From: a virus | Virus record (IMG/VR): IMGVR_UViG_3300047469_000054 | Span: 1 to 64,000 of that record | DNA length: 64,000 nucleotides | Reading direction: 5' to 3' (one strand) | Shown: piece by piece, positions 1-64,000 of the stretch | Numbering within the stretch: position 1 is the first letter of the stretch | How the letters are laid out: each line of letters begins with the position of its first letter | Notes under the pieces: generated by a model | The model's input: only the letters and a program-made list of their open reading frames with translations | What the model was told of the DNA's origin: nothing | Database searches by the model: none | Program-made: the position numbers and the translations under genes

Positions 1-1
1 T

Positions 2-2119
2 ATGCGAACGACTCTTGGTCTCGGCACGGCAGCGACTCAGAACACCGGCACTAGCGGCGCAACCATTCCTCTGCTTAGTACGCAGAACACCTGGGGCGGC
101 GTTAATACGTTCGGTACGGGTACTACTGGCATGAATCTTGTCATCAACGCGGCGCAGGCCACATCTGCGTCATTGTTTGGACAGAAGGTTGGCCTTAGCC
201 GTTGGGCTGCCATTCTCGGCAATGCCACGGCGGAGTCAGGCTCTAACGCCGGATCTGATCTAGTCATTAATCGCTATGATGATAGCGGTGCCTTCATTGG
301 TTCCGCCGTAACCATTAATCGCTCCACTGGCGTCATGTCACTATCCGCAGCCCTTCCTATCGCGTCTGGCGGCACGGGCGCAACCAATATCGCAGCATTC
401 AAAACATCGCTGGCATATGGTACGGCGGCCAACTATAACACAGGCACTAGCGGCGGGACTGTGCCGCTATTGAATACCGCAAATACTTGGTCCGGAGCAC
501 AAACGATTTCAGGAAACCTAGCGCTGACTTTTGATGCGTCGGCGGCGGCTAATCGCGGCATGAATTTCAGCACTACGGGTTCTTTGCGTTGGCGGTTGTT
601 CGCTTCTGCAACGGCTGAGGGTGGGTCTAATGCTGGATCAAACTTTACTCTTAATGCTTATGACGACGCGGGAATATTTTTGTATACGCCTCTTAGCGTA
701 TCTCGCGCCACAGGTACGGTAACTATTTCAAGCTTACTGCTGTCTACGGCTCTGCCGCTGGCGTCTGGCGGCACAGGTAGCGCTACTGCCGCAGGCGCCC
801 GCACAAACCTTGGTCTCGGTACGGCGGCCACGGTTAATACCGGTACGAGTGGTGCTGTAATTCCATTGCTTAGCACAGCTAATACATGGTCAGGTACGCA
901 GACGTTTGGGGCCGGAACTGGCGACGCCTCTATTATCATTAATTCCGCCGCCCCAAACAATTCATATATTATGGGTACAAAGGCCGCATCCATTCGCTGG
1001 CGTGTATTCCTTGGAAATAGCGAAGCCGAGACAGGGTCAAATGCAGGTTCCAACTTCCACATTGATTGCTACAATGATGCAGGTGTGTATCTTGGCAAAG
1101 CTATCCAGATCAATCGTACTGACCGTATTGTCCAAGCCGTAGCTGGTATTGCAACGCCGCAGATCAACGGCTCACCGTTGAAAGACTTCCGCAACCAAAT
1201 TATCAATGGCAACTTTGATATTTGGCAGCGCGCCACATCGCAGACTACAAGCGGCTATGCTAGCTCTGATCGTTGGAGCAACCTAAATGGCGGGTCCACA
1301 AAGACCACATCTAGACAAACATCTACCTTTGGTCAGACAACCATTCCCGGTCAGCCAACATATTACCATAGGACTGTTGTATCTTCAGTTGCCGCCGCTG
1401 GTAATTATGTACGTACGGAACAGCATATTGAGGATGTATCGACACTAGCCGGTAAAACGGCAACCTTGACGTGGTGGGCAAGGGCCGATGCCGCTAGGCC
1501 AATGTCTGTTGAGATGACGCAATTCTTTGGTACGGGTGGCTCACCTTCCGCTACAGTTACGGCATTCTCCGTTACAAAGGTAAACCTGACGACAACCTTC
1601 GCTAAATACACCGCAGTTTTTGCTATTCCATCAGTACTAGGCAAGACTATTGGTACGGCTGGCAATGATGCGCTTTATGTTCGTTTCTGGTTTGATGCCG
1701 GATCAACCTATAATACCAACACATCGTCTCTCGGTCAGCAATCAGGTACGTTTGACATTGCTCGCGTATCTCTCGTTGAGGGTGATGCTAGCTTGGAGCC
1801 GGATGCATATACGCCAAGAAGCATCGCGCAAGAGATTATCCTTTGCCAACGGTTTTTTGAGATTGGGCGCCTGTATGCTAGGTTTGATGGAACTATTGGC
1901 GCGGCTGGCGTATCTGGTGGCGCCTCAGTCACTCACGCGGTTCAAAAAAAGAGCACTACTCCAGCGGCGACTATCGTTGGAACCACATATACAAACTCCG
2001 GTAGCGCTAGTGTTTTTGGCGCGAACGAAAGTAACGTTTATTTTAATTGGCAGTGGACAACTGATGGAGTTGTTAGCAGGTCGATAATAATTGGCTATTG
2101 GATTGACTCGGAGATTTAA
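2..2119 (+). CDS. Tail fibre / receptor-binding protein, 5' end missing
   Basis: Adhesin-like virion protein at the tail tip. The frame is open from the window edge and the first Met lies inside a repeat, so the true start is upstream. Three repeats of about 120-130 residues each carry a LASGGTGAT-like turn and a GTAA-NTGTSG-PLLST-NTWSG segment, typical of trimeric fibre shafts. From about residue 394 a different C-terminal domain begins (NQIINGNFDIWQRA), a motif family common at the ends of phage tail fibres and often carbohydrate-binding. It follows the tail-tip gene that runs off the other end of the window if the genome is circular. Receptor binding is inferred from family and position. 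Confidence 0.85.
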   Translation: MRTTLGLGTAATQNTGTSGATIPLLSTQNTWGGVNTFGTGTTGMNLVINAAQATSASLFGQKVGLSRWAAILGNATAESGSNAGSDLVINRYDDSGAFIGSAVTINRSTGVMSLSAALPIASGGTGATNIAAFKTSLAYGTAANYNTGTSGGTVPLLNTANTWSGAQTISGNLALTFDASAAANRGMNFSTTGSLRWRLFASATAEGGSNAGSNFTLNAYDDAGIFLYTPLSVSRATGTVTISSLLLSTALPLASGGTGSATAAGARTNLGLGTAATVNTGTSGAVIPLLSTANTWSGTQTFGAGTGDASIIINSAAPNNSYIMGTKAASIRWRVFLGNSEAETGSNAGSNFHIDCYNDAGVYLGKAIQINRTDRIVQAVAGIATPQINGSPLKDFRNQIINGNFDIWQRATSQTTSGYASSDRWSNLNGGSTKTTSRQTSTFGQTTIPGQPTYYHRTVVSSVAAAGNYVRTEQHIEDVSTLAGKTATLTWWARADAARPMSVEMTQFFGTGGSPSATVTAFSVTKVNLTTTFAKYTAVFAIPSVLGKTIGTAGNDALYVRFWFDAGSTYNTNTSSLGQQSGTFDIARVSLVEGDASLEPDAYTPRSIAQEIILCQRFFEIGRLYARFDGTIGAAGVSGGASVTHAVQKKSTTPAATIVGTTYTNSGSASVFGANESNVYFNWQWTTDGVVSRSIIIGYWIDSEI

Positions 2120-2130
2120 GGAGACGCGCT

Positions 2131-2649
2131 ATGATTGAATGGGCAAAATTTACCGAAAGCGGTAATGTCGAGGTAAGCATTGATGGTGCCGTATGGATGG
2201 TTGCTCATAACGGTAGCGGATCGGTATCAATGGCTATTTCTGAATGGGAGGCGGATGGTAATATTATCTCTCCATACATTGCCACGGGACCTACCGTTGA
2301 AGACGTAAATTCCGAGAGGGATCGTCGTATCAATATTGGATTTACATTCAATGGAGTCGTTTACGATTCAGACGATAAGGCGCGAGAGAATATTGCAGGC
2401 GCCGCTACGGCTGCGCTTGGCGGCATTATAGCCGGAAAGCAGGATGGTGACTTTAGGTGGAGCAATGATTATTCTGATTTCGAATGGATTGCGCAGAACA
2501 ATTCATTCGTACCCATGGATGCGCAGACGACATTCGCATTTGGTCAGGCGGCCATGAAGCATAAGCAAGACCTTATCATGGCTGCCCGCGCGATTAAGGA
2601 TATCGGGCCAATTCCGGAAGACTACAAAGACGATATTCACTGGCCATAA
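2131..2649 (+). CDS. DUF4376-type tail-fibre-associated protein
   Basis: A 172-residue protein starting 11 bases after the tail fibre, with GGAG ahead of the ATG. The second half has the pattern of DUF4376 proteins (RDRRINIGFTFNGVVYDSDD, then an alanine-rich helix, GKQDGDFRWSND, and a W-aromatic end). Such proteins usually sit directly behind tail fibres and are thought to cap them or help their assembly. The N-terminal 60 residues are beta-rich. Fibre chaperone or accessory role is inferred from position. Confidence 0.75.
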   Translation: MIEWAKFTESGNVEVSIDGAVWMVAHNGSGSVSMAISEWEADGNIISPYIATGPTVEDVNSERDRRINIGFTFNGVVYDSDDKARENIAGAATAALGGIIAGKQDGDFRWSNDYSDFEWIAQNNSFVPMDAQTTFAFGQAAMKHKQDLIMAARAIKDIGPIPEDYKDDIHWP

Positions 2650-2688
2650 ACTTGACGGGCCATGAGCAAACATCATCTTAATTAGCAC

Positions 2689-2725
2689 GGCTGCTAGTCA
2701 TTATACGGCTAGCAGCCTTTATTTT
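2689..2725 (+). terminator. Rho-independent terminator after the tail-fibre genes
   Basis: A 9-bp perfect stem (GGCTGCTAG 2689-2697, CTAGCAGCC 2709-2717) with an 11-base loop is followed by TTTATTTT. It separates the tail-fibre end of the late block from the lysis genes. Confidence 0.9.
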
Positions 2726-2739
2726 GCAAAGGAGAAACC

Positions 2740-3621
2740 ATGAACTTCACCACGCTATTCGCGTATCTACGAAGGGCGCCGTTTGGTAATAGCCTTTCGC
2801 AGTCTCAGGTAGATGGCGTTAATGCTATCGTGTCATATGCATTGGCTCGAAATGTGCCGCTTGCGTGGATTGCCTATATCCTGGCTACCGCATATCACGA
2901 GACTGGCGGCACGTTCAAGCCGGGATCTGAGAACCTTAACTATACGACGATTGCCGCTCTCAGGGCCGCATTCAAGACGCCATTCAAAGACAAGCCAGAT
3001 GCTTTCGTTCGCGGCTATCTTAAGTCGCCAGAAAAGCTAGCAAATTACGTCTACGCTAATAAGCTGGGCAATACCGCCAAGGGCGATGGCTGGCTTTATC
3101 GCGGACGCGGGATGGTGCAACTAACGTTCAAAGACAACTATGCAAAGTTCGGCCTTGCGGGCAATCCAGATGGCGCCATGCAGATTGATAATGCTGTTCG
3201 CATTATCGTTGATGGCATGTTGCGCGGCTCATTCACTGGCTTGAAGTTGAAAGATTTTGGCGTTGATACGTTTGGTGCTGTTGGCGCGCGAGCAATTGTT
3301 AGTAGCGATAAGGCATCTCTAATTGCCACCTATTATAAGAGCTTTTATGATGCGCTTCAGTTCGCAAGCGCCAAGGGTGATGCCGCGCCAAAGGAAACGG
3401 AAACTGAGCTTTCCAACGACGCGAAGCCAGACGACGTTTCCGCATTCAAAAGCCCCATAGCCCAAGCCGTAATTGGTTCGGTCGGTTCGGGTGGCGCTCT
3501 TTCTGTCGTCGCTGGAATTACGAATCCATATGCCTTTGTCTTCCTTGGCGTTGTCGTCGTTATCGGCGCGCTCTTTGCGTGGGGGTACTTCAGTGGTCGC
3601 ATTAATTTCAAGCGTACTTAA
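2740..3621 (+). CDS. Endolysin, GH19 chitinase/lysozyme-like, with C-terminal membrane segment
   Basis: Peptidoglycan hydrolase for host lysis. Residues 1-200 match the GH19-like lysozyme fold: SQVDGVNAIVSYAL near 20, the catalytic-glutamate helix AYHETGG near 50-56, and YRGRGMVQLT near 120. Residues 205-245 are an acidic, low-complexity linker. Residues about 265-287 (AFVFLGVVVVIGALFAWGYF) form a clear transmembrane helix, an unusual place for a membrane anchor; signal-anchor endolysins normally carry it at the N terminus. The start has a strong AAGGAG site. The last 29 bases overlap the next gene. No separate classical holin is evident, so export may depend on this anchor or the small membrane proteins downstream. 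Confidence 0.88.
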   Translation: MNFTTLFAYLRRAPFGNSLSQSQVDGVNAIVSYALARNVPLAWIAYILATAYHETGGTFKPGSENLNYTTIAALRAAFKTPFKDKPDAFVRGYLKSPEKLANYVYANKLGNTAKGDGWLYRGRGMVQLTFKDNYAKFGLAGNPDGAMQIDNAVRIIVDGMLRGSFTGLKLKDFGVDTFGAVGARAIVSSDKASLIATYYKSFYDALQFASAKGDAAPKETETELSNDAKPDDVSAFKSPIAQAVIGSVGSGGALSVVAGITNPYAFVFLGVVVVIGALFAWGYFSGRINFKRT

Positions 3622-3862
3622 CGGCTTCACGGCCATTCCAGGCAAGATCAAGGCTTACGCTTTGATCGCCGCCACGGTCGCCGCAGCTCTATTTGCGGCC
3701 TACATTGAGGGGCGATCATCTGGAGCGAATAACGCAAAGAAAAAGGAAGCTGAGGATTCGCTAGATGCGTCTCGCAAAGCTAGGAAGGTGGAAAATGAGG
3801 TTGTCAGCAAAAGCCCTGATGCTGTTAGGCGTGAGCTTGGCGATAAGTGGATGCGTGACTAG
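3593..3862 (+). CDS. Inner-membrane spanin (Rz-like)
   Basis: About 89 residues from a GTG that has GGGGG eight bases upstream; the frame extends further upstream only through unlikely sequence inside the endolysin. One N-terminal transmembrane helix (AYALIAATVAAALFAAYIEG) is followed by a charged, helical domain (NNAKKKEAEDSLDASRKARK), the layout of an i-spanin. A lipoprotein gene overlaps its 3' part in another frame, the classic Rz/Rz1 arrangement. It is expected to span the periplasm with that partner and fuse the two membranes at the end of lysis. Confidence 0.75.
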   Translation: MVALISSVLNGFTAIPGKIKAYALIAATVAAALFAAYIEGRSSGANNAKKKEAEDSLDASRKARKVENEVVSKSPDAVRRELGDKWMRD

Positions 3863-3986
3863 CGGAAACTATTGCGACGTTGCGCGGCCAACGTATATCA
3901 GCAAAACCGACGTCCTGACTGATGGAACGGCTAGTTCAATCTTGACGGAAAACATAAAATACGAACGCTTTTGCGGAAAGAAGTAA
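3795..3986 (+). CDS. Outer-membrane spanin lipoprotein (Rz1-like)
   Basis: A 63-residue protein whose 5' third overlaps the i-spanin gene in another frame. The ATG at 3795 has AGGAAGG upstream and is preferred over the ATG at 3765. It has a signal peptide (MRLSAKALMLLGVSLA) and lipobox ISGC with the lipidated Cys near residue 19. The mature part is short and not especially proline-rich, unlike lambda Rz1. The overlap with a membrane-anchored helical protein and the position behind the endolysin support the o-spanin call. Confidence 0.78.
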   Translation: MRLSAKALMLLGVSLAISGCVTSGNYCDVARPTYISKTDVLTDGTASSILTENIKYERFCGKK

Positions 3987-3987
3987 G

Positions 3988-4308
3988 ATGGAAGTCGGAA
4001 TTTATATCTCTATAGCTGGCATCCTGATTACACTTGGAACAATCTTGGTGCGCATCACAATGAACGTCACTAAGGCGACTAATGATGTGGCCAAGGAAGC
4101 TACCGAGAAGGCGAATAAGGTGTCAAACGATCTTGCCGCACACAAGCTTCATGTTTCAGAAAAGTACGTCTCTAAAGACGATATGCGGGAAGCTATGGCG
4201 CCAATGACTCACGCACTTGAGGGCGTTAAGAGTTCCATGGATTCCATGGCTGGTCGAATTGATCGAGTCATTGAGCGCCAATCTCCTCCGCCGCGTACGC
4301 GAAGCTAG
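3988..4308 (+). CDS. Small membrane protein with coiled coil
   Basis: 106 residues. The N terminus is one hydrophobic helix (YISIAGILITLGTILVRI) and the rest is a heptad-like, charged coiled coil (NDVAKEATEKANKVSNDLAAHKL and onwards). It starts one base after the o-spanin stop, inside the lysis block, so a holin, antiholin or pinholin-like role is possible. No family motif fixes this. Confidence 0.75.
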   Translation: MEVGIYISIAGILITLGTILVRITMNVTKATNDVAKEATEKANKVSNDLAAHKLHVSEKYVSKDDMREAMAPMTHALEGVKSSMDSMAGRIDRVIERQSPPPRTRS

Positions 4309-4321
4309 AAGGAAACACAAT

Positions 4322-5578
4322 ATGAGCAAAAATACACCGCGCACAAAAGAAGAGCTTCTAGAAGATGTAGCGGCCTATGAAGAGCACGGCACATACCGCA
4401 AGGCTGCTGAGGCTATAGGCGTTGCCTGCTCGACATTCAGCGACCGCATGAAGCGCGCTGGCGAGCTTGGACTACTCGGAACCGATCCGGTTATTCATGG
4501 TTTTCGCATTAGCCGCGTATCGACGCAGGAAGATGAAACCGGCCATACGGTCAAGCGCTACATTCAGCAAAAACCAGAGCTTGGAGACAAGTTCGAGCAG
4601 CCGGAAGGCCACAGCGTCAAGGGCGTATCGGCGCTAGTCGATGCTGACGGTCGCGTTATCCAGAAGTGGATTAAGACGCGTAATGAATACAGCGCAGAGC
4701 AGATTACAGATATGCTCAAAGCTGCATATGAGGCTGGAGAGTTTGACTTTGTAAGGCCAGTAACGCCGCGATATAATGTCGAGGCATGGGATAAGTTCGA
4801 AGATGACAAGCTAACGTTATACCCCCTGGCTGATTTCCATCTTGGCTTGTTCTCATGGGGCAAGGAAACCGGCCTTAATTGGGATCTTAAGATAGCCGAA
4901 GAGAAGATTGGCGAAACCCTAGAAGAAGTCTTCAAGCGCTCTCCGCGAAGCCGTGAGGGTATCGTGCTTGGCGGTGGCGATCTTCTGCACAGCGACACCA
5001 ACGAGAACAAGACAGCCAAGAGCGGCAACGCTCTTCAGGTTGATGGGCGGTATCAAAAGATCCTGTTCGCCGCCTGTCGCCTGATGGTCAAGGCAACTGA
5101 GCTTGCATTGCACAAGCATGAGAAAGTTACGGTTCGCATCCTTCAGGGCAATCATGATGAGCATTCATCGTTCGCCGTGGCATATTTCCTGCTTGCTTGG
5201 TTTCGAAATGAGCCGCGCGTGACCATTGATTGCTCTCCATCAATTTACTTCTGGTATGAGTTTGGCAAGGTGCTTATTGGCGCGGCACATGGTCATACGG
5301 TGAAAATGAATCTTATGCCGCAGATCATGGCTAGCATCATGTCTGAGGCGTGGGGGCGCACGCTGCATCGTTATGTCCACGGATTCCACATTCACCATAA
5401 GAGTCAGTACGTGAGCGAAGGCGGCGGCGTCATCTGCGAATCGCACCAGACGCCAACGGCCAAGGATGCTTGGCATGCGTTCGCAGGTTACTTGTCTGGT
5501 CGATCTATCCAGTCCATTACCTATCACGCACTATATGGCGAAATCAGCCGCGTACGGGTAGCTCTGCTGGACGCATAA
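4322..5578 (+). CDS. HTH plus metallophosphoesterase protein
   Basis: 418 residues from an ATG with AGAAGGA upstream. The N-terminal 60 residues look like a helix-turn-helix (YRKAAEAIGVACSTFSDRMK). From about residue 168 it has the metallophosphatase motif series: DFHLG (170), GGGD (217), GNHDE (276), HGH (322) and GFHIHH (353), giving a two-metal active site. Calcineurin-like enzymes with this order include DNA nucleases/phosphodiesterases and protein phosphatases; such HTH fusions recur in phages. The DNA-binding head suggests a nucleic-acid substrate, but this is inference. Confidence 0.85.
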   Translation: MSKNTPRTKEELLEDVAAYEEHGTYRKAAEAIGVACSTFSDRMKRAGELGLLGTDPVIHGFRISRVSTQEDETGHTVKRYIQQKPELGDKFEQPEGHSVKGVSALVDADGRVIQKWIKTRNEYSAEQITDMLKAAYEAGEFDFVRPVTPRYNVEAWDKFEDDKLTLYPLADFHLGLFSWGKETGLNWDLKIAEEKIGETLEEVFKRSPRSREGIVLGGGDLLHSDTNENKTAKSGNALQVDGRYQKILFAACRLMVKATELALHKHEKVTVRILQGNHDEHSSFAVAYFLLAWFRNEPRVTIDCSPSIYFWYEFGKVLIGAAHGHTVKMNLMPQIMASIMSEAWGRTLHRYVHGFHIHHKSQYVSEGGGVICESHQTPTAKDAWHAFAGYLSGRSIQSITYHALYGEISRVRVALLDA

Positions 5579-5581
5579 GAT

Positions 5582-5609
5582 AAAGCGGCGCGAATGCCGC
5601 TTTCTTCTT
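5582..5609 (+). terminator. Rho-independent terminator
   Basis: Stem AAAGCGGC (5582-5589) with GCCGCTTT (5596-5603), 6-base loop, then CTTCTT. It closes the lysis/phosphoesterase unit and abuts the next promoter. Confidence 0.88.
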
Positions 5610-5636
5610 GACTAGCCGTAATGGGTGAGATAGATA
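5608..5636 (+). promoter_or_regulatory. Sigma70-like promoter
   Basis: TTGACT (5608-5613), 17-base spacer, TAGATA (5631-5636). The -10 is weak, but it lies directly after a terminator and ahead of a gene run. Confidence 0.6.
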
Positions 5637-5667
5637 TTGGGCAAATACAGACAAGGAGACTAAAGTT

Positions 5668-5937
5668 ATGCAGGGAAAATGGGAGCGACAAACGCATCGA
5701 CATAGCTGTGGAGAGAACTATCGCGTCGGCAAGATCATTGTTGGTTCGGCCTATTACTCTTCCACAACGCGCGGAGATCCACTAAAATATGCCGTAACAA
5801 TAGATCTTCCAGGAATAAAGAACCCTGACGATAGATACGCCGACATAGAGCCAGCGAAGGCTCGTCTAGAGCGTGCCGTTGCCGTTTGGTTTCGGTGGAT
5901 TGCCGAAGAGAAGATAGCAGACAAGGAGACATCATGA
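5668..5937 (+). CDS. Hypothetical protein
   Basis: 89 residues, strong AAGGAG site. N-terminal part is polar and basic with two His (TH-RH), the middle is beta-rich (VGKIIVGSAYYSSTTRG), and the end is an amphipathic helix. First gene behind the 5608 promoter. No family recognised. Confidence 0.78.
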   Translation: MQGKWERQTHRHSCGENYRVGKIIVGSAYYSSTTRGDPLKYAVTIDLPGIKNPDDRYADIEPAKARLERAVAVWFRWIAEEKIADKETS

Positions 5938-6434
5938 CAAGCTACCTAAAGATTGAAGCATTCCGCGCGCTGGCCTATGCTGAAGCATTCCTTTCCGAGT
6001 ATGAATCGGTGAAGAATTCAGTTATTGCGGCAGATAAAGCCAAGGTGGATATTTTCCAGAAAAATGCCTTTGAGCATATTCTCCAAGAAGTCGCAACCGG
6101 AGAAAAGGTTAGATTCCTCCTCGTCTTTATGCGCAAGCCAAGCGTTGCCGAAGCATCGCGCCGCGTTAGCGAGCGTATCGATGAAATGAGAAACGATGCG
6201 AATAACCATACTTGGCTGTTCAAAGATCAACGTCGCCATCGATATGCTGGCTATGGCGCCATTTGGCATCATCCACGGAAATGGCCCGGAGATTTTCCAT
6301 ATTGGCTACGCAATACAGCTTGCACCTTGCGCGATGCTGGAAGGTCCGGCGTTGACGTATGCATGGCCGTTGATTCCGACGAATTCAAGGTTTTCAAATG
6401 GATCGTGAGGAAGCAAGACGGCAATGCGGAATAA
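5934..6434 (+). CDS. Hypothetical protein
   Basis: 166 residues; the ATG overlaps the previous stop (ATGA). Helical N-terminal half rich in Ala, Glu and Lys; C-terminal half has many aromatic and basic residues (RKWPGDFPYWLRN). No known domain seen. Confidence 0.8.
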   Translation: MTSYLKIEAFRALAYAEAFLSEYESVKNSVIAADKAKVDIFQKNAFEHILQEVATGEKVRFLLVFMRKPSVAEASRRVSERIDEMRNDANNHTWLFKDQRRHRYAGYGAIWHHPRKWPGDFPYWLRNTACTLRDAGRSGVDVCMAVDSDEFKVFKWIVRKQDGNAE

Positions 6435-6888
6435 CATTTTCATGGATACATTTTGCGAGCTTGACCGGCTGCCAAATGACGACCTTGAAGACAGGCGTCG
6501 GTGCAATATCTTTTCGGCGCTATCAGGGGTGGCGGAGATGGACGGTTATGTCTATATCGCGACACCATACACAAAGTATCCATACGGTCAGCATAAGGCC
6601 GCTACGGTTGCCGCTTTCGCAACGGCGGAGCTTATGCGTGGTGGTATTCGCGCATTCTCCCCTATCGTGCATGGCCATCAGATTGCTAAGCATGGGTTCG
6701 ATCCGCTTGACGTTGATTTCTGGATTAGCGCCAATGCTGGATTCCTATATGCAGCTAGTGCCTGTATTGTCGTCAAGATGAAGGGCTGGCAAGAGAGCAA
6801 GGGGATCGCCGCCGAAATCGAACACTTCTTGACAGCCGGTAAACCGATAGTCTATATTGGCGATGAAATCATAGGAGGCATTGAGTAA
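6424..6888 (+). CDS. DUF1937 family protein (deoxyribosyltransferase-like fold)
   Basis: 154 residues. From residue 41 it matches DUF1937: YVYIATPYT, an AAELMRGG-type helix (ATAELMRGG), SPIVHGHQIAKHG, FDPLDVDFW, then WQESKGIAAEIE. The family is related to nucleoside 2-deoxyribosyltransferases, so a role in nucleotide metabolism is plausible but unproven. An alternative start at 6538 would give just the family core; the upstream start has AGGA about 10 bases away and overlaps the previous gene by 11 bases. Confidence 0.8.
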   Translation: MRNNIFMDTFCELDRLPNDDLEDRRRCNIFSALSGVAEMDGYVYIATPYTKYPYGQHKAATVAAFATAELMRGGIRAFSPIVHGHQIAKHGFDPLDVDFWISANAGFLYAASACIVVKMKGWQESKGIAAEIEHFLTAGKPIVYIGDEIIGGIE

Positions 6889-6986
6889 TGATGGATACAA
6901 TTGTTAAAGTTTCGCTTTATTTTATTTTTGGTGTCATCGTGACTATCGCATTTTTATCTGCTGGCGGGCAGCTGATAGAATGGTAG
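6888..6986 (+). CDS. Small membrane protein (32 aa)
   Basis: ATG overlaps the previous TAA by one base; ATAGGAGG precedes it. Nearly the whole product is one transmembrane helix (YFIFGVIVTIAFLSAGG). Function unknown. Confidence 0.65.
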   Translation: MMDTIVKVSLYFIFGVIVTIAFLSAGGQLIEW

Positions 6987-7174
6987 TATTTTGGAAGCGT
7001 TGGCGCCGATCTTCAGACACATACGTTAATGCGATGCCAACGGCGCTTGAACTTGCCGCCAAGGTGAAGGATCTTGTGTTTGACCGATCCGCGCCAACTG
7101 AATCGGAGCAACTGACGGCGGCATATCACATCATTGCCTTGGAGAGCATAAGGAAAAACAGATGCAAAAAATGA
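6980..7174 (+). CDS. Hypothetical protein (64 aa)
   Basis: Overlaps the small membrane protein by 7 bases. Basic N terminus (FWKRWRRSSDTY), then a helical segment with an ESEQLTAAYHIIALE pattern. No family recognised; the ribosome-binding site is weak. Confidence 0.6.
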   Translation: MVVFWKRWRRSSDTYVNAMPTALELAAKVKDLVFDRSAPTESEQLTAAYHIIALESIRKNRCKK

Positions 7175-7377
7175 TCGAATCACTTCGCCGTCATTGGCGA
7201 ATTTCACAGATCGCCTATGAGATCAAACGCCAAACGAAATGGCGGCCAACGCTGAAGCAGCAATATCAATATTGCTCTGCTATTTATGACAACTGGTTGC
7301 AGTACGAATCGAAATGGGATGATGGATTTGACGCTTCCGCTATCGCGGCGGAGGAGATTTCATGTTGGGAGTATTGA
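7162..7377 (+). CDS. Hypothetical protein (71 aa)
   Basis: Start preceded by AAGGA. N-terminal basic helix (MIESLRRHWRISQIAYEIKR), C-terminal acidic helix. Overlaps both neighbours, part of the early small-gene run. Confidence 0.7.
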   Translation: MQKMIESLRRHWRISQIAYEIKRQTKWRPTLKQQYQYCSAIYDNWLQYESKWDDGFDASAIAAEEISCWEY

Positions 7378-7856
7378 CGTTGATGGAAGATAAGAAGGAT
7401 CGCGATTTTCTTGACAAGATCGCAACTACGGAGCATGGCGAATATATGGACGCTGTGAAAAAACTTGTCGGTGAAGGAAATATTTCCCCAAATTATGGCC
7501 GTGATCTTATTGAGGCCGATCCGCCTCTTACGTCCGGCGTAGGTGCACTCAGGAACATCAAGCATGACGGCTTGCCTGTAGCGGGATACGCTAAGTCTGT
7601 ATCCGATGAAGCGTTGCAGTTGGTCAACGAAGGCAAGGGACTGCAAGAACGAGTTTTGCGCTATTTGGATAAGCTGACTGCGTTACAGAACGTAAATGGA
7701 GCAGGGCACTTCGTAAGCGTGCCAAAACCACGTTACGATGGGCGCGCTCTTGCGATCGCCCGCACGCATATCGAAACAGCATTCACCTTTGCCGCACGGG
7801 CAGTATTCCAGCCCGAAGGCATTCCGCGAATCAAACTACCGGAGGACACCAATTGA
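7362..7856 (+). CDS. Acb2/Tad1-like cyclic-nucleotide sponge (anti-CBASS/anti-Thoeris candidate)
   Basis: 164 residues, GAGGAG five bases before the ATG. Residues about 70-155 have the Acb2/Tad1 hairpin pattern: VAGY, then EALQLVNEGKGLQERVL, a short loop, DGRALAIARTHIETAF (about 126-141) and RAVFQP. In that family two helices form oligomers that sequester signalling cyclic (oligo)nucleotides and so block CBASS or Thoeris immunity. This copy carries an extra N-terminal segment of about 70 residues (DKKDRDFLDKIATTEHGEY), whose role is unknown. Family recognition is by motif memory; a profile search would settle it. Confidence 0.72.
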   Translation: MLGVLTLMEDKKDRDFLDKIATTEHGEYMDAVKKLVGEGNISPNYGRDLIEADPPLTSGVGALRNIKHDGLPVAGYAKSVSDEALQLVNEGKGLQERVLRYLDKLTALQNVNGAGHFVSVPKPRYDGRALAIARTHIETAFTFAARAVFQPEGIPRIKLPEDTN

Positions 7857-8446
7857 TGGAACCAAGAATAATCGGCCTTACGGGTCGCCGCAATGTTGGC
7901 AAGAGCACTGCCGCTGACATTCTGGTGAAGCATTTTGGATATCGCAAGATCCATGTATTTGAAGGCGGCAAGGCCGCTGCTTATGCATGGTTCCTGTATG
8001 TCACTGGCGACTCTGATGAAGCGGCGCGAATGGTCAATGGCGACCTGAAGGACAAGCCGCATCCACTATTACCGTTGACACTAAGCCGTCGCGGCGAAGA
8101 GCATGCAAGTCCGCGCTATTTCATGGAGCATTTCGGCCATTTCATGCGCTTCACAATGGGCGTTGAGTGGACGCTTGGAATGGAGGTGGAGCGCGCTAAG
8201 CGGCTGTATGGCGACAATGTTAAGTTGGTGTTTGAGTCTGTTGTATATGAGAATGAAAATTTCAAGGAGCTTGGCGGAGTGCTGGTAAGGCTGCTGCGCC
8301 CTGGTTTCGTCAGCCCTGAAGGCGTAAGCAGTGACGCTCATGCGGACAAGATTGTGCCGCACTTCACATTGAAATCGAAAAACACTAAAACGCTTGAAAA
8401 AAATATATTCGCATTAATGAGCTTTCTACAGCGCCAAGAGGAATAG
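7856..8446 (+). CDS. P-loop kinase, dNMP-kinase-like
   Basis: About 196 residues. Walker A is GLTGRRNVGKSTAA at residues 7-20; an AYAWFLYVTG helix, a central substrate-binding region (PRYFMEHFGHFMRF) and a VFESVVYENE strand follow. This resembles phage deoxynucleoside-monophosphate kinases and adenylate-kinase-like proteins that phosphorylate precursors for phage DNA. GGAGG lies 10 bases from the ATG; a TTG three bases upstream is possible. A hairpin follows the stop. Confidence 0.75.
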   Translation: MEPRIIGLTGRRNVGKSTAADILVKHFGYRKIHVFEGGKAAAYAWFLYVTGDSDEAARMVNGDLKDKPHPLLPLTLSRRGEEHASPRYFMEHFGHFMRFTMGVEWTLGMEVERAKRLYGDNVKLVFESVVYENENFKELGGVLVRLLRPGFVSPEGVSSDAHADKIVPHFTLKSKNTKTLEKNIFALMSFLQRQEE

Positions 8447-8449
8447 AAA

Positions 8450-8469
8450 AGAGGGGCGAAAGCCCCTCT
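8450..8469. terminator. Bidirectional terminator between convergent genes
   Basis: Perfect 8-bp stem AGAGGGGC (8450-8457) with GCCCCTCT (8462-8469) around a GAAA loop. Only the minus strand has a T run (TTTTCTATT), so it is a better terminator for the minus-strand gene ending at 8472. Confidence 0.8.
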
Positions 8470-8471
8470 GG

Positions 8472-8648
8472 TCAATATCCTGAAATTCGATCATTAAGCA
8501 GACTTCGCTTCTGCCTACGGCGCGCATCCCTTGTCTTGCGATCATCAAGCTTGCGCTTGGCATTCGCATTTCTGTCAGCCTTGTGCATAGGCTCATCAGA
8601 GCCAACGGAGCTACGGTCGAAATCGTCTGCTGTAATTTTGTAAGACAT
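8472..8648 (-). CDS. Small basic protein, only minus-strand gene in the window
   Basis: 58 residues starting MSYKITADDFD, with AGGA five bases before the ATG; an upstream ATG at 8660 is less well placed. The C-terminal half is very basic (KRKLDDRKTRDARRRQKR), which suggests nucleic-acid binding. It has its own promoter (8701-8729, minus strand) and terminator (8450-8469), and no + strand gene occupies this gap. Function unknown. Confidence 0.68.
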   Translation of the reverse strand: MSYKITADDFDRSSVGSDEPMHKADRNANAKRKLDDRKTRDARRRQKRSLLNDRISGY

Positions 8649-8700
8649 GTCAATCCTCATTGGTTTGTCTTATTGTCGCCCGCTCTATTGCGGTAAGTAA

Positions 8701-8729
8701 TGTGTAGCAATATATGCGCTATTGGTCAA
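8701..8729 (-). promoter_or_regulatory. Minus-strand sigma70-like promoter
   Basis: On the minus strand, TTGACC (8729-8724), 17-base spacer, TACACA (8706-8701), about 55 bases before the start of the minus-strand gene. The -10 matches two + strand promoters here (27084 and 32375). Confidence 0.7.
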
Positions 8730-8809
8730 TGTCTAGGTAGTAAAATAATTGCCGTTGATGAAAATAGATATCAAGCCCATCTTTTGGATGGATAACAAAG
8801 GAGAGGCTA

Positions 8810-9055
8810 ATGGCTAAGAGAGTTCCATATTTGCGAATTGGCGGCGCTGTGGAGAATTGGGCAATGCGCACCAAATACGATACGAAGATTACCGCAGCTA
8901 CATGGGAGCGTAAGTTCATGGCGCGCGGTCTAGTGGCTGCTGTTATCGTCGGCTCTGCTGTAGCCTTTCCCGTTGCCGCCGTCATCACGGTAGCCGTAGC
9001 GGCTGCTAGCATTGGCTTCTATCATTACCTTAATCGAGACCTGAAAGGCGAATAA
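8810..9055 (+). CDS. Hypothetical membrane protein (81 aa)
   Basis: Strong AAAGGAGAGG site. Basic N-terminal 35 residues, then a long hydrophobic stretch (VAAVIVGSAVAFPVAAVITV and onwards) that fits one or two transmembrane helices. First gene of the run leading to the recombination genes. Confidence 0.75.
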   Translation: MAKRVPYLRIGGAVENWAMRTKYDTKITAATWERKFMARGLVAAVIVGSAVAFPVAAVITVAVAAASIGFYHYLNRDLKGE

Positions 9056-9056
9056 T

Positions 9057-9323
9057 ATGGCTGAAAAGAAAGAGTGGTCACTCAAGGATTTACCAAAGGC
9101 GCTACAGCCGGTAGGGGCGATATTGCTGCTTACGGCGATAGCGCTTATCGTGATATTCACGGCCATCGTTGTCTTGATTGTGGCGACTGGCGAGCAGCTA
9201 TGGAAAGCATTGCTAGGCGTAATTAGTGAGCTTAACAACACGTTCACTAAGGACATCATTCCAACGGCAAAAGCGGTATTTCCTGGCATCTGGTCTTACA
9301 TCACCTTGCGAGGCGGTAAGTAA
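9057..9323 (+). CDS. Hypothetical membrane protein (88 aa)
   Basis: Soluble lysine-rich N terminus (MAEKKEWSLKDLPKAL), one long transmembrane helix (ILLLTAIALIVIFTAIVVLI), and a C-terminal soluble part. Starts one base after the previous gene and its stop overlaps the next ATG. Confidence 0.75.
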   Translation: MAEKKEWSLKDLPKALQPVGAILLLTAIALIVIFTAIVVLIVATGEQLWKALLGVISELNNTFTKDIIPTAKAVFPGIWSYITLRGGK

Positions 9324-10084
9324 TGGGCGTTCTCGAAAACCTAAAATCAAGCGAAGATACGCTAGCGCCCGTCGTATTGATGTATGGTATTGACGGCATT
9401 GGGAAGAGCACGCTTGCTAGCGAGTTTCCAGATGCGATCTACTTTCACACTCCAGGCGAGCGCATGCCCACGGGAATTAAGGTTCCTAGCTTTCCGGTGA
9501 AGAACTACCTTGATCTTTATGATGGCCTGAAAGAGCTTCGCGACGAACGTCATGATTTCAAGTGGGCAATTATCGACGCGCTTGATGGTTTTGAGCCCAT
9601 GGTGTGGACCGAGACTTGTTATCGCATCAATCAACCGTCCATTGAAAAGCTTGGCTTTGGCAAGGGATACGTTGAAGCAGATAAGGAATGGGTGGAAATC
9701 CTAGACCTTATCGTTGATCTTCAGGCGGCTGGCATGGGGGTGTTGATCTTGGCGCATCCATCAATCGAGCGCTTTGAGTCGCCGCTATCTGAGCCGTATA
9801 ACCGGTATACAATCAAGATCCACAAGCGCGCTAATGCTCTTGTTCGTGAGCGCGCCGACATTATCGCGTTCATGAATTCCAAGGTTCGCATGAAGAAGAC
9901 CGAAATGCGCGGCGGACAAGAGGCTGTACGAGCTGAAGGCAAGGAACGAGAAATCCTGCTGACGCCATCGCCAGCGTATGACGCGAAGAATCGCTACGAC
10001 ATGCCCGATTCTATCACCTTCAAAAAGGGTGATGGCTTTAATCAGCTTTCGAAATACTTTCCGCCTGCTTTGGGCGTTGAGTGA
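9323..10084 (+). CDS. Sak4-like recombination ATPase (RecA-fold, AAA_24 type)
   Basis: 253 residues. Walker A GIDGIGKST at 22-30, a Walker-B-like strand AIIDALDGF near 81-89, and VLILAHPSIERF near 140 match phage nucleotide-binding proteins of the Sak4/AAA_24 type. These act in single-strand annealing and recombination with an SSB-like partner. The next gene is just such a partner (DUF669), a common pairing that strengthens the call. Confidence 0.82.
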   Translation: MGVLENLKSSEDTLAPVVLMYGIDGIGKSTLASEFPDAIYFHTPGERMPTGIKVPSFPVKNYLDLYDGLKELRDERHDFKWAIIDALDGFEPMVWTETCYRINQPSIEKLGFGKGYVEADKEWVEILDLIVDLQAAGMGVLILAHPSIERFESPLSEPYNRYTIKIHKRANALVRERADIIAFMNSKVRMKKTEMRGGQEAVRAEGKEREILLTPSPAYDAKNRYDMPDSITFKKGDGFNQLSKYFPPALGVE

Positions 10085-10151
10085 CGGTTGACGCTGGCGT
10101 TAGTCAGTCCAACTATTGAGTTACCGCAGTTAAATCAAAGGAGAATACTGA

Positions 10152-10946
10152 ATGGCTAGCCTAGGCCGGAAATACAAGCATGGCGACCACGACACTACGC
10201 AGCGGGGCGGCACGCTCCAGTACGGCAACTATCTTGGTGTGCTGGCTGAAACGGATATCAAGGATAACAGCCACAGCACTGGTCGGCTTTTCGTAGCTGA
10301 ATTCCAGATCGTTGAGCCTGAATCATTCAATCGTCGCAAGATTTTCCTTAACGTGAATATTGAGCATGAAAAGCCTGACGTTCAGAAAATTGGTGAGGAA
10401 GAATTTGCGAAGATCATGAAGGCCGCTGGCATTCCAGACGACCAAGAGATTGAAGAGACTGAAGAGCTTGAGGGGCGCGAGTTCGTCGTTACTGCCGGTC
10501 CAGATCCAAAGGACCCGGCGCGCACGAAGATTTTCCGCTACTTCTATCCTGAAGATGATCAGCCGGAACTTGGCCCGATCAAGCAGGGTTCGCCCGCTCG
10601 CGGTCGCCGTGATGAACCGGAACGCGGTCGCCGCGAAGAGCGCAGCCGTGAGCCTTCGCGCAATGAACGCACTCGCGAACCAAGCCGCGATACTAGCCGT
10701 GGGCGCGATGACGGGCGCGATAGCGATCGTAGCCGCAGCCGTGATCGCGAAGAGCCACGCGGTCGGAGCGGGCGCGATACGGGCCGCGAAGAGCGCGGGG
10801 TTGAGGATGACGATATCCCTTTTGACCGTAGCCGCGAAGAGCGCGGCGGTAAGGGTGGCCGCGATGACGAAGTGCGTAGCACGCATGGCGGCGATGAAGC
10901 CCGCTCTACGAAGCCTTGGGCGAATGGCCGCAAGCCCACTCGTTAA
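10152..10946 (+). CDS. DUF669-type SSB-like protein with Arg/Ser/Glu-rich tail
   Basis: 264 residues. Residues 1-145 match DUF669 (TTQRGGTLQYGNYLGVLAETD, then FLNVNIEHE and GREFVVTAGPDPKDPARTK across 70-130), a ssDNA-binding partner of Sak4-like proteins. Residues about 150-260 are a disordered Arg/Ser/Glu/Asp repeat (EPSRNERTREPSRDTSRGRD) with an SSB-tip-like DDDIPFD at about 219. In bacterial SSB that tip ends the protein and recruits partners; here about 40 residues follow it. The skewed codons create long false frames in other phases. Start has AAAGGAGA. Confidence 0.8.
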   Translation: MASLGRKYKHGDHDTTQRGGTLQYGNYLGVLAETDIKDNSHSTGRLFVAEFQIVEPESFNRRKIFLNVNIEHEKPDVQKIGEEEFAKIMKAAGIPDDQEIEETEELEGREFVVTAGPDPKDPARTKIFRYFYPEDDQPELGPIKQGSPARGRRDEPERGRREERSREPSRNERTREPSRDTSRGRDDGRDSDRSRSRDREEPRGRSGRDTGREERGVEDDDIPFDRSREERGGKGGRDDEVRSTHGGDEARSTKPWANGRKPTR

Positions 10947-10967
10947 GAACATGGCATAAACTCAATG

Positions 10968-10997
10968 GGCGGGCGCTAATGCTCGCCTTTTCTTTTT
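10968..10997 (+). terminator. Rho-independent terminator
   Basis: Stem GGCGGGC (10968-10974) with GCTCGCC (10981-10987, one G-U pair), 6-base loop, then TTTTCTTTTT. Ends the Sak4/SSB unit, though the next gene starts only 15 bases later, so read-through is probably partial. Confidence 0.78.
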
Positions 10998-11011
10998 GGA
11001 AGGAAAATGCG

Positions 11012-11200
11012 GTGAAGATAATTGGCAGAGATAATTATGGTCGCGAATCGGTAGCTGATTTTCTTGTTTGCGAAAACGTTGCAAATGAGTTCGTTGGTAA
11101 TATTATGATTGATGCACTTAACGCTAACACACAAGGCCTATTCTATTCCTTGCAACCGGACGATTATAAGCTGTGGCGCGGTATGGAGGAGTTTATTTAG
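11012..11200 (+). CDS. Hypothetical protein (62 aa)
   Basis: GTG start with GGAAGGA seven bases upstream, chosen over an upstream ATG inside the SSB gene and terminator. Contents: mixed alpha/beta, VCENVANEFVGNIMIDALN in the middle, acidic end. No family recognised. Confidence 0.65.
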   Translation: MKIIGRDNYGRESVADFLVCENVANEFVGNIMIDALNANTQGLFYSLQPDDYKLWRGMEEFI

Positions 11201-12129
11201 TGGCACCATTCACCAAACCGCAACCAAGTACGGTAAAGGCTATCTATCGAGCATATGAGGCGCAGGTAGAGGAATGGGATTCCGTAGGCATATCGGTAAG
11301 CGAATGCGGGTTAGAATGTGATCGCGCCCTCTGGTATAACTTGCGTTGGTCCGTGCATGGTGAAAAGAAGCCGGGCCGCATAATCCGCCGCTTCGATACG
11401 GGCGCGCGTGAAGAGCCTAGATTGATCGCTGACTTGACGATGACAGGCGCAAGCGTCAGTGATCGTCAGAAGGCCGTAAACCTTGTTGGTGGTCACGTAC
11501 GCGGCAAGATGGACGGACTAGCGCGCAACATGATTGAGGCGCCGAAGAAGACTCACGTCCTGGAGACGAAAGCACTAAACAAGAAGAGATTTACCGCCGT
11601 CGTTCGCCATGGTTGCCGCAAGGCAGAACCTATGCACTTCGCCCAATGCCAGCTTGGTATGCATGCGGAAGGTCTGGAGCGCGCCGCATACTTCATCGAA
11701 AATACAGACGATGATTCGCTATGGCTGGAGCGCATAGAATACGACATCTATTATGCGTCATCGCTGGTGTCTCGCCTATTACGGATAGTCGAAAGCCCTA
11801 AGCCGCCTGGACGTCTATGCAGCAACGAGGACGATCATCGCGGTATGTTCTGCAAGAATAAGTCAGTATGCTTTGGTGGCGAGCTTCTGCGCCACACTTG
11901 CCGCTCATGCATCTATTCCAAGGCGGAAATGAGCGGCAATGCCGTATGGTCATGTCAGCTTCGCGAGCGCGTGATTACGACCGAAGAGCAAAAGGCAGCA
12001 TGTCCACAACACCTTAATATTCCGGCTACTGTTCCAGGAGAGCAGATCGACGTTGATAAAGAGGCGGGAACGATAACGTATCGTATGGAAGATGATATTA
12101 TTTGGACAGATGGACCGGAGGCGTTTTGA
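11200..12129 (+). CDS. PD-(D/E)XK nuclease, Cas4/RecB-like
   Basis: About 309 residues from a GTG that overlaps the previous stop, GGAGG 10 bases upstream. Active-site pattern: D in GHVRGKMDG (about 98-106) and ETK in LETKALNKK (about 121). The C-terminal third has a cysteine set (FCKNKSVC, HTCRSCIYSK, CPQHL) that could bind zinc or an Fe-S cluster as in Cas4/AddB-type nucleases. Likely processes DNA ends for recombination together with the neighbouring Sak4/SSB/helicase genes. Confidence 0.75.
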   Translation: MAPFTKPQPSTVKAIYRAYEAQVEEWDSVGISVSECGLECDRALWYNLRWSVHGEKKPGRIIRRFDTGAREEPRLIADLTMTGASVSDRQKAVNLVGGHVRGKMDGLARNMIEAPKKTHVLETKALNKKRFTAVVRHGCRKAEPMHFAQCQLGMHAEGLERAAYFIENTDDDSLWLERIEYDIYYASSLVSRLLRIVESPKPPGRLCSNEDDHRGMFCKNKSVCFGGELLRHTCRSCIYSKAEMSGNAVWSCQLRERVITTEEQKAACPQHLNIPATVPGEQIDVDKEAGTITYRMEDDIIWTDGPEAF

Positions 12130-12154
12130 CATTGCGTCCATGGGGAGATAATCA
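12126..12154 (+). promoter_or_regulatory. Sigma70-like promoter
   Basis: TTGACA (12126-12131), 17 bases, TAATCA (12149-12154); a GATAAT at 12147 is an alternative -10. It overlaps the nuclease stop and precedes two small genes and the sigma-like pair. Confidence 0.55.
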
Positions 12155-12184
12155 TAGCTGCATCATGAAGCAAGGAGGCATAGC

Positions 12185-12379
12185 ATGGATTTGAAGGGTT
12201 TTAAGATCAGCAATGGTAGCGCTATTTCGGTGGCCGTTGATAATGATGGCAATACGCGTGTGAAAAAAATCACCTTCAATAAGAAGGGGAAGATTCGAAA
12301 ATCGATCGATTGGATTTCCGATATGCCTTTCGATGCGTTCATGCGTGCCAATAACATTCCGGTATATGTCAAGAAATGA
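12185..12379 (+). CDS. Hypothetical protein (64 aa)
   Basis: AAGGAGG site. Beta-rich, lysine-rich protein (VKKITFNKKGKIRKS) with a short C-terminal helix. Overlaps the next gene by 4 bases. Confidence 0.72.
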   Translation: MDLKGFKISNGSAISVAVDNDGNTRVKKITFNKKGKIRKSIDWISDMPFDAFMRANNIPVYVKK

Positions 12380-12642
12380 ACCGTGCCGCAGCGAGAAGCT
12401 TAACCGTCGATGCTATTGAAGGCAAAGAATCCATTGTAATCGAGAATGCCAGCGGCAAGGTTTTGGGATTCGTTGGCGACGATGGTATTTGGGAATCATC
12501 AAACGTGACTCCTTATTTATTGCTGTCAAGGATGATAGCGGATCCGGCTAGACATGCCGGAGGCAAAGATGCGCGCCTTAATTTAGTAAAGGCCGCAAAC
12601 CGATTGCGCATTCGCGCTGTAATGAAAATGCTATTTTCCTAA
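12376..12642 (+). CDS. Hypothetical protein (88 aa)
   Basis: Follows by a 4-base overlap. Central SIVIENASGKVLGFVGDDG strand pair, then a basic helix (LVKAANRLRIRAVMKM). Two bases before the sigma-like gene's frame opens. No family recognised. Confidence 0.68.
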   Translation: MNRAAARSLTVDAIEGKESIVIENASGKVLGFVGDDGIWESSNVTPYLLLSRMIADPARHAGGKDARLNLVKAANRLRIRAVMKMLFS

Positions 12643-12656
12643 TTATGGGAGACACT

Positions 12657-13217
12657 ATGAAAAAAGAGCTTGACGTAGAAAACCGTCCGGAATCATTTAA
12701 CGAGCGAATTATGCAGTATATGCCCGGCCTCAACAGTGCTGCACGGCGATGGTATCCAGGGCAATCGGAGAAAGCATCTGAGCTAGTTGTAGATACGATT
12801 GTGTATGCCCTGGAGAATTGGCGAGGATATCGAGAAGAGGCGGACGCGTTTCACTCTTGGCTAATGTGGCGCATGCGAGATTGCGTAACGAAGAAGCGAC
12901 GCGGAGAGTTTAGGCATTCGCAAACGTTCGTAGATAGCGGATTGCTTCAGGTTCCGCATTCGGGAGAAGAGCGCGGCGACCATGTGGAGAATCTTAGCGA
13001 TAGGTTCGATGGTGGATGTCAGCCAAGCCAAGAGGATTACGTAGCGCTAAAGCAAACTATCGAGAAGATAAACAAGGAGCGCTATGGTCATGATCTTCTG
13101 AAGGAGGCTGCCGGATATTCACTATCTGAGTTGACGGAGAATAAAGTATCAAAACAGGCTGTGCAACAAAGAATTGCGGCGACACGTAAGCGATTGGGAG
13201 CAAGTCCATATGCATGA
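12657..13217 (+). CDS. Sigma-70-like factor, copy 1
   Basis: 186 residues; GGGAG five bases before the ATG at 12657 makes it better than the ATG at 12645. Helical region-2-like part (residues 12-85: NERIMQYMPGLNSAARR, then ELVVDTIVYALENW, WLMWRMRDCVTKKRR) and a C-terminal region-4-like HTH (LSELTENKVSKQAVQQRI, about 155-172). It may redirect RNA polymerase to phage promoters, or act in another way with this fold. A diverged copy follows at once. Confidence 0.7.
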   Translation: MKKELDVENRPESFNERIMQYMPGLNSAARRWYPGQSEKASELVVDTIVYALENWRGYREEADAFHSWLMWRMRDCVTKKRRGEFRHSQTFVDSGLLQVPHSGEERGDHVENLSDRFDGGCQPSQEDYVALKQTIEKINKERYGHDLLKEAAGYSLSELTENKVSKQAVQQRIAATRKRLGASPYA

Positions 13218-13719
13218 TTCCAGGCCACCCGAATTTGATGAACGGGTGATGAAGTATTTCCCAGCTATTTTGAAGTGGTGCAATAAAGCATCCGGCGATA
13301 GACATATCGCTTACGACATGGCTGTTGATGTTGTAGAATATTGTTTGGTGCATTGGCAGAATTTTCGCGAAGATGGCGGCTTTTATAATTGGCTGCACTG
13401 GCAGTTTCGCGGATATGTCAGTAATCAGGCTCAAAAGCATAAGCGCGATATGCACAATAGAGGCGGCGCTTTGGTGGCAATCGACGCCTACACACCTAAT
13501 GAAGCTAGTGCTTTCCTGCCTCACACACAAAGTCACGCCGCCAAGGTTGAGGCGAGCACAACAATCGCCATGTTATCCAAGGTGAAGGATTTCGACATGG
13601 CGTATCGTCATGCTGAAGGCGAAAGCTATGTTGACATCGCAAAGGATTACAGCCTCTCGCATCAACGTGTACAACAGCGCGTTGAGAAGTTTCGGGAGGT
13701 TGCCAAGAGGAAGATTTAG
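13210..13719 (+). CDS. Sigma-70-like factor, copy 2
   Basis: 169 residues, overlapping copy 1 by 8 bases; GGGAG precedes the ATG. Same order of blocks as copy 1: DERVMKYFPAILKW, DMAVDVVEYCLVHWQNF, NWLHWQFRGYV, then a C-terminal HTH (YVDIAKDYSLSHQRVQQRV). Strong divergence but conserved layout indicates an old tandem duplication. Only the region-2/region-4 pattern is seen; promoter specificity cannot be read. Confidence 0.7.
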   Translation: MHDSRPPEFDERVMKYFPAILKWCNKASGDRHIAYDMAVDVVEYCLVHWQNFREDGGFYNWLHWQFRGYVSNQAQKHKRDMHNRGGALVAIDAYTPNEASAFLPHTQSHAAKVEASTTIAMLSKVKDFDMAYRHAEGESYVDIAKDYSLSHQRVQQRVEKFREVAKRKI

Positions 13720-13722
13720 TGA

Positions 13723-15486
13723 ATGCAAAATAGGTATTACCAAGACGAAGCCATCGAATCGCTATTTGAATATTGGGCTGAAGAAGCGGGCAACCCCCTA
13801 ATTGATCTAGCTACGGGCGCCGGGAAAAGTTTGGTGATGGCTGGTGTAATTATCAGGCTAGTTAAAGGCTGGCCTGATATGCGCATTGGTGTAGTTACAC
13901 ATGTAAAAGAGCTAATTGAGCAAAATTTCATAGAGCTTAAGGGCATTTGGCCTACAGCTCCAGCCGGTATATTTTCAGCTGGCCTTAATCGTGCTGACTT
14001 TAGGGCGCAGATTCTATTTGGCGGCATTCAAACAATTTGGAATAAGGTCGAAAAGATTGGCTGGTTTGATGTCATTCTCATTGATGAATGTCACCTTATC
14101 CCGCATGGTGATGCTGGGAGATATGCCGAATTCTTCAAAGCCGTTCGAGAGATTAATCCTGACGTAAAGATTGTTGGGCTTACCGCAACACCATATCGCC
14201 TTGGCAGTGGTCGGCTTGACCGGGGCGAAGACAGGATGTTTGATCGCGTCATATACACATACGGCATTGCTGATGGCGTGCGCGATGGCTATCTAACGCC
14301 TCTTTCATCAAAGGCTACGGATAGCGAGATTGACATCAGGGGCGTCGGGAAGATCGCCGGGGAGCTTAATCAGAAAAAGCTTGGTAAGGCTGCCGATGAA
14401 ATAACAAAGGCCGCCGTTGAAGAGATCGTGCGTAAGGGGCAAGATAAGCGCTCATGGCTGGCGTTCTGTAGCGGCAAGGATCACGCATATAGTGTTCGGG
14501 ATGAAGTTAGGCGCTATGGGATGTCATGCGAATCGATCGTTGACGATACGCCATCTGGCGAGCGGCGTGATATTCTTGAGGCATATAAGAATTATGAAAT
14601 TCGATGCCTTACGAACAATAGTGTTCTCACTACCGGCTTCAACCATAAGGGCGTTGATCTTATCGCAGCATTGCGGCCCACTCTTAGCGTTAGTCTGTAT
14701 TTGCAGATGCTCGGTCGCGGGACTCGAATCCTTTATGCTCCAGGCATGCCGCTGGATACCGCAGAGCAACGCAAAGCTGCGATTGCCGCAGGACCTAAGC
14801 CCGTATGCTTAGTGCTAGACTTCGCACGCCTGATTGATACTCACGGTCCAGTTGATAGCGTAGAAATAGCCGACCCATCTAGCGGGAATGGCGTTGCGCC
14901 GATCAAGAAGTGCCCTACAGATCAAAAGGACAAGGCAGGGCGCTGTGGTTGTGGCGAAAAGATTCATGCTAGCGTACGGCGCTGTACGGCCATTAATCAA
15001 GAGACCGGATTGGAATGCGGTTTTGAATTCGACTTCGATACGGGACCGAAGATTGACGCGGTAGCCGCTGACAAGCCGGTTATGAAAATGGCCGAAGCTG
15101 AATGGCGGACGGTTATGCATCGTCAATTCAAGCTACACCAGAAAGGCAAGGCGCCAAGCATTAAGGTTGCGTACATCAATGGCAAATCGCAGATTTATGA
15201 GTGGCTATGTCCAGAGCACGGCGGCATGTTGAGTAAGCACGCGGCGTTCTTTTGGGAGAAGCATAATGGCGAATTCCCTCCGCCTGCAACAGCGCTAGAA
15301 TGGCTTGAGCGACAAAATGAGCTAGACTATACGCAAGGGGTACTTGTCAAGCCCGGAAAAAACGGATATTGGGATTACAAGGACTACGAACCAAGCAAGC
15401 GCGTTAGTGAGCGGCTGCTGTTTTTGAAGCCAAAAGAAGAGCGTCGCGGATTGGCCGCAGACATGAATGATGATATTCCGTTTTGA
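13723..15486 (+). CDS. SF2 DEAD/DEAH-type DNA helicase with zinc ribbon and SSB-like tip
   Basis: 587 residues. Motif I GAGKS (32-36), motif II DECH (121-124), motif III TATPYR (about 153), motif VI QMLGRGTR (about 328). Residues about 396-433 hold a four-to-six-Cys zinc ribbon (CPTDQKDKAGRCGCG, then CTAINQETGLECGF). The protein ends in DDIPF, the acidic tip normally found at the end of SSB proteins. Probably unwinds or remodels DNA in replication or recombination; related to phage ResIII/UvsW-like helicases. Confidence 0.88.
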   Translation: MQNRYYQDEAIESLFEYWAEEAGNPLIDLATGAGKSLVMAGVIIRLVKGWPDMRIGVVTHVKELIEQNFIELKGIWPTAPAGIFSAGLNRADFRAQILFGGIQTIWNKVEKIGWFDVILIDECHLIPHGDAGRYAEFFKAVREINPDVKIVGLTATPYRLGSGRLDRGEDRMFDRVIYTYGIADGVRDGYLTPLSSKATDSEIDIRGVGKIAGELNQKKLGKAADEITKAAVEEIVRKGQDKRSWLAFCSGKDHAYSVRDEVRRYGMSCESIVDDTPSGERRDILEAYKNYEIRCLTNNSVLTTGFNHKGVDLIAALRPTLSVSLYLQMLGRGTRILYAPGMPLDTAEQRKAAIAAGPKPVCLVLDFARLIDTHGPVDSVEIADPSSGNGVAPIKKCPTDQKDKAGRCGCGEKIHASVRRCTAINQETGLECGFEFDFDTGPKIDAVAADKPVMKMAEAEWRTVMHRQFKLHQKGKAPSIKVAYINGKSQIYEWLCPEHGGMLSKHAAFFWEKHNGEFPPPATALEWLERQNELDYTQGVLVKPGKNGYWDYKDYEPSKRVSERLLFLKPKEERRGLAADMNDDIPF

Positions 15487-15497
15487 GGAGATAAGGC

Positions 15498-15950
15498 ATG
15501 AGTGGACGCGAAGTACGTAAGGTTCCAGCAAGTTGGATTCACCCGCGATACACGGCTGACGATGCGCCATTTCAACAGGCTATTGGGCGCTATATTCCGC
15601 TTGATGTTGGTTATAACGGTAATGCTTGTAGATGGATAGATGAAGCAGAGCGCGACCTACAATCTGCGCTTGATAATTACGGCAATCCTCCTGACAAGAA
15701 TAAATACATGCCTGAATGGCGCGATGAAGAATGTACGCACTTCATGATGTATGAGACGACATCAGAGGGGACGCCGCTAAGTCCGCCAATCGATACGCCT
15801 GAACATCTTGCGGAATTTCTGGTAACTACAGGCGCTTGCGTGTTCGCAGACCTTACAGCCACCTATGACCAATGGCTGAAGATCATCAACGGCGGCAATG
15901 TTTCAATCACGTTATGGCCGAGAGGAGGGCATGCATATGAAGTGCTTTAA
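15498..15950 (+). CDS. Conserved phage protein of unknown function
   Basis: 150 residues, GAGGAG site. Starts RKVPASWIHPR and includes ECTHFMMYETTSEGTPLSPP followed by TPEHLAEFL, a pattern I associate with a protein found in many phages but without assigned function. Sits between helicase and primase genes. Confidence 0.8.
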   Translation: MSGREVRKVPASWIHPRYTADDAPFQQAIGRYIPLDVGYNGNACRWIDEAERDLQSALDNYGNPPDKNKYMPEWRDEECTHFMMYETTSEGTPLSPPIDTPEHLAEFLVTTGACVFADLTATYDQWLKIINGGNVSITLWPRGGHAYEVL

Positions 15951-16299
15951 GTGCGATGGTTGCGGTAAGTTAGCTATGAATCCGGCTGCATACCTAGCTG
16001 AGATTCGCGAGAAGCCGTGCGTCATCTCTTGTTGTCCAGAGACGGATTTTAAGCCGTATGATACGGGTGAATATGATCTAAAGAAGATGCACTTCATTGA
16101 GAGTGCGGCCTCTGACCCAACTAATAAATTCTGGATAGATGATTCGTTTACATGGTCAGATTCTCCGCAGGGATTGTTATTTTGGTGCGACAAGGCCAAT
16201 AAGCACAAGGATGGCCAAAACATAGGCCAGCCAGCATTCAACGCAATCACTGACATGATTCGTCAGAACCGAGAGGAGAAAACCATTCATGGCCGGTAA
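15937..16299 (+). CDS. Hypothetical protein with N-terminal Cys pairs
   Basis: 120 residues. The ATG at 15937 is eight bases after AGAGGAGG; the ATG at 15931 is too close. CFKCDGCGK at the N terminus and CVISCCPE near 28-35 could bind zinc. The rest is polar with many aromatic residues. Confidence 0.7.
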   Translation: MKCFKCDGCGKLAMNPAAYLAEIREKPCVISCCPETDFKPYDTGEYDLKKMHFIESAASDPTNKFWIDDSFTWSDSPQGLLFWCDKANKHKDGQNIGQPAFNAITDMIRQNREEKTIHGR

Positions 16300-17098
16300 A
16301 CGCAAACCAGATTACGACCCAATGGCGGTTGGCGCAATGCATGCAGAAAATATAGCAGCCATTGCCGAGTATGAAGGGCAACCGGCGAAGGGTCACAACA
16401 ATCCTCCTGACGACTTCGCGGAGCGCAAAGCTACAGCACTGAAGGCGATTGACGACCTTTACGATGAAGCCGTCAACTGGTGTGACGGGGAGCCGATCGC
16501 ATCAGAAGAAATGCACGATGGCGTCACTAAGCTTTACGATGGCCTGACGGCTGCCGCCAAGCTTGCCGATTGCCTTCGAGTCGAGGAAAAAAAGCCACTT
16601 GATGACAAGGTGGCCGCTATTCAGGCTGAATTCAATCCGTATATCCAAAAGGATCGAGGTAAGGTCGATAAGGCCAAGAAGTCCCTTTCTGAATTGCTTA
16701 CCGTATGGCGCAAGAAGGTTGCCGATGAAAAGGCCGCAATTGCCGCCAAGATCGCCGCTGAAGCCGCTGAAGCCAGAAGGCTAGCGGAAATTGCCGTTCG
16801 CTCATCCACGGGCAACCTCATGGCGCGAGATGAGGCTGAAGACGAACTGAAAGAGGCCAAGGCGCTAGAGAGGGAAGCGACGCGCGCATATAAAGGCGCC
16901 ACTACCGGCCTGGGCTTGCGGACGGTCACAAACGTAAAGCTTAAGGATGATCCTGAAGATGGCATGAATTGGGCATTTGATTTCGACCCGGAGCGGTTCT
17001 ATGCTATAGCTGAAGAAATTGCAGCGGAGCATGTTAGAATCAATAAGCTTGATGGGCTTGTTGGATTTAACATCATTAAAGAGAAGCTTGCGCGGTGA
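16289..17098 (+). CDS. Coiled-coil protein of unknown function
   Basis: 269 residues, overlapping the previous gene. Contains KGHNNPPDDF near 36 and a long Ala/Glu/Lys coiled coil (VRKKVADEKAAIAAKI-like heptads, about 145-210), then a beta-rich C terminus. This resembles phage proteins found next to prim-pol genes; function not established. Confidence 0.75.
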   Translation: MAGKRKPDYDPMAVGAMHAENIAAIAEYEGQPAKGHNNPPDDFAERKATALKAIDDLYDEAVNWCDGEPIASEEMHDGVTKLYDGLTAAAKLADCLRVEEKKPLDDKVAAIQAEFNPYIQKDRGKVDKAKKSLSELLTVWRKKVADEKAAIAAKIAAEAAEARRLAEIAVRSSTGNLMARDEAEDELKEAKALEREATRAYKGATTGLGLRTVTNVKLKDDPEDGMNWAFDFDPERFYAIAEEIAAEHVRINKLDGLVGFNIIKEKLAR

Positions 17099-17463
17099 CA
17101 TTCGAATGTACCACGGAACCAACGGTGTGCTGGCTTTGCGGCATGACGGCTACAGGAATAGGGATTCCATCAAAGCAATACAGAGGAAAGCCTTGCTGGC
17201 TTTGCGAGGAGTGCGCTAAGATAATGCCGATATTGAAAGAGGCAAAGGCTTTGGACATTTACGAGCTTCGCGCCATTCGAGATGGCGGGGTGCCTGCCGT
17301 TGGAGAATATCTAGATACTATTGGCATTACCGATTTAGCGCTTATGGATGAGCTTGACGCGGCTGCAATCGTCAAATATGCTTGGCTTGGCACAGTAAAG
17401 AAGTTGCGTGAGCTTATCGAGGAATACGAGGGCGCAGTTCCGCCAAGAGAGGATAGACGTTGA
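17095..17463 (+). CDS. Zinc-finger-like protein
   Basis: 122 residues from a GTG overlapping the previous stop. The N terminus has paired cysteines CWLCG (12-16) and CWLCEEC (34-40), a probable zinc site; the remainder is helical. It overlaps the prim-pol start by 4 bases and may work with it, by position only. Confidence 0.72.
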   Translation: MTFECTTEPTVCWLCGMTATGIGIPSKQYRGKPCWLCEECAKIMPILKEAKALDIYELRAIRDGGVPAVGEYLDTIGITDLALMDELDAAAIVKYAWLGTVKKLRELIEEYEGAVPPREDRR

Positions 17464-19754
17464 CCGACAAGACCGACAAGACCGACTATATCAGCGCAAT
17501 GTATGCGCTTGCGCAAATATACGCCTTCGAACTTGAGTGGGTGATTTTTCCGACTCGTGAAAAGGATGGTTTGCAGTGGGATGAAACAGAAAATGATTAC
17601 GTCCAGAAGCTAGAGAAGTCGCCATATATCCGTAACGGCCTACGGGGAGCAAAGCGCTCTAAGGCAGCCATAGAGGCGTGGTGGAAGCGGCTACACCCTA
17701 ATGCAATGATTGGCTTGCCCACTGGCGAGCTTAACGGCATTTGGGTGCTTGATATCGACGTACCAAGTCACGAACATGAATCTAGCGGTTGGATCTGGCT
17801 TGAAGAAATGCAGAAGCTTCATGGAAAGCTACCGGAAACGAGAACGGCCAAGACGGCTAATGGTGGCCTGCATTTCTACTTCAATTACGTTGATGGCATC
17901 CGCAATGGGGCTGGCAAGGAATCTGGCCTTGGCGATGGCGTTGACGTGCGCGGTGAAGGCGGTTACGTGGTCGCCCCAGGTTCTATTTTGGCAGATGGTC
18001 GTTTTTATGAATGGTCATGCGACGACGATACTCCAATTGCAGACGCGCCGCAGTGGCTGCTTGATATCGTCGTTAAGAAGCATGAGCCGCGCGAATACGA
18101 GCGCCGTGTATCGTCGCCGTCGCCAAGCGGACAGACGAAAAACCAACGTTATGCCAATGCTGTTCTTGATGACGAGATTCGCAACTTGGAGAGCATGGGT
18201 GCAGGTGGCCGTGGATTTGCGCTCAACCAGTCAGCGTTCAAGCTTGGCTCAATGGTGACGGCTGGCGAGCTTTCACAAGCGCAAGTCGAGGATGCATTGT
18301 TTAATGCCGCTGTCTCCAATGGTCTTGTAGCTACGGATGGAGAGCGGCAGTGTTGGGATAAAATCAGGCGAGGAATGAATGCTGGTGGTCGAAATCCTCG
18401 CGCCGTACCGGATTCGATGCACAATGATGAGCGTTCAAATTTGCGGCTTCGCGACCTGAAGAAGGTTATTGAGCGTGCCGTAACAAAAAGCAAGATGAGC
18501 GAAGAGGATGCCCGCGACTACAAAGAGGAGGAAGAACCTGAAGAGGAAAACCTCCCTTTTCGGATGACACCTTATTTGTGGGTAGATCCAAAAAAGCTCG
18601 CTAAGCGTGAGTTTGTTTATGGCAATCATTATGTACGTAAGTACATATCGTTTACCGTGGCGGCTGGTGGCGCAGGTAAGACGTCAAACTGTATCGCTGA
18701 AGCGCTATCAATGACATCAGGGCTTAACCTAACTGGCTTTCAGCCTAAGCAGAAATATAATGTATGGATGTACAACGCTGAAGATCCGATTGACGAACTT
18801 CAGCGGCGCATTCAGGCTTGCGCGACATATTACAAGCTTCGTCCCGATGACTTCGAAGGCCGATTCTTCTTGGATTCTGGGCGCGAACAGGAAATCGTCA
18901 TCATGCGAGATGACCGCAAGAATGGTATCGTAACAGTTGAGCCTCTAGTAGACGCTATTGTTGAGTACTTCTTGCGCAATAAAATTGATGTCGCTATTGT
19001 TGATCCATTCGTTAAGACGCATGGCGTCAACGAGAACGATAACGGCTCGATTGACAAGGTGCTAGGCTTGTGGACGCAGATTGCTGATTATACTAACACG
19101 GCGATTGAACTTATCCACCATACAAAAAAGGTTGAGGGACGCAAGGTTGCCGTTGATGACGCTCGCGGCGGATCTGCCATTATTGGCGCGGCCCGATCCA
19201 TTCGAGCACTCAATGTCATGGATGAGAAAGAAGCGCAAGCGGCGCGCGTTAAGGCTGATGATCGCCTATCATACTTCAGTATCGACATTGGCAAATCCAA
19301 TATGGCTAAGCGCAAGGTGATGCCTGATTGGCGTCAGATTGTTGGAGAGGGCAACAAGAATGGCACTGGACGCGGCGGCTTGATTGACCAAGACTTTTCG
19401 CCAGTAGCGACGGAATTTGTCTTGCCGGAATCGCAAGAGGCGCTTACCGATGTTGATGACAAACAAATCGAATTGATCATCGTAAACTTGCGTTCTGGTC
19501 AGCATCAAGTTAACCCGGCTGGCAACGGGTGGGCTGGTCACATGGTTGGCGAGGTTCTTGGCATCGCTACCGATAAGGAAAGCAAGGATGGGCGCGTCCA
19601 GGTGGCTAATATACTAGCCGTACTACACGAACAAAAACGAATCTCGAAAGTGCGGGAAGTCGTTCCAGGCAGGAGAGAGGCGCAATGGTTCTGGACAACG
19701 CCAGATGTGGCTGCTAAGAAGTTTGAAGAGCAACAGAAGGCCAAGGAGGCTTGA
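17460..19754 (+). CDS. Prim-pol / RepA-type helicase fusion (replication protein)
   Basis: About 764 residues from a TTG (GAGAGGA six bases upstream) that overlaps the previous stop. N-terminal bifunctional primase-polymerase domain: IGLPTGELNGIWVLDID with catalytic DID near 98-100, GGLHFYF near 135 and VDVRGEGGYVVAPGS near 161. C-terminal RecA-like AAA_25 domain: Walker A AAGGAGKTS (about 401), YNAEDP (438), VDPFVKTHG (514), IHHTKK (550). Such fusions prime and unwind DNA at phage and plasmid origins. No DNA polymerase of family A or B is visible, so the host's is probably used. Confidence 0.88.
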   Translation: MTDKTDKTDYISAMYALAQIYAFELEWVIFPTREKDGLQWDETENDYVQKLEKSPYIRNGLRGAKRSKAAIEAWWKRLHPNAMIGLPTGELNGIWVLDIDVPSHEHESSGWIWLEEMQKLHGKLPETRTAKTANGGLHFYFNYVDGIRNGAGKESGLGDGVDVRGEGGYVVAPGSILADGRFYEWSCDDDTPIADAPQWLLDIVVKKHEPREYERRVSSPSPSGQTKNQRYANAVLDDEIRNLESMGAGGRGFALNQSAFKLGSMVTAGELSQAQVEDALFNAAVSNGLVATDGERQCWDKIRRGMNAGGRNPRAVPDSMHNDERSNLRLRDLKKVIERAVTKSKMSEEDARDYKEEEEPEEENLPFRMTPYLWVDPKKLAKREFVYGNHYVRKYISFTVAAGGAGKTSNCIAEALSMTSGLNLTGFQPKQKYNVWMYNAEDPIDELQRRIQACATYYKLRPDDFEGRFFLDSGREQEIVIMRDDRKNGIVTVEPLVDAIVEYFLRNKIDVAIVDPFVKTHGVNENDNGSIDKVLGLWTQIADYTNTAIELIHHTKKVEGRKVAVDDARGGSAIIGAARSIRALNVMDEKEAQAARVKADDRLSYFSIDIGKSNMAKRKVMPDWRQIVGEGNKNGTGRGGLIDQDFSPVATEFVLPESQEALTDVDDKQIELIIVNLRSGQHQVNPAGNGWAGHMVGEVLGIATDKESKDGRVQVANILAVLHEQKRISKVREVVPGRREAQWFWTTPDVAAKKFEEQQKAKEA

Positions 19755-19756
19755 CT

Positions 19757-19939
19757 ATGACTACATTGCGAGAAAAGGTAGCCAGCGCGTTGAGCAATGC
19801 TCGCGATAACGGTTATTTCACTGCCAATACGCATACGCCGCGAGAGATTGCGGAGGACATGCAGGCGTGCGATTCTGATCTAGAAGGCGAAGACATTGAC
19901 GCTATTGAGCGCGAGCTAAGAAAGGTGTTATTGCCATGA
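19757..19939 (+). CDS. Hypothetical protein (60 aa)
   Basis: CAAGGAGG site; the ATG at 19757 is preferred over a TTG at 19751. Helical, ends in an acidic-basic helix (IDAIERELRKVLLP). Overlaps the HD-hydrolase gene by 4 bases. Confidence 0.68.
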   Translation: MTTLREKVASALSNARDNGYFTANTHTPREIAEDMQACDSDLEGEDIDAIERELRKVLLP

Positions 19940-20706
19940 AAGCAGTAAAATATGAAACAATAGGCGGCGTTCGCGTCGAGCGCGAATTAAAGCGTGATGA
20001 AATTCTCCCTTTGCCAGCGCTTGGCTCTCCAGAATATGAGAACGCCATAGCGCAATACAACAGCTTAATGGCCAAAGCCTACCCAACCGTAAGGCGCGTC
20101 AAAGGTCCAACCATCCTACTTGGTTCCGGTGGATATTTCGATTACGACTATCCAGAAGAAACGCCGCTGTCGATCGAGGATTACGTTTGCGGGCTGGCAT
20201 TTGAATGCCGGTTCCGTGGGCAGAATGTCGAGAAGTCTACGGGGCGCCGCGTGTATTATAGTGTGGCGCAGCATGCGGTTTTGTGCTCGTATGAGGCTGA
20301 ACGTTACGCCGCTAATATGCCTGGGATGCATGATGCAATTGAAGAACTAGCATTCGAAGCCCTCATGCACGAGTCTGGTGAGCCTGTATGCGGTGACATG
20401 GTTTCACCGCTAAAAAGCAAGTTGCCGGAATACAAGACGGTCGAGAAGTATTGCGAGCATGCCATCGGCAAGTCGTTTGGCGTCGGCTTTCATTTTGCTG
20501 ACATCGTCAAGAACATCGACAATCGCATGTGGGCAACCGAACGTCGCGACCTGATGAACTGGAATGGCGAAGAATGGACGGCATGCGCGTTTGAGCCGTA
20601 TTCTATTACGATTGATCCACTTGGGCCATATGAGGCAGAGCGTCAGTTTTACGCTCGCTGGCTGGAGCTTGGCGGCGAAGAAAGGATGCGCAATGCTAGA
20701 GTCTAG
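19936..20706 (+). CDS. HD-family phosphohydrolase-like protein
   Basis: 256 residues. VYYSVAQHAVLCS (first metal His, about 107-119), then ALMHESGEPVCGDMVSPLK (about 142-160) follow the YfbR-like phage HD pattern, ending with a typical EWxA-x-EP-x-SI segment. YfbR-like enzymes dephosphorylate deoxynucleoside monophosphates. The usual HD pair reads H-E here (HESGE), an acidic but non-standard ligand, so activity may differ. Confidence 0.75.
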   Translation: MKAVKYETIGGVRVERELKRDEILPLPALGSPEYENAIAQYNSLMAKAYPTVRRVKGPTILLGSGGYFDYDYPEETPLSIEDYVCGLAFECRFRGQNVEKSTGRRVYYSVAQHAVLCSYEAERYAANMPGMHDAIEELAFEALMHESGEPVCGDMVSPLKSKLPEYKTVEKYCEHAIGKSFGVGFHFADIVKNIDNRMWATERRDLMNWNGEEWTACAFEPYSITIDPLGPYEAERQFYARWLELGGEERMRNARV

Positions 20707-20911
20707 GTATGTTGATGGGCATATATTTTGGGGAGACGAAAAGGTAAGGAACGCTTATGCTGTCGTCACTAGGTCGCGCCTACAATCATCAAGCGGGACG
20801 CACAATTTGAGCTATCCATTCTCCCACAAAAATGTTGCTGATGCTGACGTTGATCGAGCGCTAGATCGTGGAGACGCCCTCTATCGCATTAACGTAAAGG
20901 TGAAAAAATGA
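20693..20911 (+). CDS. Hypothetical protein (72 aa)
   Basis: AAGGA site; starts inside the 3' end of the HD gene. Polar, beta-rich (YAVVTRSRLQSSSGTHN) with an acidic patch. Unknown function. Confidence 0.68.
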   Translation: MLESRYVDGHIFWGDEKVRNAYAVVTRSRLQSSSGTHNLSYPFSHKNVADADVDRALDRGDALYRINVKVKK

Positions 20912-21369
20912 CTGACACCAAAACACAACTCGGTAAACTATACGATGATCTTGGCTGCAAATTCATCGGAAAGAAAGACGCGGCTACCGTCAATAAAAAG
21001 AAATCATTGCGGCGCCTTGTCGCGGAAGCCATCAATTCGACATGCTTTTCAATCGGCCCGTCCGCATACGGTATGAATGGCGATGATGCCGAAGAAAAAT
21101 TCATGACGACCATGGAGTATGGCAGTCGCATTGTGGCCCTGAAAAGGGCGGATGCCGTTATCGGGATTGTCCGCCGCGCCGACAATAAGGCGGAAATGCC
21201 GATCATTGGCCATCCGTATGAGGACGCAGTTAAAGCCATTAGGTTTGTCGTTGAAATCACTCCAGGTGACGATAGCGATTCCTTCTTGCGCCTATGGCTA
21301 CACGGAGATTGGCCGGAAATTGATCGCGATTGGCCGGAATGGAAAGCATTTGTGGAGGATGGCGAGTGA
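20908..21369 (+). CDS. Hypothetical protein (153 aa)
   Basis: ATGA overlap with the previous gene. Mixed alpha/beta: KKKSLRRLVAEAINS helix, then IVALKRADAVIGIVRRAD strands and a Trp-rich end (LHGDWPEIDRDWPEWKAF). No family recognised. Confidence 0.75.
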   Translation: MTDTKTQLGKLYDDLGCKFIGKKDAATVNKKKSLRRLVAEAINSTCFSIGPSAYGMNGDDAEEKFMTTMEYGSRIVALKRADAVIGIVRRADNKAEMPIIGHPYEDAVKAIRFVVEITPGDDSDSFLRLWLHGDWPEIDRDWPEWKAFVEDGE

Positions 21370-21884
21370 AAAAATGTTGCGCGCACTTCAGCGCTGACGG
21401 TAAGCGTCGGTTATTGCTCAATCGTTTTGATTGGGATATGCTCGATTCAGACAATGCGGTATCATTGCTTAGCTATGCTTTCTTTGGTGTTAACCCATCA
21501 ACGGCTGGCAAGGATGATGAAGACCATACGACAACCAAATGGTGGCAGTTCACTATCCGTAATGGCGGATATGCATATGGTGCCGCGAATGCATTCGATG
21601 CTATCTCGACTGACGTCAAGGCGCTGGCGACTATGGATAAGCCTAGCAGCGCAGAAAATGACGACTGGATTGACATGCTTATCGCTGATGCTGACGTGCT
21701 TGTGCCTTGTTGGGGATCTAGACTTAAGTTGCCGCCGAAATTATGGCCACGCCTGGATTGGTTAAAGCATCGCATCCTGTCTAGCGGAAAGCCGGTTAAG
21801 GTTTTCGGTCTAACAAAAAGCGGCGACCCAAAGCACCCGCTTATGCTTGGCTACGATACGCCGTTTTTGGATTGGTGTGGATGA
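21366..21884 (+). CDS. DUF1643 family protein
   Basis: 172 residues from a GTG overlapping the previous stop, GGAGG upstream. Matches DUF1643: FFGVNPSTAGKDDEDHTT near 40-57, WQF-RNGGYAYGAANAFDAIS, a WG strand (LVPCWGSRL) and a C-terminal LTKSGDPKHPLMLGY. The family is frequent in phages and has no firmly assigned activity. Confidence 0.82.
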   Translation: MKKCCAHFSADGKRRLLLNRFDWDMLDSDNAVSLLSYAFFGVNPSTAGKDDEDHTTTKWWQFTIRNGGYAYGAANAFDAISTDVKALATMDKPSSAENDDWIDMLIADADVLVPCWGSRLKLPPKLWPRLDWLKHRILSSGKPVKVFGLTKSGDPKHPLMLGYDTPFLDWCG

Positions 21885-22228
21885 GCCGCCGTGAAACCAT
21901 TCGCGAAAAAATACTAGCCAGATGCATAGTTGATCCCGTTACGGGTTGCTGGCTATGGCAAGGCCCTACAAGCGGCAAGAATGGCCGTGGAGCTGGTTAT
22001 GGCAGGATGACGCTAGATGGGGCGACCGTAGCCGTGCATAAGGCTATGTGGACGAATGAGCATGGCTTAATCCCGCCACGCAAAGAGCTTGACCATGTAT
22101 GCCGTAATAGACTGTGTTGCAATCCAGACAATGATAAGCATGTCGAGATGGTAACGCGACTTGAGAACGCTAGGCGCAGGGATGCTGCGATTGCAGCTGA
22201 GAAGATCGATATAGTTGATACGTTTTAA
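21881..22228 (+). CDS. HNH endonuclease
   Basis: 115 residues, ATGA overlap. GCWLWQG (21-27), AGYGRM, VAVHKAMW and LDHVCRNRLCCNPDN (about 70-84) form the beta-beta-alpha-metal HNH_3 pattern with DH catalytic residues and paired Cys, ending with a TRLENARRR basic helix. Free-standing HNH enzymes of this kind are often homing-type nickases. Confidence 0.85.
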   Translation: MSRRETIREKILARCIVDPVTGCWLWQGPTSGKNGRGAGYGRMTLDGATVAVHKAMWTNEHGLIPPRKELDHVCRNRLCCNPDNDKHVEMVTRLENARRRDAAIAAEKIDIVDTF

Positions 22229-22238
22229 GGAGAATAAA

Positions 22239-22475
22239 ATGCCCAAGGTAAAGATAACGGCAGCTATGGGTTTCTTTGATAAGTACCGCGTGCGCGTTGG
22301 CCGAAAGCGCGTTGGCTGGATTGTTCCGTCACGCGGTTTTCTTCGCGACATGGGCTCTTATCATTTCCATGACGTGAATGGCGAGAAATTTTGCTTTGGA
22401 TCATTTGCGGATGTTCGTGATGCTATTATTGCTCACTTTAAGGATGGAGATCATAATGCTAGCAACCTGGACTAA
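22239..22475 (+). CDS. Hypothetical protein (78 aa)
   Basis: TAAGGAG site. Basic beta-rich N terminus (VRVGRKRVGWIVPSR), aromatic middle and a C-terminal helix (DVRDAIIAHFKDG). Overlaps the following short gene. Confidence 0.72.
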   Translation: MPKVKITAAMGFFDKYRVRVGRKRVGWIVPSRGFLRDMGSYHFHDVNGEKFCFGSFADVRDAIIAHFKDGDHNASNLD

Positions 22476-22620
22476 GATCCTGCCGTTTTTCATTGTGGCT
22501 TGGCTGGCTAAGCGAAAATGTGAAGTATTCCATATTACGGAAGAAATAGGAAGTGATTATGTGTATCCGTATAATGGAATTTATATTAGAATGGACAAGA
22601 CGTGGAGGCGTGGGCTATAA
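22456..22620 (+). CDS. Small protein with N-terminal hydrophobic helix (54 aa)
   Basis: AAGGATGGAG site; LPFFIVAWLA is a short hydrophobic helix, the rest is polar. Ends on the start of the Dam-type methyltransferase gene. Confidence 0.6.
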   Translation: MLATWTKILPFFIVAWLAKRKCEVFHITEEIGSDYVYPYNGIYIRMDKTWRRGL

Positions 22621-23120
22621 TGGCAACATGGGAAAATTCAGTTGGCGCTACAGACGAATGGTATACACCCAAATATATCTTTGATGCACTTGGGTGTAAA
22701 TTTGATGTTGACGTGGCGGCTCCAATTGATAGAGCGTGCACATACGTTCCAGCTGATGAATTCATTTCGTCCGATAGCCTGGAAAATAAATGGGCTGGAT
22801 TTATTTGGATGAACCCGCCATTTGGCGGAAGAAATGGATTGGTGCCATGGCTTAATAAGTTCTTTGATCACGGTCATGGCATCGCCCTAACTCCAGATAG
22901 AACTAGCGCACCATGGTTTCGTGATGCATTCAAACGCTGCGATGCTGTAATGTTCATCCCAAAGGTCAGATTTATTAAGCCAGATGGATCATTGGGCAAG
23001 TCGCCAAATTGCGGGACTGCAATATGGGCGGCTGGCGACCGCGCCGTTGATGCGCTTGTGAGGGCGCGGGGAAATAAACTAGATTGCATTATTGCAACTA
23101 AGCATTGGAGCATGGATTAA
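22620..23120 (+). CDS. Phage DNA N6-adenine methyltransferase (Dam type)
   Basis: 166 residues. The full pattern of phage Dam-type (PF05869-like) enzymes is present: DEWYTPKYIFDALG (12-25), FDVDVAAP, the catalytic NPPFGGRNG (64-72), IALTPDRTSAPWF and the SPNCGTAIW end. Expected to methylate adenine in phage DNA, which can protect it from host restriction. Recognition site cannot be read. Confidence 0.9.
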   Translation: MATWENSVGATDEWYTPKYIFDALGCKFDVDVAAPIDRACTYVPADEFISSDSLENKWAGFIWMNPPFGGRNGLVPWLNKFFDHGHGIALTPDRTSAPWFRDAFKRCDAVMFIPKVRFIKPDGSLGKSPNCGTAIWAAGDRAVDALVRARGNKLDCIIATKHWSMD

Positions 23121-23653
23121 TGGCAAAACGTTCCGACTTCAAGCGCCTGGAAAAGGACGCATATCAAACGATCGACCCACGCGCTATCCCGCCGCTATTG
23201 CCGCACATTCTTAGCGTCAAGCGCTATGCTGAGCCGTGTGCAGGTGAGGGCAAGCTGATTGATATGTTGGCGCAGCAAGCGCCTTGGCTTAAACTTGGGT
23301 ATTATAATGACATCGGCTATCTGGATGGCGAAGATGCTATTGATGGCAATATTCTGGAGGCGAGCCGTGGGCAGTATGATGCAATCATCACGAATCCCCC
23401 ATGGGGCAGAAAGCTATTGCATCCAATGATTAGACGGTTCATGTCGATTGCGCCAACTTGGCTCTTATTCGATGCAGATTGGGCACACACAAAGCAAGCG
23501 CGTCCTCTACTTCCGCATTGCGTCAAGATTGTTTCTATCGGTCGGCTAAGGTGGATTCCCGACACCAAAATGAGCGGAAAAGATAACTGCGCATTCTATT
23601 ATTTCCGCCAAGATCACGACGGCGGCCCACGATTCTATAATGAGGATCGATAG
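23120..23653 (+). CDS. SAM-dependent methyltransferase-like protein
   Basis: 177 residues, start overlapping the Dam stop. AEPCAGEGKLI (about 37-47) is an SAM-binding motif I and ITNPPWG (about 89-95) a catalytic N6-adenine-type motif IV. A second probable DNA methyltransferase next to Dam suggests two methylation specificities or a modification operon. Confidence 0.78.
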   Translation: MAKRSDFKRLEKDAYQTIDPRAIPPLLPHILSVKRYAEPCAGEGKLIDMLAQQAPWLKLGYYNDIGYLDGEDAIDGNILEASRGQYDAIITNPPWGRKLLHPMIRRFMSIAPTWLLFDADWAHTKQARPLLPHCVKIVSIGRLRWIPDTKMSGKDNCAFYYFRQDHDGGPRFYNEDR

Positions 23654-23654
23654 T

Positions 23655-23927
23655 ATGGGTGACATCATCCACGCAAACAGCAAGTTCCCCAATCATCGCA
23701 GCGAACACACTATTCTAGGCGATCGCGTCTGGAGAGCCGTACGGGCAGTCAGAGATGATAATGGCGGGACGTTTACGGGTCTCATGGCGCATGTTATCGA
23801 GCATCGCGTTTTCGAGCTTGACAAGAGCTTGCGGAATCATAATGATGGACCATTCGTTATTTCCGCAATGATCCGCGCTAGGGCTAATACGCTCATGCTG
23901 GAGGCAAAACAAGGAGTCGAGACTTGA
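23655..23927 (+). CDS. Hypothetical protein (90 aa)
   Basis: GAGGA precedes the ATG at 23655. Helical, His- and Arg-rich (LMAHVIEHRVFELDKSL). Unknown. Confidence 0.7.
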   Translation: MGDIIHANSKFPNHRSEHTILGDRVWRAVRAVRDDNGGTFTGLMAHVIEHRVFELDKSLRNHNDGPFVISAMIRARANTLMLEAKQGVET

Positions 23928-24403
23928 TCAAGATTGCACTAGCCGCCCTACTGATGACAGCAACGACTGCATGCGCCGCCGATGTCAAGCGCTATACGAT
24001 CAAGGATGATGCAGGCGGCTTCGTTAGGAGCTATCAGGATGCAATCAAGTACATGGGCGACAACCACATGGCGTTGCGCCTGGACGGCAAGTGCGCGTCT
24101 GCATGCACGCTGATTTTGTCGACGGTTGCCAATCTCGATATCTGCGTTACGCCAAATGCTATTTTCCGATTCCATCAAGCTTATATATCGACGCCAATGG
24201 GACCTGAATATACTGTAGAGGCGATCGTGTCAGGCGAGAAGGCTTGGCGCGAGCAGATGCTAGCCGTGTACCCTAAGTGGGTTGGCGCGTTGATTGATAA
24301 GGCGGGCGGCGTACCTAGCGTGTACACGACGGGCAAGACGGATGTGTTTCTTGAGATGCATTTTGATGTGTTGTCGGAATATATGAAGGTTTGTGCGAAT
24401 TAG
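23924..24403 (+). CDS. Exported COG3904-like protein
   Basis: About 159 residues from a TTG (AAGGAG upstream) overlapping the previous stop. An N-terminal signal peptide (IKIALAALLMTATTACAA) directs it to the periplasm. GKCASACTLIL (about 55-65) and FRFHQAY (about 84-90) match COG3904-type periplasmic proteins with a ClpP/crotonase-like fold, which may be serine hydrolases. A secreted enzyme amid replication genes is unusual. Confidence 0.72.
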   Translation: MIKIALAALLMTATTACAADVKRYTIKDDAGGFVRSYQDAIKYMGDNHMALRLDGKCASACTLILSTVANLDICVTPNAIFRFHQAYISTPMGPEYTVEAIVSGEKAWREQMLAVYPKWVGALIDKAGGVPSVYTTGKTDVFLEMHFDVLSEYMKVCAN

Positions 24404-24406
24404 TGC

Positions 24407-24435
24407 TTGACGCCATGGGCTGATGGCACTATAAC
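24407..24435 (+). promoter_or_regulatory. Strong sigma70-like promoter
   Basis: TTGACG (24407-24412), 17 bases, TATAAC (24430-24435), four bases after the previous stop and 33 bases before the next gene. Confidence 0.85.
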
Positions 24436-24468
24436 TTCCATATCGAAACGCCATCAAGGAGTAGACCA

Positions 24469-25170
24469 ATGGCAACGAAAAAAGAAGAGCGTGCAGCACG
24501 TATTCTTGAGGATCGGAAAGCAGCATACGCTAAGAAGGTTCGCAATCTTGTCGGCTTTATGTTCGGTCGCATTAAAGGCGTATCAGCCGCCTTTGACAAA
24601 GGCATTTCAGCCGATGAATTCGCGGCTCAGATCGCCTCTAAGTCAATCGTTGGCGCGGTTATCCATCCGCTGAAGATGGATGCTGTTCGCCGCGCGCGTG
24701 ATCAAGCTGAGGAAGTCATAGCCAGAGTTAAGGCTGATATTGAAGCCCACGCCATGGACCGCAATGCAGCCGCGCCCTATCCTCCATTCAATATGAACAG
24801 CCGTCATCCTGATTACGTTAACATGAAGACGAAACACGATCTCTACTATCGCCTGACCGAAAACAAGACGGGCACGTATCGCGAAGGGCAACCAGACATT
24901 TGCACAATGAGCAAATATGGTTGTGATCGCATGATTGCTGAGGCTGAAGCAATGGCGGCGCAGCAATATGATGCGTTCATCTGCAAGATGGTTTCCAAGG
25001 TTGGCGATGTTGTTAGCGCTGATATCGAAGGCTCTCACATTTGGGGTCATTCGTTCCTGACGGTCGTTACCGCCGATGGCGCTAAGCAGGTTTGGAAGAC
25101 GCAACAGATCGTCAATACGTCTAGTCTCGGTCTCGACTTCAATCAGTGGCCGTCTAGGATCGTAAAATAA
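24469..25170 (+). CDS. Hypothetical protein (233 aa)
   Basis: CAAGGAG site, own strong promoter. N-terminal charged helices (KKEERAARILEDRKAAY), a central His/Asn-rich part and a beta-rich C-terminal half (VSADIEGSHIWGHSFLTVV, WKTQQIVNTSS). High expression is suggested by the promoter. No family recognised. Confidence 0.8.
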   Translation: MATKKEERAARILEDRKAAYAKKVRNLVGFMFGRIKGVSAAFDKGISADEFAAQIASKSIVGAVIHPLKMDAVRRARDQAEEVIARVKADIEAHAMDRNAAAPYPPFNMNSRHPDYVNMKTKHDLYYRLTENKTGTYREGQPDICTMSKYGCDRMIAEAEAMAAQQYDAFICKMVSKVGDVVSADIEGSHIWGHSFLTVVTADGAKQVWKTQQIVNTSSLGLDFNQWPSRIVK

Positions 25171-25192
25171 TTAAAGTAGGCCTATTTTTTCT

Positions 25193-25221
25193 TTGACATC
25201 AACGAAGAATCGGCCTATAAC
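25193..25221 (+). promoter_or_regulatory. Near-consensus promoter ahead of a gene-less region
   Basis: TTGACA (25193-25198), 17 bases, TATAAC (25216-25221). The next coding start is over 500 bases away, so the product may be a non-coding RNA or very long leader. Confidence 0.85.
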
Positions 25222-25736
25222 AGACACATAGCCCAAGGCGCAGGGCTTTAGCAAAGATAGCGACCACTACTAGGATCTTTGCTCAACTTGATTACGCGGG
25301 AGGTTGTTATGTAGTGCGGTCACGCGGAAGCGATAGCATGCCAGTTATTTAGATGTTGTGGATTTGGTATTTGACGAATTCGGCCCAATGTGGCCGCTCC
25401 CAAGAGGATAATTGATCATGATGGCGAGACGCCTAGCTATAGATAAGTCCGTACCGCAGCGCGGGGCGCGCTGAAAGGAATATCCTGGATCATTAAAGGG
25501 CTAAGCCCATTGTCATCTCGCCCGTAACGGGTAGACTAGATGAATTTATTATCTGGCTGTATGACTTGCTAAAGCCCATAAGGCGCACGACGCGGGGATA
25601 GGCATTTTCACAGCAAAGCAACCGCTTGATTGCTCACGATCCAGCCCCTAAGCTAGCAGCGCAAGAACCAGAGCTTCGCTATAATGATACGGGCTGCGAT
25701 CAATGAACAATCGGTATCCATAAAGGAGATAGTAAT
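25222..25736 (+). ncRNA. Candidate structured non-coding RNA or long leader
   Basis: No frame of real length. Hairpins follow one another: AGCCC/GGGCT (25230/25243), AGCAAAGAT/ATCTTTGCT (25250-25258/25275-25283), CGGCC/GGCCG (25381/25392), CAGCGC/GCGCTG (25457/25468), GGGC/GCCC (25498/25505), and nested TCATCT-CCCG/CGGG-AGATGA (25513-25543). A start-stop element (GGGAGG, ATGTAG) lies at 25298-25314; an 18-codon frame at 25418 has AGAGGA upstream. A TATAAT at 25680 lacks a good -35. Confidence 0.55.
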
Positions 25737-26096
25737 ATGGAAACAATCGACATTACGCCAACGTGGCGCGACGTAGCAAGAATCATTGCTGCCGTTCTTG
25801 AAAATGGCACTGAGGCTGGTAAGCTGGCAGCTTGGGAGCAGCTAAATTCCATGGCTATGGCTGCCGATGATCGCAATGCTGCCACTCAACAAGCTTGGCG
25901 TCTTGCTGTTGTTGGTGAGAGGCTTGGCGACGCACTGAAGCCATTTGCGGACCTTGGCAACATCTGGCTTCCCGAAAGTGAGGATGATGATAGCGCCTTT
26001 GTGCGCGCCGATGATACGGCGGCAACCGGTGTAACCGTTGGCGACCTTCGCAACGCGGCGCGCGTATACAAGGATATCGCCAATGGCAAAGATTGA
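25737..26096 (+). CDS. Hypothetical protein (119 aa)
   Basis: AAAGGAGA site. Helical N-terminal half (WRDVARIIAAVLENGTEAGK), acidic loop (ESEDDDSAF), C-terminal helix. The C-terminal VTVGDLRNAARVYKDIA segment recalls the end of the protein at 29174 (VDDIRDAASTLTKLA), suggesting a shared small domain. Confidence 0.75.
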   Translation: METIDITPTWRDVARIIAAVLENGTEAGKLAAWEQLNSMAMAADDRNAATQQAWRLAVVGERLGDALKPFADLGNIWLPESEDDDSAFVRADDTAATGVTVGDLRNAARVYKDIANGKD

Positions 26097-26394
26097 AAAG
26101 ACGCGAGCCAACAAGCCACTGGCACATGGAGGCGCATTCTTCGCCCGCAACGACGATGGCACGCTGTCAATCGGCATGTCGTATATTGCTGTTAATGGGC
26201 TGCCGACATCATACACGCTTACGCTTGATGCAGACGAGAGCGAACATGCGCGAGATTTCGTCAATCGCCCAAGCTCAAACGATGGGCGGGAGAAGATTCG
26301 GTTATGCAAGCATAATGATGATGATCATTGGGAAGTCTGCGCCAATAGTCATCAAAATCCTGATGAGTTCATCTACCGGACAATCTGGCTATGA
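26083..26394 (+). CDS. Hypothetical protein (103 aa)
   Basis: AAGGA site; starts inside the previous gene. Beta-rich (GTLSIGMSYIAVNGLPTSYT) with an acidic, His-rich C-terminal part. Unknown. Confidence 0.72.
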   Translation: MAKIEKTRANKPLAHGGAFFARNDDGTLSIGMSYIAVNGLPTSYTLTLDADESEHARDFVNRPSSNDGREKIRLCKHNDDDHWEVCANSHQNPDEFIYRTIWL

Positions 26395-26594
26395 GCACAC
26401 GCGAAGACTTCTTACGGTCGGCAAGTGAAGCTAGCGCCATCGTAGTATGCGATGATGGCGCTCTTATTGACGAACAGAAAATTACCAATTCATGCTATCT
26501 TGTTAAAAGTGGCATCGCATATATGACGGCTACTCTTGCGGCTGAAGTCCAAACCGGCTTGATGGCGCGCCGTGCGCGGGTATATCAGCCATGA
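26391..26594 (+). CDS. Hypothetical protein (67 aa)
   Basis: ATGA overlap with the previous gene. Two short strands around a CDDG turn, C-terminal helix. Unknown. Confidence 0.68.
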   Translation: MSTREDFLRSASEASAIVVCDDGALIDEQKITNSCYLVKSGIAYMTATLAAEVQTGLMARRARVYQP

Positions 26595-26806
26595 TCAAGC
26601 TCGAGCATAGCGTAGGCGAATGGCTTGCCCTGGTGGAGATTATTGGTGATGAAGCAGAGCGTTTCGTCTACGGCAAGAAGCACCTCTTCGGCATGCGACG
26701 GCATAGAGGCGTCATTCGATTCGTTATCGAGGATCATCGCGTGCAAGGACTAATGGAGTTTGCCGCTAAGCGTGGCGTTGACGTTGTGATTGCTGTAGAC
26801 ATATAG
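26591..26806 (+). CDS. Hypothetical protein (71 aa)
   Basis: ATGA overlap. N-terminal helix (VGEWLALVEIIGDEAERFV), basic middle (GMRRHRGVIRF), C-terminal VDVVIAVDI strand. Unknown. Confidence 0.68.
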   Translation: MIKLEHSVGEWLALVEIIGDEAERFVYGKKHLFGMRRHRGVIRFVIEDHRVQGLMEFAAKRGVDVVIAVDI

Positions 26807-26816
26807 AACATTGCCG

Positions 26817-26957
26817 ATGCGCTGGAATACTGTTACCCAGGGCGGCAAGACTGAATACGCAGATCGACATAGGGCATTAGCTCTAGCGTATAGCCATCGT
26901 GAAAGCGATAACTTGCTTATGGCTGTTGCCATTCTGGTTTGGCGTTGTCGAGGATGA
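26817..26957 (+). CDS. Possible small gene (46 aa)
   Basis: Fills the gap before a terminator, but the ribosome-binding site is poor. Product is helical with LLMAVAILVWR near the end. Could be chance. Confidence 0.35.
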   Translation: MRWNTVTQGGKTEYADRHRALALAYSHRESDNLLMAVAILVWRCRG

Positions 26958-27020
26958 CTTATAGCGATACCAGTCTGACGGCCTTATCAACCGCTTAGCT
27001 GCTACTTCAATACCCAATGA

Positions 27021-27057
27021 AACGCTCGTAAGGCTGATGACCTTGCGGGCGTTTTTT
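27021..27057 (+). terminator. Rho-independent terminator
   Basis: 13-bp stem with two G-U pairs (27021-27033 with 27041-27053), loop CTGATGA, then a T run. Followed immediately by the next promoter. Confidence 0.9.
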
Positions 27058-27060
27058 CTG

Positions 27061-27089
27061 TTGACGATCGTTGTTTCATGCGCTACACA
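27061..27089 (+). promoter_or_regulatory. Sigma70-like promoter
   Basis: TTGACG (27061-27066), 17 bases, TACACA (27084-27089), four bases after a terminator, 35 bases before the homing endonuclease gene. Confidence 0.78.
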
Positions 27090-27123
27090 TGATGCATAAC
27101 GCTGTTAGCAAGAGGATATAGCG

Positions 27124-28365
27124 ATGACTGCCATTACCGCGCCCGCTGAGAAGAATCTTAGCAAGAAGGATATGCCTATCCATCTGGTGTACGCGCTGGT
27201 TGATAGCCGCGAGCCTGATCATGTGCGGTATGTGGGGAAGACGAACACAGAAAATAGCATGGCTAGACGCCTTAGAGATCATGTTAGAGATGTAAAACAA
27301 AATCCTAAATATAAAAAATCAAGATGGATTTCAGGCGTAATTAACGCAGGATATGCCGTTGAATCTATAATTCTGGTAGAATCTCTTACAGAAAAAGAGG
27401 CTATGTCTCTTGAGATTGACCTAATAAAGTACTTCGGTGAGGGATTTCACGAATTAACAAATACGACTATTGGCGGAGAAGGGGTTATAAGGATAGAAGG
27501 AACTACAGAAAAAGATACTATCATTCATGACTTTTATCACATTGAATCTGGAGATATATCTAGATGCACAATAGGCTCAATGATGCTTAAATACGGCAAA
27601 TCTTCCAATTGGTTTTCCGTACCGACGGGGAGATGTTTGCAATATAAGGGCTGGACAAACAAAGAAAATTTCATAATTATTTCAGAAAAAAAGAAGATTG
27701 AATCTAATATATACACATTTGTTAATAACCATGGATATATTTTTGTCGGAAACAGAAAACATATATCTCAAAAAATAAAAAAATCCACAAAATTTGTTGA
27801 TGGCCTAGTTCGTGGTGATGTTCATTGCAATACTGCATTCTTCATTGGTGATGGTGATGTTTCATCTTCTGTAGATGTATCTTTATTAAGTTCGTTATCT
27901 ATAAAAAATGGATTTTCTGGCGTCAAGAAAAAAAGGAATTCTTATGTATCCGGCGTAACCATTGATGGTTCATATCATTACATCGGCACATATAAGAATG
28001 AAGTTTCCGCAGCGGCGGCTTATGATTTATTTATGATTGATACAGGCCGAATTTTCGTTAGGAATCTTCCGTGTGGTCATCGTGCATACGGCAATATAGA
28101 TTGTAACATTTTAAATATTTCTTCTCCAAAGAATGGCTCAATTTCATCATTATCTAAGTCTGGATATAGAGGAGTAAGAATTCGTTCTGAAAAAAAACCA
28201 TATGCAAGAATAAAGATAGATAAAAATGATATAAACCTAGGCACATTCCCCACGCCAGAACTAGCCGCGCAAGCCTACGACGACGCAGCATTCGCCAAGT
28301 GGGGTTTCGACTGCTACCTAAACTTCCCCGAACGTTTCGAACATCTCCGCAACCAAGCCGCATAA
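27124..28365 (+). CDS. GIY-YIG homing endonuclease with AP2 DNA-binding domains
   Basis: 413 residues, AGAGGA site. N-terminal GIY-YIG-like nuclease: VYALVDS, VRYVGKT and ARRLRDHV (about 22-55), with Glu in SLEIDLIKYFGEG. Residues about 255-300 (GFSGVKKKRNSYVSGVTI, YIGTYKNEVSAAAAYD) and 335-400 (GYRGVRIRSEKKPYARIKI, LGTFPTPELAAQAYDD) are two AP2 domains that would bind the target site. The middle (about 27240-28235) is far more AT-rich than both ends and neighbouring genes, which marks foreign DNA or recombination inside the gene. Confidence 0.85.
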   Translation: MTAITAPAEKNLSKKDMPIHLVYALVDSREPDHVRYVGKTNTENSMARRLRDHVRDVKQNPKYKKSRWISGVINAGYAVESIILVESLTEKEAMSLEIDLIKYFGEGFHELTNTTIGGEGVIRIEGTTEKDTIIHDFYHIESGDISRCTIGSMMLKYGKSSNWFSVPTGRCLQYKGWTNKENFIIISEKKKIESNIYTFVNNHGYIFVGNRKHISQKIKKSTKFVDGLVRGDVHCNTAFFIGDGDVSSSVDVSLLSSLSIKNGFSGVKKKRNSYVSGVTIDGSYHYIGTYKNEVSAAAAYDLFMIDTGRIFVRNLPCGHRAYGNIDCNILNISSPKNGSISSLSKSGYRGVRIRSEKKPYARIKIDKNDINLGTFPTPELAAQAYDDAAFAKWGFDCYLNFPERFEHLRNQAA

Positions 28366-28376
28366 GGAGCGCAACC

Positions 28377-28637
28377 ATGATCAAGGCCACAACGCCTAAC
28401 GCCAACGACGTTTATATCAAGGCTGGCAATATCAGCATCAAGGCTAAGCGCGTGGTGCGCGTAGAGCCGCAGTCCGTGGGTAAATTTTATATTAAGTCTG
28501 GGGCCGGAAGCTCCATCATGATCGGAGTCGTTCCGTCTGGCGCTGTCGTTCCTGTCGAGTACGTGCAATTATCTTCGGCGCAGTGCGAAGACATGCGGGA
28601 CGTATTCGCGGCGCTTGCCGATACCTTGAGGACGTAA
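28377..28637 (+). CDS. Hypothetical protein (86 aa)
   Basis: TAAGGAG site at 28362-28368. Beta-rich (IKAGNISIKAKRVVRVEP), C-terminal helix. Unknown. Confidence 0.72.
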   Translation: MIKATTPNANDVYIKAGNISIKAKRVVRVEPQSVGKFYIKSGAGSSIMIGVVPSGAVVPVEYVQLSSAQCEDMRDVFAALADTLRT

Positions 28638-28640
28638 GCT

Positions 28641-28802
28641 ATGTTCATCATCCTCCACATCCTCGCGCTGCTATTCTTCCCGCTAGCGCTTTTCGTTACG
28701 ATCCCGATGCATATAATTTCTGCCAACGCCGCTCGACGTGAAAAGATTATGCTTGACTACATGCGGCACAATGCTATGGTTGGTCAACGCAACAAGGATT
28801 AA
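28641..28802 (+). CDS. Small membrane protein (53 aa)
   Basis: GAGGA site. Strong N-terminal transmembrane helix (FIILHILALLFFPLALFV), then a basic amphipathic tail. Unknown function. Confidence 0.68.
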   Translation: MFIILHILALLFFPLALFVTIPMHIISANAARREKIMLDYMRHNAMVGQRNKD

Positions 28803-28807
28803 CGAAA

Positions 28808-28897
28808 ATGACCCATGATGTATCGATGTTGGTTGGATTTCTGGCGTGTGTCGCTATTTTCGCGGCATTCGCAATGGCGCACAAGGATGGCCAGTGA
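28808..28897 (+). CDS. Small membrane protein (29 aa)
   Basis: AAGGA upstream. One transmembrane helix (LVGFLACVAIFAAFAMA). Stop overlaps the next ATG. Short, so less certain. Confidence 0.55.
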   Translation: MTHDVSMLVGFLACVAIFAAFAMAHKDGQ

Positions 28898-29184
28898 TGA
28901 GGTTCGAAAAATATATACAAATTGTAGGCCGTGGGCTGCGCAATAGGATTGAGCCGCCAATTATTGATGATGGCTGGTGGTCGCGCGTGGCGATGAGTCA
29001 GAAGCCATGCTTCACGATCGCCGGAACTGAGGTTTATCAATCGTATGACGGCGGCAACATCCGTCGTGGCAGTTTTTACGTTCGCCTTAAGTCTGGCGCT
29101 ATCGTAGCTGAAAATTCAACATATAACGGCGCTGTTGCTTATGCACGTTGGGCCTCTTGCAAGGAGAACGAAGATGAAGCTTGA
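28897..29184 (+). CDS. Hypothetical protein (95 aa)
   Basis: Start overlaps previous stop; AAGGATGG upstream. Beta-rich (CFTIAGTEVYQSYDGG), Arg-rich N terminus. Unknown. Confidence 0.72.
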   Translation: MRFEKYIQIVGRGLRNRIEPPIIDDGWWSRVAMSQKPCFTIAGTEVYQSYDGGNIRRGSFYVRLKSGAIVAENSTYNGAVAYARWASCKENEDEA

Positions 29185-29677
29185 AGCTGGTAAGCGTTAT
29201 GTCATGGCTGATGGTAGCGTGACGGAGAATTTGCGAACTACTCCAGCCTCATATGGTGCCGCTGTAGCATTTGTTGATGACTACACATTTGCTAAATGTG
29301 GTGGTTATCAGGTGTGGAATGAAGATGGCAGCGTCTTCGATATACAACCAGGAGAGTACCAAATGCATATCGTCAAGGAGTTTTCTACGGCTCCAGAAAA
29401 ACAAGGTGCTTGCCTTGGCGATATCTTGAGTGTGGCAACGAATGAGGCAACAGAAGCGCGCGCGATGATCACCGATGTCATTGCGCAAAAGAAGATCAAT
29501 AAGGGGGTATACGGCGTAGTAAACGTTATTGATGTTAACAATGCTATCATTAAATTGAAATTTGTTGGCATGCATGGATATGGATGGCTAACGGTAGACG
29601 ATATACGCGATGCCGCATCAACACTAACGAAACTTGCCGATGCTCTAGATTTCAACAATGGCAACCTCAATGCTTAA
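29174..29677 (+). CDS. Hypothetical protein (167 aa)
   Basis: AAGGAG site, 11-base overlap. N-terminal 60 residues are a phage-type small beta domain (LEAGKRYVMADGSV, VWNEDGSVF), then a helical region (EATEARAMITDVIAQKK) and a C-terminal VDDIRDAASTLTKLADAL helix like that of the 25737 protein. Unknown. Confidence 0.75.
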   Translation: MKLEAGKRYVMADGSVTENLRTTPASYGAAVAFVDDYTFAKCGGYQVWNEDGSVFDIQPGEYQMHIVKEFSTAPEKQGACLGDILSVATNEATEARAMITDVIAQKKINKGVYGVVNVIDVNNAIIKLKFVGMHGYGWLTVDDIRDAASTLTKLADALDFNNGNLNA

Positions 29678-30008
29678 CGATTCTCAAACAGCGTATCATC
29701 TCGCAACCTGCCATCTTGAGCGTCGCAACCGCTTCGCGTCAAAAGCCGTTCGCGATACACTGCCGCCGCCCGTCGTCAAGCGTATCGTTGTGACCGCTCC
29801 AGCGGGATACGGCAAGCGCGATGCAGACATGGCGCCGTCTATCGTAGCAGAACGTAACGCCGCCTGGAGGGCGCTATATGACGCCGGAATGACACTTGAA
29901 GATATTGCGCTTGACTATGGCGTATCAACGCCTAGAGTTACGCGCGTTAAGGCCGCCAATGGATGGCCGGAACGCAGACGGCATAAGGGAGTGTGGATCT
30001 ATGATTAA
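29658..30008 (+). CDS. Helix-turn-helix protein
   Basis: 116 residues. LEDIALDYGVSTPRV (about 86-100) is a sigma-region-4/Trp-repressor-like helix-turn-helix preceded by AAWRALYDAGMT. Basic middle. Probable DNA-binding regulator. Starts 20 bases inside the previous gene with a weak ribosome-binding site; a Met four codons later is possible. Confidence 0.7.
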   Translation: MATSMLNDSQTAYHLATCHLERRNRFASKAVRDTLPPPVVKRIVVTAPAGYGKRDADMAPSIVAERNAAWRALYDAGMTLEDIALDYGVSTPRVTRVKAANGWPERRRHKGVWIYD

Positions 30009-30555
30009 GCATAAGGAAGAGCTAATTGTGCAATACCTTTACGGCCAGTCAGCGACTCTTATAGTTGGTGATCGTGCTTATGCAGTTGGTCCTATTAAGG
30101 TAACAAGAGGCAAGGAAGCCGTAACGAACGCCGTAGATCCAGGTTGCGATCCATGGCCTATGTCTGAGTTAAGCACTGGCATGATAGAGCGCAGCGGCCT
30201 GATTGAAATGACATGGGAAGCCGAAGACATCGTGCGCGAGTGGTGCGAATCCATTGTAGAAATGCAGAAGCGGGACTTCATTGCTACCGTAGAGGCTGCG
30301 TCAATTCAGGCTTATGGGTATGTTGACGAGGATATCATGATGTACGCTCGCCAAGCCATTGCTGATAAGGTGGCGGTTGAAGGTCTTCGCGTTGCCGTTA
30401 ACGACATCAATGACGCTATGCGCGTATATGCTGATCAGCGCGTTTGCGACGGTCGCACATACTGGAGCATGAATCGCAAAGCGCGGCGCGCTGGTGGACG
30501 CCATACCGACCGCACGCCTGGGCATGTATCAAAATATGAAGTGAGGAAACGCTGA
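30001..30555 (+). CDS. Hypothetical protein (184 aa)
   Basis: AAGGGAG site; overlaps the HTH gene by 8 bases. N-terminal VQYLYGQSATLIVGDRAYAV strands, central acidic helices, C-terminal basic tail (MNRKARRAGGRHTDRT). Unknown. Confidence 0.72.
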   Translation: MIKHKEELIVQYLYGQSATLIVGDRAYAVGPIKVTRGKEAVTNAVDPGCDPWPMSELSTGMIERSGLIEMTWEAEDIVREWCESIVEMQKRDFIATVEAASIQAYGYVDEDIMMYARQAIADKVAVEGLRVAVNDINDAMRVYADQRVCDGRTYWSMNRKARRAGGRHTDRTPGHVSKYEVRKR

Positions 30556-30884
30556 TGTCATGGGAACGTACGGCTTATGTTGGTCAGCATGTCGTGTGCA
30601 TCGATAATAGTGGGCCTCTAGAAAGCCTTAAAGGAGAGATTGCACCAACTATTGGAATCGTATATACGATCAGACGGATAGAGTATGTCGAATCTTGGGA
30701 TAAGACTGGCATATTGTTGGCGGAAATTATCAATCCAAGGTTTGATACATCCATTGGATTAATGGAGCGATTAATGCCATCTGAATGGTTTCGCCCCGTT
30801 GATGAGACCAAGCTTGATGTATTCAGAACATTGCTTAAGCCGGTTGATGAAGAGACTAAACGCAAGATTCTGGAGGATGCATGA
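30555..30884 (+). CDS. Conserved phage protein of unknown function
   Basis: 109 residues. GEIAPTIGIVYTIRRIEYV, ILLAEIINP, then SEWFRPVDETKLDVFRTLL form a pattern I have seen in many rhizobial phage/prophage proteins (SH3-like N-terminal part). Function unassigned. Confidence 0.78.
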   Translation: MSWERTAYVGQHVVCIDNSGPLESLKGEIAPTIGIVYTIRRIEYVESWDKTGILLAEIINPRFDTSIGLMERLMPSEWFRPVDETKLDVFRTLLKPVDEETKRKILEDA

Positions 30885-31153
30885 CCAATTACCCGGATAG
30901 ATATGTGATCACTGGAATCGTAAAGGATGGCCAGCATAAAAATGAACGCGTCTATCTATATTGGACGGAAGAGGGCGGAGGCTGGTGGCAATGGGGTCCA
31001 GATGGATGGGCGTATCGTTTCGAAAATAAGTCTGGCGCCAGATTTGAAGACGCCATGCGGTGTGCAAAGAAAGGCGTTGGCCCATATTACTATTCAGTAC
31101 ACCCTGAATCTGTCGAGGTTTATGCTACGCCAGCAATCGTCACGGTTCGTTAG
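30881..31153 (+). CDS. Hypothetical protein (90 aa)
   Basis: ATGA overlap. Trp/Tyr-rich beta protein (RVYLYWTEEGGGWWQWG). Unknown. Confidence 0.72.
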   Translation: MTNYPDRYVITGIVKDGQHKNERVYLYWTEEGGGWWQWGPDGWAYRFENKSGARFEDAMRCAKKGVGPYYYSVHPESVEVYATPAIVTVR

Positions 31154-31161
31154 GAGCAATC

Positions 31162-31593
31162 ATGACCGACGCAGAAACATTAGCGCTCGTTAACGCGTGC
31201 TCATATAAGCCTGGGTGGAGCATTTATGTAGCGTATGAGCCAAGCATTGCATTCAACGGTCGCGTTGCCGCACAAGGACGCGCATACATTCAACTATCCA
31301 TCAGCATCGAAAGCGACGCAAGCCTAGACAGCGCTAAGCGTGACGGTACGCGCACACCATGGAAAAGCGGCAAACGCTATCTTTCGCCTCACATGTGCCG
31401 ACAAGAGGTTGTTGGCGCTGTGTTCGGCCTGATTAAGGATGCCGAAATGCATGAGGCGCATGAATGGTTTCGGTATAATGGATCTTCTATATTCAATCCG
31501 CACCTTGACCCTGACGCGCTAGCCGTGGTTGCAAGCAAGAAGGCGAGCTTTAATATTCGCGATAACGCTATGACGATGGAGGAAAGCCAATGA
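31162..31593 (+). CDS. Conserved phage protein of unknown function
   Basis: 143 residues, GGAG site. YKPGWSIYVAYE, then WKSGKRYLSPHMCRQEVVG, IKDAEMHEAHEWFRY and FNPHLDPDAL make up a motif set found in many phage genomes without assigned function. Confidence 0.8.
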   Translation: MTDAETLALVNACSYKPGWSIYVAYEPSIAFNGRVAAQGRAYIQLSISIESDASLDSAKRDGTRTPWKSGKRYLSPHMCRQEVVGAVFGLIKDAEMHEAHEWFRYNGSSIFNPHLDPDALAVVASKKASFNIRDNAMTMEESQ

Positions 31594-32021
31594 CAGACCT
31601 AGACAATGCCATCATCTTCGCCACTAATGCGCATGCTGGACAGCTAGATAAGGCAGGTTTGCCATATATCCTTCATCCTTTACGGGTTATGGCTAGCCTT
31701 AAGGATTCCTCGGAGGATATTCTTGTGGCGGCTGTGCTGCATGATGTCATGGAGGATTGCGGCGTTTCATGCAATGATCTTTTTATTGCTGGTTTCTCCA
31801 TGCGCGTTATCAGCGCTGTTTTTTCGCTCTCCAGGCGTCCAGGAGAGGATTATCTTTCGGAATTCATCCCGCGATGCGGACTCAATGAAATCGCGCGCAA
31901 GGTGAAGATTGCCGACATAAACGACAACGCATTGCCATGGCGGGTAGCGATGATTCCCCCTAACATCCCACGCGGATTGCGCTATGCCAAAGCGGTCAAT
32001 TATTTGGAGAGATACCGATGA
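31590..32021 (+). CDS. Small HD-domain (p)ppGpp hydrolase-like protein
   Basis: 143 residues, ATGA overlap. HAGQLDKAGLPYILHPLRV (15-33), VLHDVMED (49-56, HD metal pair 51-52) and KIADINDN match the RelA/SpoT hydrolase (HD_4) family, at the size of stand-alone small alarmone hydrolases. It lacks the synthetase domain. Could lower the host's stringent-response signal or another nucleotide. Confidence 0.82.
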   Translation: MTDLDNAIIFATNAHAGQLDKAGLPYILHPLRVMASLKDSSEDILVAAVLHDVMEDCGVSCNDLFIAGFSMRVISAVFSLSRRPGEDYLSEFIPRCGLNEIARKVKIADINDNALPWRVAMIPPNIPRGLRYAKAVNYLERYR

Positions 32022-32362
32022 CATATGATGAGATTTCAAGCGCAATATCCAAGGCTAAAGTTAACGAGATGTACGCCGCGCATCTTGATAACGCATATCC
32101 AGTTCTGGATAAACACGCACCTGCTATTACGTGCGGATATGTGCGGTCAGCCGCTCGTTACCTTCGCTATGAGGCGAAAGAAATGCGTCTGGCTGCATTC
32201 CTGGAGGCTTCGGATAAGAACGTATATTGGCATGATAAGGCAGTTATGGAAGTTCGCCTATATGAAAATAGCGTTGGCTGGTTAGAATCGGCCCGCGAGT
32301 ATCAGGCGGCAAGCGCTTCTTTTCAGCGGCTGAAAATGGCCGCTATGGGTATTGACTATTAG
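32018..32362 (+). CDS. Hypothetical protein (114 aa)
   Basis: ATGA overlap. Helical, Tyr/Ala-rich (YVRSAARYLRYEAKEMRLAA). The 32352 promoter lies over its end. Unknown. Confidence 0.74.
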   Translation: MTYDEISSAISKAKVNEMYAAHLDNAYPVLDKHAPAITCGYVRSAARYLRYEAKEMRLAAFLEASDKNVYWHDKAVMEVRLYENSVGWLESAREYQAASASFQRLKMAAMGIDY

Positions 32363-32380
32363 GCGCGCTGCTGATACACA
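32352..32380 (+). promoter_or_regulatory. Sigma70-like promoter
   Basis: TTGACT (32352-32357), 17 bases, TACACA (32375-32380), ahead of the gene at 32409. Confidence 0.72.
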
Positions 32381-32408
32381 AGCAATAGTCAATGATGGAG
32401 ATATGACT

Positions 32409-32690
32409 ATGACTCGTGAAGAATTTAAAGTTGCGTATCGTCTTGTTCGCATTTATCGCCAGACGAAGCAGGTAGATATCCTAATGCTGATGGACGATGA
32501 TGTGGCCGCTATTGCCGCGCTTTCCTGTCGCAATGGATGCAGCCGTAAGTTTGGTGTCGAATGTGCAAAGTCAGCCCATGAGCGCGGATTCACATTTGGC
32601 GAAACTATTGACCTATTCTTGTCAGCCGCGCGCTATCGTCGTGATCGCGGTACTTTTCAGGCAACGAACTTTCCAAGGGGAGCGCTATAA
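32409..32690 (+). CDS. Hypothetical protein (93 aa)
   Basis: GGAG eight bases before the ATG at 32409 (an ATG at 32403 is too close). Helical, basic, with two Cys (CRNGC). Unknown. Confidence 0.7.
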   Translation: MTREEFKVAYRLVRIYRQTKQVDILMLMDDDVAAIAALSCRNGCSRKFGVECAKSAHERGFTFGETIDLFLSAARYRRDRGTFQATNFPRGAL

Positions 32691-33838
32691 TGCATGTAGG
32701 ATGGATTTGGAAATCAGCTATGGGTGATCGCTGGCAGTACGTCCACGGCGAAGAAAAACCAGACCTTGGCTTCACGCCGAAATACAATGAGAATGTCACG
32801 TATTTGCGCGTATACGCCGCCATCCCTCATTTAGCCAATCCTGTAGATGGGGAACGGCATGATGGGGCGATAGACGAATTCTATAAGGCTGTATCGCTTC
32901 ATGTTGAGGGCTTGGAGCGCCTTCCGTCCCATGAAGAACGTGAAGCTCTCAAGTCTGGTTTCCATGCCTACCACTCCGCCCTTGGAGCCGGGACGGTGGC
33001 GCGGGAGCCGGTGGTGGATGATAAGCGATGGATGGATAGCGGGTTTGTGAGAGATATCCGCAATCACGCTCGTCGCCTTTGGAATGAAGATGAATTCTCT
33101 TGCTCTTGGAACGATGAAAACAAAGAGCACTATATCGTCCGCGCGGCCATGTTAGCAGCCGCCCCACCCCCACCCGCAGCGGTGCAAGAGCCGGTGGCCG
33201 TGAAGGCTCTGGAGTGGGAAGAAGGAATTGGGCTTTGGACGGCCCAAACGCAGTTCGTTGCCTGCTACTCTGTTTGGTGCGTCGATGATGAGAAGTGGCA
33301 ATGCAGTCTGCTGGACGGATATTTCACATCAGACGACGTCGCCAAAGCAGCCGCCCAAGCCGACTACGAGCAACGCATTCGCTCCGCTCTCTCCACCTCC
33401 CAAAGCGACCCCGCACCCGAGATAATCACACTCTCGCAGGACGTCATTAATCTCGTCATCGCAGCGCGCGAAGTTCTGGACACCGGCTATTCAATCGAGC
33501 CTGAACGCAATTGGCTAGACAAGGCCCTTGAGGCGTTCTCCTCGCGCGCTCCATATGAGAACGAGCCTGAAGATGTCGCTTCAACGGCGGTAGAGATGGA
33601 ACCCGAAGAAATACAGCATGAGAACAATCTCATGAATGAAAATGACGCGCTTAGGGATGATAACGAACGGCTGCGCCATATCGAGGGTGCGGCAAAACAA
33701 TATGTCGCATCGGTAAACGGCGGACCCGGTCCATGCGCTTCGGATGCGGCATGGGCGTCTTATGATAACGCAAAGCAAAAGGCATTCGATGTTCTTTGCG
33801 GCGTCATAGCCCCTGAGAAAGAGGAGGCGAAGCCATGA
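32690..33838 (+). CDS. Modular phage protein with host-like middle section
   Basis: 382 residues, AAGGGGAG site. N-terminal 100 residues, a Pro-rich linker (AAAPPPPAAVQEPV, about 160-173), a VKALEWEEG-type module (about 176-240) and a C-terminal coiled coil (NNLMNENDALRDDNERLR). Bases about 33150-33430 are GC-richer than neighbours. VKPLEW-type modules with Pro linkers are common in rhizobial prophage proteins, so this part may have come from a host genome. Confidence 0.75.
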   Translation: MHVGWIWKSAMGDRWQYVHGEEKPDLGFTPKYNENVTYLRVYAAIPHLANPVDGERHDGAIDEFYKAVSLHVEGLERLPSHEEREALKSGFHAYHSALGAGTVAREPVVDDKRWMDSGFVRDIRNHARRLWNEDEFSCSWNDENKEHYIVRAAMLAAAPPPPAAVQEPVAVKALEWEEGIGLWTAQTQFVACYSVWCVDDEKWQCSLLDGYFTSDDVAKAAAQADYEQRIRSALSTSQSDPAPEIITLSQDVINLVIAAREVLDTGYSIEPERNWLDKALEAFSSRAPYENEPEDVASTAVEMEPEEIQHENNLMNENDALRDDNERLRHIEGAAKQYVASVNGGPGPCASDAAWASYDNAKQKAFDVLCGVIAPEKEEAKP

Positions 33839-34083
33839 AAACCACAGCGTGGGCCGCATTCTGTACCGATGGATACCCTAAGCCATTTATTCATGACGGG
33901 TCGATCCGTGCAACGCGGGTCGAGACACAGGCATATATTGGCGGCGCGTGGGCGCTGTCTGATGAGACTGCCCGCCTGGGATGGAAACGTGCCTATAGAG
34001 CCGGTTGGCGCTGCATCCTCGTGGAAGTCTCGATACTTTGCCATAGCGCTTTGGCGGCAGATGAGCAAAAAAATAAAGCTTGA
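33835..34083 (+). CDS. Hypothetical protein (82 aa)
   Basis: ATGA overlap, GAGGAGG site. Trp-rich, one strand-helix unit (GWKRAYRAGWRCILVEVS). Unknown. Confidence 0.72.
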   Translation: MKTTAWAAFCTDGYPKPFIHDGSIRATRVETQAYIGGAWALSDETARLGWKRAYRAGWRCILVEVSILCHSALAADEQKNKA

Positions 34084-34108
34084 CGTCCAAACATATCAGC
34101 GATAAACC
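34080..34108 (+). promoter_or_regulatory. Sigma70-like promoter
   Basis: TTGACG (34080-34085), 17 bases, TAAACC (34103-34108), overlapping the previous stop. Confidence 0.65.
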
Positions 34109-34141
34109 TTATGACATCAACAACACATGAGGTTTATCGCC

Positions 34142-34702
34142 ATGATGATTCCTGATTACGTAGAGAATGAAGCAGCCTACGCAGACGCTATCGTCCGCAA
34201 CATCGCGCGCAACGCCATGAAGACGACGCAAAAGCGCCTGTCAAGCGATCCTGAATTTGCCAAGCTATACGCTTACGTTGAGCGCAAATCCAATTCTGGA
34301 TCGAAATTCTTCAAAGACATGTGGAAGGCATTTGAACAACGCGGTCGCATTACTGAAAATCAGGAAGCCGCAATTGCCAAAATAATGCGCGAGGAAGACG
34401 CCAAGAAAGCGGAATACGCCAAGCGTGACGCTGGCTCCCTGCACGTTGGTATTGTTGGCGAACGTCGCGAATTTACGCTTACCGTACAGACTATTATGGT
34501 TATGGAAAGCGAATATTTTCCGACAAGCTACCTCCATATCTGCAAGGATACTGATGGTAACGTGCTGATCTACAAAGGCAGCAAGCAACTTGCTACTGAA
34601 CGCGGCGCGGTCATTTCGTTTAAGGCCACTATTAAGGCGCATGATGAGCGCATGGGCGTGAAGCAAACCAAGTTGGCAAGACCGGCTCTTATCGTAGCGT
34701 GA
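34142..34702 (+). CDS. Hypothetical protein, OB-fold-like C-terminal domain
   Basis: 186 residues; the ATG at 34142 has GAGG nine bases upstream and is preferred over 34127. N-terminal helical half (FAKLYAYVERKSNSGSKF, then a basic-acidic helix). C-terminal residues about 100-180 (GERREFTLTV, then DTDGNVLIYKGSKQL, VISFKATIKAHDERMGVKQT) look like an OB-type nucleic-acid-binding domain seen in other phage and helicase-associated proteins. Bounded by its own promoter and terminator. Confidence 0.75.
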   Translation: MMIPDYVENEAAYADAIVRNIARNAMKTTQKRLSSDPEFAKLYAYVERKSNSGSKFFKDMWKAFEQRGRITENQEAAIAKIMREEDAKKAEYAKRDAGSLHVGIVGERREFTLTVQTIMVMESEYFPTSYLHICKDTDGNVLIYKGSKQLATERGAVISFKATIKAHDERMGVKQTKLARPALIVA

Positions 34703-34705
34703 TTT

Positions 34706-34727
34706 AAAGGGGCTTCGGCCCCTTTTT
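34706..34727 (+). terminator. Rho-independent terminator with UUCG loop
   Basis: Stem AAAGGGGC (34706-34713) with GCCCCTTT (34718-34725) around TTCG, then T residues. The next promoter starts at 34731. Confidence 0.92.
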
Positions 34728-34730
34728 CTA

Positions 34731-34758
34731 TTGACGCGATTTATGAATATGCTACAAC
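34731..34758 (+). promoter_or_regulatory. Sigma70-like promoter
   Basis: TTGACG (34731-34736), 16 bases, TACAAC (34753-34758). Confidence 0.78.
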
Positions 34759-34783
34759 AAGTCATCAACAAGGAACGAAGCAT

Positions 34784-34909
34784 ATGACCAACATCAACCG
34801 TCGACGCAAAGCAGCCAAGCGCCAAGATCGCATCGCCACCGTGTGCATGGCTGTACTGGCCGTATGTGCCGCTATCGTTGTCATCGCGCCGCTGGCGTTT
34901 GCTTTCTAA
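34784..34909 (+). CDS. Small membrane protein (41 aa)
   Basis: AAGGA site and own promoter. Basic N terminus (RRRKAAKRQDR) followed by one transmembrane helix (CMAVLAVCAAIVVIAPLAFAF). Topology would place the basic end in the cytoplasm. Unknown role; strong signals suggest real expression. Confidence 0.7.
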   Translation: MTNINRRRKAAKRQDRIATVCMAVLAVCAAIVVIAPLAFAF

Positions 34910-34920
34910 GGAGTATGCCA

Positions 34921-35163
34921 ATGCAGAAAGTCATTTATCAATCTCGCACCTATGATCCAGCTAAGGTTACTGGTCGCTATGTGCGGCTGGCAATCTTACG
35001 TCCGGGCGATGAAGCTTTCGTGCTTTATGAAACTATCGGCCCTGATGGACGCGGAGCTACGGTTCGAGAAAGCGTCGTAGGTCGCGACGTCTTGCCGGAA
35101 TCAATTATGCTGGCTGCTCGCCAATGCCTTACGTTTGTGAAGTGGATCAAAGACGATGCATAG
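34921..35163 (+). CDS. Hypothetical protein (80 aa)
   Basis: AAGGAG site. Beta-rich (YVRLAILRPGDEAFVLYETI). Unknown. Confidence 0.72.
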   Translation: MQKVIYQSRTYDPAKVTGRYVRLAILRPGDEAFVLYETIGPDGRGATVRESVVGRDVLPESIMLAARQCLTFVKWIKDDA

Positions 35164-35374
35164 TGCTAACGAAATCCGCAAGGCAATCGACCACTTGCAA
35201 TTTAACGTATGGGTAAGGTGTTGGGCGGATGGTGTCATCTGGTGCGGCGCTGAATATGGTTCTGAAATGCGATCACGCGAGATAGAAGCGGCACTTGCGC
35301 GCGCTGGCTATCAAACGCGCCGTAGCGGTCGCCCTGGAACGTCTGGAGAGTACATCGTGGAGATTGTCCAATGA
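35156..35374 (+). CDS. Hypothetical protein (72 aa)
   Basis: 8-base overlap. N-terminal helix, Trp/Cys-containing strand (VWVRCWADGVIWCGAEYG), ends GTSGEYIVEIVQ. Unknown. Confidence 0.7.
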   Translation: MHSANEIRKAIDHLQFNVWVRCWADGVIWCGAEYGSEMRSREIEAALARAGYQTRRSGRPGTSGEYIVEIVQ

Positions 35375-35556
35375 CATATAGGCAGTTACTACGGCAATCT
35401 AGCCTACGTCCGCTTGATCGTGACGAATTGCGGGCTCTTAATGTATTCCGCGAGGATGAGACGTTGCGGCGTTATCGTGCAATTCGCGCTTATCGTCAGG
35501 CGACGTCAATCAAGGGCGTATGGACCGCAATTAAGGAGATTTTCAGTGGAAAATAA
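35371..35556 (+). CDS. Hypothetical protein (61 aa)
   Basis: ATGA overlap. Arg-rich, helical (LRRYRAIRAYRQA). Unknown. Confidence 0.65.
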   Translation: MTYRQLLRQSSLRPLDRDELRALNVFREDETLRRYRAIRAYRQATSIKGVWTAIKEIFSGK

Positions 35557-35932
35557 CGCACAGGAAGACATCAAGGCGCATGCTCAATGGGCGCTAGCGA
35601 ACAAGCTTATATTGCCTGGACACGCAACGGTTCTTCGCGCGCCTACAGGATGCGGTCGCAGCTTAGTGCTAGCTGAAGCTTTGCGGATATCCAAGCCAGC
35701 GACCGTTACGGTTGTCTATCAATATCGTATCATGCTTGAGCAGTTCAGGCGCGATATTGGCGATCATATCTTGCAACTGCCATTCCATATATCCTCAATG
35801 CTTGGGATGATTCCATCAAATGGCGATACGCACGTTCTGGTTATCAGCGAGTGCGTATCGCGGCATCATGGCCATTATCTCGATCTGGTGACGCGCGCGC
35901 GTCAATATGGCTATGCTGTAATCGTAATGTAG
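35546..35932 (+). CDS. Truncated helicase-like P-loop protein
   Basis: 128 residues from a GTG with AAGGAG upstream. VLRAPTGCGRSLVLAEAL (about 27-44) is a helicase motif I with the catalytic Lys replaced by Arg (GCGRS), then VVYQYRIMLEQF (motif Ia-like) and VLVISECVSRHHG (motif II-like, S-E-C instead of D-E). Only the N-terminal part of an SF2 fold is present. Likely inactive as ATPase: a decayed remnant or a binding-only derivative. Confidence 0.65.
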   Translation: MENNAQEDIKAHAQWALANKLILPGHATVLRAPTGCGRSLVLAEALRISKPATVTVVYQYRIMLEQFRRDIGDHILQLPFHISSMLGMIPSNGDTHVLVISECVSRHHGHYLDLVTRARQYGYAVIVM

Positions 35933-35945
35933 GAGGTTGGCAAGC

Positions 35946-36263
35946 ATGAACAAGCGAGATCGCGATAACCTAGCATCCCTGGTGGCGGAATTTGAATGGA
36001 ACCAAACATCCAGCACATCTGAAGCAGCCGGATTCGGTCAGTCGGCTAGGCGTATTATCCAGACTTTCAAGCTGACAAAAGATGACCTATCGTTTTCGCG
36101 AGCTTGGGCTATAGCTGGATTGTGCGAAAAGCAGGATGATGATGACTGGCTAGATGAATTGATCGACTCTTGTGCGGCTGACTATACCGCCGTTGTCGAT
36201 GCGATAGAGGCCGCTGGAGACTTTGCGGATTTCGATCCTTATGCGGTCGCTAGCCAAAAATAG
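35946..36263 (+). CDS. Hypothetical protein (105 aa)
   Basis: AGGAGG site; ATG at 35946 preferred over a TTG at 35937. Acidic, helical (WLDELIDSCAADYTAVVDAI). Unknown. Confidence 0.72.
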   Translation: MNKRDRDNLASLVAEFEWNQTSSTSEAAGFGQSARRIIQTFKLTKDDLSFSRAWAIAGLCEKQDDDDWLDELIDSCAADYTAVVDAIEAAGDFADFDPYAVASQK

Positions 36264-36266
36264 CGG

Positions 36267-36294
36267 TTGACAGGATTGGTGCGCGTGCTATGAT
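36267..36294 (+). promoter_or_regulatory. Strong sigma70-like promoter
   Basis: TTGACA (36267-36272), 16 bases, TATGAT (36289-36294), right after the previous stop. Confidence 0.85.
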
Positions 36295-36320
36295 GGGTTC
36301 ATCAACAGAGGGATACGGAT

Positions 36321-36479
36321 ATGATCAACGTTAAAGAAGCAGCTACACTTTGCGAAGCATATGGCGTGAAGTGGGTTGAGTATTGTGCATCGCGCGGTTA
36401 TGATTTCTCGCCATGCTCTAACGGGCGCACGATGTTCGATAAATCAGACATCATCAAGTTTATCGTTTGGGAGAATTGA
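36321..36479 (+). CDS. Small winged-helix / excisionase-like protein (52 aa)
   Basis: Own strong promoter, AGAGGG upstream. INVKEAATLCEAYGVKWVEY, a basic NGRTMFDKSD and IIKFI end follow the MerR/excisionase-type winged-helix pattern (helix-turn-helix, wing, helix). It could bind the repeat-rich region 300 bases downstream. Too short for an enzyme. Confidence 0.68.
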   Translation: MINVKEAATLCEAYGVKWVEYCASRGYDFSPCSNGRTMFDKSDIIKFIVWEN

Positions 36480-36480
36480 T

Positions 36481-36705
36481 ATGTTCTACGCAATCGACTT
36501 CAAGGGCCACAAAAACCTCTTGGCTCAGGAAATCCCTTCAGCCGTTGGCATGCGTGGTTTCTATATTCATGATCTTGGCGGCGATTATGACTTTCGTGAT
36601 TTCGAATATCGAATTGCCAAGGGCGAGGCACGGGAAGTTTCTTTCGTCGGTCGTCGCCTTGATGCTATAGTGAAGAATGGTGCCTTTCAGTCTGCCGCCG
36701 CTTAG
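36481..36705 (+). CDS. Hypothetical protein (74 aa)
   Basis: GGGAGA site, one base after the previous stop. Beta-rich (MRGFYIHDLGGDYDFRDF). Last gene before the AT-rich region. Unknown. Confidence 0.7.
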   Translation: MFYAIDFKGHKNLLAQEIPSAVGMRGFYIHDLGGDYDFRDFEYRIAKGEAREVSFVGRRLDAIVKNGAFQSAAA

Positions 36706-36733
36706 CGCTCTCATGCACCCATAACGACATACA

Positions 36734-36755
36734 AAGCGCCAGTAGGCGCTTTTTT
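36734..36755 (+). terminator. Rho-independent terminator
   Basis: Stem AAGCGCC (36734-36740) with GGCGCTT (36745-36751), loop AGTA, then T run. Isolates the AT-rich region from upstream transcription. Confidence 0.9.
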
Positions 36756-37132
36756 AATTTGTACATACGTATAGGATTATTTTTCTACAGTTTCGTTATT
36801 TTAGCATCACGAAACGCAGTAGTACTATTTCGCCATAAAAAAACCACGCACTTTTTGTTTTGCTAAGACTACCTTAGTTTTATTTTTATGTTAAGTTGTT
36901 GATTTTTATCATGTTACAATTTATTGGTTAGTGTGTCACAATTTATGCAACCATGCCACAATCATCCTGTATATTAGCTGTTTTTTAGGCGTTTCGCAGT
37001 AGTTCGCACTTTTGATAAACAAAACTGTATTCCTGTTTTAGCCTTAATATCATGTATTTTTGGAATGTTATTTCAAACGCTATAATTTGGTACTTATTGT
37101 AATTTTCATATATATCTAAGTCATTGATTTTT

Positions 37133-37176
37133 AATACGCACTTTTGGTTTTCAAAAAGTGTGAAAAAGTGCGTATT
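37133..37176. repeat. 13-bp inverted repeat
   Basis: AATACGCACTTTT (37133-37145) with AAAAGTGCGTATT (37164-37176), 18 bases apart, built from two of the iterons. Confidence 0.85.
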
Positions 37177-37224
37177 TTGGCAAATAACTGCGTCAGAACT
37201 TTTTCTCACACTTTTTTATTTATC

Positions 37225-37300
37225 CCTACACCCCTCCACACTTCCCCTATATACCTCCTCTTGAGAGGGGTATGTAGGGGAGTGTGGGGGAGGGAGTAGG
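37225..37300. repeat. Large C-rich/G-rich palindrome with G-quadruplex motif
   Basis: An imperfect inverted repeat with about 35-base arms around TTGA. The right arm has four G runs (37267-37270, 37277-37280, 37286-37290, 37292-37294) with loops of 6, 5 and 1, a canonical G-quadruplex pattern on the + strand; the left arm is C-rich. Confidence 0.85.
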
Positions 37301-37393
37301 TGCGAACGATAAGAAAACTACTGCGTCGTAGAAAAGTTGTTGATATGTGTGTGCGGAAAGTGTATGGATGAGCTAACGACGAAAGGAGTCGAT

Positions 37394-37618
37394 ATGTTCG
37401 AAACTGAATTCAAAGGCACGCTGGCAATCAAGGTGGATGGCGACATCAAGCGGTACGTTAAGTTTACGATGGAGGGAGATATTCCTTTGGAGGTATGCGG
37501 TAGGGTTGCCGCTACATTCGCTATTCGAGCGCTAAGCGGAAAGCCGCCTTTCGATGTTGAGATTATTTCCATTGATGAGATGACTCGCACCCACAAGGAT
37601 CGCAATCATCATGACTAA
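37394..37618 (+). CDS. Hypothetical protein (74 aa)
   Basis: AAAGGAG site makes 37394 better than upstream starts. Beta-rich (FKGTLAIKVDGDIKRYVKF) with a central helix; ends His-rich. First gene after the origin-like region. Confidence 0.72.
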   Translation: MFETEFKGTLAIKVDGDIKRYVKFTMEGDIPLEVCGRVAATFAIRALSGKPPFDVEIISIDEMTRTHKDRNHHD

Positions 37619-38162
37619 AGTCCGCAAACGCATCATGCGCCGCAAACGCGCTCGCGTCGGTGACGTTATCTTGTCTCCGGGAAAGAGCACCACATCAACC
37701 GTCGTCATTGACGGCAAGCGTGTACTGGTTCGCCAGAGGATGGACAAGGATGGCGTTATCCGCACGACTACGACCAATGCTGCCATTCTCGAGTCTGACC
37801 TACAGGCGGCGCAGGTTGAGGCGTTGAGAGCGCATCCACTCTATGGCATGGCATTTACGCTGGCTGGAGATATGGGCGCGGGCAAGCGCGGACCACAAGC
37901 GCAAGCTGATGCCGTCCGTACAGGTCTTGAGAGCGGAGAGCCTGACTTGCGCATTTACATCATTGGCGGTAAGTTGCTGTCTGTCGAGAACAAGGCTGAG
38001 AAGACGCCTGTATCTAAAGCGCAGAAAGATAGGCATGCACTCTTGCATTCGCTTGGATTTCAGGTAGAAATCATCAGGACAACGACATGCGACATGGCCG
38101 TTCATCGAGTCATGTTGCTTATGGCGACTGTCGTTCCTGGTTTCATATATGAGGAGAATTGA
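37611..38162 (+). CDS. VRR-NUC domain nuclease
   Basis: 183 residues. Basic N terminus (KRIMRRKRARVG). From about residue 85: KRGPQAQADAVRTGLESG, EPDLRIYIIGGKLLSVENK (PD near 109, E-x-K near 125) and VSKAQKDRHALLHSLGF, the PD-(D/E)XK VRR-NUC pattern. These act as structure-specific nucleases or resolvases; Holliday-junction resolution during phage recombination fits. Overlaps the previous gene by 8 bases. Confidence 0.85.
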   Translation: MTKVRKRIMRRKRARVGDVILSPGKSTTSTVVIDGKRVLVRQRMDKDGVIRTTTTNAAILESDLQAAQVEALRAHPLYGMAFTLAGDMGAGKRGPQAQADAVRTGLESGEPDLRIYIIGGKLLSVENKAEKTPVSKAQKDRHALLHSLGFQVEIIRTTTCDMAVHRVMLLMATVVPGFIYEEN

Positions 38163-38163
38163 C

Positions 38164-39234
38164 ATGGATATCGTTAATATGATTTTGTCGTATTGGTGGC
38201 TACTTGTTCAGATTGCTATCGGCATTATGGCGTTGACAATCGTAACGCTCGTTAGCGCGGCAACCGCAAGAATTATCAGCACGGATCACAAAATGCTAGT
38301 CGACAAACACGATCACCTATTGCGAAATTATCGTTCTGTTGTCGGCAATCTGAATGCTCATAAACGGCGATTGCGGGAAGTAAGGGGTAGCTTGGCGACG
38401 GCTTATGCTTATGATCGCTGCTCAGATGAAACCGTTAAGGCGTTCTCGGCTTGGCTTGCCCTAGGTAGTCCAGGCGCTAATCCAGGCGATGAAAGCAAAT
38501 GGCATACAGGTGGCTTTGTTGGTGGTAATGCTCCGCCTTCAATCGTCAATAATGATTATGTCGTCGCAGAAGATAGATTCGGCTATCATCCTAATGTGGC
38601 TTTCTTTCCTAGTACTGCCAACGTCGTCATCACGCAAGCCCTTGCCGATCAGATTACGGAAGCCAACATCACGCGCAAGCTGGAGGACAGTATCCAGCGT
38701 GGCGAGGATATGGCCATGCATGATGTCGACAATGACCACGACGGAGGCGCTATGCTGCATGCTGACTTTCGCGACGAAACAAAAGAAGAGCGCGTGGACC
38801 GGGTCCGCCAGCAGATTACCGAATCACTTTCAGGCGAAGGCAGGCTGTCACAATGGTTCGGACTCACGCGCGCCGCTTGGGTAACGCTTCCGCGATCGTT
38901 TATGCAGGAAATGCCAGACGAATGGCAGCGTAGGTTCGCTATTTGCCTGGAAGAGATTCAGGACACATTTCCTAACGCACCAAAGGAAATCGCCAATACG
39001 GTCGTTACTGGACGAGTCGGCGGCAAGTTCGTGCGTATTCCCGAATGGGTTAGCAATTACAGGCGCCCTGACTTGGATTTGATTAACGCGTGCCGTCGCG
39101 CTGATGTGGTTTTTGCAGATGACGGCAATAGTTATTCCACCCCCGAACACAATGGCGATGGCAGTGTTTACATTCCTGATAGCGATGATCCCGATGCGGT
39201 TGACTGGATGCGTCAGCGTGTACGCCATGACTGA
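38164..39234 (+). CDS. Membrane-anchored protein of unknown function
   Basis: 356 residues, GAGGAG site. One N-terminal transmembrane helix (WWLLVQIAIGIMALTIVTLV), then a coiled-coil-like stretch (LLRNYRSVVGNLNAHKRRLR), and a large acidic soluble part. No family recognised. Confidence 0.8.
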   Translation: MDIVNMILSYWWLLVQIAIGIMALTIVTLVSAATARIISTDHKMLVDKHDHLLRNYRSVVGNLNAHKRRLREVRGSLATAYAYDRCSDETVKAFSAWLALGSPGANPGDESKWHTGGFVGGNAPPSIVNNDYVVAEDRFGYHPNVAFFPSTANVVITQALADQITEANITRKLEDSIQRGEDMAMHDVDNDHDGGAMLHADFRDETKEERVDRVRQQITESLSGEGRLSQWFGLTRAAWVTLPRSFMQEMPDEWQRRFAICLEEIQDTFPNAPKEIANTVVTGRVGGKFVRIPEWVSNYRRPDLDLINACRRADVVFADDGNSYSTPEHNGDGSVYIPDSDDPDAVDWMRQRVRHD

Positions 39235-39412
39235 TTTCAGAGTAAATGTCACATGTAGAGAAGGCGGTATACATGACGGCAAGCTTCACGTATTGCAAAC
39301 GGTCGTCACGGCTAGTTCATTATGGGAAGCCAAGCAAGAAGCCAAGCGCCGCGCTAGGAATGCTGGTTCTCGCATTATTCATTCGATAACATTGGGGGAA
39401 GATCATGACTGA
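39227..39412 (+). CDS. Hypothetical protein (61 aa)
   Basis: Overlaps previous gene by 8 bases. Strand-helix protein with a basic helix (LWEAKQEAKRRARNAG). Unknown; weak ribosome-binding site. Confidence 0.62.
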   Translation: MTDFRVNVTCREGGIHDGKLHVLQTVVTASSLWEAKQEAKRRARNAGSRIIHSITLGEDHD

Positions 39413-39623
39413 CGTAAGCTACATCATTCGTGCCAAGACGGCGACGGCAACGGTTGTCATTGAGAAATCCATCCAATTGCATTTCGTTGCTTTTGGTGAC
39501 GAAACTGCTCAAGACGCATACAATCGATATATTGCTGGCCTAGCGGCATCAGGTATTAGTTTAAAGGTCATCCGAAATTCATCTCCACGCTTCGTTGACG
39601 ACGATTCCAGCGGCGCCATATGA
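39405..39623 (+). CDS. Hypothetical protein (72 aa)
   Basis: 8-base overlap, GGGGGAAG site. Beta strands then AYNRYIAGLAASGI helix; acidic C terminus. Last gene before the hairpin-rich region. Confidence 0.7.
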   Translation: MTDVSYIIRAKTATATVVIEKSIQLHFVAFGDETAQDAYNRYIAGLAASGISLKVIRNSSPRFVDDDSSGAI

Positions 39624-40079
39624 TCTATTGTGAGACGACGACAAAACGAAAAACCTTTAAATTATATCGCATTACAGGTTTTGTGCTTAGGTCGTCTCAC
39701 ATAATTATTTCGCGACACGGTTGATATGGCATTGCGTTGACGCTTGTTATATCCTGTGGCGCGCGACTTATACCGTAAGCGCTAGCGCCACCCACAAGGC
39801 ATGCTGCGCTATTGGCGAGTGGCGACAATTGTTATCCTTGGCAACATGTCGTCACTCGCAATTATTGACAGGGTAATAAGCGGTGGCTGCAACTTTCGCT
39901 TAGCAATGTATAGACGCTGTCTTGCATTGTCCCTGTCTGCTTAATTGGTGCTGATTAATGTTTAGTGATTCGCTCACGCATGAAGTCCATAACCATAACA
40001 TGGATAGCACTAATGCCCATAGCGACGTCCCGAAGTAGGCCATTGGCTACCGGCTACGGCGCTTAGCGAGCGGTTGAGC
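39624..40079 (+). ncRNA. Hairpin-rich region without genes, candidate structured RNA
   Basis: No frame of real length. Three long structures: TGTGAGACGAC/GTCGTCTCACA (39629-39639/39691-39701) enclosing ACAAAAC/GTTTTGT; a 13-bp helix with one G-U pair (39815-39827/39847-39859); and GACAGGG/CCCTGTC (39867-39873/39931-39937) closing two inner hairpins TAAGCG/CGCTTA (39877/39897) and CAATG/CATTG (39904/39925), like a three-way junction. No strong promoter was seen at its head, so it might be read through from upstream. Confidence 0.5.
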
Positions 40080-40108
40080 TTGACATTGGTATCCTCCAAC
40101 TGTATGTC
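40080..40108 (+). promoter_or_regulatory. Sigma70-like promoter
   Basis: TTGACA (40080-40085), 17 bases, TATGTC (40103-40108), ahead of the gene at 40149. Confidence 0.7.
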
Positions 40109-40148
40109 TTATGCTCCCGCTCGCATTTTCACAGAAGGAGAAAATCAT

Positions 40149-40397
40149 ATGCATCTTTGGGGTAAACTGGTGGATAGTTCTGGCATCGCAGACGACATGG
40201 AAGATGCCGTTGAGGCTGAATTGGCTCGCAGATCATCAATCGGATCTCGCAAGGCATTCATTGAGCGTACGGCGCCTATGTTCTTGCAGGCTGCAATTCA
40301 ACAGGGACGATATGTCGATGATGATGCCATAAAGCTAAGTGTTGCTCGCGCCGATCGTCTCTACAGCGCCATTCAGGATCATGATATTGGCAAGTAA
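40149..40397 (+). CDS. Hypothetical protein (82 aa)
   Basis: GAAGGAGA site; ATG at 40149 preferred over a GTG-type start upstream that would include promoter sequence. Acidic, helical. Unknown. Confidence 0.75.
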   Translation: MHLWGKLVDSSGIADDMEDAVEAELARRSSIGSRKAFIERTAPMFLQAAIQQGRYVDDDAIKLSVARADRLYSAIQDHDIGK

Positions 40398-40695
40398 TAA
40401 CAAGCGCTCCGCAGAAGCCATAGAGGCTCGCAAGCTATACAAGACGGCCAAATGGCGTAGGCTACGCGAGGCGCATGTCTTGGATGAGCCATGCTGTCGT
40501 TATTGCATGCGAGCAGAGGAAATCATGCCGGTTGAGGTTGTGGACCATATTAAACCGCACAAGGGCGACTTGACATTGTTCTATGATCCCGATAACCTCC
40601 AGAGTCTATGCAATCTATGCCATTCAAAGCTTAAGCAGTGGGAAGAGAATAACAAGCTGGTTATACATTTCGATGGCAATGGCTGGCCTATTTAG
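40381..40695 (+). CDS. HNH endonuclease, terminase-associated type
   Basis: 104 residues. RKLYKTAKWRRLREAHV start, CCRYC (38-42), VVDHIKPHKGD (53-63, DH catalytic at 55-56) and CNLCHSKL (about 78-85) are the phage HNH pattern found next to P27-type terminases, where it is needed for cos cleavage in some phages. Here seven small genes and a promoter separate it from the terminase. Confidence 0.85.
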   Translation: MILASNNKRSAEAIEARKLYKTAKWRRLREAHVLDEPCCRYCMRAEEIMPVEVVDHIKPHKGDLTLFYDPDNLQSLCNLCHSKLKQWEENNKLVIHFDGNGWPI

Positions 40696-40705
40696 AGGGT
40701 GTGAA

Positions 40706-40810
40706 ATGAATAGCTTTTCGGCTTATGTTTTCGCTACAATCTTGTCGATTGGTGCTTGGTTTGTCACATTTTACGCCGTTTATGGCTTTCTTACATTTTG
40801 GGGAGTATAA
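40706..40810 (+). CDS. Small membrane protein (34 aa)
   Basis: GAGGGTG upstream. Single transmembrane helix (YVFATILSIGAWFVTFYAVY). Stop is followed one base later by the next start. Confidence 0.55.
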   Translation: MNSFSAYVFATILSIGAWFVTFYAVYGFLTFWGV

Positions 40811-40811
40811 T

Positions 40812-41015
40812 ATGGATAACAATCTCGATGCCTCCCATTCTTGGCGGCAAGTCCAACTTGACGATTACGGTTATTATATCTTAGCTGCAAATGGCGATAA
40901 GCGCCGCGTTCATACGCTTGCAGAGGCTATCGACGTTCTTGCTGAAGAGGGCGCCAAGCGTTGCGCCAATGACATTGCCCGTCGTATCGTTGGCGACATG
41001 GTGACGCGGCCATGA
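40812..41015 (+). CDS. Hypothetical protein (67 aa)
   Basis: GGGGAG site. Trp-start beta part, C-terminal helix (AEAIDVLAEEGAKRCANDIA). Unknown. Confidence 0.7.
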   Translation: MDNNLDASHSWRQVQLDDYGYYILAANGDKRRVHTLAEAIDVLAEEGAKRCANDIARRIVGDMVTRP

Positions 41016-41308
41016 GTCACGGCGTCGAAAACTACTGCATCATCAGCGATGGCACCAACGCTCGCCTTGTCGACACAAGTGGCTCAACGTTTCCGCCACG
41101 TAACGCATGGGACGTTCTCGCTTACGATGGTGAAGAGACAATGAACGGCTATCGTGATTTCGCGTTCAATAAGCCGCTTCCTGGTGACGATCGCACGCCA
41201 GCTTATCGTTGGGGATGGCAGAATGCCCAACGTGACGCTACGCACGCTCGCGATGGCTATGAGGATATTCGTTATGATTATATCGCTATGTGTCGTAGGC
41301 CGAATTAG
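41012..41308 (+). CDS. Hypothetical protein (98 aa)
   Basis: ATGA overlap. Polar, with TYR/TRP-rich C terminus (YRWGWQNAQRDATHARDGYE). Unknown. Confidence 0.72.
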   Translation: MSHGVENYCIISDGTNARLVDTSGSTFPPRNAWDVLAYDGEETMNGYRDFAFNKPLPGDDRTPAYRWGWQNAQRDATHARDGYEDIRYDYIAMCRRPN

Positions 41309-41317
41309 GGGGAAGCC

Positions 41318-41566
41318 ATGAGAGGACTTGAAAAAGAATATCTGGAGCATCGAATTCTTGATGCTATCGAGTTTATCCCGATGTCTAAGGGTGCTATTTG
41401 CGATTTACTTTATGGCAACGAAGATGGTTATTACGCTGTTGACTTAGCTATAAAGAGAATGCGCAAGCGTGGATATGTGAAATTTCATTTTTGCAGATGG
41501 GTAATAACCAACAAGGGAATTGGCGCTCTCAATAAGATGTATAGGTGCGTCTTTGCCGTCAGATGA
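41318..41566 (+). CDS. Winged-helix-like protein (82 aa)
   Basis: GGGGGAAG site. MSKGAICDLLYG, AVDLAIKRMRKRGYVKF and CRWVITNKGIGAL follow a helix-turn-helix/wing pattern; possible DNA-binding regulator. By position, candidate for late-gene control. Confidence 0.65.
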   Translation: MRGLEKEYLEHRILDAIEFIPMSKGAICDLLYGNEDGYYAVDLAIKRMRKRGYVKFHFCRWVITNKGIGALNKMYRCVFAVR

Positions 41567-41873
41567 CGACATACAGGCTTGTCCACGCTGTTGCGGCTCT
41601 GGCTACGATAGCCATCCAGACTCCGGATATAACTGTTCGCTATGTGGTGGTAGTGGCGGCGTTGCCGCCTGCTTGCCGTGCCGCTGTAGTGAGATGGTGG
41701 AAGGTGATGGATGTAAGGATGGATGCCTTATTATGGCGCCTAGCGCGTGCTCTACCTGCGAAGGATCTGGCGTTGAGTTTGTTTATGGCGGCTATAGCAC
41801 GGTTTTGGAAATTACATGCAGCGAGTGCTGCTTTGGCACGAAAATCAAGGAGACTTATGATGAGCAAAACTAA
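41553..41873 (+). CDS. DnaJ-type zinc-finger protein
   Basis: About 106 residues from a TTG (AGGTG upstream); an earlier TTG at 41520 is possible. CPRCCGSGY, CSLCGGSGG, CSTCEGSGVE and CSECC are repeats of the CxxCxGxG zinc-binding type of DnaJ, without a J domain. It might bind misfolded proteins or act as a structural zinc module. Confidence 0.7.
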   Translation: MPSDDDIQACPRCCGSGYDSHPDSGYNCSLCGGSGGVAACLPCRCSEMVEGDGCKDGCLIMAPSACSTCEGSGVEFVYGGYSTVLEITCSECCFGTKIKETYDEQN

Positions 41874-42048
41874 TGCTGAGTATATCGAATGGTTGAGCGG
41901 CAAGCAGCCAGTTGCCGATGATGTCATGGTTGAGGCAAAACTTCGCGATGGTGTCGTTTTTCGATACCGCGCCAATCAACTGGAATGGGATCATTATCCA
42001 GATGATCCCGATTACGATATCGTCGCTTATCGCGTGGTGCAGTCATGA
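41857..42048 (+). CDS. Small protein, related to the N terminus of the next gene
   Basis: 63 residues, AAGGAG site. PVADDVMVEAKLRDGVVFRY and the YDIVAYRVVQS end align with the first 55 residues of the 42045 protein (PVDDDVIIDVVLRNGDKYDC, SIQAWRP). A small beta domain of a kind common in phages. Confidence 0.72.
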   Translation: MMSKTNAEYIEWLSGKQPVADDVMVEAKLRDGVVFRYRANQLEWDHYPDDPDYDIVAYRVVQS

Positions 42049-42665
42049 GTGAGTGGATTGCGAACACAGGCACGGCTCCGGTTGATGACGACGTAATCAT
42101 TGATGTTGTGTTGCGCAACGGCGACAAATATGATTGTACGAAGGCAAATGGCTGGGAGTGGGATTTGCATAAGTATGGCGTCTTTTCAATTCAAGCATGG
42201 CGTCCGCACGTTGCTGTAGTTGCTCCAACGTACACAATCAAGCATTATGACAACATTGGCCATTCTCCAGCGTGGCCGCTTGTTCCGTCCTACTTGGGCG
42301 AACTTGAAGCCTCCGGCCTTGGCGAGAACCCCCGCCAAGGACCGGCCTATAATGATCCTGCATTCGTGCACTTCAGCAATGGTAAGCCGGTAGGCTTCCT
42401 GTCGTATCGATACGATGACGTACGCTGTGGCTACTGGATATTGGCAGCCTGGACGGCTAGCCACTCACGCAAGACTGGTGTGCATACGCGGCTGTTTGAA
42501 GCCCTGGTGCGCCGTGCCAAGGTGAAAGATGTGTGCACGATCATCAGTGGAACGCACGTCGATAACGCTGCGTCTCAGGCTGCCTTTAAGAAGCAAGGGC
42601 GAACGGCTACTCACATCATGTATGAGTATCGCATCAATGACTATGTTGATGGGATGGATGCATGA
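42045..42665 (+). CDS. Fusion of small phage domain and GNAT acetyltransferase-like domain
   Basis: 206 residues, ATGA overlap. Residues 1-55 repeat the domain of the preceding gene. From about residue 75 the pattern resembles GNAT enzymes: VGFLSYRYDDVRCGYWILAA, SRKTGVHTRLFEALVRRAK (CoA-binding-like helix) and NAASQAAFKKQGRTATH. Substrate unknown. Confidence 0.75.
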   Translation: MSEWIANTGTAPVDDDVIIDVVLRNGDKYDCTKANGWEWDLHKYGVFSIQAWRPHVAVVAPTYTIKHYDNIGHSPAWPLVPSYLGELEASGLGENPRQGPAYNDPAFVHFSNGKPVGFLSYRYDDVRCGYWILAAWTASHSRKTGVHTRLFEALVRRAKVKDVCTIISGTHVDNAASQAAFKKQGRTATHIMYEYRINDYVDGMDA

Positions 42666-43081
42666 CGTCCATGCACAGCGTTATGCGCACGCCTATCAGG
42701 TATCCATTCGGCAGGCCAGCGCTTGACCAGGACGCGCTGTGGAGATGCGTGGCTAAGACGTATGCGAACTATGATCCGGATCCCATAGACTACGGCCACG
42801 ACATAGGCTCGCATCAGGACGTGGAGCTACACTATTATGCAGTGGATAGGCGTACTCCATGTGGCGCTTGGATCGTGCTAGGGTATGGCGTGCATGGTCA
42901 TGAACGTAGGTTCGTGCACCTTGGTAAGCGCAAGCAGTACGCCAGCAACACAGAAGGCGAGGCCGTGCGTCAGTTCGTTAAGCGCAAGGATAGGCACATC
43001 TCCATCCTGGAGGCGCAGGCCGCCGCCGCGCGCGAAGCTAGGGCTATCGCTATGCAGCACGTCGATGTAGGCTCGACGTAG
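42662..43081 (+). CDS. Hypothetical protein (139 aa)
   Basis: ATGA overlap. Basic, His/Tyr-rich (VHGHERRFVHLGKRKQY), ends in an Ala/Arg coiled helix (EAQAAAAREARAIAMQ). Last gene before the late control region; a terminator hairpin overlaps its end. Confidence 0.73.
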   Translation: MTSMHSVMRTPIRYPFGRPALDQDALWRCVAKTYANYDPDPIDYGHDIGSHQDVELHYYAVDRRTPCGAWIVLGYGVHGHERRFVHLGKRKQYASNTEGEAVRQFVKRKDRHISILEAQAAAAREARAIAMQHVDVGST

Positions 43082-43086
43082 CTTTT
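43059..43086 (+). terminator. Rho-independent terminator overlapping the stop
   Basis: Stem ACGTCGA (43059-43065) with TCGACGT (43073-43079), loop TGTAGGC, then AGC and a T run. Confidence 0.75.
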
Positions 43087-43101
43087 TTATTTATCTAATA
43101 A

Positions 43102-43177
43102 TAGGAATACATTCCTACAAAGATGAACTAATGATTAATATAGGAATATTATTCTAATATGTAGGAATGTATTCTCA
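43102..43177. promoter_or_regulatory. Three operator-like inverted repeats
   Basis: TAGGAATACATTCCTA (43102-43117), TAGGAATATTATTCTA (43141-43156), TAGGAATGTATTCTCA (43162-43177): a TAGGAAT-NN-ATTC core repeated three times, the first a perfect palindrome. They lie 90-160 bases before the late promoter. Confidence 0.8.
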
Positions 43178-43178
43178 T

Positions 43179-43192
43179 GTTGTCTAGACAAC
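43179..43192. promoter_or_regulatory. 14-bp perfect palindrome
   Basis: GTTGTCTAGACAAC directly after the third TAGGAAT repeat; a likely second protein-binding site. Confidence 0.65.
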
Positions 43193-43264
43193 TATGGTGA
43201 TGGTCAGGTGGAAAAATATTCTTCGAAATATCGAAATAAAAGTATTGTTTTTCACTTTTGCGCA

Positions 43265-43293
43265 TTGCCATCGAAATGGATCCATGTTATAAT
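43265..43293 (+). promoter_or_regulatory. Late (structural) gene promoter
   Basis: TTGCCA (43265-43270), 17 bases, TATAAT (43288-43293). It is the only strong promoter between the small-gene block and the terminase, so it probably drives the virion genes. Confidence 0.85.
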
Positions 43294-43495
43294 GGAGGTT
43301 TTGACCGGGGGGGAGTCTAAATGTTGGAAAAATAGTTCTGGCTGGGTACCGGCGGGGGTCAAAAGCAAACGCATCTCCAAAATGGGAAATAGGTTTATTT
43401 TCCTATGTTGCTTGATTTTTTGTGAATTGATTCCTACGTTGATTTGCGTATTGAATCAACCATTTAACACCTATAAACATTAAGGAGTATAGCAT
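43294..43495 (+). promoter_or_regulatory. About 190-base leader of the late transcript
   Basis: No credible gene. Contains TTTTGACC (43299-43306) and its inverse GGTCAAAA (43358-43365), with G runs in between, which could form a hairpin in the 5' leader. The terminase start follows with AAGGAG. Confidence 0.55.
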
Positions 43496-43897
43496 ATGGC
43501 GGGCAGACCGCGCAAGCCACTTGCCAAGGCTAAAATTGAGGGCCGAGATAAAATTCACGCCGGGCGCTATTCAGGCAGAAATGAGCCGAAAGGAACAGAA
43601 GGGGCGGGAGATCCACCCGACTATCTACAGGATGTTGATGGCAACCTAACCCGTACCGCATGGTACCTCTTTACAATTGAGATCCCATGGCTAAACTCAT
43701 CCCATAGGTCGCTATTGGAAATGGCCTCATTGATACGCGGAGAAATCATTGCTGGCGGCATGCCTGGAATTCAACGGCTTAATGCGCTACGTATGATGCT
43801 AGCCCAAATGGGGGCAACTCCAGCGGATGCAACTAAGGTAGGTGTAGGTGGAAAAGATGACGAAGACGAAGACGATGAATTCTTTAACGGTGGCTGA
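43496..43897 (+). CDS. terS: Terminase small subunit (P27 family)
   Basis: 133 residues. AGRPRKPLAKAKIEGRDKIH, YSGRNEPKGTEGAGDPP, then AWYLFTIEIPWLNSSHRSLL (about 55-74) match the P27 family that recognises the packaging site. Ends in a very acidic tail (KDDEDEDDEFF). Its 3' end overlaps the large-subunit gene by 41 bases. Confidence 0.85.
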   Translation: MAGRPRKPLAKAKIEGRDKIHAGRYSGRNEPKGTEGAGDPPDYLQDVDGNLTRTAWYLFTIEIPWLNSSHRSLLEMASLIRGEIIAGGMPGIQRLNALRMMLAQMGATPADATKVGVGGKDDEDEDDEFFNGG

Positions 43898-46031
43898 AAA
43901 GGCCACCGCTGCCGCCCAGCGCCGCGCGCAACAAAAGGAGAAGGCTATTGCCGGAAGACAAAAAGAAGATACCGTATTGGGGAGACAGAAGCATGCGAAG
44001 CCGTTGGTTGCTGCTCAAGAACTTTCGCAAGGCAGAAAGGGAGTGGTGCGGCAAGCTGAAAACGAACAGGTTCGGCAGCCTAACGCACTGGACCGTGCTT
44101 CTGCCTATGCCCGTGCGGTATTGGATGGCGATATCATTGCCGGTCCACATGTGCGAAATACGTGCCGTAGACATTTTTCTGACCTTGACGTGGGCCGAGA
44201 TCGCGGTATCTTCTTTGATTTAGCTAAGGCGCAACGCATTGTAGATTTCTTTGAGAAAAAGCTTAAGCTGTCTGAGGGGCAGTTTGAGGGCTTGCCGTTC
44301 AAGCTTGCGCCTGTTCAGGTGTTTAAGCTGGCGTCAATATTCGGATGGTATCAAGCCCCTCTTGTGGGCGGTAAATATGATTTCGATGCTCCCAAAGGCG
44401 TCGTTAAGGGTGTAAATATTGCCGCTGGAAGGTATGCGCGTAGACGCTTTCGACGCGCGTATATCGAAGAGGGCAAAGGGAACGGCAAAAGCCCCTTTGC
44501 CGGGGGCATCGGCCTATATGGCTTATGCGCAGATGGCGAAGGCGGAGCGCAGATTTACGCCGCCGCCGCTAAGCAAGCGCAGGCGAACATTCTGTTTCAG
44601 GATGCCGTAAAGATGCGCGCTGCAAGTAAGGCGCTAAAAAAGCGCATTAATGGGATATCTGGTGGTCCAGGCAAGGAATACAATATGGCGCATTTGGCGT
44701 CAGGATCTTTCTTTCGTCCAATCTCAAAGGAGGCGGGCAAGACAGGCTCCGGCCCGCGCCCGCTATTCGCCTTGTGCGATGAAGTGCATGAGCATCCAGA
44801 TAGAAAGATTATGGAGATGCTGGAACGTGGCTTTAAGTTCCGACTGTCTCCGCTACTGCTTATGATCACTAATAGCGGTAGCGATCGCAATTCCATTTGT
44901 TGGGAAGAGCACGAATGGGCATGTAAGGTGGCCGCTGGCACTAGGACGCCTGACGATGATTTTACCTATGTTGGTGAGCCAATTGGCGATGATACGTTCT
45001 CGTATGTTTGCGCTATGGATAAGGATGACAACCCACTAACTGATCCGTCGTGCTGGTACAAGGCTAACCCAATGCTGGATATTATCCTTTCTCAAGAATA
45101 CCTAGCTGGCGTCGTGAAAACCGCCAAGGATATTCCAGGTCAGAGAAACGGTATTTTGCGGCTGCATTTTTGCACTTGGACAGATTCCGATAAGGGATGG
45201 ATGAGTCGAGAGATAATCGATAGGGCCATGGTTGACTTTGATCCTTACGAAATTCATAAGGAGGGAATTATTGCCGCTGGCGTTGACTTGTCCAAGACTC
45301 GAGATTTGACCGCCGCAGCTTTCGTCGTAGAGACTGGAAAGGTTACTGTTGATAGAACGAATTCGGATGGCTCCATTGAGGAAATGGAACTACCTACGTT
45401 TGATGCGTGGGTAGAGGCGTGGACTCCAAAGGACACTATTCTAGCACGCTCTGAAGCAGACAAGCAACCATATGTATTATGGTCGGAAACCATGTATCCC
45501 GGAACTGATCAGCCATATTTAAGGTCGACTCCTGGGGAGCGCATTAGATATGATCATGTCGCATCATTCTTTGTGAAGGTTAATCAAGAGATGCGCCTTA
45601 AGGGCATTGCATATGATAGATATGCATATGATAAGTTTAAGGAGGAGTGCGAAAATCAAGGGCTTGATGTTAAGCATATAGCCCATCCGCAAGGCGGCAA
45701 GATCCGCGCTAGGGTAGACCCTAAAGATGTTGAATTGGCTGAGAAGGCCGGAAAACCAAAGCCTCTTGGCTTATGGATGCCTGGGTCTTTGAAGTTATTC
45801 GAAGACGCTATTATTGATGGGCGCGTGCGCTTGCGTATGTCGCCCGTGTTGATGACTGCGCTTATGGGCGCGGCTCTGGCTAAGCCAGATGACCAGGGAA
45901 ATACATGGTTTGTTAAGGGTGACACAACAGTTAGAATCGACCCGGCTGTCGCTCTAGTTATGGCGTTTGGATTAATTCACGATATGCCGATTGACGAAAC
46001 TGAAGGTAAATTCCAAATGATGTTTCTGTAG
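43857..46031 (+). CDS. terL: Terminase large subunit
   Basis: 724 residues; AGGTGG five to six bases before ATG 43857 beats the GTG at 43848. It is longer than usual by a basic N-terminal segment of about 70 residues (AAAQRRAQQKEKAIAGRQK). Packaging ATPase motifs: Walker A EEGKGNGKSPF near 203-213 and Walker B LFALCDEVHEHP near 303. C-terminal nuclease part has GVDLSKTRDLTA (metal Asp near 477) and DRYAYDKF. Packages DNA into proheads. Confidence 0.92.
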   Translation: MTKTKTMNSLTVAEKATAAAQRRAQQKEKAIAGRQKEDTVLGRQKHAKPLVAAQELSQGRKGVVRQAENEQVRQPNALDRASAYARAVLDGDIIAGPHVRNTCRRHFSDLDVGRDRGIFFDLAKAQRIVDFFEKKLKLSEGQFEGLPFKLAPVQVFKLASIFGWYQAPLVGGKYDFDAPKGVVKGVNIAAGRYARRRFRRAYIEEGKGNGKSPFAGGIGLYGLCADGEGGAQIYAAAAKQAQANILFQDAVKMRAASKALKKRINGISGGPGKEYNMAHLASGSFFRPISKEAGKTGSGPRPLFALCDEVHEHPDRKIMEMLERGFKFRLSPLLLMITNSGSDRNSICWEEHEWACKVAAGTRTPDDDFTYVGEPIGDDTFSYVCAMDKDDNPLTDPSCWYKANPMLDIILSQEYLAGVVKTAKDIPGQRNGILRLHFCTWTDSDKGWMSREIIDRAMVDFDPYEIHKEGIIAAGVDLSKTRDLTAAAFVVETGKVTVDRTNSDGSIEEMELPTFDAWVEAWTPKDTILARSEADKQPYVLWSETMYPGTDQPYLRSTPGERIRYDHVASFFVKVNQEMRLKGIAYDRYAYDKFKEECENQGLDVKHIAHPQGGKIRARVDPKDVELAEKAGKPKPLGLWMPGSLKLFEDAIIDGRVRLRMSPVLMTALMGAALAKPDDQGNTWFVKGDTTVRIDPAVALVMAFGLIHDMPIDETEGKFQMMFL

Positions 46032-46063
46032 GGTTTACGTTTTTAAAGAATTAAATAGGGAAC

Positions 46064-46079
46064 GGGAGGCTATATGTAG
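46064..46079 (+). promoter_or_regulatory. Start-stop element (GGGAGG, ATGTAG)
   Basis: GGGAGG (46064-46069), four bases, ATG immediately followed by TAG (46074-46079), 48 bases before the capsid gene. The same layout occurs at 25298-25314. Confidence 0.45.
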
Positions 46080-46126
46080 GCACTTTCGAACGTATCGAAA
46101 ACCAATACACTGAAAAGGAAAAATAG

Positions 46127-48097
46127 TTGAAAACGCATCGTGCTTATTCGCTGCTTTCCGTAAATAACGTTGTAAAGGCCGTAAAGGCCGGTAGCGATAC
46201 CGAACAGCGCATTATTTCCGGCATTGCAACGACTCCGACGCCTGACCGCGTTGGGGATATTATCGATCCGGCTGGCGTTTCTTTCAATAATCCTCTCCCG
46301 CTTCTTTGGCAGCATATGCATTCCATGCCAGTTGGTACCGTTGTTTTCGGCAAGGCTACCGATAAGGGAATTCCTTTTACTGCTACTCTTCCTGTTGTTG
46401 AGGAAGAGGGAAATTTGAAGCAGCGGGTTGATGAAGCTTGGCAGAGCGTCAAATTAGGTCTTGTACGGGCTGTATCAATTGGGTTTCGACCCATTGAATT
46501 TAGCTTTCTCGATAGCGGAGGCGTCCGTTTTACGGAGACTGAAGTTTTCGAATTGTCTCTGGTAACTGTTCCTGCAAATGCAGAGGCTACCATTGACGTT
46601 GTAAAAAGCATTGACGCAAAGGTAATTGTTGCCGCTAGCGGAGCAAAGAGCGTTAAGGCAAAAGAGGTTACGAAGTCTGGACGCGTTGTCTTGACGAAAA
46701 GCAAGGAGAATAAATTGGACTACGCCAAACAGATCGCAGAATTCCTGGAAACCAAGGCTGCAAAGATTGAGGCTGCAAACGCCCTTCTTGAAAAGTCTGC
46801 TTCCGCAACTCTAACCGATGAAGATTCGGCAGAGTACGACAATCTCAATGTTGAGATTGACTCCATTGACGCACATGTGAAGCGTCTTGAACAGGCGCAG
46901 GCTCGTTCTAAGGCTTCCGCTGTTGCCGTCGATACTACTAAGACCGCTGCTGCTGCTGCTGCTGCCCGCGCTGGCGTCCATGCCGTCGCTAAGGCTCCCA
47001 AGCTGGAAAAGGGTATCGAGTTCGCACAGTTCGCCATCTGCCTTGGTGCGGCTAAGGGTAGCCTACTCCAGGCTCGCGAAATCGCGCAGACTCGTTTCGT
47101 AGGCAATGCTGACCTGAATGTGGCGATTAAGGCTGCCGTTGCTGCCGGTACTACCACGGACGCCACTTGGGCCGCCCCTCTCGTTGACACCTATCAGCGC
47201 TTTGCTGGTGATTTCATCGAGTTCCTTCGTCCGCAGACCATTCTTGGTAAGTTCGGAACGGCTGGCATTCCTTCGCTGCGTCGCGTTCCGTTCAATATCG
47301 AAGTTGCTGGCCAGACTTCTGGCGGTAATGGTTACTGGGTCGGTGAAGGCAAGCCGAAGCCGCTGACCAAGTTCGATTACGCTAACGTTACGTTGCGTTG
47401 GGCCAAGGTCGCAAACATCGCCGTTCTGACTGAAGAGCTTCTTCGGTTCTCCAATCCTTCGGCAGAAGCACTGGTTCGCGACTCGCTGGCTGCCGCTCTG
47501 ATTGAGCGCCTGGACATCGACTTTATCAATCCTGCCAAGGCAGCCGTTGCTAACGTGTCTCCGGCTTCGATCACCAACGGCGTTGTTGGTATCCCGTCGT
47601 CTGGCAATGATGCTGCCGCCGTTCGCAATGATATTGCCGCCGTATTTGGCGCCTATATTGCCGCGAACATGACGCCTACTTCTGGCGTCTGGATTATGCA
47701 GGCTACCACTGCCCTGGCTCTGTCTCTTATGCAGAACCCGCTTGGCCAGTCTGAGTTCCCCGGCATCGGTATGAATGGCGGTACGCTGTTTGGCCTTCCT
47801 GTCATTGTTTCGCAGTATGTTGCCGCTGGCAACGTTATTCTGGCGAATGCTCAGGACATCTTTTTGGCTGACGATGGTCAGATCATGATTGATGCCTCGC
47901 GTGAAGCGTCGCTTCAGATGGATAATGCGCCTGCAACTCAGGACGCAACGACCGGCGCAGGCATCGAGCTTGTTTCGATGTTCCAGACCAATAGCGTTGC
48001 TATCCGCGCTGAACGCTGGATTAACTGGCAGAAGCGCCGCGCTGGTGCCGTCGTTCTTCTTACTGGCGTTGCCTGGGGCCAGCCTGAAACCCCGTAA
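46127..48097 (+). CDS. Prohead protease fused to HK97-type major capsid protein
   Basis: 656 residues. A TAG stands directly before the TTG start, so this rare start (AAAAGGA upstream) is the only one. Residues 20-165 are the U35/S78 protease: LLWQHMHSMPVG (His near 62) and RAVSIGF (Ser near 117), then FELSLVTVPANAEA. Residues 205-275 are a delta-like scaffold coiled coil. From about 300 on is the HK97-fold capsid (VDTYQRFAGDFIEFLRPQTI, LRRVPFNIEV, ALIERLDIDFINP). One polyprotein thus yields protease, scaffold and shell. Confidence 0.92.
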   Translation: MKTHRAYSLLSVNNVVKAVKAGSDTEQRIISGIATTPTPDRVGDIIDPAGVSFNNPLPLLWQHMHSMPVGTVVFGKATDKGIPFTATLPVVEEEGNLKQRVDEAWQSVKLGLVRAVSIGFRPIEFSFLDSGGVRFTETEVFELSLVTVPANAEATIDVVKSIDAKVIVAASGAKSVKAKEVTKSGRVVLTKSKENKLDYAKQIAEFLETKAAKIEAANALLEKSASATLTDEDSAEYDNLNVEIDSIDAHVKRLEQAQARSKASAVAVDTTKTAAAAAAARAGVHAVAKAPKLEKGIEFAQFAICLGAAKGSLLQAREIAQTRFVGNADLNVAIKAAVAAGTTTDATWAAPLVDTYQRFAGDFIEFLRPQTILGKFGTAGIPSLRRVPFNIEVAGQTSGGNGYWVGEGKPKPLTKFDYANVTLRWAKVANIAVLTEELLRFSNPSAEALVRDSLAAALIERLDIDFINPAKAAVANVSPASITNGVVGIPSSGNDAAAVRNDIAAVFGAYIAANMTPTSGVWIMQATTALALSLMQNPLGQSEFPGIGMNGGTLFGLPVIVSQYVAAGNVILANAQDIFLADDGQIMIDASREASLQMDNAPATQDATTGAGIELVSMFQTNSVAIRAERWINWQKRRAGAVVLLTGVAWGQPETP

Positions 48098-48127
48098 TAC
48101 GGTGATCCTTTTGGATTAAAATTGAAT

Positions 48128-48162
48128 GGGCCGCTCTGCTCTGGCAAGGGCGGCCCTTTTTT
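48128..48162 (+). terminator. Rho-independent terminator after the capsid gene
   Basis: Stem GGGCCGC (48128-48134) with GCGGCCC (48150-48156), then six T. Would lower expression of downstream genes relative to capsid. Confidence 0.9.
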
Positions 48163-48179
48163 CATAAAGGAGATAGACT

Positions 48180-48524
48180 ATGCATAAGATTATTGTAACG
48201 GTAAAGGTGGCTCATACTGGAATGGGTATGTGGCGGGCCGTTGGCTCTACGTATGCCGTTGAGCGTTCGTATGCCAAGATCCTCCGGGCCATCGGTAAGG
48301 TTGACTACAATGACGCTGTGGCGCCTTCTGCGTCTGATGCTGTCATCTATCCATCTAGCGGAGAGTTGGCGTCCGTTGACGCTCTCAGGGATGAATATGA
48401 ACGCATTAGCGGCAAAGAAGCAGACAAGCGCTGGAAAGCTCCGCGCCTTGCTGCCGCCATTGCTGAGATTGGCGCAAATACGCCTGAGCTTGATGTGGGC
48501 GAAAAGCAAGGCGAAGAAAATTGA
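48180..48524 (+). CDS. Small protein with SAP/HeH-like motif
   Basis: 114 residues, AAAGGAG site. N-terminal beta domain (IIVTVKVAHTGMGMWRAV), then DALRDEYERISGKEADKRW and RLAAAI, a HeH/SAP-like helix-extended-loop pattern seen in phage structural-block proteins. Between capsid terminator and SGNH gene. Possibly a head accessory. Confidence 0.72.
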   Translation: MHKIIVTVKVAHTGMGMWRAVGSTYAVERSYAKILRAIGKVDYNDAVAPSASDAVIYPSSGELASVDALRDEYERISGKEADKRWKAPRLAAAIAEIGANTPELDVGEKQGEEN

Positions 48525-49732
48525 TCGGATTTGCTGAATTCATCAAGGAAATTTCTGCTGTTGGAGATGGCAGCGGGGATGCGGTGAATCCAATTATTCC
48601 TAGCGTTGGAATTCTTGCCGCCAATAGAACGCAATACAAGACGAACACAGCCAGCATTACCGCTCCGTTTACATCTCGGCGCATGCATTACGCGCACCCT
48701 GACGGTGACATTTCAGATATCCAAACGGTAGATCTTAATAGTTTCCTGGCTGGAATTTCGACGGCATCAAATGGGCCGGTACACAACATAAAGAGATTCA
48801 TTGAGTATCCGCAGGGAGTCTTTACTCCGGTTTTATGGGGTGGACTCGATGTGGTTTCTCTTTCTGCCGGTGGAAGAATTAAGTCTGACATTGTCGCCGG
48901 ACTAACTATTCCGGCTGGAGAAAAGTTTTGGGAACGTACGGTCATATTGACAAGCGGAAACATCCCCGTTTGCGTTATGCCCGCTGCGTCTAGCGCTATT
49001 GGCGTTGATGATGGCAACATCTCCGGTGATTTCGGTAATTCAGGTGCGATTGGCCCGACTACCGGCCTAAATACAATCGGATGTCAGGCTATTGTTGGCA
49101 CGGTAAATGCTACCGATGCTAGGAGCTTCGTCCTTCTTGGTGACAGCTTGACGTTTGGCGCGCTGGATATTACCGGATCTGGGCCAAAGGGAGCATCTGG
49201 TTTTGTCGCCCGCATGCTGGATGATCATGGCTACCCGTATATGAAATGGTGCATTGGCGGTCAATATCTCCAGAACCAAGTAACCATGGCATCTAGAATC
49301 AATGCGGACATTGGTCAATTCAATTTCTCCGATTTCATCATTGCGTCAGGTCTCAATGATCTTAGTCTCGGTAGCCGGACAAAGGCACAGGTATTGGCCG
49401 ATATCCAGACGATGGCAACTCAAACTAATGTTGCTGGAAAGCGCGTGTGGAAGACGACTATTACGCCAAGGTCTTCCTCTACGGATAGTTGGGCTACGGT
49501 GGAGAATCAATTGCCTCGCACGGATGGAAACATGGCGGATCTGATTCCTCTTAATGCCGATATCCGCGCCGGACTTCCTAATGTCTATGGGTTCATTGAT
49601 GCCGCTGATGCCGCAATGAGCGCTAGAGATAGCGGAATTCATAAAGCCCCACCAGCGGGAACTACAGATGGAACGCACTTCAATTCAGTTCGAGCCGAAT
49701 TGATTTCGTCTCTTATCGGCGTGGAAATTTAA
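48521..49732 (+). CDS. SGNH/GDSL hydrolase in the head gene block
   Basis: About 403 residues from a TTG overlapping the previous stop. Residues 1-200 are a beta-rich domain of unknown type (virion-binding candidate). Residues 205-403 are an SGNH hydrolase: LLGDSLTFGAL (Ser near 209), CIGGQYLQNQ (Gly), ASGLNDLSL (Asn near 279), and DGTHFNS (Asp/His near 383-386). SGNH enzymes remove acetyl or acyl groups from polysaccharides. Position suggests a capsid-bound decoration enzyme. No signal peptide. Confidence 0.8.
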   Translation: MIGFAEFIKEISAVGDGSGDAVNPIIPSVGILAANRTQYKTNTASITAPFTSRRMHYAHPDGDISDIQTVDLNSFLAGISTASNGPVHNIKRFIEYPQGVFTPVLWGGLDVVSLSAGGRIKSDIVAGLTIPAGEKFWERTVILTSGNIPVCVMPAASSAIGVDDGNISGDFGNSGAIGPTTGLNTIGCQAIVGTVNATDARSFVLLGDSLTFGALDITGSGPKGASGFVARMLDDHGYPYMKWCIGGQYLQNQVTMASRINADIGQFNFSDFIIASGLNDLSLGSRTKAQVLADIQTMATQTNVAGKRVWKTTITPRSSSTDSWATVENQLPRTDGNMADLIPLNADIRAGLPNVYGFIDAADAAMSARDSGIHKAPPAGTTDGTHFNSVRAELISSLIGVEI

Positions 49733-49734
49733 TT

Positions 49735-49770
49735 AGCATCATGGGCTAGATGCTGTGATCGGCGGATCAC
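49735..49770. other. Two adjacent hairpins between the SGNH genes
   Basis: AGCATC/GATGCT (49735-49740/49749-49754) and GTGATC/GATCAC (49755-49760/49765-49770, loop GGCG). No T run follows, so more likely an RNA-stability or processing signal than a terminator. Confidence 0.5.
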
Positions 49771-49830
49771 GTAAGAATGTTTAGCCATTTATTAATCGCG
49801 CTTATGCGCCAACACATGAGGACGATGTAA

Positions 49831-51819
49831 ATGGCTAAACCAGTAACGACAAGATTCGGAAATTTCGTTGTAAAGCTTGGAAACGACGCTGTGCCGATTG
49901 TGTATTCGGCGCCATGCGGCTTTACCTCTAAATCATTGCAGCTTACAAAAGACTTGACAGAGGTTAATATTCCAGACTGCGACAATCCCGATTCTGTGGC
50001 GTGGATCGGGAGAGACGCGGCTAGTTTGTCTGCGCAAGTAAGCGGAGACGGAATTCTGGCCTCAGAATCCGTCGATATCTGGCTTGACGCTTGGGAAAAC
50101 TCGAATTCAGTTCCAATTGAGATTTCCGTGGCCTTTCCATCAAAAACCATTGTGTGGACCGGATATGCGCAAGTTTCGGAGCTAACGATATCGGCAGAGC
50201 AGGGCGGTCGCGTGACAATTAGCGTTACTCTGATGAGTGACGGTGAATTGACCCGTGTAAGCAATGAGACTCTTGTAACCGTATTGGCGCATAAGGTGTA
50301 TGGTCCTGGTTACAATAGCGGCGCAGCTCCACTTACCGGGGACGGCTCAGCTAAGGGCTACAATGTCATTCTTACGAATGAAACTGGAGCGCCGATTACG
50401 ACGGCGTCTATTGCCCTCCAGGGCTGGACATTGACATTAGCAGGAACGACTGACACGGGGAATAGCTTTAGCGTAATCTCAAATGTGGAGTATCCAGTCG
50501 GAACTATAAGCGCTGTCTTCCCCACCACGGTTGTTCCTAGTGGGCAGAATGTTGCTACGGCTCCGATCCCGCTAACCACGCCGATTCCGATTGGCGGCGC
50601 CTTTAGGGTAACTCTTGTCAGCACTCCAGCAAATGGACAAAAATACATTGCTAATATTGGCTTTGCTGGCTTGCGCTCGCATGTGAATATTAGCAAAGCC
50701 GCCAGCGTTCGCCTTATGGGTGTTGGTGACAGTATTATGACCAATAACGGTAGCGCTGTATATAATGCGGCAACTGGAAAGTGCCCCGCATATATAAATA
50801 GTATAATCGGAGCTACCGCAAAATCATACGGAGATAATTCTGCTCAATATTTCGCTAGACAGGCTGATCTAGCCTCATTGCTTGGTATAACTCATATTAT
50901 ATCAAATTTTGGAACAAATGATTTTGGATCATCCGACACTGTGGCGAATCTAAAGACTTATCTAGGAAATATGCGTGACGCCGCTAGGGGCAAGGGAGTC
51001 GCTTTTGTTCAGGCGACAATCCTTCCCAGGACAAATCTCAATGTTTCCGATAACAGGATAACGGCCACGTCCGTTACCGGTTCAGGGACAACCATTAACG
51101 CAGTAGTTCCGGATGCAAGCAAGTTCACCGTTGGTCATCCATACTTCTTTGCGGGCGCTACTCCAGCCGCGTATAACGACATAAAGATATGTACCGCCAT
51201 CAACACTACTACGAACACTGTATCATTCAAGTTCGCAGGATCGGGCACGAGTCCGGCAACCGGAACAATAACAATTGCGCCGACATATGTGACGCAGAGC
51301 GTTGGTTTCATGACGCCATTTAATTCATATTATACGGCTGGTATCGCATCTCCTCGCGGTCAAATAAATGCTTGGATACGAAGTGGGGTATTCGATGGAT
51401 ATATTGATTGGGCCGATGCTGTCGAGCCGACGCGAGATAGCGGTCGCTGGAAGGTATCTGGTGAAGACGCGCTATTGCCAGCAACGCAAACCGTAACTGT
51501 GTCCGCCGTAGTTAGTACTACTGTGTTCACGTCAGATTACAATCGTGGCGTCGGCACAATGGCGTCAGGCCTTGTGCAGCCAATCACCGGCGCCAACGCT
51601 GGTCAGGTGGCTGGAGCAACGGGAAACACATCAACCAATATCACCTTGCTTGCTGCGTTCTCTGCCGCTCAGGCTATAGGAGATACATATTATTGCGTCC
51701 CTAAGCCATTCTATATGTCGGCAGATGGTGCGCATCCCGCCGCTAGTGTGGGCGGCAAGGGAGGGCAAATTCACATAGACAATGCAACCTTGTCCTGGAT
51801 TAACGCGGCGCTAGCTTGA
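49831..51819 (+). CDS. Tail-tube-like domain fused to SGNH hydrolase
   Basis: 662 residues. Residues 1-145 are a near-copy of the tail-tube protein at 56732 (both begin MAKPVT-RFGNF-VKLGNDA; about four of five positions agree by eye). Residues 150-290 are a beta-rich linker domain. From about 295: GVGDSIMTNNGS (Ser near 301), ISNFGTNDFG (Asn near 365), an inserted beta domain (about 410-490) and SADGAHPA (Asp/His near 631-634), the SGNH residues. It can be expected to co-assemble into the tail tube and display an esterase. Lies between capsid and portal, not in the tail block. Confidence 0.85.
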   Translation: MAKPVTTRFGNFVVKLGNDAVPIVYSAPCGFTSKSLQLTKDLTEVNIPDCDNPDSVAWIGRDAASLSAQVSGDGILASESVDIWLDAWENSNSVPIEISVAFPSKTIVWTGYAQVSELTISAEQGGRVTISVTLMSDGELTRVSNETLVTVLAHKVYGPGYNSGAAPLTGDGSAKGYNVILTNETGAPITTASIALQGWTLTLAGTTDTGNSFSVISNVEYPVGTISAVFPTTVVPSGQNVATAPIPLTTPIPIGGAFRVTLVSTPANGQKYIANIGFAGLRSHVNISKAASVRLMGVGDSIMTNNGSAVYNAATGKCPAYINSIIGATAKSYGDNSAQYFARQADLASLLGITHIISNFGTNDFGSSDTVANLKTYLGNMRDAARGKGVAFVQATILPRTNLNVSDNRITATSVTGSGTTINAVVPDASKFTVGHPYFFAGATPAAYNDIKICTAINTTTNTVSFKFAGSGTSPATGTITIAPTYVTQSVGFMTPFNSYYTAGIASPRGQINAWIRSGVFDGYIDWADAVEPTRDSGRWKVSGEDALLPATQTVTVSAVVSTTVFTSDYNRGVGTMASGLVQPITGANAGQVAGATGNTSTNITLLAAFSAAQAIGDTYYCVPKPFYMSADGAHPAASVGGKGGQIHIDNATLSWINAALA

Positions 51820-51929
51820 TGTTGCATGATGCCATATGCCTAATAGGCGCGACTGTCTGTATTGTCATTCTGGTCGCGCTTATATTGCTAGCATGGAGTT
51901 CAGTCGCCTTGATGGTTGTAGCGCCGTGA
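51819..51929 (+). CDS. Small membrane protein (36 aa)
   Basis: Starts in the overlap TGATG of the previous stop. One transmembrane helix (CLIGATVCIVILVALILLAW). No clear ribosome-binding site other than coupling to the upstream gene. Confidence 0.5.
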   Translation: MLHDAICLIGATVCIVILVALILLAWSSVALMVVAP

Positions 51930-51980
51930 CCAATTAATGAAGACAGCGAGATTATATTTCGTTCTCAAAGGAGAATATTT

Positions 51981-53360
51981 ATGAAGAAAACAACTGGCCT
52001 CATTGGTCGTTTTAAAAAGGCGTGGGGAACACTACTTTCGCCAAGCTCTACGGGCGGATGGTGGCCGGTGGTCAAGGAAGCATTCGGCGGCGCTTGGCAA
52101 AACAATATTGAAATTAGGAATGATCAAATCACGGCTTATCACGCTGTGTTTGCTTGCGTCACATTGATCGCATCAGATATTTCCAAGCTTGGAATTGATC
52201 TTATTCAGAAGTCTGGCGGCGCTTGGGTGCCAACAACGAATAACGCCTACTCTCCAGTTCTTAGAAAACCCAATAAGAACCAATCTAGAATTCAATTTAT
52301 TGAAAATTGGATGCTTTCAAAGCTGTTGACTGGAAACACTTATGTCCTGAAGATTAGGGACGGGCGGGGAGTAGTGACCGGACTCAAGATTCTTGACCCC
52401 ATCAATACGAAGCCATTGATTTCTCCAGATGGAAGTGTTTTCTACTCAACGTCGGAAGATAATTTCAATGGTCTGACGAGTGGTGATGTTGGCGAGGCTT
52501 TCCCCGCCAGCGAGATCATTCATGATAGATTCAATTGCATGTTTCATCCTCTTATCGGCGTGTCTCCTCTTTATGCATGTGGACTTGCCGCAATGCAGGG
52601 ATATTACATTCAAACAAGCCAAACTAAATTGTTTGAAAATGGCGTACAGGCTCCGGGCATCTTGACCGCTCCTGGCGCCATTGGCGACGCGACGGCGGCT
52701 AGGCTAAAGGCGCATTGGGAAGAGAACTATACCGGTGAAAAAAACTATGGTAAGGTTGCCGTATTGGGCGATGGGCTTAAGTTCGAAAAAATGTCCATGA
52801 CGGCGGCAGATTCGCAGCTTATCGAGCAATTGCGCTGGACGGCTGAAGTTATTTGTTCTGTTTTTCACGTTCCTCCATACATGATCGGCGTTGGCGAAGC
52901 GCCGCCATATACCAATATTCAATCTGTTAATATGCAATACTATACTCAGGCATTGCAGAATCCAATTGAATCCATTGAGCTTTGCCTTGATGAGGGGCTT
53001 AACCTGCCTTCAGATATTGGCGTGCAGATGGACATTGATGGCCTATTGCGCATGGATGAGCAGACGCGCTCAACTACGTTGACCAATTATTCCAAGGCTG
53101 GCGTTTTGAAATTGAATGAAGTTCGTAATAAGATTGGATATCAGAACATGGTAGGTGGTAATTCTGCCTTCCTTCAGCAACAGAACTTTAGCGTTACGGC
53201 CTTGGCTAAGCGCGATGCCGGTGCCGATCCATTCGCTACAGCGCCAGCACAGCCAGTGCCATCTACGGATACAAACGACAATGGCGACAATCAAGATGCA
53301 GCAAAGCTTTTTGAGCATATGTCAAAGTCTATCAAGGAAGGAATTCGCTTTGAAATTTGA
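51981..53360 (+). CDS. Portal protein (HK97 family)
   Basis: 459 residues, AAAGGAGA site. ITAYHAVFACVTLIASDISK (about 50-69), LLTGNTYVLKIRDGRG, GVSPLYACGLAAMQGYY, FHVPPYMIGVGE and LTNYSKAGVLKLNEVR are the standard portal landmarks. Forms the dodecameric DNA gate at one capsid vertex. It normally precedes the protease/capsid genes; here it follows them and two hydrolase genes. Confidence 0.92.
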   Translation: MKKTTGLIGRFKKAWGTLLSPSSTGGWWPVVKEAFGGAWQNNIEIRNDQITAYHAVFACVTLIASDISKLGIDLIQKSGGAWVPTTNNAYSPVLRKPNKNQSRIQFIENWMLSKLLTGNTYVLKIRDGRGVVTGLKILDPINTKPLISPDGSVFYSTSEDNFNGLTSGDVGEAFPASEIIHDRFNCMFHPLIGVSPLYACGLAAMQGYYIQTSQTKLFENGVQAPGILTAPGAIGDATAARLKAHWEENYTGEKNYGKVAVLGDGLKFEKMSMTAADSQLIEQLRWTAEVICSVFHVPPYMIGVGEAPPYTNIQSVNMQYYTQALQNPIESIELCLDEGLNLPSDIGVQMDIDGLLRMDEQTRSTTLTNYSKAGVLKLNEVRNKIGYQNMVGGNSAFLQQQNFSVTALAKRDAGADPFATAPAQPVPSTDTNDNGDNQDAAKLFEHMSKSIKEGIRFEI

Positions 53361-54846
53361 TACATTCGAGGCCATCGAAAAGGCCATGGAAAATATTAAG
53401 TCTGCAATTACGAAGACGGTTGAGCCAATCGTAGTTGAAGTGCGTGCCGTTAAGGCGGCCATTGGCGATGCTGTTTCGCGTATCGGTGAAGTTGAGGTGC
53501 TGGCCTCCAGACTTGATAATCATCTTACAGAAGCCAATGAAACGGCCGCCGCTGCACTTGAGACATCTATGGAGGCCGTTAAGACGGTTGAGCAGATTCG
53601 TGGCGAATTCGGCACGTTTGCTGATGACGCCGTGAGGATCATTGATGAACGCGTGGCGACTATTGAGGTTAAGCATGGCGTTGATGGTAAGGACGGCACT
53701 AACGGCCTAAATGGCGATCATGCGCCCTTTGTCGAGAGCGTGTATAATGATGGCGGCCAACTGCACTTCGTCATGTCGGACGGCAAGTCATTCGCCATTA
53801 CTGCCCCGTCAGATGGTGAAGACGGCAAGGATGGCGTTGGTATTCATGATATTGACATTAATGAAGCTGGTGAGCTTTTCTATGTTCTTACGAACAATAA
53901 GGAAGTTGCATTCAACATCGGCAAAGTTCGCGGCGAAGATGGCGATAGCATCACATCTGCTCACGTTGATGTTGATGGCAAGCTTTCTTTCGGGACGGCA
54001 AGGGGTAAGACGATTGACGTTGAGGATATTCGCCTTAAGGCCGATGTCGTTAACGGCGTTGATGGTAAGGACGCTCCGAAGATTGAGAGCATTTCTATCG
54101 CTGATGATTCTCGTGAAATCGAGATTGTCCTGTCAGATGGTGTGAAGCACTTTATTCCAGCACCAAAGGACGGCAAGGATGGCGTTGACGGTAAAGATGC
54201 CCCGGCCATTGAAGTCGTGAAGAAGACCAGCGAGGGCCGCTTGGTCTTCGGCATGTCAGATGGAAAATCATTCGAGATTGATGCACCAAAGGACGGCAAG
54301 GATGGCGTTGACGGAACCAATGGCTTGGATGGCGTTAATTTAGTTGATGCCCTGATCGACTCTGAAAATCGCCTTGTTCTAACGACATCCAACGGAACCG
54401 TTAAGACTCTTGATGTCGTCGTCGGCTCCGATGGTAAGGACGGCGTTGATGGCGCCCCAGGTAAAAATGGAGCCGATGGCTTTGGCTTTGATGACATGGC
54501 TATGGAGTATGATGGTGAGCGCGGCCTTTCTATCGTGTATTCTCAGGGTGACCGCGTGAAGTCTATTGACTTTCATTTGCCTATTCCAATCTATAGGGGC
54601 CAATTTGATTCGGCTAAAAGCTATGAGCGCGGAGATATGGTCACACACTTTGGTGCCGTGTATCATTTCGATGGCGGTGATAATGGCATCCCTGGTTCAG
54701 CCAAATCTTGGCAATTGTCTATCCGCGCTGGTGTCGATGGCAAGGCGGGTGCGCCCGGTACACCTGGGAAGCCGGGAAAGAAGGGCGAGACCGGTCGCCC
54801 CGGTAGAGATCTTACGCAGATTGGCCCTGATGGGAGTAAATGGTAA
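53350..54846 (+). CDS. Collagen-like structural protein with carbohydrate-binding-type end
   Basis: About 498 residues from a TTG (AAGGA eight bases upstream) overlapping the portal stop. N-terminal 100 residues are a coiled coil (EAIEKAMENIKSAITKTVEP). Then short collagen-like GxY runs (VDGKDGTNGLNGDHA, DGKDGVDGKDA, DGTNGLDGV, GAPGTPGKPGKKGETGRPGR) alternate with beta modules. YRGQFDSAKSYERGDMVTHF (about 417-436) resembles a chitin-binding (CBM5/12) module. Likely a trimeric fibre on the head, neck or portal region. Confidence 0.8.
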   Translation: MKFDTFEAIEKAMENIKSAITKTVEPIVVEVRAVKAAIGDAVSRIGEVEVLASRLDNHLTEANETAAAALETSMEAVKTVEQIRGEFGTFADDAVRIIDERVATIEVKHGVDGKDGTNGLNGDHAPFVESVYNDGGQLHFVMSDGKSFAITAPSDGEDGKDGVGIHDIDINEAGELFYVLTNNKEVAFNIGKVRGEDGDSITSAHVDVDGKLSFGTARGKTIDVEDIRLKADVVNGVDGKDAPKIESISIADDSREIEIVLSDGVKHFIPAPKDGKDGVDGKDAPAIEVVKKTSEGRLVFGMSDGKSFEIDAPKDGKDGVDGTNGLDGVNLVDALIDSENRLVLTTSNGTVKTLDVVVGSDGKDGVDGAPGKNGADGFGFDDMAMEYDGERGLSIVYSQGDRVKSIDFHLPIPIYRGQFDSAKSYERGDMVTHFGAVYHFDGGDNGIPGSAKSWQLSIRAGVDGKAGAPGTPGKPGKKGETGRPGRDLTQIGPDGSKW

Positions 54847-55166
54847 TGGCAGATCCAATCGACATTGTAACGCTTGATCAGGCTAAGCGCCGCCTTCGCA
54901 TCCTTCATGCGGATGAAGATGCATCAATTGAGGAGATGATTACTGAGGCAAGCGCCGCAATTCTGGATTACATTAAGGCCGCCGATGATGCAACATGGAC
55001 ATCAGTGCAAATGCTGTGTCTGAAAACGGGAACATTGAACATGGTGCAATGGCTATATAATGGGTCGCCAAAGTCATCCGATGAAGACATTGGGCAGGCA
55101 GACGGATATCTTCCCAAGAGCGTAACTATGTTCCTCCATCGCCTTAGAGATCCGGCGCTAGCATAA
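54846..55166 (+). CDS. Head-tail connector (HK97 gp6-like)
   Basis: 106 residues; the ATG at 54846 is 9-10 bases after GGGAG and beats 54840. ITLDQAKRRLRI-like start (IVTLDQAKRRLRILHADED), SIEEMITEASAAILDYI, and a C-terminal helix ending PALA are typical of the gp6 adaptor family that binds the portal. Confidence 0.85.
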   Translation: MADPIDIVTLDQAKRRLRILHADEDASIEEMITEASAAILDYIKAADDATWTSVQMLCLKTGTLNMVQWLYNGSPKSSDEDIGQADGYLPKSVTMFLHRLRDPALA

Positions 55167-55348
55167 TGGCATGGGTGAGGTTTACCCAAGATTGGCCATG
55201 GATGAAGCCGCGCTTCACTGTGGCATATAAGCGAGGCATGGTGCAGAACATAACGCGCCAATGCCTTGCGGACGCAACGAAAGCGGGGGTGATTGTGCGC
55301 CTGTATCGAAAGAACAAGAATGATCCATTTTCGGAGATTGAGCCATGA
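55166..55348 (+). CDS. Small hypothetical structural-block protein (60 aa)
   Basis: Overlaps both neighbours. Trp-rich basic protein (WVRFTQDWPWMKPRFTVAY). Similar small genes occur between connectors in other phages. Unknown role. Confidence 0.68.
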   Translation: MAWVRFTQDWPWMKPRFTVAYKRGMVQNITRQCLADATKAGVIVRLYRKNKNDPFSEIEP

Positions 55349-55695
55349 GACCAAGCGGAAGATTTCTTTTGAGCTTTCAAAAGCGAGGCGATGCCGATGA
55401 CGGATTTGGGAATATCCTTCCGGGCGCCGGAGATTTTGCAGAAGCATTTAAGGCATACGCCGATATGTCGCCAATGCGCGTTGGAAGCGAGGCGGTTATT
55501 GCGGCCCGCTTGGCAGGAACGCAGCCGCTTAACGTTCGCATCATTGCCAGTGAGGCCGCGCGCACAATGAATTCTGCTTGGCGGGCAGTTGATGTTAGGA
55601 ATCCATTGCGACAATTCAACATCACGGCGATTGTCGATCCTACTGGCGAGAATAAATATCTCGATATTGCCATGACCGAAGGCGTTGTGCAATGA
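55345..55695 (+). CDS. Head closure protein (SPP1 gp16 / head-tail joining family)
   Basis: 116 residues, ATGA overlap. LLSFQKRGDADDGFGN at the N terminus and RAVDVRNPLRQFNITAIVDP are the head-tail-joining landmarks, and the order connector, closure, gp10-like agrees. Confidence 0.82.
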   Translation: MRPSGRFLLSFQKRGDADDGFGNILPGAGDFAEAFKAYADMSPMRVGSEAVIAARLAGTQPLNVRIIASEAARTMNSAWRAVDVRNPLRQFNITAIVDPTGENKYLDIAMTEGVVQ

Positions 55696-56198
55696 CGATT
55701 AAGGGGCTTACATCTCTACAGCGGAAACTAAGGGCACTCCCTACGGTGGCCCGCACGGCTATTCAAGATGCCATGGAGAAGTCGGCGCAAGAGATTGTCG
55801 ATATGATGAAGGGTCTCGTTGTCGTTCGTGACGGCCACTTGCGCGATTCCATTGGGTGGACATGGGGAAAGGCTCCAAAGGGTTCGCTTAAGGTTGGTGC
55901 GATTATGGGTGGGAGTTCGGCTGATTTGATCATAACGATTTATGCGGGTGATGCTGAAGCCTTTTATGCTCGCTGGATTGAGTTCGGCACATCTCCTCAC
56001 AGTACAGCAAAGGGCGGTGGAACGAAGGCTGGTAAGAAATCCTTGGCGCGCGGCGGCGGTATTCAGCACCCCGGCACAAGAGCGCAGCCATTCTTTTTTG
56101 TCAGTTATCGCGCGAATAAAAAGCGTGCAAAATCTAGAATAACTAGAGCAGTAAACAAGGCGGGCCGCACGGTCGCCGCGCAAGGAGGCGGGAAGTAA
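55692..56198 (+). CDS. HK97 gp10-like neck protein
   Basis: 168 residues, ATGA overlap. LTSLQRKLRALPTVARTAIQ, a SAQEIVDMMKGLVVVRDGHLRDSI segment, WIEFGT and a basic C terminus match HK97 gp10-like tail completion proteins. Confidence 0.85.
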   Translation: MTIKGLTSLQRKLRALPTVARTAIQDAMEKSAQEIVDMMKGLVVVRDGHLRDSIGWTWGKAPKGSLKVGAIMGGSSADLIITIYAGDAEAFYARWIEFGTSPHSTAKGGGTKAGKKSLARGGGIQHPGTRAQPFFFVSYRANKKRAKSRITRAVNKAGRTVAAQGGGK

Positions 56199-56644
56199 TG
56201 GCAGACCCAATTAACGAGCTTAAGGCGAAAGTTTTCGCCACCTTAAAGGCAAGCGCGCCACTATCCGCATTAGTTGGCAGCCGCGTGTATGATGTTGTGC
56301 CGGTCGATCCGAATACGTTTCTTTACACCGGTCAATATCCGTATGTGGCTCTAAGCAACACTGATGCGACCGAAGATAGCGCAGACTGCATCAATGCTCT
56401 GGATATCTCGATGCAGATAGACTTCTATACCTATGGCACGGGTCCCGCATACTCCACGGCGCAAGCGTCGGCTGGTGCAGACCTTGTTCGCCGCGCCTTA
56501 AAGCCGCTGTCGCTTGATGAGGAGGCGCTTCCGACAAACGCATTGTCAGCTTTCGAGCATCGCATAACTCGCCTGATTAGGGCGCAAGATGGACTTACGA
56601 CGCAGGCGGCGATTACATACGACGCCATTGTTGAGGTTCTATAG
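56198..56644 (+). CDS. Tail terminator (DUF3168 family)
   Basis: 148 residues. LKASAPLSALVGSRVYD (about 15-31), QYPYVALSNTDATED and LDISMQIDFYT match DUF3168, the tail terminator that caps the tube and joins it to the head. Confidence 0.85.
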   Translation: MADPINELKAKVFATLKASAPLSALVGSRVYDVVPVDPNTFLYTGQYPYVALSNTDATEDSADCINALDISMQIDFYTYGTGPAYSTAQASAGADLVRRALKPLSLDEEALPTNALSAFEHRITRLIRAQDGLTTQAAITYDAIVEVL

Positions 56645-56731
56645 CAACTACTGTATTTTTCATCAAAGATGTTGATGTTTGGCAATCATTTTGCAAGTTA
56701 TCAACAGTGCACACACAAAAGGAGAATATGA

Positions 56732-57178
56732 ATGGCAAAGCCAGTAACAGCCCGTTTTGGCAATTTTACGGTTAAGCTTGGCAACGATGCCGACCCAATC
56801 GTTTATGTCGCGCCTTGCGGCTTCACTTCCAAATCGCTACAGCTTACCAAGGATCTAACGGAGGTTAACATCCCCGATTGCGACGACCCGGATGCAGTAT
56901 CGTGGGTAGGCCGTGATGCGGCGAGTCTTTCTGCTCAGGTTACTGGCGATGGCGTGCTAGCTTCCGAGTCTGTCGATACTTGGCTTGAGGCCTGGGAAAA
57001 CGTCGAGAGCGTTCCGATTCAGATTTCGATTGTCTTTCCGGCCAAGACTATTACTTGGACAGGCTTCGCTCAGGTGTCTGAGCTTACGATTGCCGCAGAA
57101 CAGGGTGGCCGCGTGACTATTTCCACGACTATCCAGTCAGACGGCGAGCTTGTTCGCGTTACGACTCCGACGCCATAA
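56732..57178 (+). CDS. Major tail tube protein
   Basis: 148 residues, AAAGGAGA site. Canonical position between tail terminator and chaperone. Beta-rich; GFTSKSLQLTKDLTEVNIP, ESVDTWLEAWENVESVP and AEQGGRVTISTTIQSDGEL fit phage tail-tube proteins. An extended near-copy fused to an SGNH hydrolase lies at 49831. Confidence 0.9.
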   Translation: MAKPVTARFGNFTVKLGNDADPIVYVAPCGFTSKSLQLTKDLTEVNIPDCDDPDAVSWVGRDAASLSAQVTGDGVLASESVDTWLEAWENVESVPIQISIVFPAKTITWTGFAQVSELTIAAEQGGRVTISTTIQSDGELVRVTTPTP

Positions 57179-57741
57179 TGAGGGATGCAAAGCTAGAGAC
57201 TGATTTTGGTGACGGATCATATGTCTTTCGCCTTCCGTGGGGTCTACTAGTTGAGCTTCAAGAAAAGCTTGAGAGCGGCCCATATGCCGTTTTCAAGCGT
57301 CTTCTTGGCGATGATTGGCGCGTAGAGGATATCTCCGAAACGATCCGTCTTGGCCTTATTGGCGGGGATAAGGATATCAAGCCAATCGCCGCCAATAAGC
57401 TTGTGACTCGATATGTTAGGGAGCGTCCGCTTGCGGAGAACGTTCCGTTGGCTCGCGCCATTCTTCAGGTCGCATTATTCGGCGCTGGAGATGAGGAGGA
57501 CAAACCAAAGGCAACGGAAAAGTCTGATGAAGTCGAAACTTCAGATGGCAAGCTGAACATGAAAGCCATTTATGGAGCTGGTGCAGCCATTGGATTCAGT
57601 CCGCAACAGGTAAATGAAATGTCGGTTTATCAGTTCATCGCTGCCGTTGATGGGTATGTGTCCGCTCACTCCCCGGAAGACAAGACTCTTACGGATGATG
57701 AAAAGAAAGAATTGTTCGATCTAGTAATTGAGCATTCATAG
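57178..57741 (+). CDS. Tail assembly chaperone, GTA gp10-like with fused second part
   Basis: 187 residues, start overlapping the tube stop. Residues 1-105 (FRLPWGLLVELQEKLESGPY, DISETIRLGLIGG) match the GTA gp10 family. After an acidic linker (about 105-125) comes IYGAGAAIGFSPQQVNEMS, which in gene transfer agents and lambda-like phages is often a second or frameshifted product. Here both are in one frame with no frameshift needed. Confidence 0.8.
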   Translation: MRDAKLETDFGDGSYVFRLPWGLLVELQEKLESGPYAVFKRLLGDDWRVEDISETIRLGLIGGDKDIKPIAANKLVTRYVRERPLAENVPLARAILQVALFGAGDEEDKPKATEKSDEVETSDGKLNMKAIYGAGAAIGFSPQQVNEMSVYQFIAAVDGYVSAHSPEDKTLTDDEKKELFDLVIEHS

Positions 57742-57747
57742 GATTTT

Positions 57748-57769
57748 GCCAGTCCATTCGTGGGCTGGC
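57748..57769 (+). other. Stable hairpin with UUCG loop before the tape measure gene
   Basis: GCCAGTCCA (57748-57756) with TGGGCTGGC (57761-57769, one G-U pair) around TTCG. No T run, so perhaps an RNA-stability element or partial terminator. Confidence 0.6.
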
Positions 57770-57797
57770 AGTTCTCATTTATGGAGACATTTAAATA

Positions 57798-59963
57798 ATG
57801 GCCGCAACAGACCTTGAAAAGCTTGTAGTTCAGCTTTCCGCAGACATTACGAAATATGAGAAGAGCCTAAATAAGGCGCTGTCCCAAACTAATTCTAACG
57901 CCTCCAAAATGGAGAAGCGTTTTAAATCCATGACTACAAGCATTAATTCCTCATTGAATGGCATCGGTGGCAAGGGATTTGCCTTGGGTAGCGGCTTTTT
58001 GGCTGGCGTTATCAGCGTTGATAAGATCGCGCAATATTCTGATGCGTTTACGACTATTCAAAACTCGCTGAAGATTGCTGGCCTACAGGGGGAAGAGCTT
58101 AATTCAGTATTTGAAAAGCTCACAGCTCAGGCACTAAAGAATCACGCGCCCGTTGATGACTTGGCTAAGCTTTATGGCAAAGCGGCCATGCAGCAAAAGA
58201 ATCTCGGAGCGTCATCGGAAGATCTGCTAAAGTTCACTGACGCCGTAGCTGCGTCATTGCGCGTTTCTGGCACGTCGGCCCAAGACGCTAGCGGCCCGTT
58301 GCTCCAGCTTGCGCAATCGCTTGGTACTGGTCGCGTCATGGCCGAAGAATTCAATTCTGTTCTTGAGGGTATGCCAGCTCTTGCGGGTGCTATCGCTAAC
58401 AACATCAAGCAGGCGAATGGAAGCATCGGCACGCTAAAACAATTAGTGTCTAGCGGCGATATCTCCAGTCGAGCGCTCTTTGACGCGGCAATCCAAGGCG
58501 CGCAAGAGCTAAATGATAAGGCCAATCTAGCCGGGACTACGATTTCGCAAGCCATGACTGATTTGCGCACCAATCTTATTGTTGCGGTCGGTGGCTTCAA
58601 TGATGCTACACATGCTAGTGATTTCTTGGTTAAGGCCATTCAAGACCTTGGCAATGATTTAAAGGGCGCAATTACCGACGTCGAAAATCTTGTAGTGTCG
58701 CTTCAAGGCCTAGCACCTGGGCCTGCCATCCAAGAGTTGATTACCGGCATTAACGGCGTTGGCCTTGCCGCTCGTGATGCATATGCGCTTGTGCGTCAGC
58801 TTGCGGGCGGCGTTGCGGCTGAAGTCAAAGATAATCTCATGCCAGATCAAGCGGCAAGAGATAGAGAGAGCGCTATTCTAAGCGTTTATACGCCAGATCA
58901 GGCGGCAAAGGACAAGGCCTCTGTTCAGGATACGCTTAATGCCATCGACAAGATGGCTGCTGATAATGCTGAAAAGTTTGATGCGCTTCCCGCCAATGGG
59001 CCGCAACCGACATCAAGGCCAAAGCCGACACCAATTGACCTTGATGATCCAAAGTATGCTGTTCCTGGCCAGAAAGACAAAGCCGGAAGCGGTAAAGCCA
59101 AAAAGGAAAAGCTTGACGCATATCAGAAAGAAACGCAATCCATCAAGGATCGTACAAACGTTCTGAATGCGGAAACGGCTGCGCAGGCGCAAGTTAATCC
59201 GCTGGTTGATGACTACGGCTATGCGCTTGCAAAGGCCAAGGCTCAGCAGGACCTTATTAACGCCGCTACGAAGGCGCACAAGCCGATCACGGATGAAATG
59301 CGTGCTGCTATCGACCTGACGGCGGAAGCGTATGCTCAGGCAAGTGTAGAGGCTGAAAAGCTTGCGGAGAAGCAGAAGAAGGTAAAGGAAACGCAGCAGG
59401 AGATTTCCGATACCGCTAAGGATGTTACGCGCGGTATTGTTGATGGCTTCATCGCGGGTAAAAGTGCCGCAGATATCTTTTCGGACGCATTGACAAAGAT
59501 CGCGAATAAGCTTCTCGATTCCGCCTTTGATTCTCTATTCGATTCCAAGTCTAGCGGCGGCGCAGGCTTGGGAGGCGCCATCTCTAAGTTGTTTGGCTTT
59601 GCCGATGGCGGCTATACAGGTCCAGGCGGCAAGTATGACGCGGCTGGTATTGTGCATAAGGGCGAATATGTTATCCCTGCCGATAAGGTGAGAAAGATGG
59701 GCGTCGGCGGCATTGAAAGAATGCTTGATGGCTTTGCCGATGGCGGCCCGGTTCAAGCCCCGCGAATTTCCAAGGTTTCGCCTGGAGCGTCTTCTGGTAA
59801 CGGCTTGTCAATTAATTATTCACCCACATATGATAATCGTGGGATTGATTCCGATAGGCTGGCAAGGCTAGAGCAGATCCAAGAAAAAGATAGAAGTGAA
59901 TTTGCTAGCCGTACCGTTGATACAATCCGCAAGGCTAGAAATAATAATGTAAAGGGAATCTAA
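57798..59963 (+). CDS. Tail tape measure protein
   Basis: 721 residues. N terminus LEKLVVQLSADITKYEKSLN and the tape-measure domain (FTTIQNSLKIAGLQGEELNS, QALKNHAPVDDLAKLYGKAA, GRVMAEEFNSVLEGMPAL, about 75-220). Central Lys/Gln/Ala coiled coil, a hydrophobic patch near 540-575, and a C-terminal IVHKGEYVIPADKVRKMG end typical of siphovirus tape measures. At 1.5 Angstrom per residue this would predict a tail of roughly 110 nm. Confidence 0.92.
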   Translation: MAATDLEKLVVQLSADITKYEKSLNKALSQTNSNASKMEKRFKSMTTSINSSLNGIGGKGFALGSGFLAGVISVDKIAQYSDAFTTIQNSLKIAGLQGEELNSVFEKLTAQALKNHAPVDDLAKLYGKAAMQQKNLGASSEDLLKFTDAVAASLRVSGTSAQDASGPLLQLAQSLGTGRVMAEEFNSVLEGMPALAGAIANNIKQANGSIGTLKQLVSSGDISSRALFDAAIQGAQELNDKANLAGTTISQAMTDLRTNLIVAVGGFNDATHASDFLVKAIQDLGNDLKGAITDVENLVVSLQGLAPGPAIQELITGINGVGLAARDAYALVRQLAGGVAAEVKDNLMPDQAARDRESAILSVYTPDQAAKDKASVQDTLNAIDKMAADNAEKFDALPANGPQPTSRPKPTPIDLDDPKYAVPGQKDKAGSGKAKKEKLDAYQKETQSIKDRTNVLNAETAAQAQVNPLVDDYGYALAKAKAQQDLINAATKAHKPITDEMRAAIDLTAEAYAQASVEAEKLAEKQKKVKETQQEISDTAKDVTRGIVDGFIAGKSAADIFSDALTKIANKLLDSAFDSLFDSKSSGGAGLGGAISKLFGFADGGYTGPGGKYDAAGIVHKGEYVIPADKVRKMGVGGIERMLDGFADGGPVQAPRISKVSPGASSGNGLSINYSPTYDNRGIDSDRLARLEQIQEKDRSEFASRTVDTIRKARNNNVKGI

Positions 59964-59964
59964 T

Positions 59965-60615
59965 ATGGCGATCACATTTCCTCGCGATTTTCTAACTGGC
60001 TTCCCCGGATGGAATACTGAATTCAAATTGGAATTTAGGCAAGATAAGAGCCGTTCGGCGGGCGGCACTACCTATGTGAAAGATATGGGGACGCCAATAT
60101 GGCGCGCAACATATACGACTCGAGTCCTAAGCCCAAATGAGCTTGATAGATGGAGAGCCATTATCGATACTCAGGACGGCGGGCTGAATGCGTTTATTGC
60201 TGTGCCGCTATCAAGGTGCTATCCAATCCTCTACCCTAACGGTAGCGGCTTGTGGGCAACGACATGGACAAGTGGCGTGACCGGTCAGGGCAATATTTCT
60301 GCTATCGTCACACCAAATAAGGAGATTTCTATTTCTGGTTTGCCAGTCGGATATCAGGCAAGCGTTGGTGATATGGTTCGCATTGGTAGCCGCAATCTCC
60401 ATCGTATTGTTGGTGTGTCCGGCCCGGCAAGTGGTGCAGGTGTCATCACCGTTGAAATTCGTCCTGGATTGTGGCCGGAATCCGCAGTAGGTAACGTTGT
60501 CTATTTTCCGCGACCATGGTGCAGAATGGTTGTCGATCCTAGTAGCGTCTCGACAACGGCGGACAGAACTACTGGACGCGGGACGCTGTCTTTTGATGGA
60601 TGGGAGTATCGTTAA
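59965..60615 (+). CDS. Distal tail protein (DUF2460, GTA gp12-like)
   Basis: 216 residues. FPGWNTEFKLEFRQDKSRSA and the MGTPIWRATYTTRVLSPNEL segment with WRAIIDTQDGGLNAF match the DUF2460-type distal tail protein. C-terminal beta domain (FPRPWCRMVVDPSSV). Starts two bases after the tape measure. Confidence 0.8.
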   Translation: MAITFPRDFLTGFPGWNTEFKLEFRQDKSRSAGGTTYVKDMGTPIWRATYTTRVLSPNELDRWRAIIDTQDGGLNAFIAVPLSRCYPILYPNGSGLWATTWTSGVTGQGNISAIVTPNKEISISGLPVGYQASVGDMVRIGSRNLHRIVGVSGPASGAGVITVEIRPGLWPESAVGNVVYFPRPWCRMVVDPSSVSTTADRTTGRGTLSFDGWEYR

Positions 60616-61247
60616 TGCCAAGGAATATTTCAGCTGCAAACCTATTGGCGCTTCAGCAAGGACTCTTGGTATTTAGAGACTTTGTGTCGATTACAGCTAG
60701 AGTCATGGGGTCATCGGAAACCGTTCGCGATGACATGTGGAGCGACTACGGTAACGTATCTGCGCAAATCATCAATCCTAATACGGGGGCCACGGAAAGC
60801 AGAGACTTCTATGGTTCAGGAACAATCATTTCCATTGATGATATTCCGATGACATCAAACCTTCAGGCGCAAAACGTAAATATCAATATGGGGCAGATCA
60901 ATGCTCACGTTGAAAACCTATTGCGCGGATACGATCTTAGGCAGGCGCCGATAGAAATATATCGCGGCTTTTTCGATCCATCTAGCCGCCTTATGGTTGC
61001 TCCAGCTGAAGCTAGGTTCGTTGGATTTATCGATAGCGTTGAGATTGATACTCCAGCGGAGAATGAGTTCGGAAACGCCATTGCTACTTGCGTTAGCAAC
61101 ACGCAGGAAATTACACGCGCAAACTCTGAAACTAGGTCGCAGGCTTCGCAGGCCGTACGCGTTAGCAATGATGGCTTTTTCAACGATAGCGCCACAACTG
61201 GAAGTTGGAAAGTATGGTGGGGTTCCGTTAAGGGCAAGGTGTCCTAG
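60615..61247 (+). CDS. Tail hub/baseplate protein (DUF2163, GTA gp13-like)
   Basis: 210 residues; ATG overlaps previous stop and has GGGAG upstream. RNISAANLLALQQGLLVFRD and FVSITARVMG start, then beta-rich hub domain with APIEIYRGFFDP and GFIDSVEIDTPAEN. Fits the tail hub encoded after DUF2460. Confidence 0.78.
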   Translation: MPRNISAANLLALQQGLLVFRDFVSITARVMGSSETVRDDMWSDYGNVSAQIINPNTGATESRDFYGSGTIISIDDIPMTSNLQAQNVNINMGQINAHVENLLRGYDLRQAPIEIYRGFFDPSSRLMVAPAEARFVGFIDSVEIDTPAENEFGNAIATCVSNTQEITRANSETRSQASQAVRVSNDGFFNDSATTGSWKVWWGSVKGKVS

Positions 61248-61687
61248 TGGCAGTTCGTAAAGCCACCAGGGGCGATGTGTCCACGATCGTTCGCATGGCC
61301 GAAATGTTCCATGGGGAAACTAGATATCCAACTTCATTCAATGATGGCCGAGTAGAGGCTCTAGTGTCAAGAATGATCGGAACATCATCCGCAGTCATAT
61401 TCGTCGCTGGTGAGCCTGCCTGTGGTTTCCTGGCTGCATTTAAGGACGTATCTCCCATGACGGGCGAACACTTTGCTAATGAGATAGCCTTTTGGGTTGA
61501 TCCGTCGCATAGGCGCGGCAAATATGGTGCCGCGCTCATTGATGCTTATGTTGATTGGGCTAAATCTAATGGATGCGCAGTCGCTAGATTGACGACGCAA
61601 GAGAATATGCGTCCGGAGTTGGTTGAAAGAGTTTATGGCCGTTTTGGATTCGGAAAGCAAGAGACTGCATTTATAAGGAGGCTATAA
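61247..61687 (+). CDS. GNAT acetyltransferase in the tail block
   Basis: 146 residues from a GTG overlapping the previous stop. RKATRGDVSTIVRMAEMFH start, EIAFWVDPSHRRGKYGAALI (acetyl-CoA-binding motif A, about 84-103) and ERVYGRFGFGKQETAFI end are clear GNAT signatures. This slot usually holds an NlpC/P60 peptidase in GTA-like tails, which is missing here. Target unknown. Confidence 0.85.
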   Translation: MAVRKATRGDVSTIVRMAEMFHGETRYPTSFNDGRVEALVSRMIGTSSAVIFVAGEPACGFLAAFKDVSPMTGEHFANEIAFWVDPSHRRGKYGAALIDAYVDWAKSNGCAVARLTTQENMRPELVERVYGRFGFGKQETAFIRRL

Positions 61688-61690
61688 AAT

Positions 61691-64000
61691 ATGCCAGCTT
61701 TTACCGCTATCGTTGGTGCGATCACAACGCTTAGCACGTTCATTGGAACGCTAGGTCCCATTGGCGCGTTTGCCCTAAAGACGGCTGTTGGTGTTGGCCT
61801 TAGTTTGGCCGCGCAAGCTCTTGCCGGAAAAAAGAAAAGTTCTGCATCTGCGCAATCTGGTATCAATGGCGACATTCAGGCCGGTGGCGATGTGGCCCGC
61901 TCTTTCATTATGGGCAAATATAATACAGCCGGTTCTATAGTATGGGTTAATACATGGGGTAAGGACGATGGAACGCCAAATGCTTGGCTGACACAGGTTA
62001 TCGCCTTGTCTGACGTTCCGGTGAAGGGGCTACTTGAGGTATGGGTAGATGGCGCTCGCGTCACCTACGATCCAGCCGGTAACAACAATACTATTTTTGG
62101 GTATTCCATCCCGGAGTATGTCAAGAGTGGCGCCAATCTGTATGTAAAGTTTTATGATGGTAGGCAGACTGTTGCCGATCCGGCTATTATCGCGAACGCA
62201 ACATCCGCAGACCGCACGTATGACGGTTCTCGTGTTGGGTATGGCGTTGCCTATGCTGTTGTCCATTCCAGGTCTACAAAGGGCATGTTCTCTGGTATCC
62301 CATCGCTGAAGTTTACTGTTGACGGGATGGCGCTTTATGATATCTCTAAGGATTCAAGCGTTGGCGGCGTTGGTCCGCAGCGTTATGCCGATCCGGCAAC
62401 ATGGGGCGGAGATGGCGACTATCTTCCGGCCGTTCAGCTTTATAACCTTTGGCGCGGTATCCGCTATAATGCCGCGTGGGTATACGGCATGCAGAACATT
62501 ACAACGGCTCGCCTTCCTTCTGATAATTGGATCAATGCCGTCATTGCCTGCCGCACGCCTATTCAGGACGCCAGCGGCGCAACCGTCAACACTTATAGAA
62601 GCGGCCTAGAGGTATCCGTTGATACTCCGTTGTCTGACGCTGCCGATGCGCTTCTGACGGCATGTCAGGGGAAGATAGCGGAGCTAGGTGGTATCTATCG
62701 CATTTATCTAGGCGCGCCGGGGTCGCCCACAATTTCTTTTTCAGATGACGACATCCTGTCAACTGAAGAGCAGAGCTTTACGCCATTCTTTGGTCTGTCT
62801 GATACGATTAATGGCATTACGGCTACATACGGTGACGAGCGGACTTGGGAGACCACAACCGCGCCGCCGCTATATCGCACTGATCTGGAAAGCCTTGCCG
62901 GTAATCGCCGCCTGCTTTCTAGCGTAGAGTTCCACGCCGTAACCAATGCTGAACAAGTACAGCGCCTAATGAAATCAGCGCTGCTTACGGCTCAACGCGC
63001 CCGCAGGCACACAATTGTTCTTCCTCCAAAATATTGGGCATACGCGGTTCCTGGAGAGGTTATTTCATGGAATTCTGAACGTAACGGTTATATCGATAAG
63101 CTGTTTCAGATAGATGGCGTTAATGATCGCGCAAACTGCGATGTTATGCTCGACATCACCGAAGTTGACCCGGAGGATTATGATTGGACTCCGTCCACTG
63201 ATTACAAGCCTCCAGTTGATGGCGCTCTAGGCCCAATCACTCCGCAGCCCCAAGCAATCGTTGATTGGTTCGCGGAGCCGTATACGCTTCTTGATAACGA
63301 TGGCGTTGCGCGCCGCCCGGCTATTCGGCTTGTCTGGTCTACCGACCCGGAGACGCTCGTTAACGTTGAGGCGATCAAATGGCAGATCCGTGACGCTACG
63401 TCTTTCGTCGTTTTGTGGGTTGGCTCGACAAACATTCCTGAAGCTGGTCAGGCGATCATCTCTCAGGGTCTCTTGCCCAATACCAACTATCAAGTTTCAG
63501 GCGCTTATGTTCCTGAAGATAGCGACCGAGAAACCTTGTGGTCATCGTGGATTCCCGTCACGACTCCGAACGTCCTTTTGGGTTCTCTGGACATCTACGC
63601 TCCCGGTATCGTTGAGGGCATTAAGGAATTCATCAGCGACGCCACTCTTTGGATTCGCGACGGCGTTAGGCAGGCTTATCTTGATGCACAAAGAAACACG
63701 CGCATTACGGCTGACCAAGATTATGGCACTTTTACTAGCCGCCAAGAGATGCGCGTTGAGCTTTCGGCGTCTACGCAAACATCTATCAATACGCTTACGG
63801 CGCAATATACATCAGACATCCTAACGGCTACTGGACCGAATTCAGCATTGTCGCAGCGCATTGACTCTCTCAACGCTGAGCTTACGGATACGCAATCGCA
63901 AGTTACCTCTAATGCTGGTGCCATTCAAAATGTAAGCGCTGGATTGACGATTGTTGACGGTCGCATTACGTCCGTAAGTCAGGATTTGACAACGCTAACA
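61691..64000 (+). CDS. Tail tip / host specificity protein (TipJ-like), 3' end missing
   Basis: Open from 61691 to the window end (770 codons seen, no stop). A TAAGGAG-like AAGGAGG site lies before the ATG. Starts with a hydrophobic segment (FTAIVGAITTLSTFIG, GAFALKTAVGVGLSLAAQAL), then DVPVKGLLEVWVDGARVTYD and the phage tail-tip (PF13550-like) region around FSGIPSLKFTVDGMALYD and PPPLYRTDLESLAG-type stretches, followed by fibronectin-like and coiled-coil segments (ELSASTQTSINTLTAQY). Forms the central tail tip and continues outside the window, then likely reaches the fibre at base 2. Confidence 0.88.
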   Translation, partial: MPAFTAIVGAITTLSTFIGTLGPIGAFALKTAVGVGLSLAAQALAGKKKSSASAQSGINGDIQAGGDVARSFIMGKYNTAGSIVWVNTWGKDDGTPNAWLTQVIALSDVPVKGLLEVWVDGARVTYDPAGNNNTIFGYSIPEYVKSGANLYVKFYDGRQTVADPAIIANATSADRTYDGSRVGYGVAYAVVHSRSTKGMFSGIPSLKFTVDGMALYDISKDSSVGGVGPQRYADPATWGGDGDYLPAVQLYNLWRGIRYNAAWVYGMQNITTARLPSDNWINAVIACRTPIQDASGATVNTYRSGLEVSVDTPLSDAADALLTACQGKIAELGGIYRIYLGAPGSPTISFSDDDILSTEEQSFTPFFGLSDTINGITATYGDERTWETTTAPPLYRTDLESLAGNRRLLSSVEFHAVTNAEQVQRLMKSALLTAQRARRHTIVLPPKYWAYAVPGEVISWNSERNGYIDKLFQIDGVNDRANCDVMLDITEVDPEDYDWTPSTDYKPPVDGALGPITPQPQAIVDWFAEPYTLLDNDGVARRPAIRLVWSTDPETLVNVEAIKWQIRDATSFVVLWVGSTNIPEAGQAIISQGLLPNTNYQVSGAYVPEDSDRETLWSSWIPVTTPNVLLGSLDIYAPGIVEGIKEFISDATLWIRDGVRQAYLDAQRNTRITADQDYGTFTSRQEMRVELSASTQTSINTLTAQYTSDILTATGPNSALSQRIDSLNAELTDTQSQVTSNAGAIQNVSAGLTIVDGRITSVSQDLTTLT

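Follow-up and report, generated by a model that had tools for sequence, protein, structure and literature searches.

Positions 7362–7856 of the window very likely encode an Acb2-like hexameric nucleotide sponge that acts on CBASS-type signals and carries an accessory appendage at its N-terminus, as judged from its sequence and by analogy with solved Acb2 proteins. The window denotes the whole stretch of DNA analysed, 64,000 bases of a virus record of 66,915 bases. The features of the locus are the following.

6424–6888, plus strand: DUF1937/nucleoside deoxyribosyltransferase-like gene, the syntenic upstream neighbour (PF09152, E 5.3e-20)
6980–7174, plus strand: small ORF of 64 aa without a family match (Pfam, PHROG, synteny)
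7162–7377, plus strand: small ORF of 71 aa, no family above cut-off (Pfam, PHROG)
7350–7356, plus strand: ribosome-binding site GGAGGAG, 5 nt upstream of the ATG at 7362
7362–7856, plus strand: Acb2-family sponge gene with N-terminal extension, 164 aa (ORF, Pfam PF24729, coding score)
7362–7562, plus strand: N-terminal extension, residues 1–67, with predicted helices 11–22, 25–37 and 43–51 (coding score, AlphaFold2, homology and fold searches)
7563–7853, plus strand: complete Acb2 domain, residues 68–164, comprising the HDGLPVAGY lead, helix 82–109, a loop, helix 127–148, RAVFQP and a C-terminal tail (Pfam, profiles, predicted fold)
7587–7589, plus strand: Y76, equivalent of T4 Acb2 Y8 and PaP2 Acb2 Y11 (profile alignments)
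7635–7637, plus strand: K92, equivalent of PaP2 Acb2 K26 (alignment, profile A1)
7689–7739, plus strand: loop between the two long helices, approximately residues 110–126, longer than in close alphaproteobacterial relatives (alignment A3, helix limits)
7806–7808, plus strand: F149, equivalent of T4 Acb2 F82 (alignment, profile A2)
7856–8446, plus strand: deoxynucleoside monophosphate (dNMP) kinase gene with ATG at 7856, the listed ORF beginning with TTG at 7853 (phrog_139, 1.2e-19)

By its sequence, the ORF at 7362–7856 is a genuine gene, preceded by a good ribosome-binding site. Its start overlaps the 71-aa ORF by 16 nt, and its stop codon TGA (7854–7856) has one base in common with the ATG of the dNMP kinase gene. 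The two C-terminal elements pointed out in the initial annotation, DGRALAIARTHIETAF and RAVFQP, were both located, at residues 126–141 and 146–151, respectively.

In the profile search for the Acb2/Tad1 domain that the initial annotation had proposed, Pfam PF24729 (Acb2_Tad1_hairpin) matched residues 75–150 with an E value of 6.6e-12 and 45.9 bits, above the curated cut-off of 27, and PHROG phrog_717 matched at 7.9e-9. Across the 66,915-base record, the sponge was the sole match to this hairpin family, and no NCBIfam family matched it. As a single sequence, the sponge reached solved Acb2 at E values of 1.7–1.8 and ranked under unrelated matches. Two profiles were then compared with known structures, A1 built from 10 sequences (the sponge and nine phage homologues) and A2 from 71. 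Profile A1 matched Acb2 8h2j at 6.5e-9 and T4 Vs.4 7uq2 at 7.2e-8, and profile A2 matched the same PDB entries at 1.1e-10 and 5.1e-10, respectively, covering the whole domain including the GY motif. In contrast, Tad1 structures were matched by profile A2 only at E 0.36 and over 24 residues. The Acb2 link can also be walked by single sequences, since an 82-aa protein with 57% identity to the sponge core (L017) directly found PaP2 p26, PaMx43 and PaMx35 among 77 phage records by tblastn (3e-4).

Because the profile values stand at about 1e-10 for Acb2 and 0.36 for Tad1, and because the best PDB fold matches are Acb2 as well, the sponge is Acb2-type and not Tad1-type on sequence profiles and predicted structure. 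Of the Acb2/Tad1-like assignment given initially, membership in the hairpin family therefore stood, whereas the Tad1 likeness fell away. Both the profile scores and the helical prediction for the N-terminus led to rejection of a Tad1 reading of the sponge.

AlphaFold2 with 71 sequences yielded a mean pLDDT of 75.9, with the long helices 82–109 and 127–148 mostly at high confidence. The predicted model has the Acb2 architecture of two long antiparallel helices and a short N-terminal lead. The six best PDB matches in Foldseek were all Acb2/Vs.4 chains, with probabilities of 0.99–1.00 and weak E values (0.067–0.28). With VIA-align, the top three structures were 8h2x (Z 8.5, rmsd 2.9, 81 aligned), 7uq2 (Z 8.5, 2.8, 82) and 8h2j (Z 8.4, 2.8, 86), while unrelated helical hairpins followed from Z 7.8 down; owing to this small margin, the fold alone is insufficient for the family call, and sequence decides. 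In BFVD, Mycobacterium phage MalagasyRose has a 195-aa protein with the Acb2/Tad1 hairpin, which shows that long members of the family occur elsewhere as well.

The residues corresponding to nucleotide contacts were retained. Among 71 aligned proteins, Y76 was conserved in 70, K92 and R146 in all 71, and F149 in 67; P151 was likewise kept in the sponge. Y11 and K26 of PaP2 Acb2, the counterparts of Y76 and K92, are functional residues of that protein. In the 7uq2 chain, residues 9 and 83 align with Y76 and F149; we infer that chain numbering equals the published numbering plus one. In T4 Acb2, according to PMC12657218, cyclic dinucleotides are no longer bound after the Y8A change; F82 stacks on the ligand, and binding is reduced in F82C.

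The sponge differs from the other aligned proteins at four columns of strong conservation, namely V80 (Q in 67/71), Q95 (E in 70/71), T142 (M in 67/71) and A145 (N in 64/71), and nucleotide binding could be altered through these substitutions, as far as the alignment indicates. Compared with Acb2 of PaP2 (p26, PDB 8H2J) and T4 (Vs.4, PDB 7UQ2), the sponge shares the whole hairpin domain, the GY lead, a lysine in the first helix, the RA(V/I)xQP end and the predicted fold, but has 67 more N-terminal residues, approximately 25% identity and a different inter-helix loop sequence.

The initial annotation had also described about 70 extra residues absent from small sponges. These correspond to residues 1–67, with the boundary at about residue 68, and solved Acb2 proteins, which are compact hairpins, are without them. 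The first 70 codons scored +0.418 bits per codon; 188 windows read in the wrong frame did not exceed −0.039, and 94 windows in the right frame averaged 0.310. The frame is open, and the closest ATG, GTG or TTG upstream of the LPVAGY motif lies 39 codons away, so that the protein must carry an extension unless translation begins at an unusual codon. On this sequence evidence, residues 1–67 are translated and coding-like. A wrong start codon was dismissed on the ribosome-binding site, the 39-codon gap and the coding score.

The extension was predicted as helical with moderate confidence, with pLDDT values per ten-residue block of 43, 66, 73, 81, 74, 59 and 56 in the 71-sequence model; residues 1–70 alone, predicted from the single sequence, had a mean pLDDT of 59.7. 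Foldseek with this poor single-sequence model of residues 1–70 gave a best E of 2.6, and the segment may possibly adopt a known fold. Homology searches of the N-terminus gave three chance matches only (tblastn of residues 1–67 against phages, E 2 to 9), nothing in Pfam at E up to 10 and nothing in PHROGs. Scans of viral contigs with exact 8-residue peptides, both from the whole protein and from residues 1–70, confirmed nothing, a design that misses diverged relatives. No standalone or duplicate copy was present in the window or the compared loci. As far as these sequence comparisons reach, the N-terminus is lineage-specific.

Relatives of the sponge were collected from several sources. A tblastn search of 50,697 phage records gave 16 matches, which all covered less than 80% of the query and came from Rhizobium, Rhodobacter or Brevundimonas phages; nine of the 16 were taken into the comparison. 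IMG/VR yielded 107 relatives from 141 candidates, of which 80 were kept, representing 70 distinct proteins, and a profile search of genome contigs with A3 added 7 relatives from 135 candidates. Together with one plasmid, this amounted to 97 relatives (80 viral, 9 phage records, 1 plasmid and 7 genome loci), some of them redundant (e.g., L080–L082).

According to the chosen starts, 56 of the 70 distinct proteins begin 4–11 residues before LPVxGY and 9 begin more than 20 residues before it, while 5 were unplaced by the motif. Independently of start choice, 12 of the 97 relatives lack any ATG, GTG or TTG within 15 codons of the motif, which forces an extension. When the tails of 15 proteins were compared (the sponge and 14 relatives with longer starts), several types were distinguished, and the tail of the sponge fitted none of them (best E 0.11, over 10 residues). 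One type carries FPLEGIPLAG (L002, L004, L006, L088 and L091) and another CxGS...CGxCxRC (L009, L010 and L064). Forced extensions with unrelated sequences in relatives thus indicate that N-terminal tails vary repeatedly in the Acb2 family. No description of N-terminal variants of Acb2/Tad1 sponges was found in the literature searched, which lay outside the primary Acb2 and Tad1 papers.

Like the sponge, the homologues of Rhizobium phages RHEph10, RHph_N1_10, RHph_X66 and B1VFA and of a Pararhizobium qamdonense plasmid have a tail preceding the Acb2 core, with 32–117 residues before LPVxGY, but their tails are of the FPLEGIPLAG or CxGS...CGxCxRC type, unlike that of the sponge. The small homologues of alphaproteobacterial phages (RHph_X2_26, 30681–30929, 82 aa; RcWaterboi gp42, 96 aa) share the Acb2 core and differ by having no extension and a shorter loop. 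FPLEGIPLAG and its variants open the tails of several rhizobial Acb2 homologues and resemble the domain's own GLPVAGY lead; from its sequence, the motif is possibly a self-mimic or a partner motif. The CxGS...CGxCxRC tail, judged by its cysteine pattern, may bind metal.

The closest syntenic phage found was Rhizobium phage RHph_X2_26, with the order DUF1937 gene, 82-aa Acb2 and dNMP kinase, and with 42%, 39% and 42% identity, respectively, to the window proteins. It was the only one among 96 loci tested in which acb2 has DUF1937 and dNMP kinase neighbours. The gap between the DUF1937 gene and acb2 is only 17 bases in RHph_X2_26, whereas in the window this interval holds the two small ORFs, followed by the N-terminal extension. 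On this comparison of gene order, the simplest story is that the extension was gained in the window lineage via insertion and in-frame joining; it is possible that it was instead lost in RHph_X2_26.

Several further observations were made in this neighbourhood. The DUF1937–acb2 pair is common to the window phage and RHph_X2_26, and the neighbour of acb2 in RHph_X2_26 (L008/L099; 6125–6664 in L099) was deposited as a 'TIR domain-containing protein', while Pfam identifies it as DUF1937/DUF4406, nucleoside deoxyribosyltransferase-like. The ORFs at 6980–7174 and 7162–7377, upstream of the sponge, are coding-like, yielded no relatives and are absent from RHph_X2_26; they are possibly further counter-defence genes. 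The sponge gene sits in a block of nucleotide and DNA metabolism, with Sak4-like, SSB-like, Cas4-type exonuclease, helicase and primase genes on its 3' side. Two adjacent overlapping genes at 12645–13217 and 13174–13719 both match phrog_1740, a phage sigma-factor family, and represent tandem sigma-like regulators.

Megablast of window positions 1–25000 against phages matched nothing, a viral-contig scan with the dNMP kinase confirmed no relative, and no DNA methylase was found in a search of the record. The window helicase shares 62% identity with the RHph_TM3_3_14B helicase and 61% with its RHph_X2_26 counterpart, and on this basis the host most likely belongs to the Hyphomicrobiales.

Four other readings were weighed against an Acb2-type sponge with an appendage. 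That translation starts close to the Acb2 core, the extension being an artefact of annotation, is almost certainly wrong: most relatives do have chosen starts only a few residues before LPVxGY, but the start-codon gap, the strong ribosome-binding site and the N-terminal coding score stand against it. A Tad1-like sponge also taking TIR-made signals (gcADPR), its N-terminus replacing the Tad1 beta-sheet domain, is highly improbable. Acb2 and Tad1 do belong to one Pfam hairpin family, and Tad1, according to PMC12043709, is a hexameric sponge with an N-terminal domain ahead of the hairpin; this domain is a beta-sheet, and the ligand of Tad1 is gcADPR. However, the profile match to Tad1 is non-significant, the sponge carries the N-terminal GY motif common to Acb2, and in place of an antiparallel beta-sheet the N-terminus is predicted as helical, with moderate to low confidence. 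A degenerate or re-purposed Acb2, with the hairpin fold retained and nucleotide binding lost or changed, is very unlikely. The four departures and the longer inter-helix loop would fit it, but Y76, K92, R146, F149 and P151 are retained, the frame is open with coding-like codons, and column 145 differs among validated Acb2 proteins too (C in T4, I in PaP2; profile A2 alignment).

The last alternative is a fusion of two counter-defences, in which the helical N-terminal domain would act on a separate partner, such as a host defence protein, RNA polymerase or another signal. It is unlikely, although the coding-like codon usage, the partly folded prediction (blocks of 73–81 over residues 21–50), the two small coding-like ORFs in the same interval and the recurrence of separate extension types in relatives, one opening cysteine-rich, speak for it. 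Residues 1–70 are without a relative or fold match in the searches, no standalone copy occurs in the compared loci, and recurring unrelated tails equally fit neutral N-terminal drift. A bifunctional sponge is likewise unlikely; in this reading, six copies of a new helical domain would crown the Acb2 hexamer and either control access to the dinucleotide pockets or target another component of host defence. The initial suggestion that the N-terminus alters ligand or oligomer state or adds a target thus gained no support, and the unrelated tails in sister sponges are as compatible with an appendage that changes fast as with a second function. For the N-terminus, a variable appendage is more likely than a second function.

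For the Acb2-like sponge with an appendage, the following mechanism is proposed. In Acb2 hexamers, according to the review PMC12043709, cyclic dinucleotides occupy inter-subunit pockets and cyclic trinucleotides the central channel. By analogy, the sponge would assemble into a hexamer. Its inter-subunit pockets, with Y76, K92 and F149, would bind cyclic dinucleotides and its central channel probably cyclic trinucleotides, so that CBASS-type effectors of a Hyphomicrobiales host would stay inactive during infection. The mostly helical 67-residue appendage was probably acquired in the window lineage, downstream of the syntenic DUF1937 gene and upstream of the Acb2 core. As the pocket tyrosine directly follows the N-terminal lead, an attached tail would, by geometry, sit near the pocket; the appendage probably decorates the hexamer, its six copies lying close to where the dinucleotide pockets have their N-terminal lip, and probably affects stability, localisation or solubility rather than acting as a second sponge.

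If the recurring N-terminal modules are functionless, the sponge is an ordinary member of its family whose tail varies. If these unrelated modules are functional, they would show how one sponge core diversifies in alphaproteobacterial phages, where it might come to take up other signals, act on protein targets or evade Panoptes-type sensing of sponges. Should the bifunctional reading be true, swappable N-terminal modules would be a general route for rhizobial phages to retarget one sponge core.

Follow-up and report, generated by a model that had tools for sequence, protein, structure and literature searches.

A strongly folded, probably RNA-encoding gap ahead of the packaging genes of a rhizobial-type siphophage

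A gene-free gap of about 500 nt, situated upstream of the HNH nuclease and terminase genes of a rhizobial-type siphophage, very probably encodes a folded RNA, a reading that we draw from one of its hairpins, which dozens of Rhizobiales phages carry at the corresponding position with compensating base changes. The gap (39624-40148) lies in a stretch of 64,000 nucleotides, here called the window, belonging to a 66.9-kb virus record in IMG/VR; its lack of a long ORF, its exceptional fold and the conservation and covariation of its hairpin F, which stands in the packaging-gene sense, were computed directly. Two wider proposals can be built on these sequence data. At slightly less than even chances, an undescribed, widespread and fast-evolving modular RNA of Rhizobiales phages, carrying a UU-bulge hairpin that is usually preceded by an anti-Shine-Dalgarno hairpin, would control the packaging or late operon in cis, having been overlooked even in phage 16-3. 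Held a little more tentatively, the region 39.63-40.13 kb would be a plus-strand non-coding RNA of about 500 nt, a diverged member of this modular element that acts in cis as the leader of the late operon.

The gap, its neighbours and its predicted fold

The large terminase of the window is 64% identical, in alignment, to that of Rhizobium phage RHph_X2_26 and 56-61% identical to those of other rhizobial phages. Around and within the gap, we located or predicted the following features (plus strand where marked +):

37611-38162: VRR-NUC-like nuclease gene, upstream of the gap
38149-39234: gene for a protein of no assigned kind, after the VRR-NUC-like gene
Ending at 39623: two small ORFs, directly before the gap
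39595-39624 (+): sigma70-like promoter candidate, TTGACG-18-TATGAT, 10/12 matches; predicted start ~39631, at the foot of hairpin 1
39629-39701 (+): hairpin 1, 11-bp stem TGTGAGACGAC/GTCGTCTCACA (39629-39639 with 39691-39701) and an inner stem (39646-39660 with 39672-39684)
39723-39753 (+): hairpin 2, predicted in the MFE fold; no homologous sequence found
39756-39791 (+): hairpin 3, predicted in the MFE fold; no homologous sequence found
39815-39859 (+): hairpin 4, 19 bp made up of a 13-bp outer and a 6-bp inner helix, then AATTAT
39867-39937 (+): three-way junction, P1 GACAGGG/CCCTGTC (39867-39873 with 39931-39937) and two arms (39877-39902 and 39903-39930); no homologous sequence found
40039-40060 (+): small hairpin of the MFE fold, preceding hairpin F
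40062-40128 (+): hairpin F, GCGAGCG/CGCTCGC, UU bulge, GAGC/GCTC, apical part with CCTCC, then ATTTTC
40149-40397 (+): 82-aa ORF (MHLWGKLV...) with ribosome site AGAAGGAG, shortly past hairpin F
40387-40695 (+): HNH endonuclease gene, the syntenic anchor across relatives
Between the HNH and small terminase genes: small genes
43496-43897 (+): terminase small subunit gene
43848-46031 (+): terminase large subunit gene

Neither strand of the gap holds an ORF of at least 60 aa, in line with the sequence-only reading, which called the region gene-free; small ORFs of 30-51 codons do occur. The 82-aa ORF that follows, tried as an anchor for finding relatives, gave no family match and no relative among the viral contigs searched. 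Folded as plus-strand RNA, 39620-40155 reaches an MFE of -192.2 kcal/mol; its dinucleotide shuffles average -153.9 ± 7.0 (z -5.44), and none of 100 folds as well, so the energy comparison proposed along with that reading comes out in its favour. When the whole window is divided into 115 windows of 510 nt (mean -0.97, SD 1.46), the gap ranks second (-5.85 mean-SD units), and 39601-39760 ranks 10th among 799 windows of 160 nt. The 510-nt stretch with the best fold of the window, 45461-45970 (-6.1 SD units), is part of the sequence that codes for the large terminase. Ahead of the small terminase gene, the region 43081-43496 is possibly a cos or terminator region, and the 160-nt window 43041-43200 folds there at z -5.1.

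On the plus strand, predicted hairpins cover the entire gap, and the three long hairpin structures described earlier all reappear in the MFE fold (39629-39701, 39815-39859 and 39867-39937, about 309 nt altogether). The extent first given for the region, 39624-40079, is indeed structured; however, the element runs on to about 40126, and the tail left out contains the most informative hairpin. The minus strand of the gap also folds better than its shuffles (z -3.83), but the plus-strand fold is better by 19 kcal/mol and has 20 G-U pairs against 9, which fits an RNA read from the plus strand. Searches of the window with Rfam 15, at gathering and permissive thresholds, gave chance matches alone and none at the gathering threshold; no tRNA or tmRNA fold was found in the window, and the DNA of the gap showed no meaningful similarity to phages and plasmids.

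A second structured RNA had been suggested at 25222-25736, a suggestion that we could not uphold: 25180-25738 folds like its shuffles on both strands (z -0.71 on plus, -0.77 on minus). Another gene-free and AT-rich region, 36710-37340, folds at z -8.5 because a long and nearly perfect inverted repeat (CCCTACACCCCTCCACACTTCCCC...GGGGAGTGTGGGGGAGGG) occupies about 37225-37300, and it also holds several repeats of the GTGCGTATTTTG / GCACTTTT type.

The promoter-like site before hairpin 1 is the top site in 38500-41500, an interval in which the number of such sites equals that of shuffles, and 2% of random window positions score as high. No conserved sigma70 promoter of equal quality was found in the relatives, and a promoter at 39595-39624 is suggestive only.

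A modular element in related phages

Our searches of the collections turned up no close kin of the window phage. Related loci were fetched through alignment of the terminase, 80 viral loci and later 80 genome loci. The closest phage by terminase (L002, 63%) has no HNH gene at the corresponding place and no detectable copy of the element, and its gene-free region there is a different, C-rich one; an ORF at 36.48 kb, tried as an alternative anchor, led to this phage and two distant contigs that otherwise have little in common with the window, and was rejected. Many of the relatives do have gene-free gaps upstream of HNH, and in several the gap has a strong fold (z -4 to -7). These gaps have blocks in common, some of which are tRNAs, and Rfam searches of the gaps returned tRNAs only. 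In the relatives, the element consists of hairpins A, B and C, a variable domain and hairpins E and F, often with tRNAs after them. Such tRNA genes (Met, Pro, Gly, Thr) stand close behind the structured RNA at L007 6715-6863, L033 6979-7150 and L074 6288-6523, and there are none in the window.

Hairpin A often reads GUGAAGGGG..CCCC, while hairpins B and C, the latter ending in GGGCGUAACUAY, are directly adjacent and covary. One pair of hairpin C is near-invariant, being U-G in 16 of 17 cases and C-G in the remaining one; on the opposite strand, the U-G pair would be A-C, and this points to pairing in a plus-strand RNA. R1, a covariance model of B and C, matches about 30 viral loci and, at E < 1e-4, 14 Rhizobiales genome loci, named prophages included, in Rhizobium, Brucella/Ochrobactrum, Ensifer, Mesorhizobium, Falsochrobactrum, Consotaella and other genera. 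Its copy number is one in each of six whole genomes, and in a sample of 199 genomes from one family, 10 have it, again in one copy each. By analogy with HK022 putRNA, about 70 nt long with two stem-loops (PMC9378689), the adjacency of B and C could suggest a put- or nut-like antitermination RNA, the nascent hairpins of which, by binding either RNA polymerase itself or a phage factor, would allow the terminators of the late operon to be read through. A location where the late genes begin and the terminator-like hairpin F downstream would suit such a role; we nevertheless find it quite improbable, given that B and C are not clearly recognisable in the window and that the put elements of HK022 belong to early operons.

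Hairpin E carries a CUCCUC(C) anti-Shine-Dalgarno loop in nearly all the relatives examined, and its stems diverge freely. That is the design principle of the alpha-r14/NfeR1 and cuckoo RNAs, which bear anti-Shine-Dalgarno loops on hairpins with freely diverging stems (PMC3927594, PMC10746234), and the main rival to the leader reading follows from it: E and F could be the 3' part of a trans-acting small RNA that, as proposed by analogy with alpha-r14 and cuckoo, would use the loop to block translation of host or phage mRNAs. A single copy per genome fits this explanation, as does the CCUCC that the window has in the apical region of hairpin F. On the other hand, part of this CCUCC is base-paired, the window has no separate hairpin E, the fixed place ahead of the packaging genes favours action in cis, the large 5' hairpins A-C are left unexplained and there is no match to an Rfam small RNA family. 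On balance, a trans-acting RNA seems to us unlikely.

Hairpin F, with the motif [stem]-UU-GAG[CU]..GCUCC-[stem], is terminator-like and has an invariant UU bulge and invariant GAGC/GCUC pairs. The motif was found in about 40 loci, oriented like the packaging genes, and a strict census counted 47 loci in sense. The census also gave one minus-strand match; the one locus of this kind that could be identified, L180, appears to be deposited in reverse, as its R1 match and its VRR-NUC gene both lie on the minus strand of the contig, and it is counted as sense. The compensatory changes in relatives that had been named as a check on the fold are seen in the stem of this 3' hairpin: 95% of its cells are paired, and the covariation of 0.32-0.33, against 0.13 in shuffles (0/500), is lost when the register is slid. 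The window has one copy of the motif (40073-40117, stem 40066-40124), with a stem sequence of its own, GCGAGCG/CGCUCGC. The covariance models R2 and R3, built with the window left out, both give 40062-40128 the top score of the 64 kb, 20.2 bits (E 0.032 and 0.015), and the next-best match lies about 8 bits below. These modest E-values probably come from the apical part, 33 nt long. A genome search with R2 and a fast filter missed the window copy, and the unfiltered R2 search recovers it. No strict motif occurred in 9.6 Mb simulated from the dinucleotides of the window, a census that was not fully blind, as the motif had been spotted by eye in the window before it was written.

In several members, UUUCGUU-like tails follow hairpin F, and in the window, AUUUUC and then a ribosome site do so. 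Together with a similar U-bulged hairpin after HNH in several relatives, this terminator look would allow the gap to be ordinary intergenic sequence, that is, an intrinsic terminator plus chance hairpins. Such a reading appears very improbable to us: a z of -5.4 over 500 nt, the second rank of 115 and hairpins throughout the gap all speak against it, and so does a UU-bulge motif that stays invariant while the stems covary. Several relatives have hairpin F without a good U tract, so that termination is not general. Furthermore, the hairpin is inverted in L005, L010, L056, L078 and phage 16-3, where the 3' arm carries the bulge, and the inverted copies speak against a mere terminator and in favour of a three-dimensional motif that is recognised. 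Just after HNH, L020 (6910-7060; also L027, L026 and L041) has a hairpin with the loop TTCTCGACCTCT, complementary to GAGGTC/GTCGAGA further along, and after it a U-bulged, terminator-like hairpin (GCGGGTGAGC..GCTCCCCGC); these post-HNH hairpins are possibly located in the cos region.

Within the window, hairpins A and B, as well as a separate E with a CUCCUC loop before F, are not recognisable. Hairpin 4 is possibly a diverged counterpart of hairpin C, which precedes AACTAY; this is suggestive only, with R1 matching 39800-39865 in the right order and scoring 5.9 bits there (E 0.08 when the gap alone is searched, 9.2 for the window). We have therefore filed the window's element as a diverged relative that has hairpin F in common, and not as a full member.

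In phage 16-3 (NC_011103), hairpins C (59514-59538), E (59755-59792) and F (59795-59826) can be located, the last two inside the annotated p109 (59553-59855; L009 5554-5856) and just before HNH. The annotated cohesive end, 60186-60195, is about 360 nt past E and F, on the far side of HNH, which would make the element the head of an HNH-cos-terminase stretch on the circular intracellular genome. This arrangement bears on the possibility of a DNA-level element, in which inverted repeats, folded or bound as DNA, would act as a cos-proximal packaging signal or a replication signal. Its closeness to the HNH and terminase genes and to the 16-3 cohesive end is what such an element might show, as is the better-than-shuffled fold of the minus strand; yet the cos of 16-3 is on the other side of HNH, the near-invariant U-G wobble and the one-sided C-G to U-G changes indicate plus-strand RNA pairing, and RNA offers the simplest account of a conserved anti-Shine-Dalgarno loop. 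On the strength of the U-G evidence and the cos position, a packaging signal at the DNA level becomes less likely, and we consider it improbable.

A possible role at the head of the late operon

The reading that we prefer, though tentatively, is a cis-acting leader RNA, and it is based on the position of the element, its sense orientation, the terminator-like hairpin F and the promoter-like site before hairpin 1. What we infer beyond the computed features is transcription, attenuation and a role for the anti-Shine-Dalgarno loop. Transcription would start at about 39631, before hairpin 1, and proceed toward the packaging operon. Hairpin F, with its GC-rich stem and the AUUUUC ahead of the ribosome site, could then act as an attenuator or partial terminator, and the anti-Shine-Dalgarno loop, together with the hairpins upstream, might gate read-through into the HNH and terminase genes, or their translation, late in infection.

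If real, the element would be an RNA control element heading the packaging genes in many phages and prophages of Rhizobium, Sinorhizobium, Brucella/Ochrobactrum and Mesorhizobium, and one that has no Rfam family. In the open literature searched, we found nothing on late-gene control in these phages and no mention of a non-coding RNA in 16-3-like phages. With such an RNA, late-gene control would become directly testable in phage 16-3. Some annotated small ORFs may also prove spurious, p109 of 16-3 being an example.

Comparison with known RNA systems

In phage lambda, the late and packaging genes are preceded by a non-coding leader, that of PR' (6S RNA), and by the terminator tR'. The lambda leader is, to our knowledge, not an elaborate conserved structure. 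It comes with a late promoter, a Q-binding element and a Q gene upstream; the promoter candidate seen in the window is a sigma70-like site.

Like the element described here, GOLLD and ROOL are large structured RNAs associated with phages and often found near tRNAs, as is the case in the relatives; the element is smaller, has other conserved motifs and has no Rfam match. With HK022 putRNA, the likeness lies in adjacent phage-encoded hairpins placed where an operon begins, but the put elements reside in early operons, where two hairpins bring about antitermination in cis without a phage protein. The alpha-r14/cuckoo small RNAs of Alphaproteobacteria (NfeR1, SmelA075) and the window's relatives are alike in having a conserved anti-Shine-Dalgarno loop on diverging stems. 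The former are host genes with at least three hairpins with CCUCCUCCC loops; the element, in contrast, has one loop, extra 5' hairpins, a place in a phage packaging locus and no match in Rfam, and the window, in place of several CCUCCUCCC-loop hairpins, has a single CCUCC.

The nearest comparison is with the elements of the 16-3 type. The window differs from these in that A, B and E are unrecognisable and C is doubtful, in the 33-nt apical part of hairpin F with its CCUCC and in having no adjacent tRNA. A strongly folded gap without long ORFs is nevertheless found alike in the window and in many Rhizobiales phages, and with 16-3 and other phages of that order, the window has in common the syntenic position, the sense orientation and, in hairpin F, the bulge with its GAGC/GCUC.

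Follow-up and report, generated by a model that had tools for sequence, protein, structure and literature searches.

Why should a virus that keeps an ordinary tail-tube gene also carry, among its head genes, a tube domain joined to an SGNH esterase? The question is raised by IMG/VR record IMGVR_UViG_3300047469_000054 (66,915 bases), a virus with relatives among the phages of root-nodule bacteria, of which positions 1–64 000 were analysed (these 64 000 nt are called the window below). The first-pass annotation of this DNA had described one gene product of 662 residues as a duplicated tail-tube protein fused to an SGNH hydrolase, and had proposed that such monomers co-polymerise into the tail and place an esterase on its side.

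The structural genes follow the order terminase, protease–capsid fusion, a 114-aa protein, SGNH1 (a separate second esterase gene), the tube–SGNH fusion, portal, collagen-like protein, connectors, major tail protein, chaperone and tape measure (coordinates are given in Table 1). The ordinary tube gene is flanked by tail-completion and assembly-chaperone/tape-measure genes. The fusion gene is sited in the head module, away from the tail genes and 4.9 kb before the tube gene. SGNH1, directly upstream of the fusion gene, has full catalytic blocks of its own (GDSLTFG, GLND and DGTH), and its position and sequence are conserved in RHph_X2_26; phage P106B likewise has two adjacent esterase genes, gp13 and gp14. 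Two further genes of this region are conserved in relatives: the collagen-like repeat protein that follows the portal gene (at about 53 377–54 846) is kept at 30–48% identity, its RHph_X2_26 counterpart being annotated as a putative portal protein, and a GNAT-type acetyltransferase gene within the tail cluster (61 247–61 687) is kept in RHph_X2_26 and in contigs L016 and L030 (33–67% identity).

Table 1. Features of the fusion gene, its neighbours and the ordinary tube gene (positions in the window)
Feature	Positions	Strand	Basis
Protease–capsid fusion, left border of the accessory slot	46127–48097	+	PHROG 617, E = 3.4e-161
SGNH1, separate second SGNH esterase gene, 403 aa	48521–49732	+	PHROG 8480, E = 2.7e-38; same position and 47% identity in RHph_X2_26
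Weak ribosome-binding site of the fusion gene, GAGGA	49818–49822	+	Duplex energy -5.6 kcal/mol
Tube–SGNH fusion gene, 662 aa	49831–51819	+	Single ORF, ATG start
Tail-tube domain, aa 1–145, paralogue of the major tail protein at 56732	49831–50265	+	81% identity; PF06199; AF2 fold
SGNH module, N-terminal beta-rich part, aa 148–~290	50272–50700	+	Homologous across 14 sequences; beta strands in AF2 model
SGNH hydrolase domain with beta insertions, aa ~291–662	50701–51816	+	VIA-align to 9kr1 and 7toh
SGNH block I, GDS, aa 299–301	50725–50733	+	Invariant in 14 sequences
SGNH block II candidate, glycine G327	50809–50811	+	Invariant in 14 sequences; block II assignment by position
SGNH block III, GTND, aa 361–364	50911–50922	+	Invariant in 14 sequences
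SGNH block V, DGAH, aa 632–635	51724–51735	+	D632 and H635 invariant; relatives have DGTH or DGLH
Portal protein, right border of the accessory slot	51981–53360	+	PF04860, E = 1e-81
Strong ribosome-binding site of the tube gene, AAGGAG	56719–56724	+	Duplex energy -9.3 kcal/mol
Ordinary major tail (tube) protein, 148 aa	56732–57178	+	PF06199, E = 1.9e-18; PHROG 1407

All 662 codons of the fusion gene are open, without a stop or frameshift, and its 68-kDa product has only two matches in the whole 66.9-kb record: itself and the ordinary tube protein. The two parts meet without a linker: the tube domain runs to about residue 145, and LAHxxYGPGYN, the conserved opening of the SGNH module, begins at about residue 152.

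Out of the 145 residues of the fused tube domain, 118 (81%) are identical to those of the virus's own tube protein; at the DNA level 296 out of 435 nucleotides are (68%). The differences are concentrated at third codon positions (28, 17 and 94 at positions 1, 2 and 3, respectively), and 73 of the differing codons are silent while 27 change the residue. Four-fold sites are saturated, with 44 out of 61 differing (72%; ∼75% is expected at random). Neutral drift simulated at K = 1 per site left ∼17% residue identity (26% at most in 500 simulations). The fused domain also keeps 26 of the 27 columns that are invariant in 30 ordinary tube proteins (the exception is P146, at the junction). Because the silent sites are saturated while 81% of the residues and nearly all invariant positions are kept, the fused tube domain is, judging by its substitution pattern, under long-term selection, which agrees with the earlier suggestion that the copies had drifted chiefly at silent sites. 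Saturation also rules out a recent duplication or gene conversion, and identical DNA stretches shared by the two copies are all shorter than 11 nt, so that the gene can be explained neither as a fresh duplicate nor as an assembly chimera driven by repeats.

Where the tube copy came from was addressed by phylogeny. The fused copy is sister to the virus's own tube protein (support 100/83), with a branch length of 0.25 versus 0.054 for the latter; 17 residue changes are placed on the fused branch and four on the tube branch, and seven are unassigned. The next-best identity of the fused domain to any tube protein is 69%. Copying of the tube gene within its own genome is favoured by these comparisons, but favoured rather than proven: topologies that place the own tube protein with other contigs and leave the fused copy outside that group are not rejected by AU tests (p 0.20–0.44). 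The same tests are what can be said for another origin, namely capture of the tube half from the tube gene of a different phage of the same clade, in which case part of the silent-site constraint would date from selection on an ordinary tube gene, and the joining of the two halves may be too young to have come under selection itself. We consider capture unlikely, given that the own tube protein is the most identical one, that the pair is well supported and that 17 of the 21 assignable changes fall on the fused branch. The mechanism proposed below could be identical under either origin.

The fold of the N-terminal part agrees with its sequence. The fused tube domain matches PF06199 with 63.1 bits (cut-off 23.8; aa 9–142, E = 3.7e-17) and PHROGs 13196 and 1407. 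Its AF2 model, for which phage-collection rows were left out of the prediction input, has a mean pLDDT of 70.9; in VIA-align comparisons the best match is the tube of the gene transfer agent (GTA; 6toa; Z 11.8 over 114 residues at 2.8 Å), and further tail tubes follow (monocin, Z 10.4; lambda gpV, 8iyk, Z 10.2; SPP1, 6yeg, Z 9.4), together with connector and baseplate entries. The structure prediction proposed in the first-pass annotation as a check thus returned a tube fold, with the family-invariant residues in place. The C-terminus of the model aligns with residue 159 of lambda gpV, whose external Ig domain starts at residue 157 (PMC8718954), so the fusion point corresponds to the site at which known extensions exit the tube. 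The AF2 model of the full-length fusion lacked alignment depth for its tube portion (pLDDT <50 there) and does not predict how the two halves are placed relative to each other.

The C-terminal part folds as an SGNH esterase. The closest structures to the module found with VIA-align are a polyvinyl-alcohol esterase (9kr1; Z 21.0, 307 residues aligned at 4.2 Å) and the carbohydrate (acetyl-xylan) esterase PbeAcXE (7toh; Z 20.6), both covering about residues 142–662, and many further SGNH enzymes match at Z 12–15. The full set of catalytic blocks reported at first sight (GDS, GTND and DGAH) is present, with the catalytic positions invariant in 14 sequences. The Pfam profile PF13472 stays below its threshold on this half (18.1 bits versus a cut-off of 32.9, E = 0.004), which is not decisive because the large insertions probably break the profile match; a sequence search of solved structures returned nothing meaningful. 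With 118 of 145 residues shared with the tube protein on one side and an SGNH fold at Z of about 21 on the other, the description of the gene as a tube duplicate fused to an SGNH hydrolase stands. One of the beta insertions (residues ∼485–640, at 51 283–51 750) matches virion proteins of the GTA (6tba) and of the baseplate–tail complex of phage R4C (8gtc) at 1.8–1.9 Å over ∼80 residues, which hints that the esterase module shares a domain with tail-tip proteins.

Relatives of the SGNH module (46–56% identity) are found in P106B, phiM6, RHph_TM16 and about ten viral contigs. The tube domain is present in only one out of the 14 esterase sequences, the fusion itself; the other family members start with short leaders (roughly 15–55 residues) that are unlike one another, so that the tube domain stands in place of another N-terminal module. 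(Tubes and esterases were aligned separately, as a mixed MAFFT alignment misaligned them.) From these sequences the esterase half is best described as mobile phage cargo with variable, unrelated N-terminal leaders. We infer that the leaders are anchors and that the tube domain took over this role here.

The gap between capsid and portal, where the fusion gene is found, varies in content among more distant relatives. In several contigs (L030:2872-4992, L098:4738-9933, L103:6250-9977, L112:9003-9905 and L113:9000-9950) it holds genes that look, judged by eye, like glycosyltransferases and methyltransferases, perhaps serving virion glycosylation. A different arrangement is seen in L016, whose tube protein is among those closest to the window's own: a 574-aa tailspike-like ORF (L016:8191-9915) lies just upstream of the tube gene, where other relatives have nothing. 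In RHph_X2_26 (from Sinorhizobium americanum), the nearest isolated relative by terminase, the order is terminase, capsid, a small gene, SGNH1 and portal, and the fusion gene is absent.

The fusion is known from one virus record. A search for the same fusion in related phages, which had been suggested as a check, found none: no other locus among 164 of the tube family (including overlapping pieces of one contig, so that distinct contigs are fewer) has an extension of more than five residues past the tube domain or two whole tubes, and whole-record searches of 31 relatives gave no further fusion. In two scans of 84 980 species genomes neither the esterase module nor the fused tube domain had any relative, although these scans rest on short peptide patterns and absence there is therefore weak evidence.

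The reading that we prefer, with a probability of roughly 0.6, is that the gene encodes a minor, armed tube subunit, derived by joining a copy of the tube gene to an SGNH cargo, whose esterase projects off the tail. The joining would have taken place in the capsid–portal slot, the partner of the copied major tail-tube gene being an SGNH carbohydrate esterase that phages carry as cargo. Residues 1–145 would pack into the hexameric rings of the tube, replacing ordinary subunits or mixed with them, and the 53-kDa esterase would jut from the tube exterior, in the manner of lambda gpV's Ig domain and of TpeX in lactococcal 936 phages. Since the ordinary tube gene persists and its ribosome-binding site is the stronger of the two, armed subunits would make up a minority of the tube; the weaker site of the fusion gene fits a sub-stoichiometric product, although such a score says little about real yield. 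Full occupancy may even be impossible with six 53-kDa domains per ring. Promoter and terminator scans around the fusion gene gave signals at shuffle level only. The more specific picture of a mosaic tube, in which two genes supply subunits, ordinary and esterase-bearing, that polymerise together, so that the shaft as well as the tip modifies the host's polysaccharide coat, has in our view an even chance of being right.

Rhizobia produce acylated surface polysaccharides. SGNH tail fibres, including proteins of Klebsiella prophages, are active esterases acting on acetyl esters, and G7C gp63.1 is an SGNH enzyme that removes an O-acetyl group from lipopolysaccharide (PMC13123978). By analogy with such fibres, and because the likely hosts' polysaccharides are acylated, O-deacylase is the likeliest activity of the esterase half. 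The enzyme would take O-acyl groups (most likely acetyl or succinyl) off the host surface polysaccharide, and a tail lying in the slime layer would thereby make many weak contacts and strip its surroundings locally. Incorporation into the tube, outward projection, minor stoichiometry, activity and substrate are all properties that we infer for the fusion protein.

The arrangement could also be put to a narrower use. The fused protein may sit at one site (the terminator side, the first baseplate ring or the collar) instead of being scattered along the shaft, its tube domain acting as a site-specific adaptor that holds the esterase in about six copies. The connector and baseplate entries among the matches of the tube-domain model are in keeping with this, as is the faster evolution of the fused copy, which would be expected if one of its faces meets a new partner. 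The 26 out of 27 invariant positions kept and the 81% identity, however, fit interchangeable packing better than a new interface, and we regard a special ring as rather improbable. Lower still do we rank a function outside the virion, whether as a free enzyme that lysis sets loose or, through the tube domain, as a poison for the tails of related phages infecting the same cell. The gene does lie in the head region beside another SGNH gene, and its esterase relatives have no tube domain (a literature search found no virion location for them), but a soluble enzyme needs no tube domain and yet the sequence of this domain was kept across saturated silent sites, whereas a tail poison would hit the phage's own tail too, its subunit being 81% identical. 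That the gene is an assembly chimera or a functionless relic is very improbable: it is known from a single record and from no other searched, but the open frame of 662 codons and the lack of any shared run of at least 11 nt between the copies rule out a chimera, and the intact catalytic residues and constrained tube residues speak against a relic.

A minor armed tube subunit, as preferred here, can be compared with several known systems. Lactococcal 936 phages produce, through a frameshift, a long form of the tube protein whose carbohydrate-binding extension, TpeX, attaches to host cells (PMC6669499). Like the fusion, MTP-TpeX is a tube protein with a large C-terminal extension, which in the 936 phages is made as a portion of the tube protein and decorates the tail (PMC6669499); unlike it, TpeX results from programmed frameshifting of one gene and carries a BppA-like carbohydrate-binding module, whereas here a separate paralogous gene carries an SGNH esterase. 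In SPP1, plain and extended tube forms (gp17.1 and gp17.1*) are likewise reported to arise in one phage by frameshift (PMC6669499; the original paper is cited in PMC8718954), and gp17.1* differs from the fusion in being the product of one gene, with an adhesin-type domain of ∼100 residues and no enzyme. Lambda gpV, T5 pb6 and YSD1_22 have an Ig-like C-terminal domain that exits the tube and protrudes outside (PMC8718954); the gpV extension leaves at a position matching the fusion point, but in these three proteins the domain is on every subunit, Ig-like and non-enzymatic, and no second tube gene is reported there. The SGNH fibres and spikes (G7C gp63.1 and the Klebsiella prophage proteins) share with the fusion an SGNH enzyme serving receptor binding on the virion, mounted on a fibre or spike and not in the tube. 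Finally, P106B gp14, phiM6 gp9 and RHph_TM16 EVB27_041 are similar over the whole 515-aa esterase module (46–56% identity), but have a short N-terminal leader and no tube domain.

The fusion thus differs from the frameshift-made tube extensions in being an independent gene in a single frame, and its extension, folding as an SGNH esterase, is not an Ig/FN3 or BppA-like binding domain; it would work like the decorated tubes while standing outside the frameshift-made class. The first-pass annotation knew of tail tubes with added Ig-like domains but of no SGNH-armed tube paralogue. A literature search without many subscription papers turned up no published case of a tube protein bearing an enzyme, or of a second tube gene put to such use; minor tube forms with projecting host-binding extensions are already known, however (936 TpeX and SPP1), so that the fusion is a variant of a known design and not one without precedent.

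The fusion probably lets the phage mount an enzyme along its tail, which, if true, would be a new way of arming it. Should the fused protein indeed be part of the tube, duplicating the building block of the tail shaft and equipping the copy with an enzyme would be a way for phages to arm the shaft; the known tail decorations (Ig domains and the carbohydrate-binding TpeX) would be extended to catalysis, and the locus would be a natural case of enzymes shown at variable density on a phage tail. It would also show in a concrete case how mobile esterase cargo, whose leaders vary, gains a new virion anchor.
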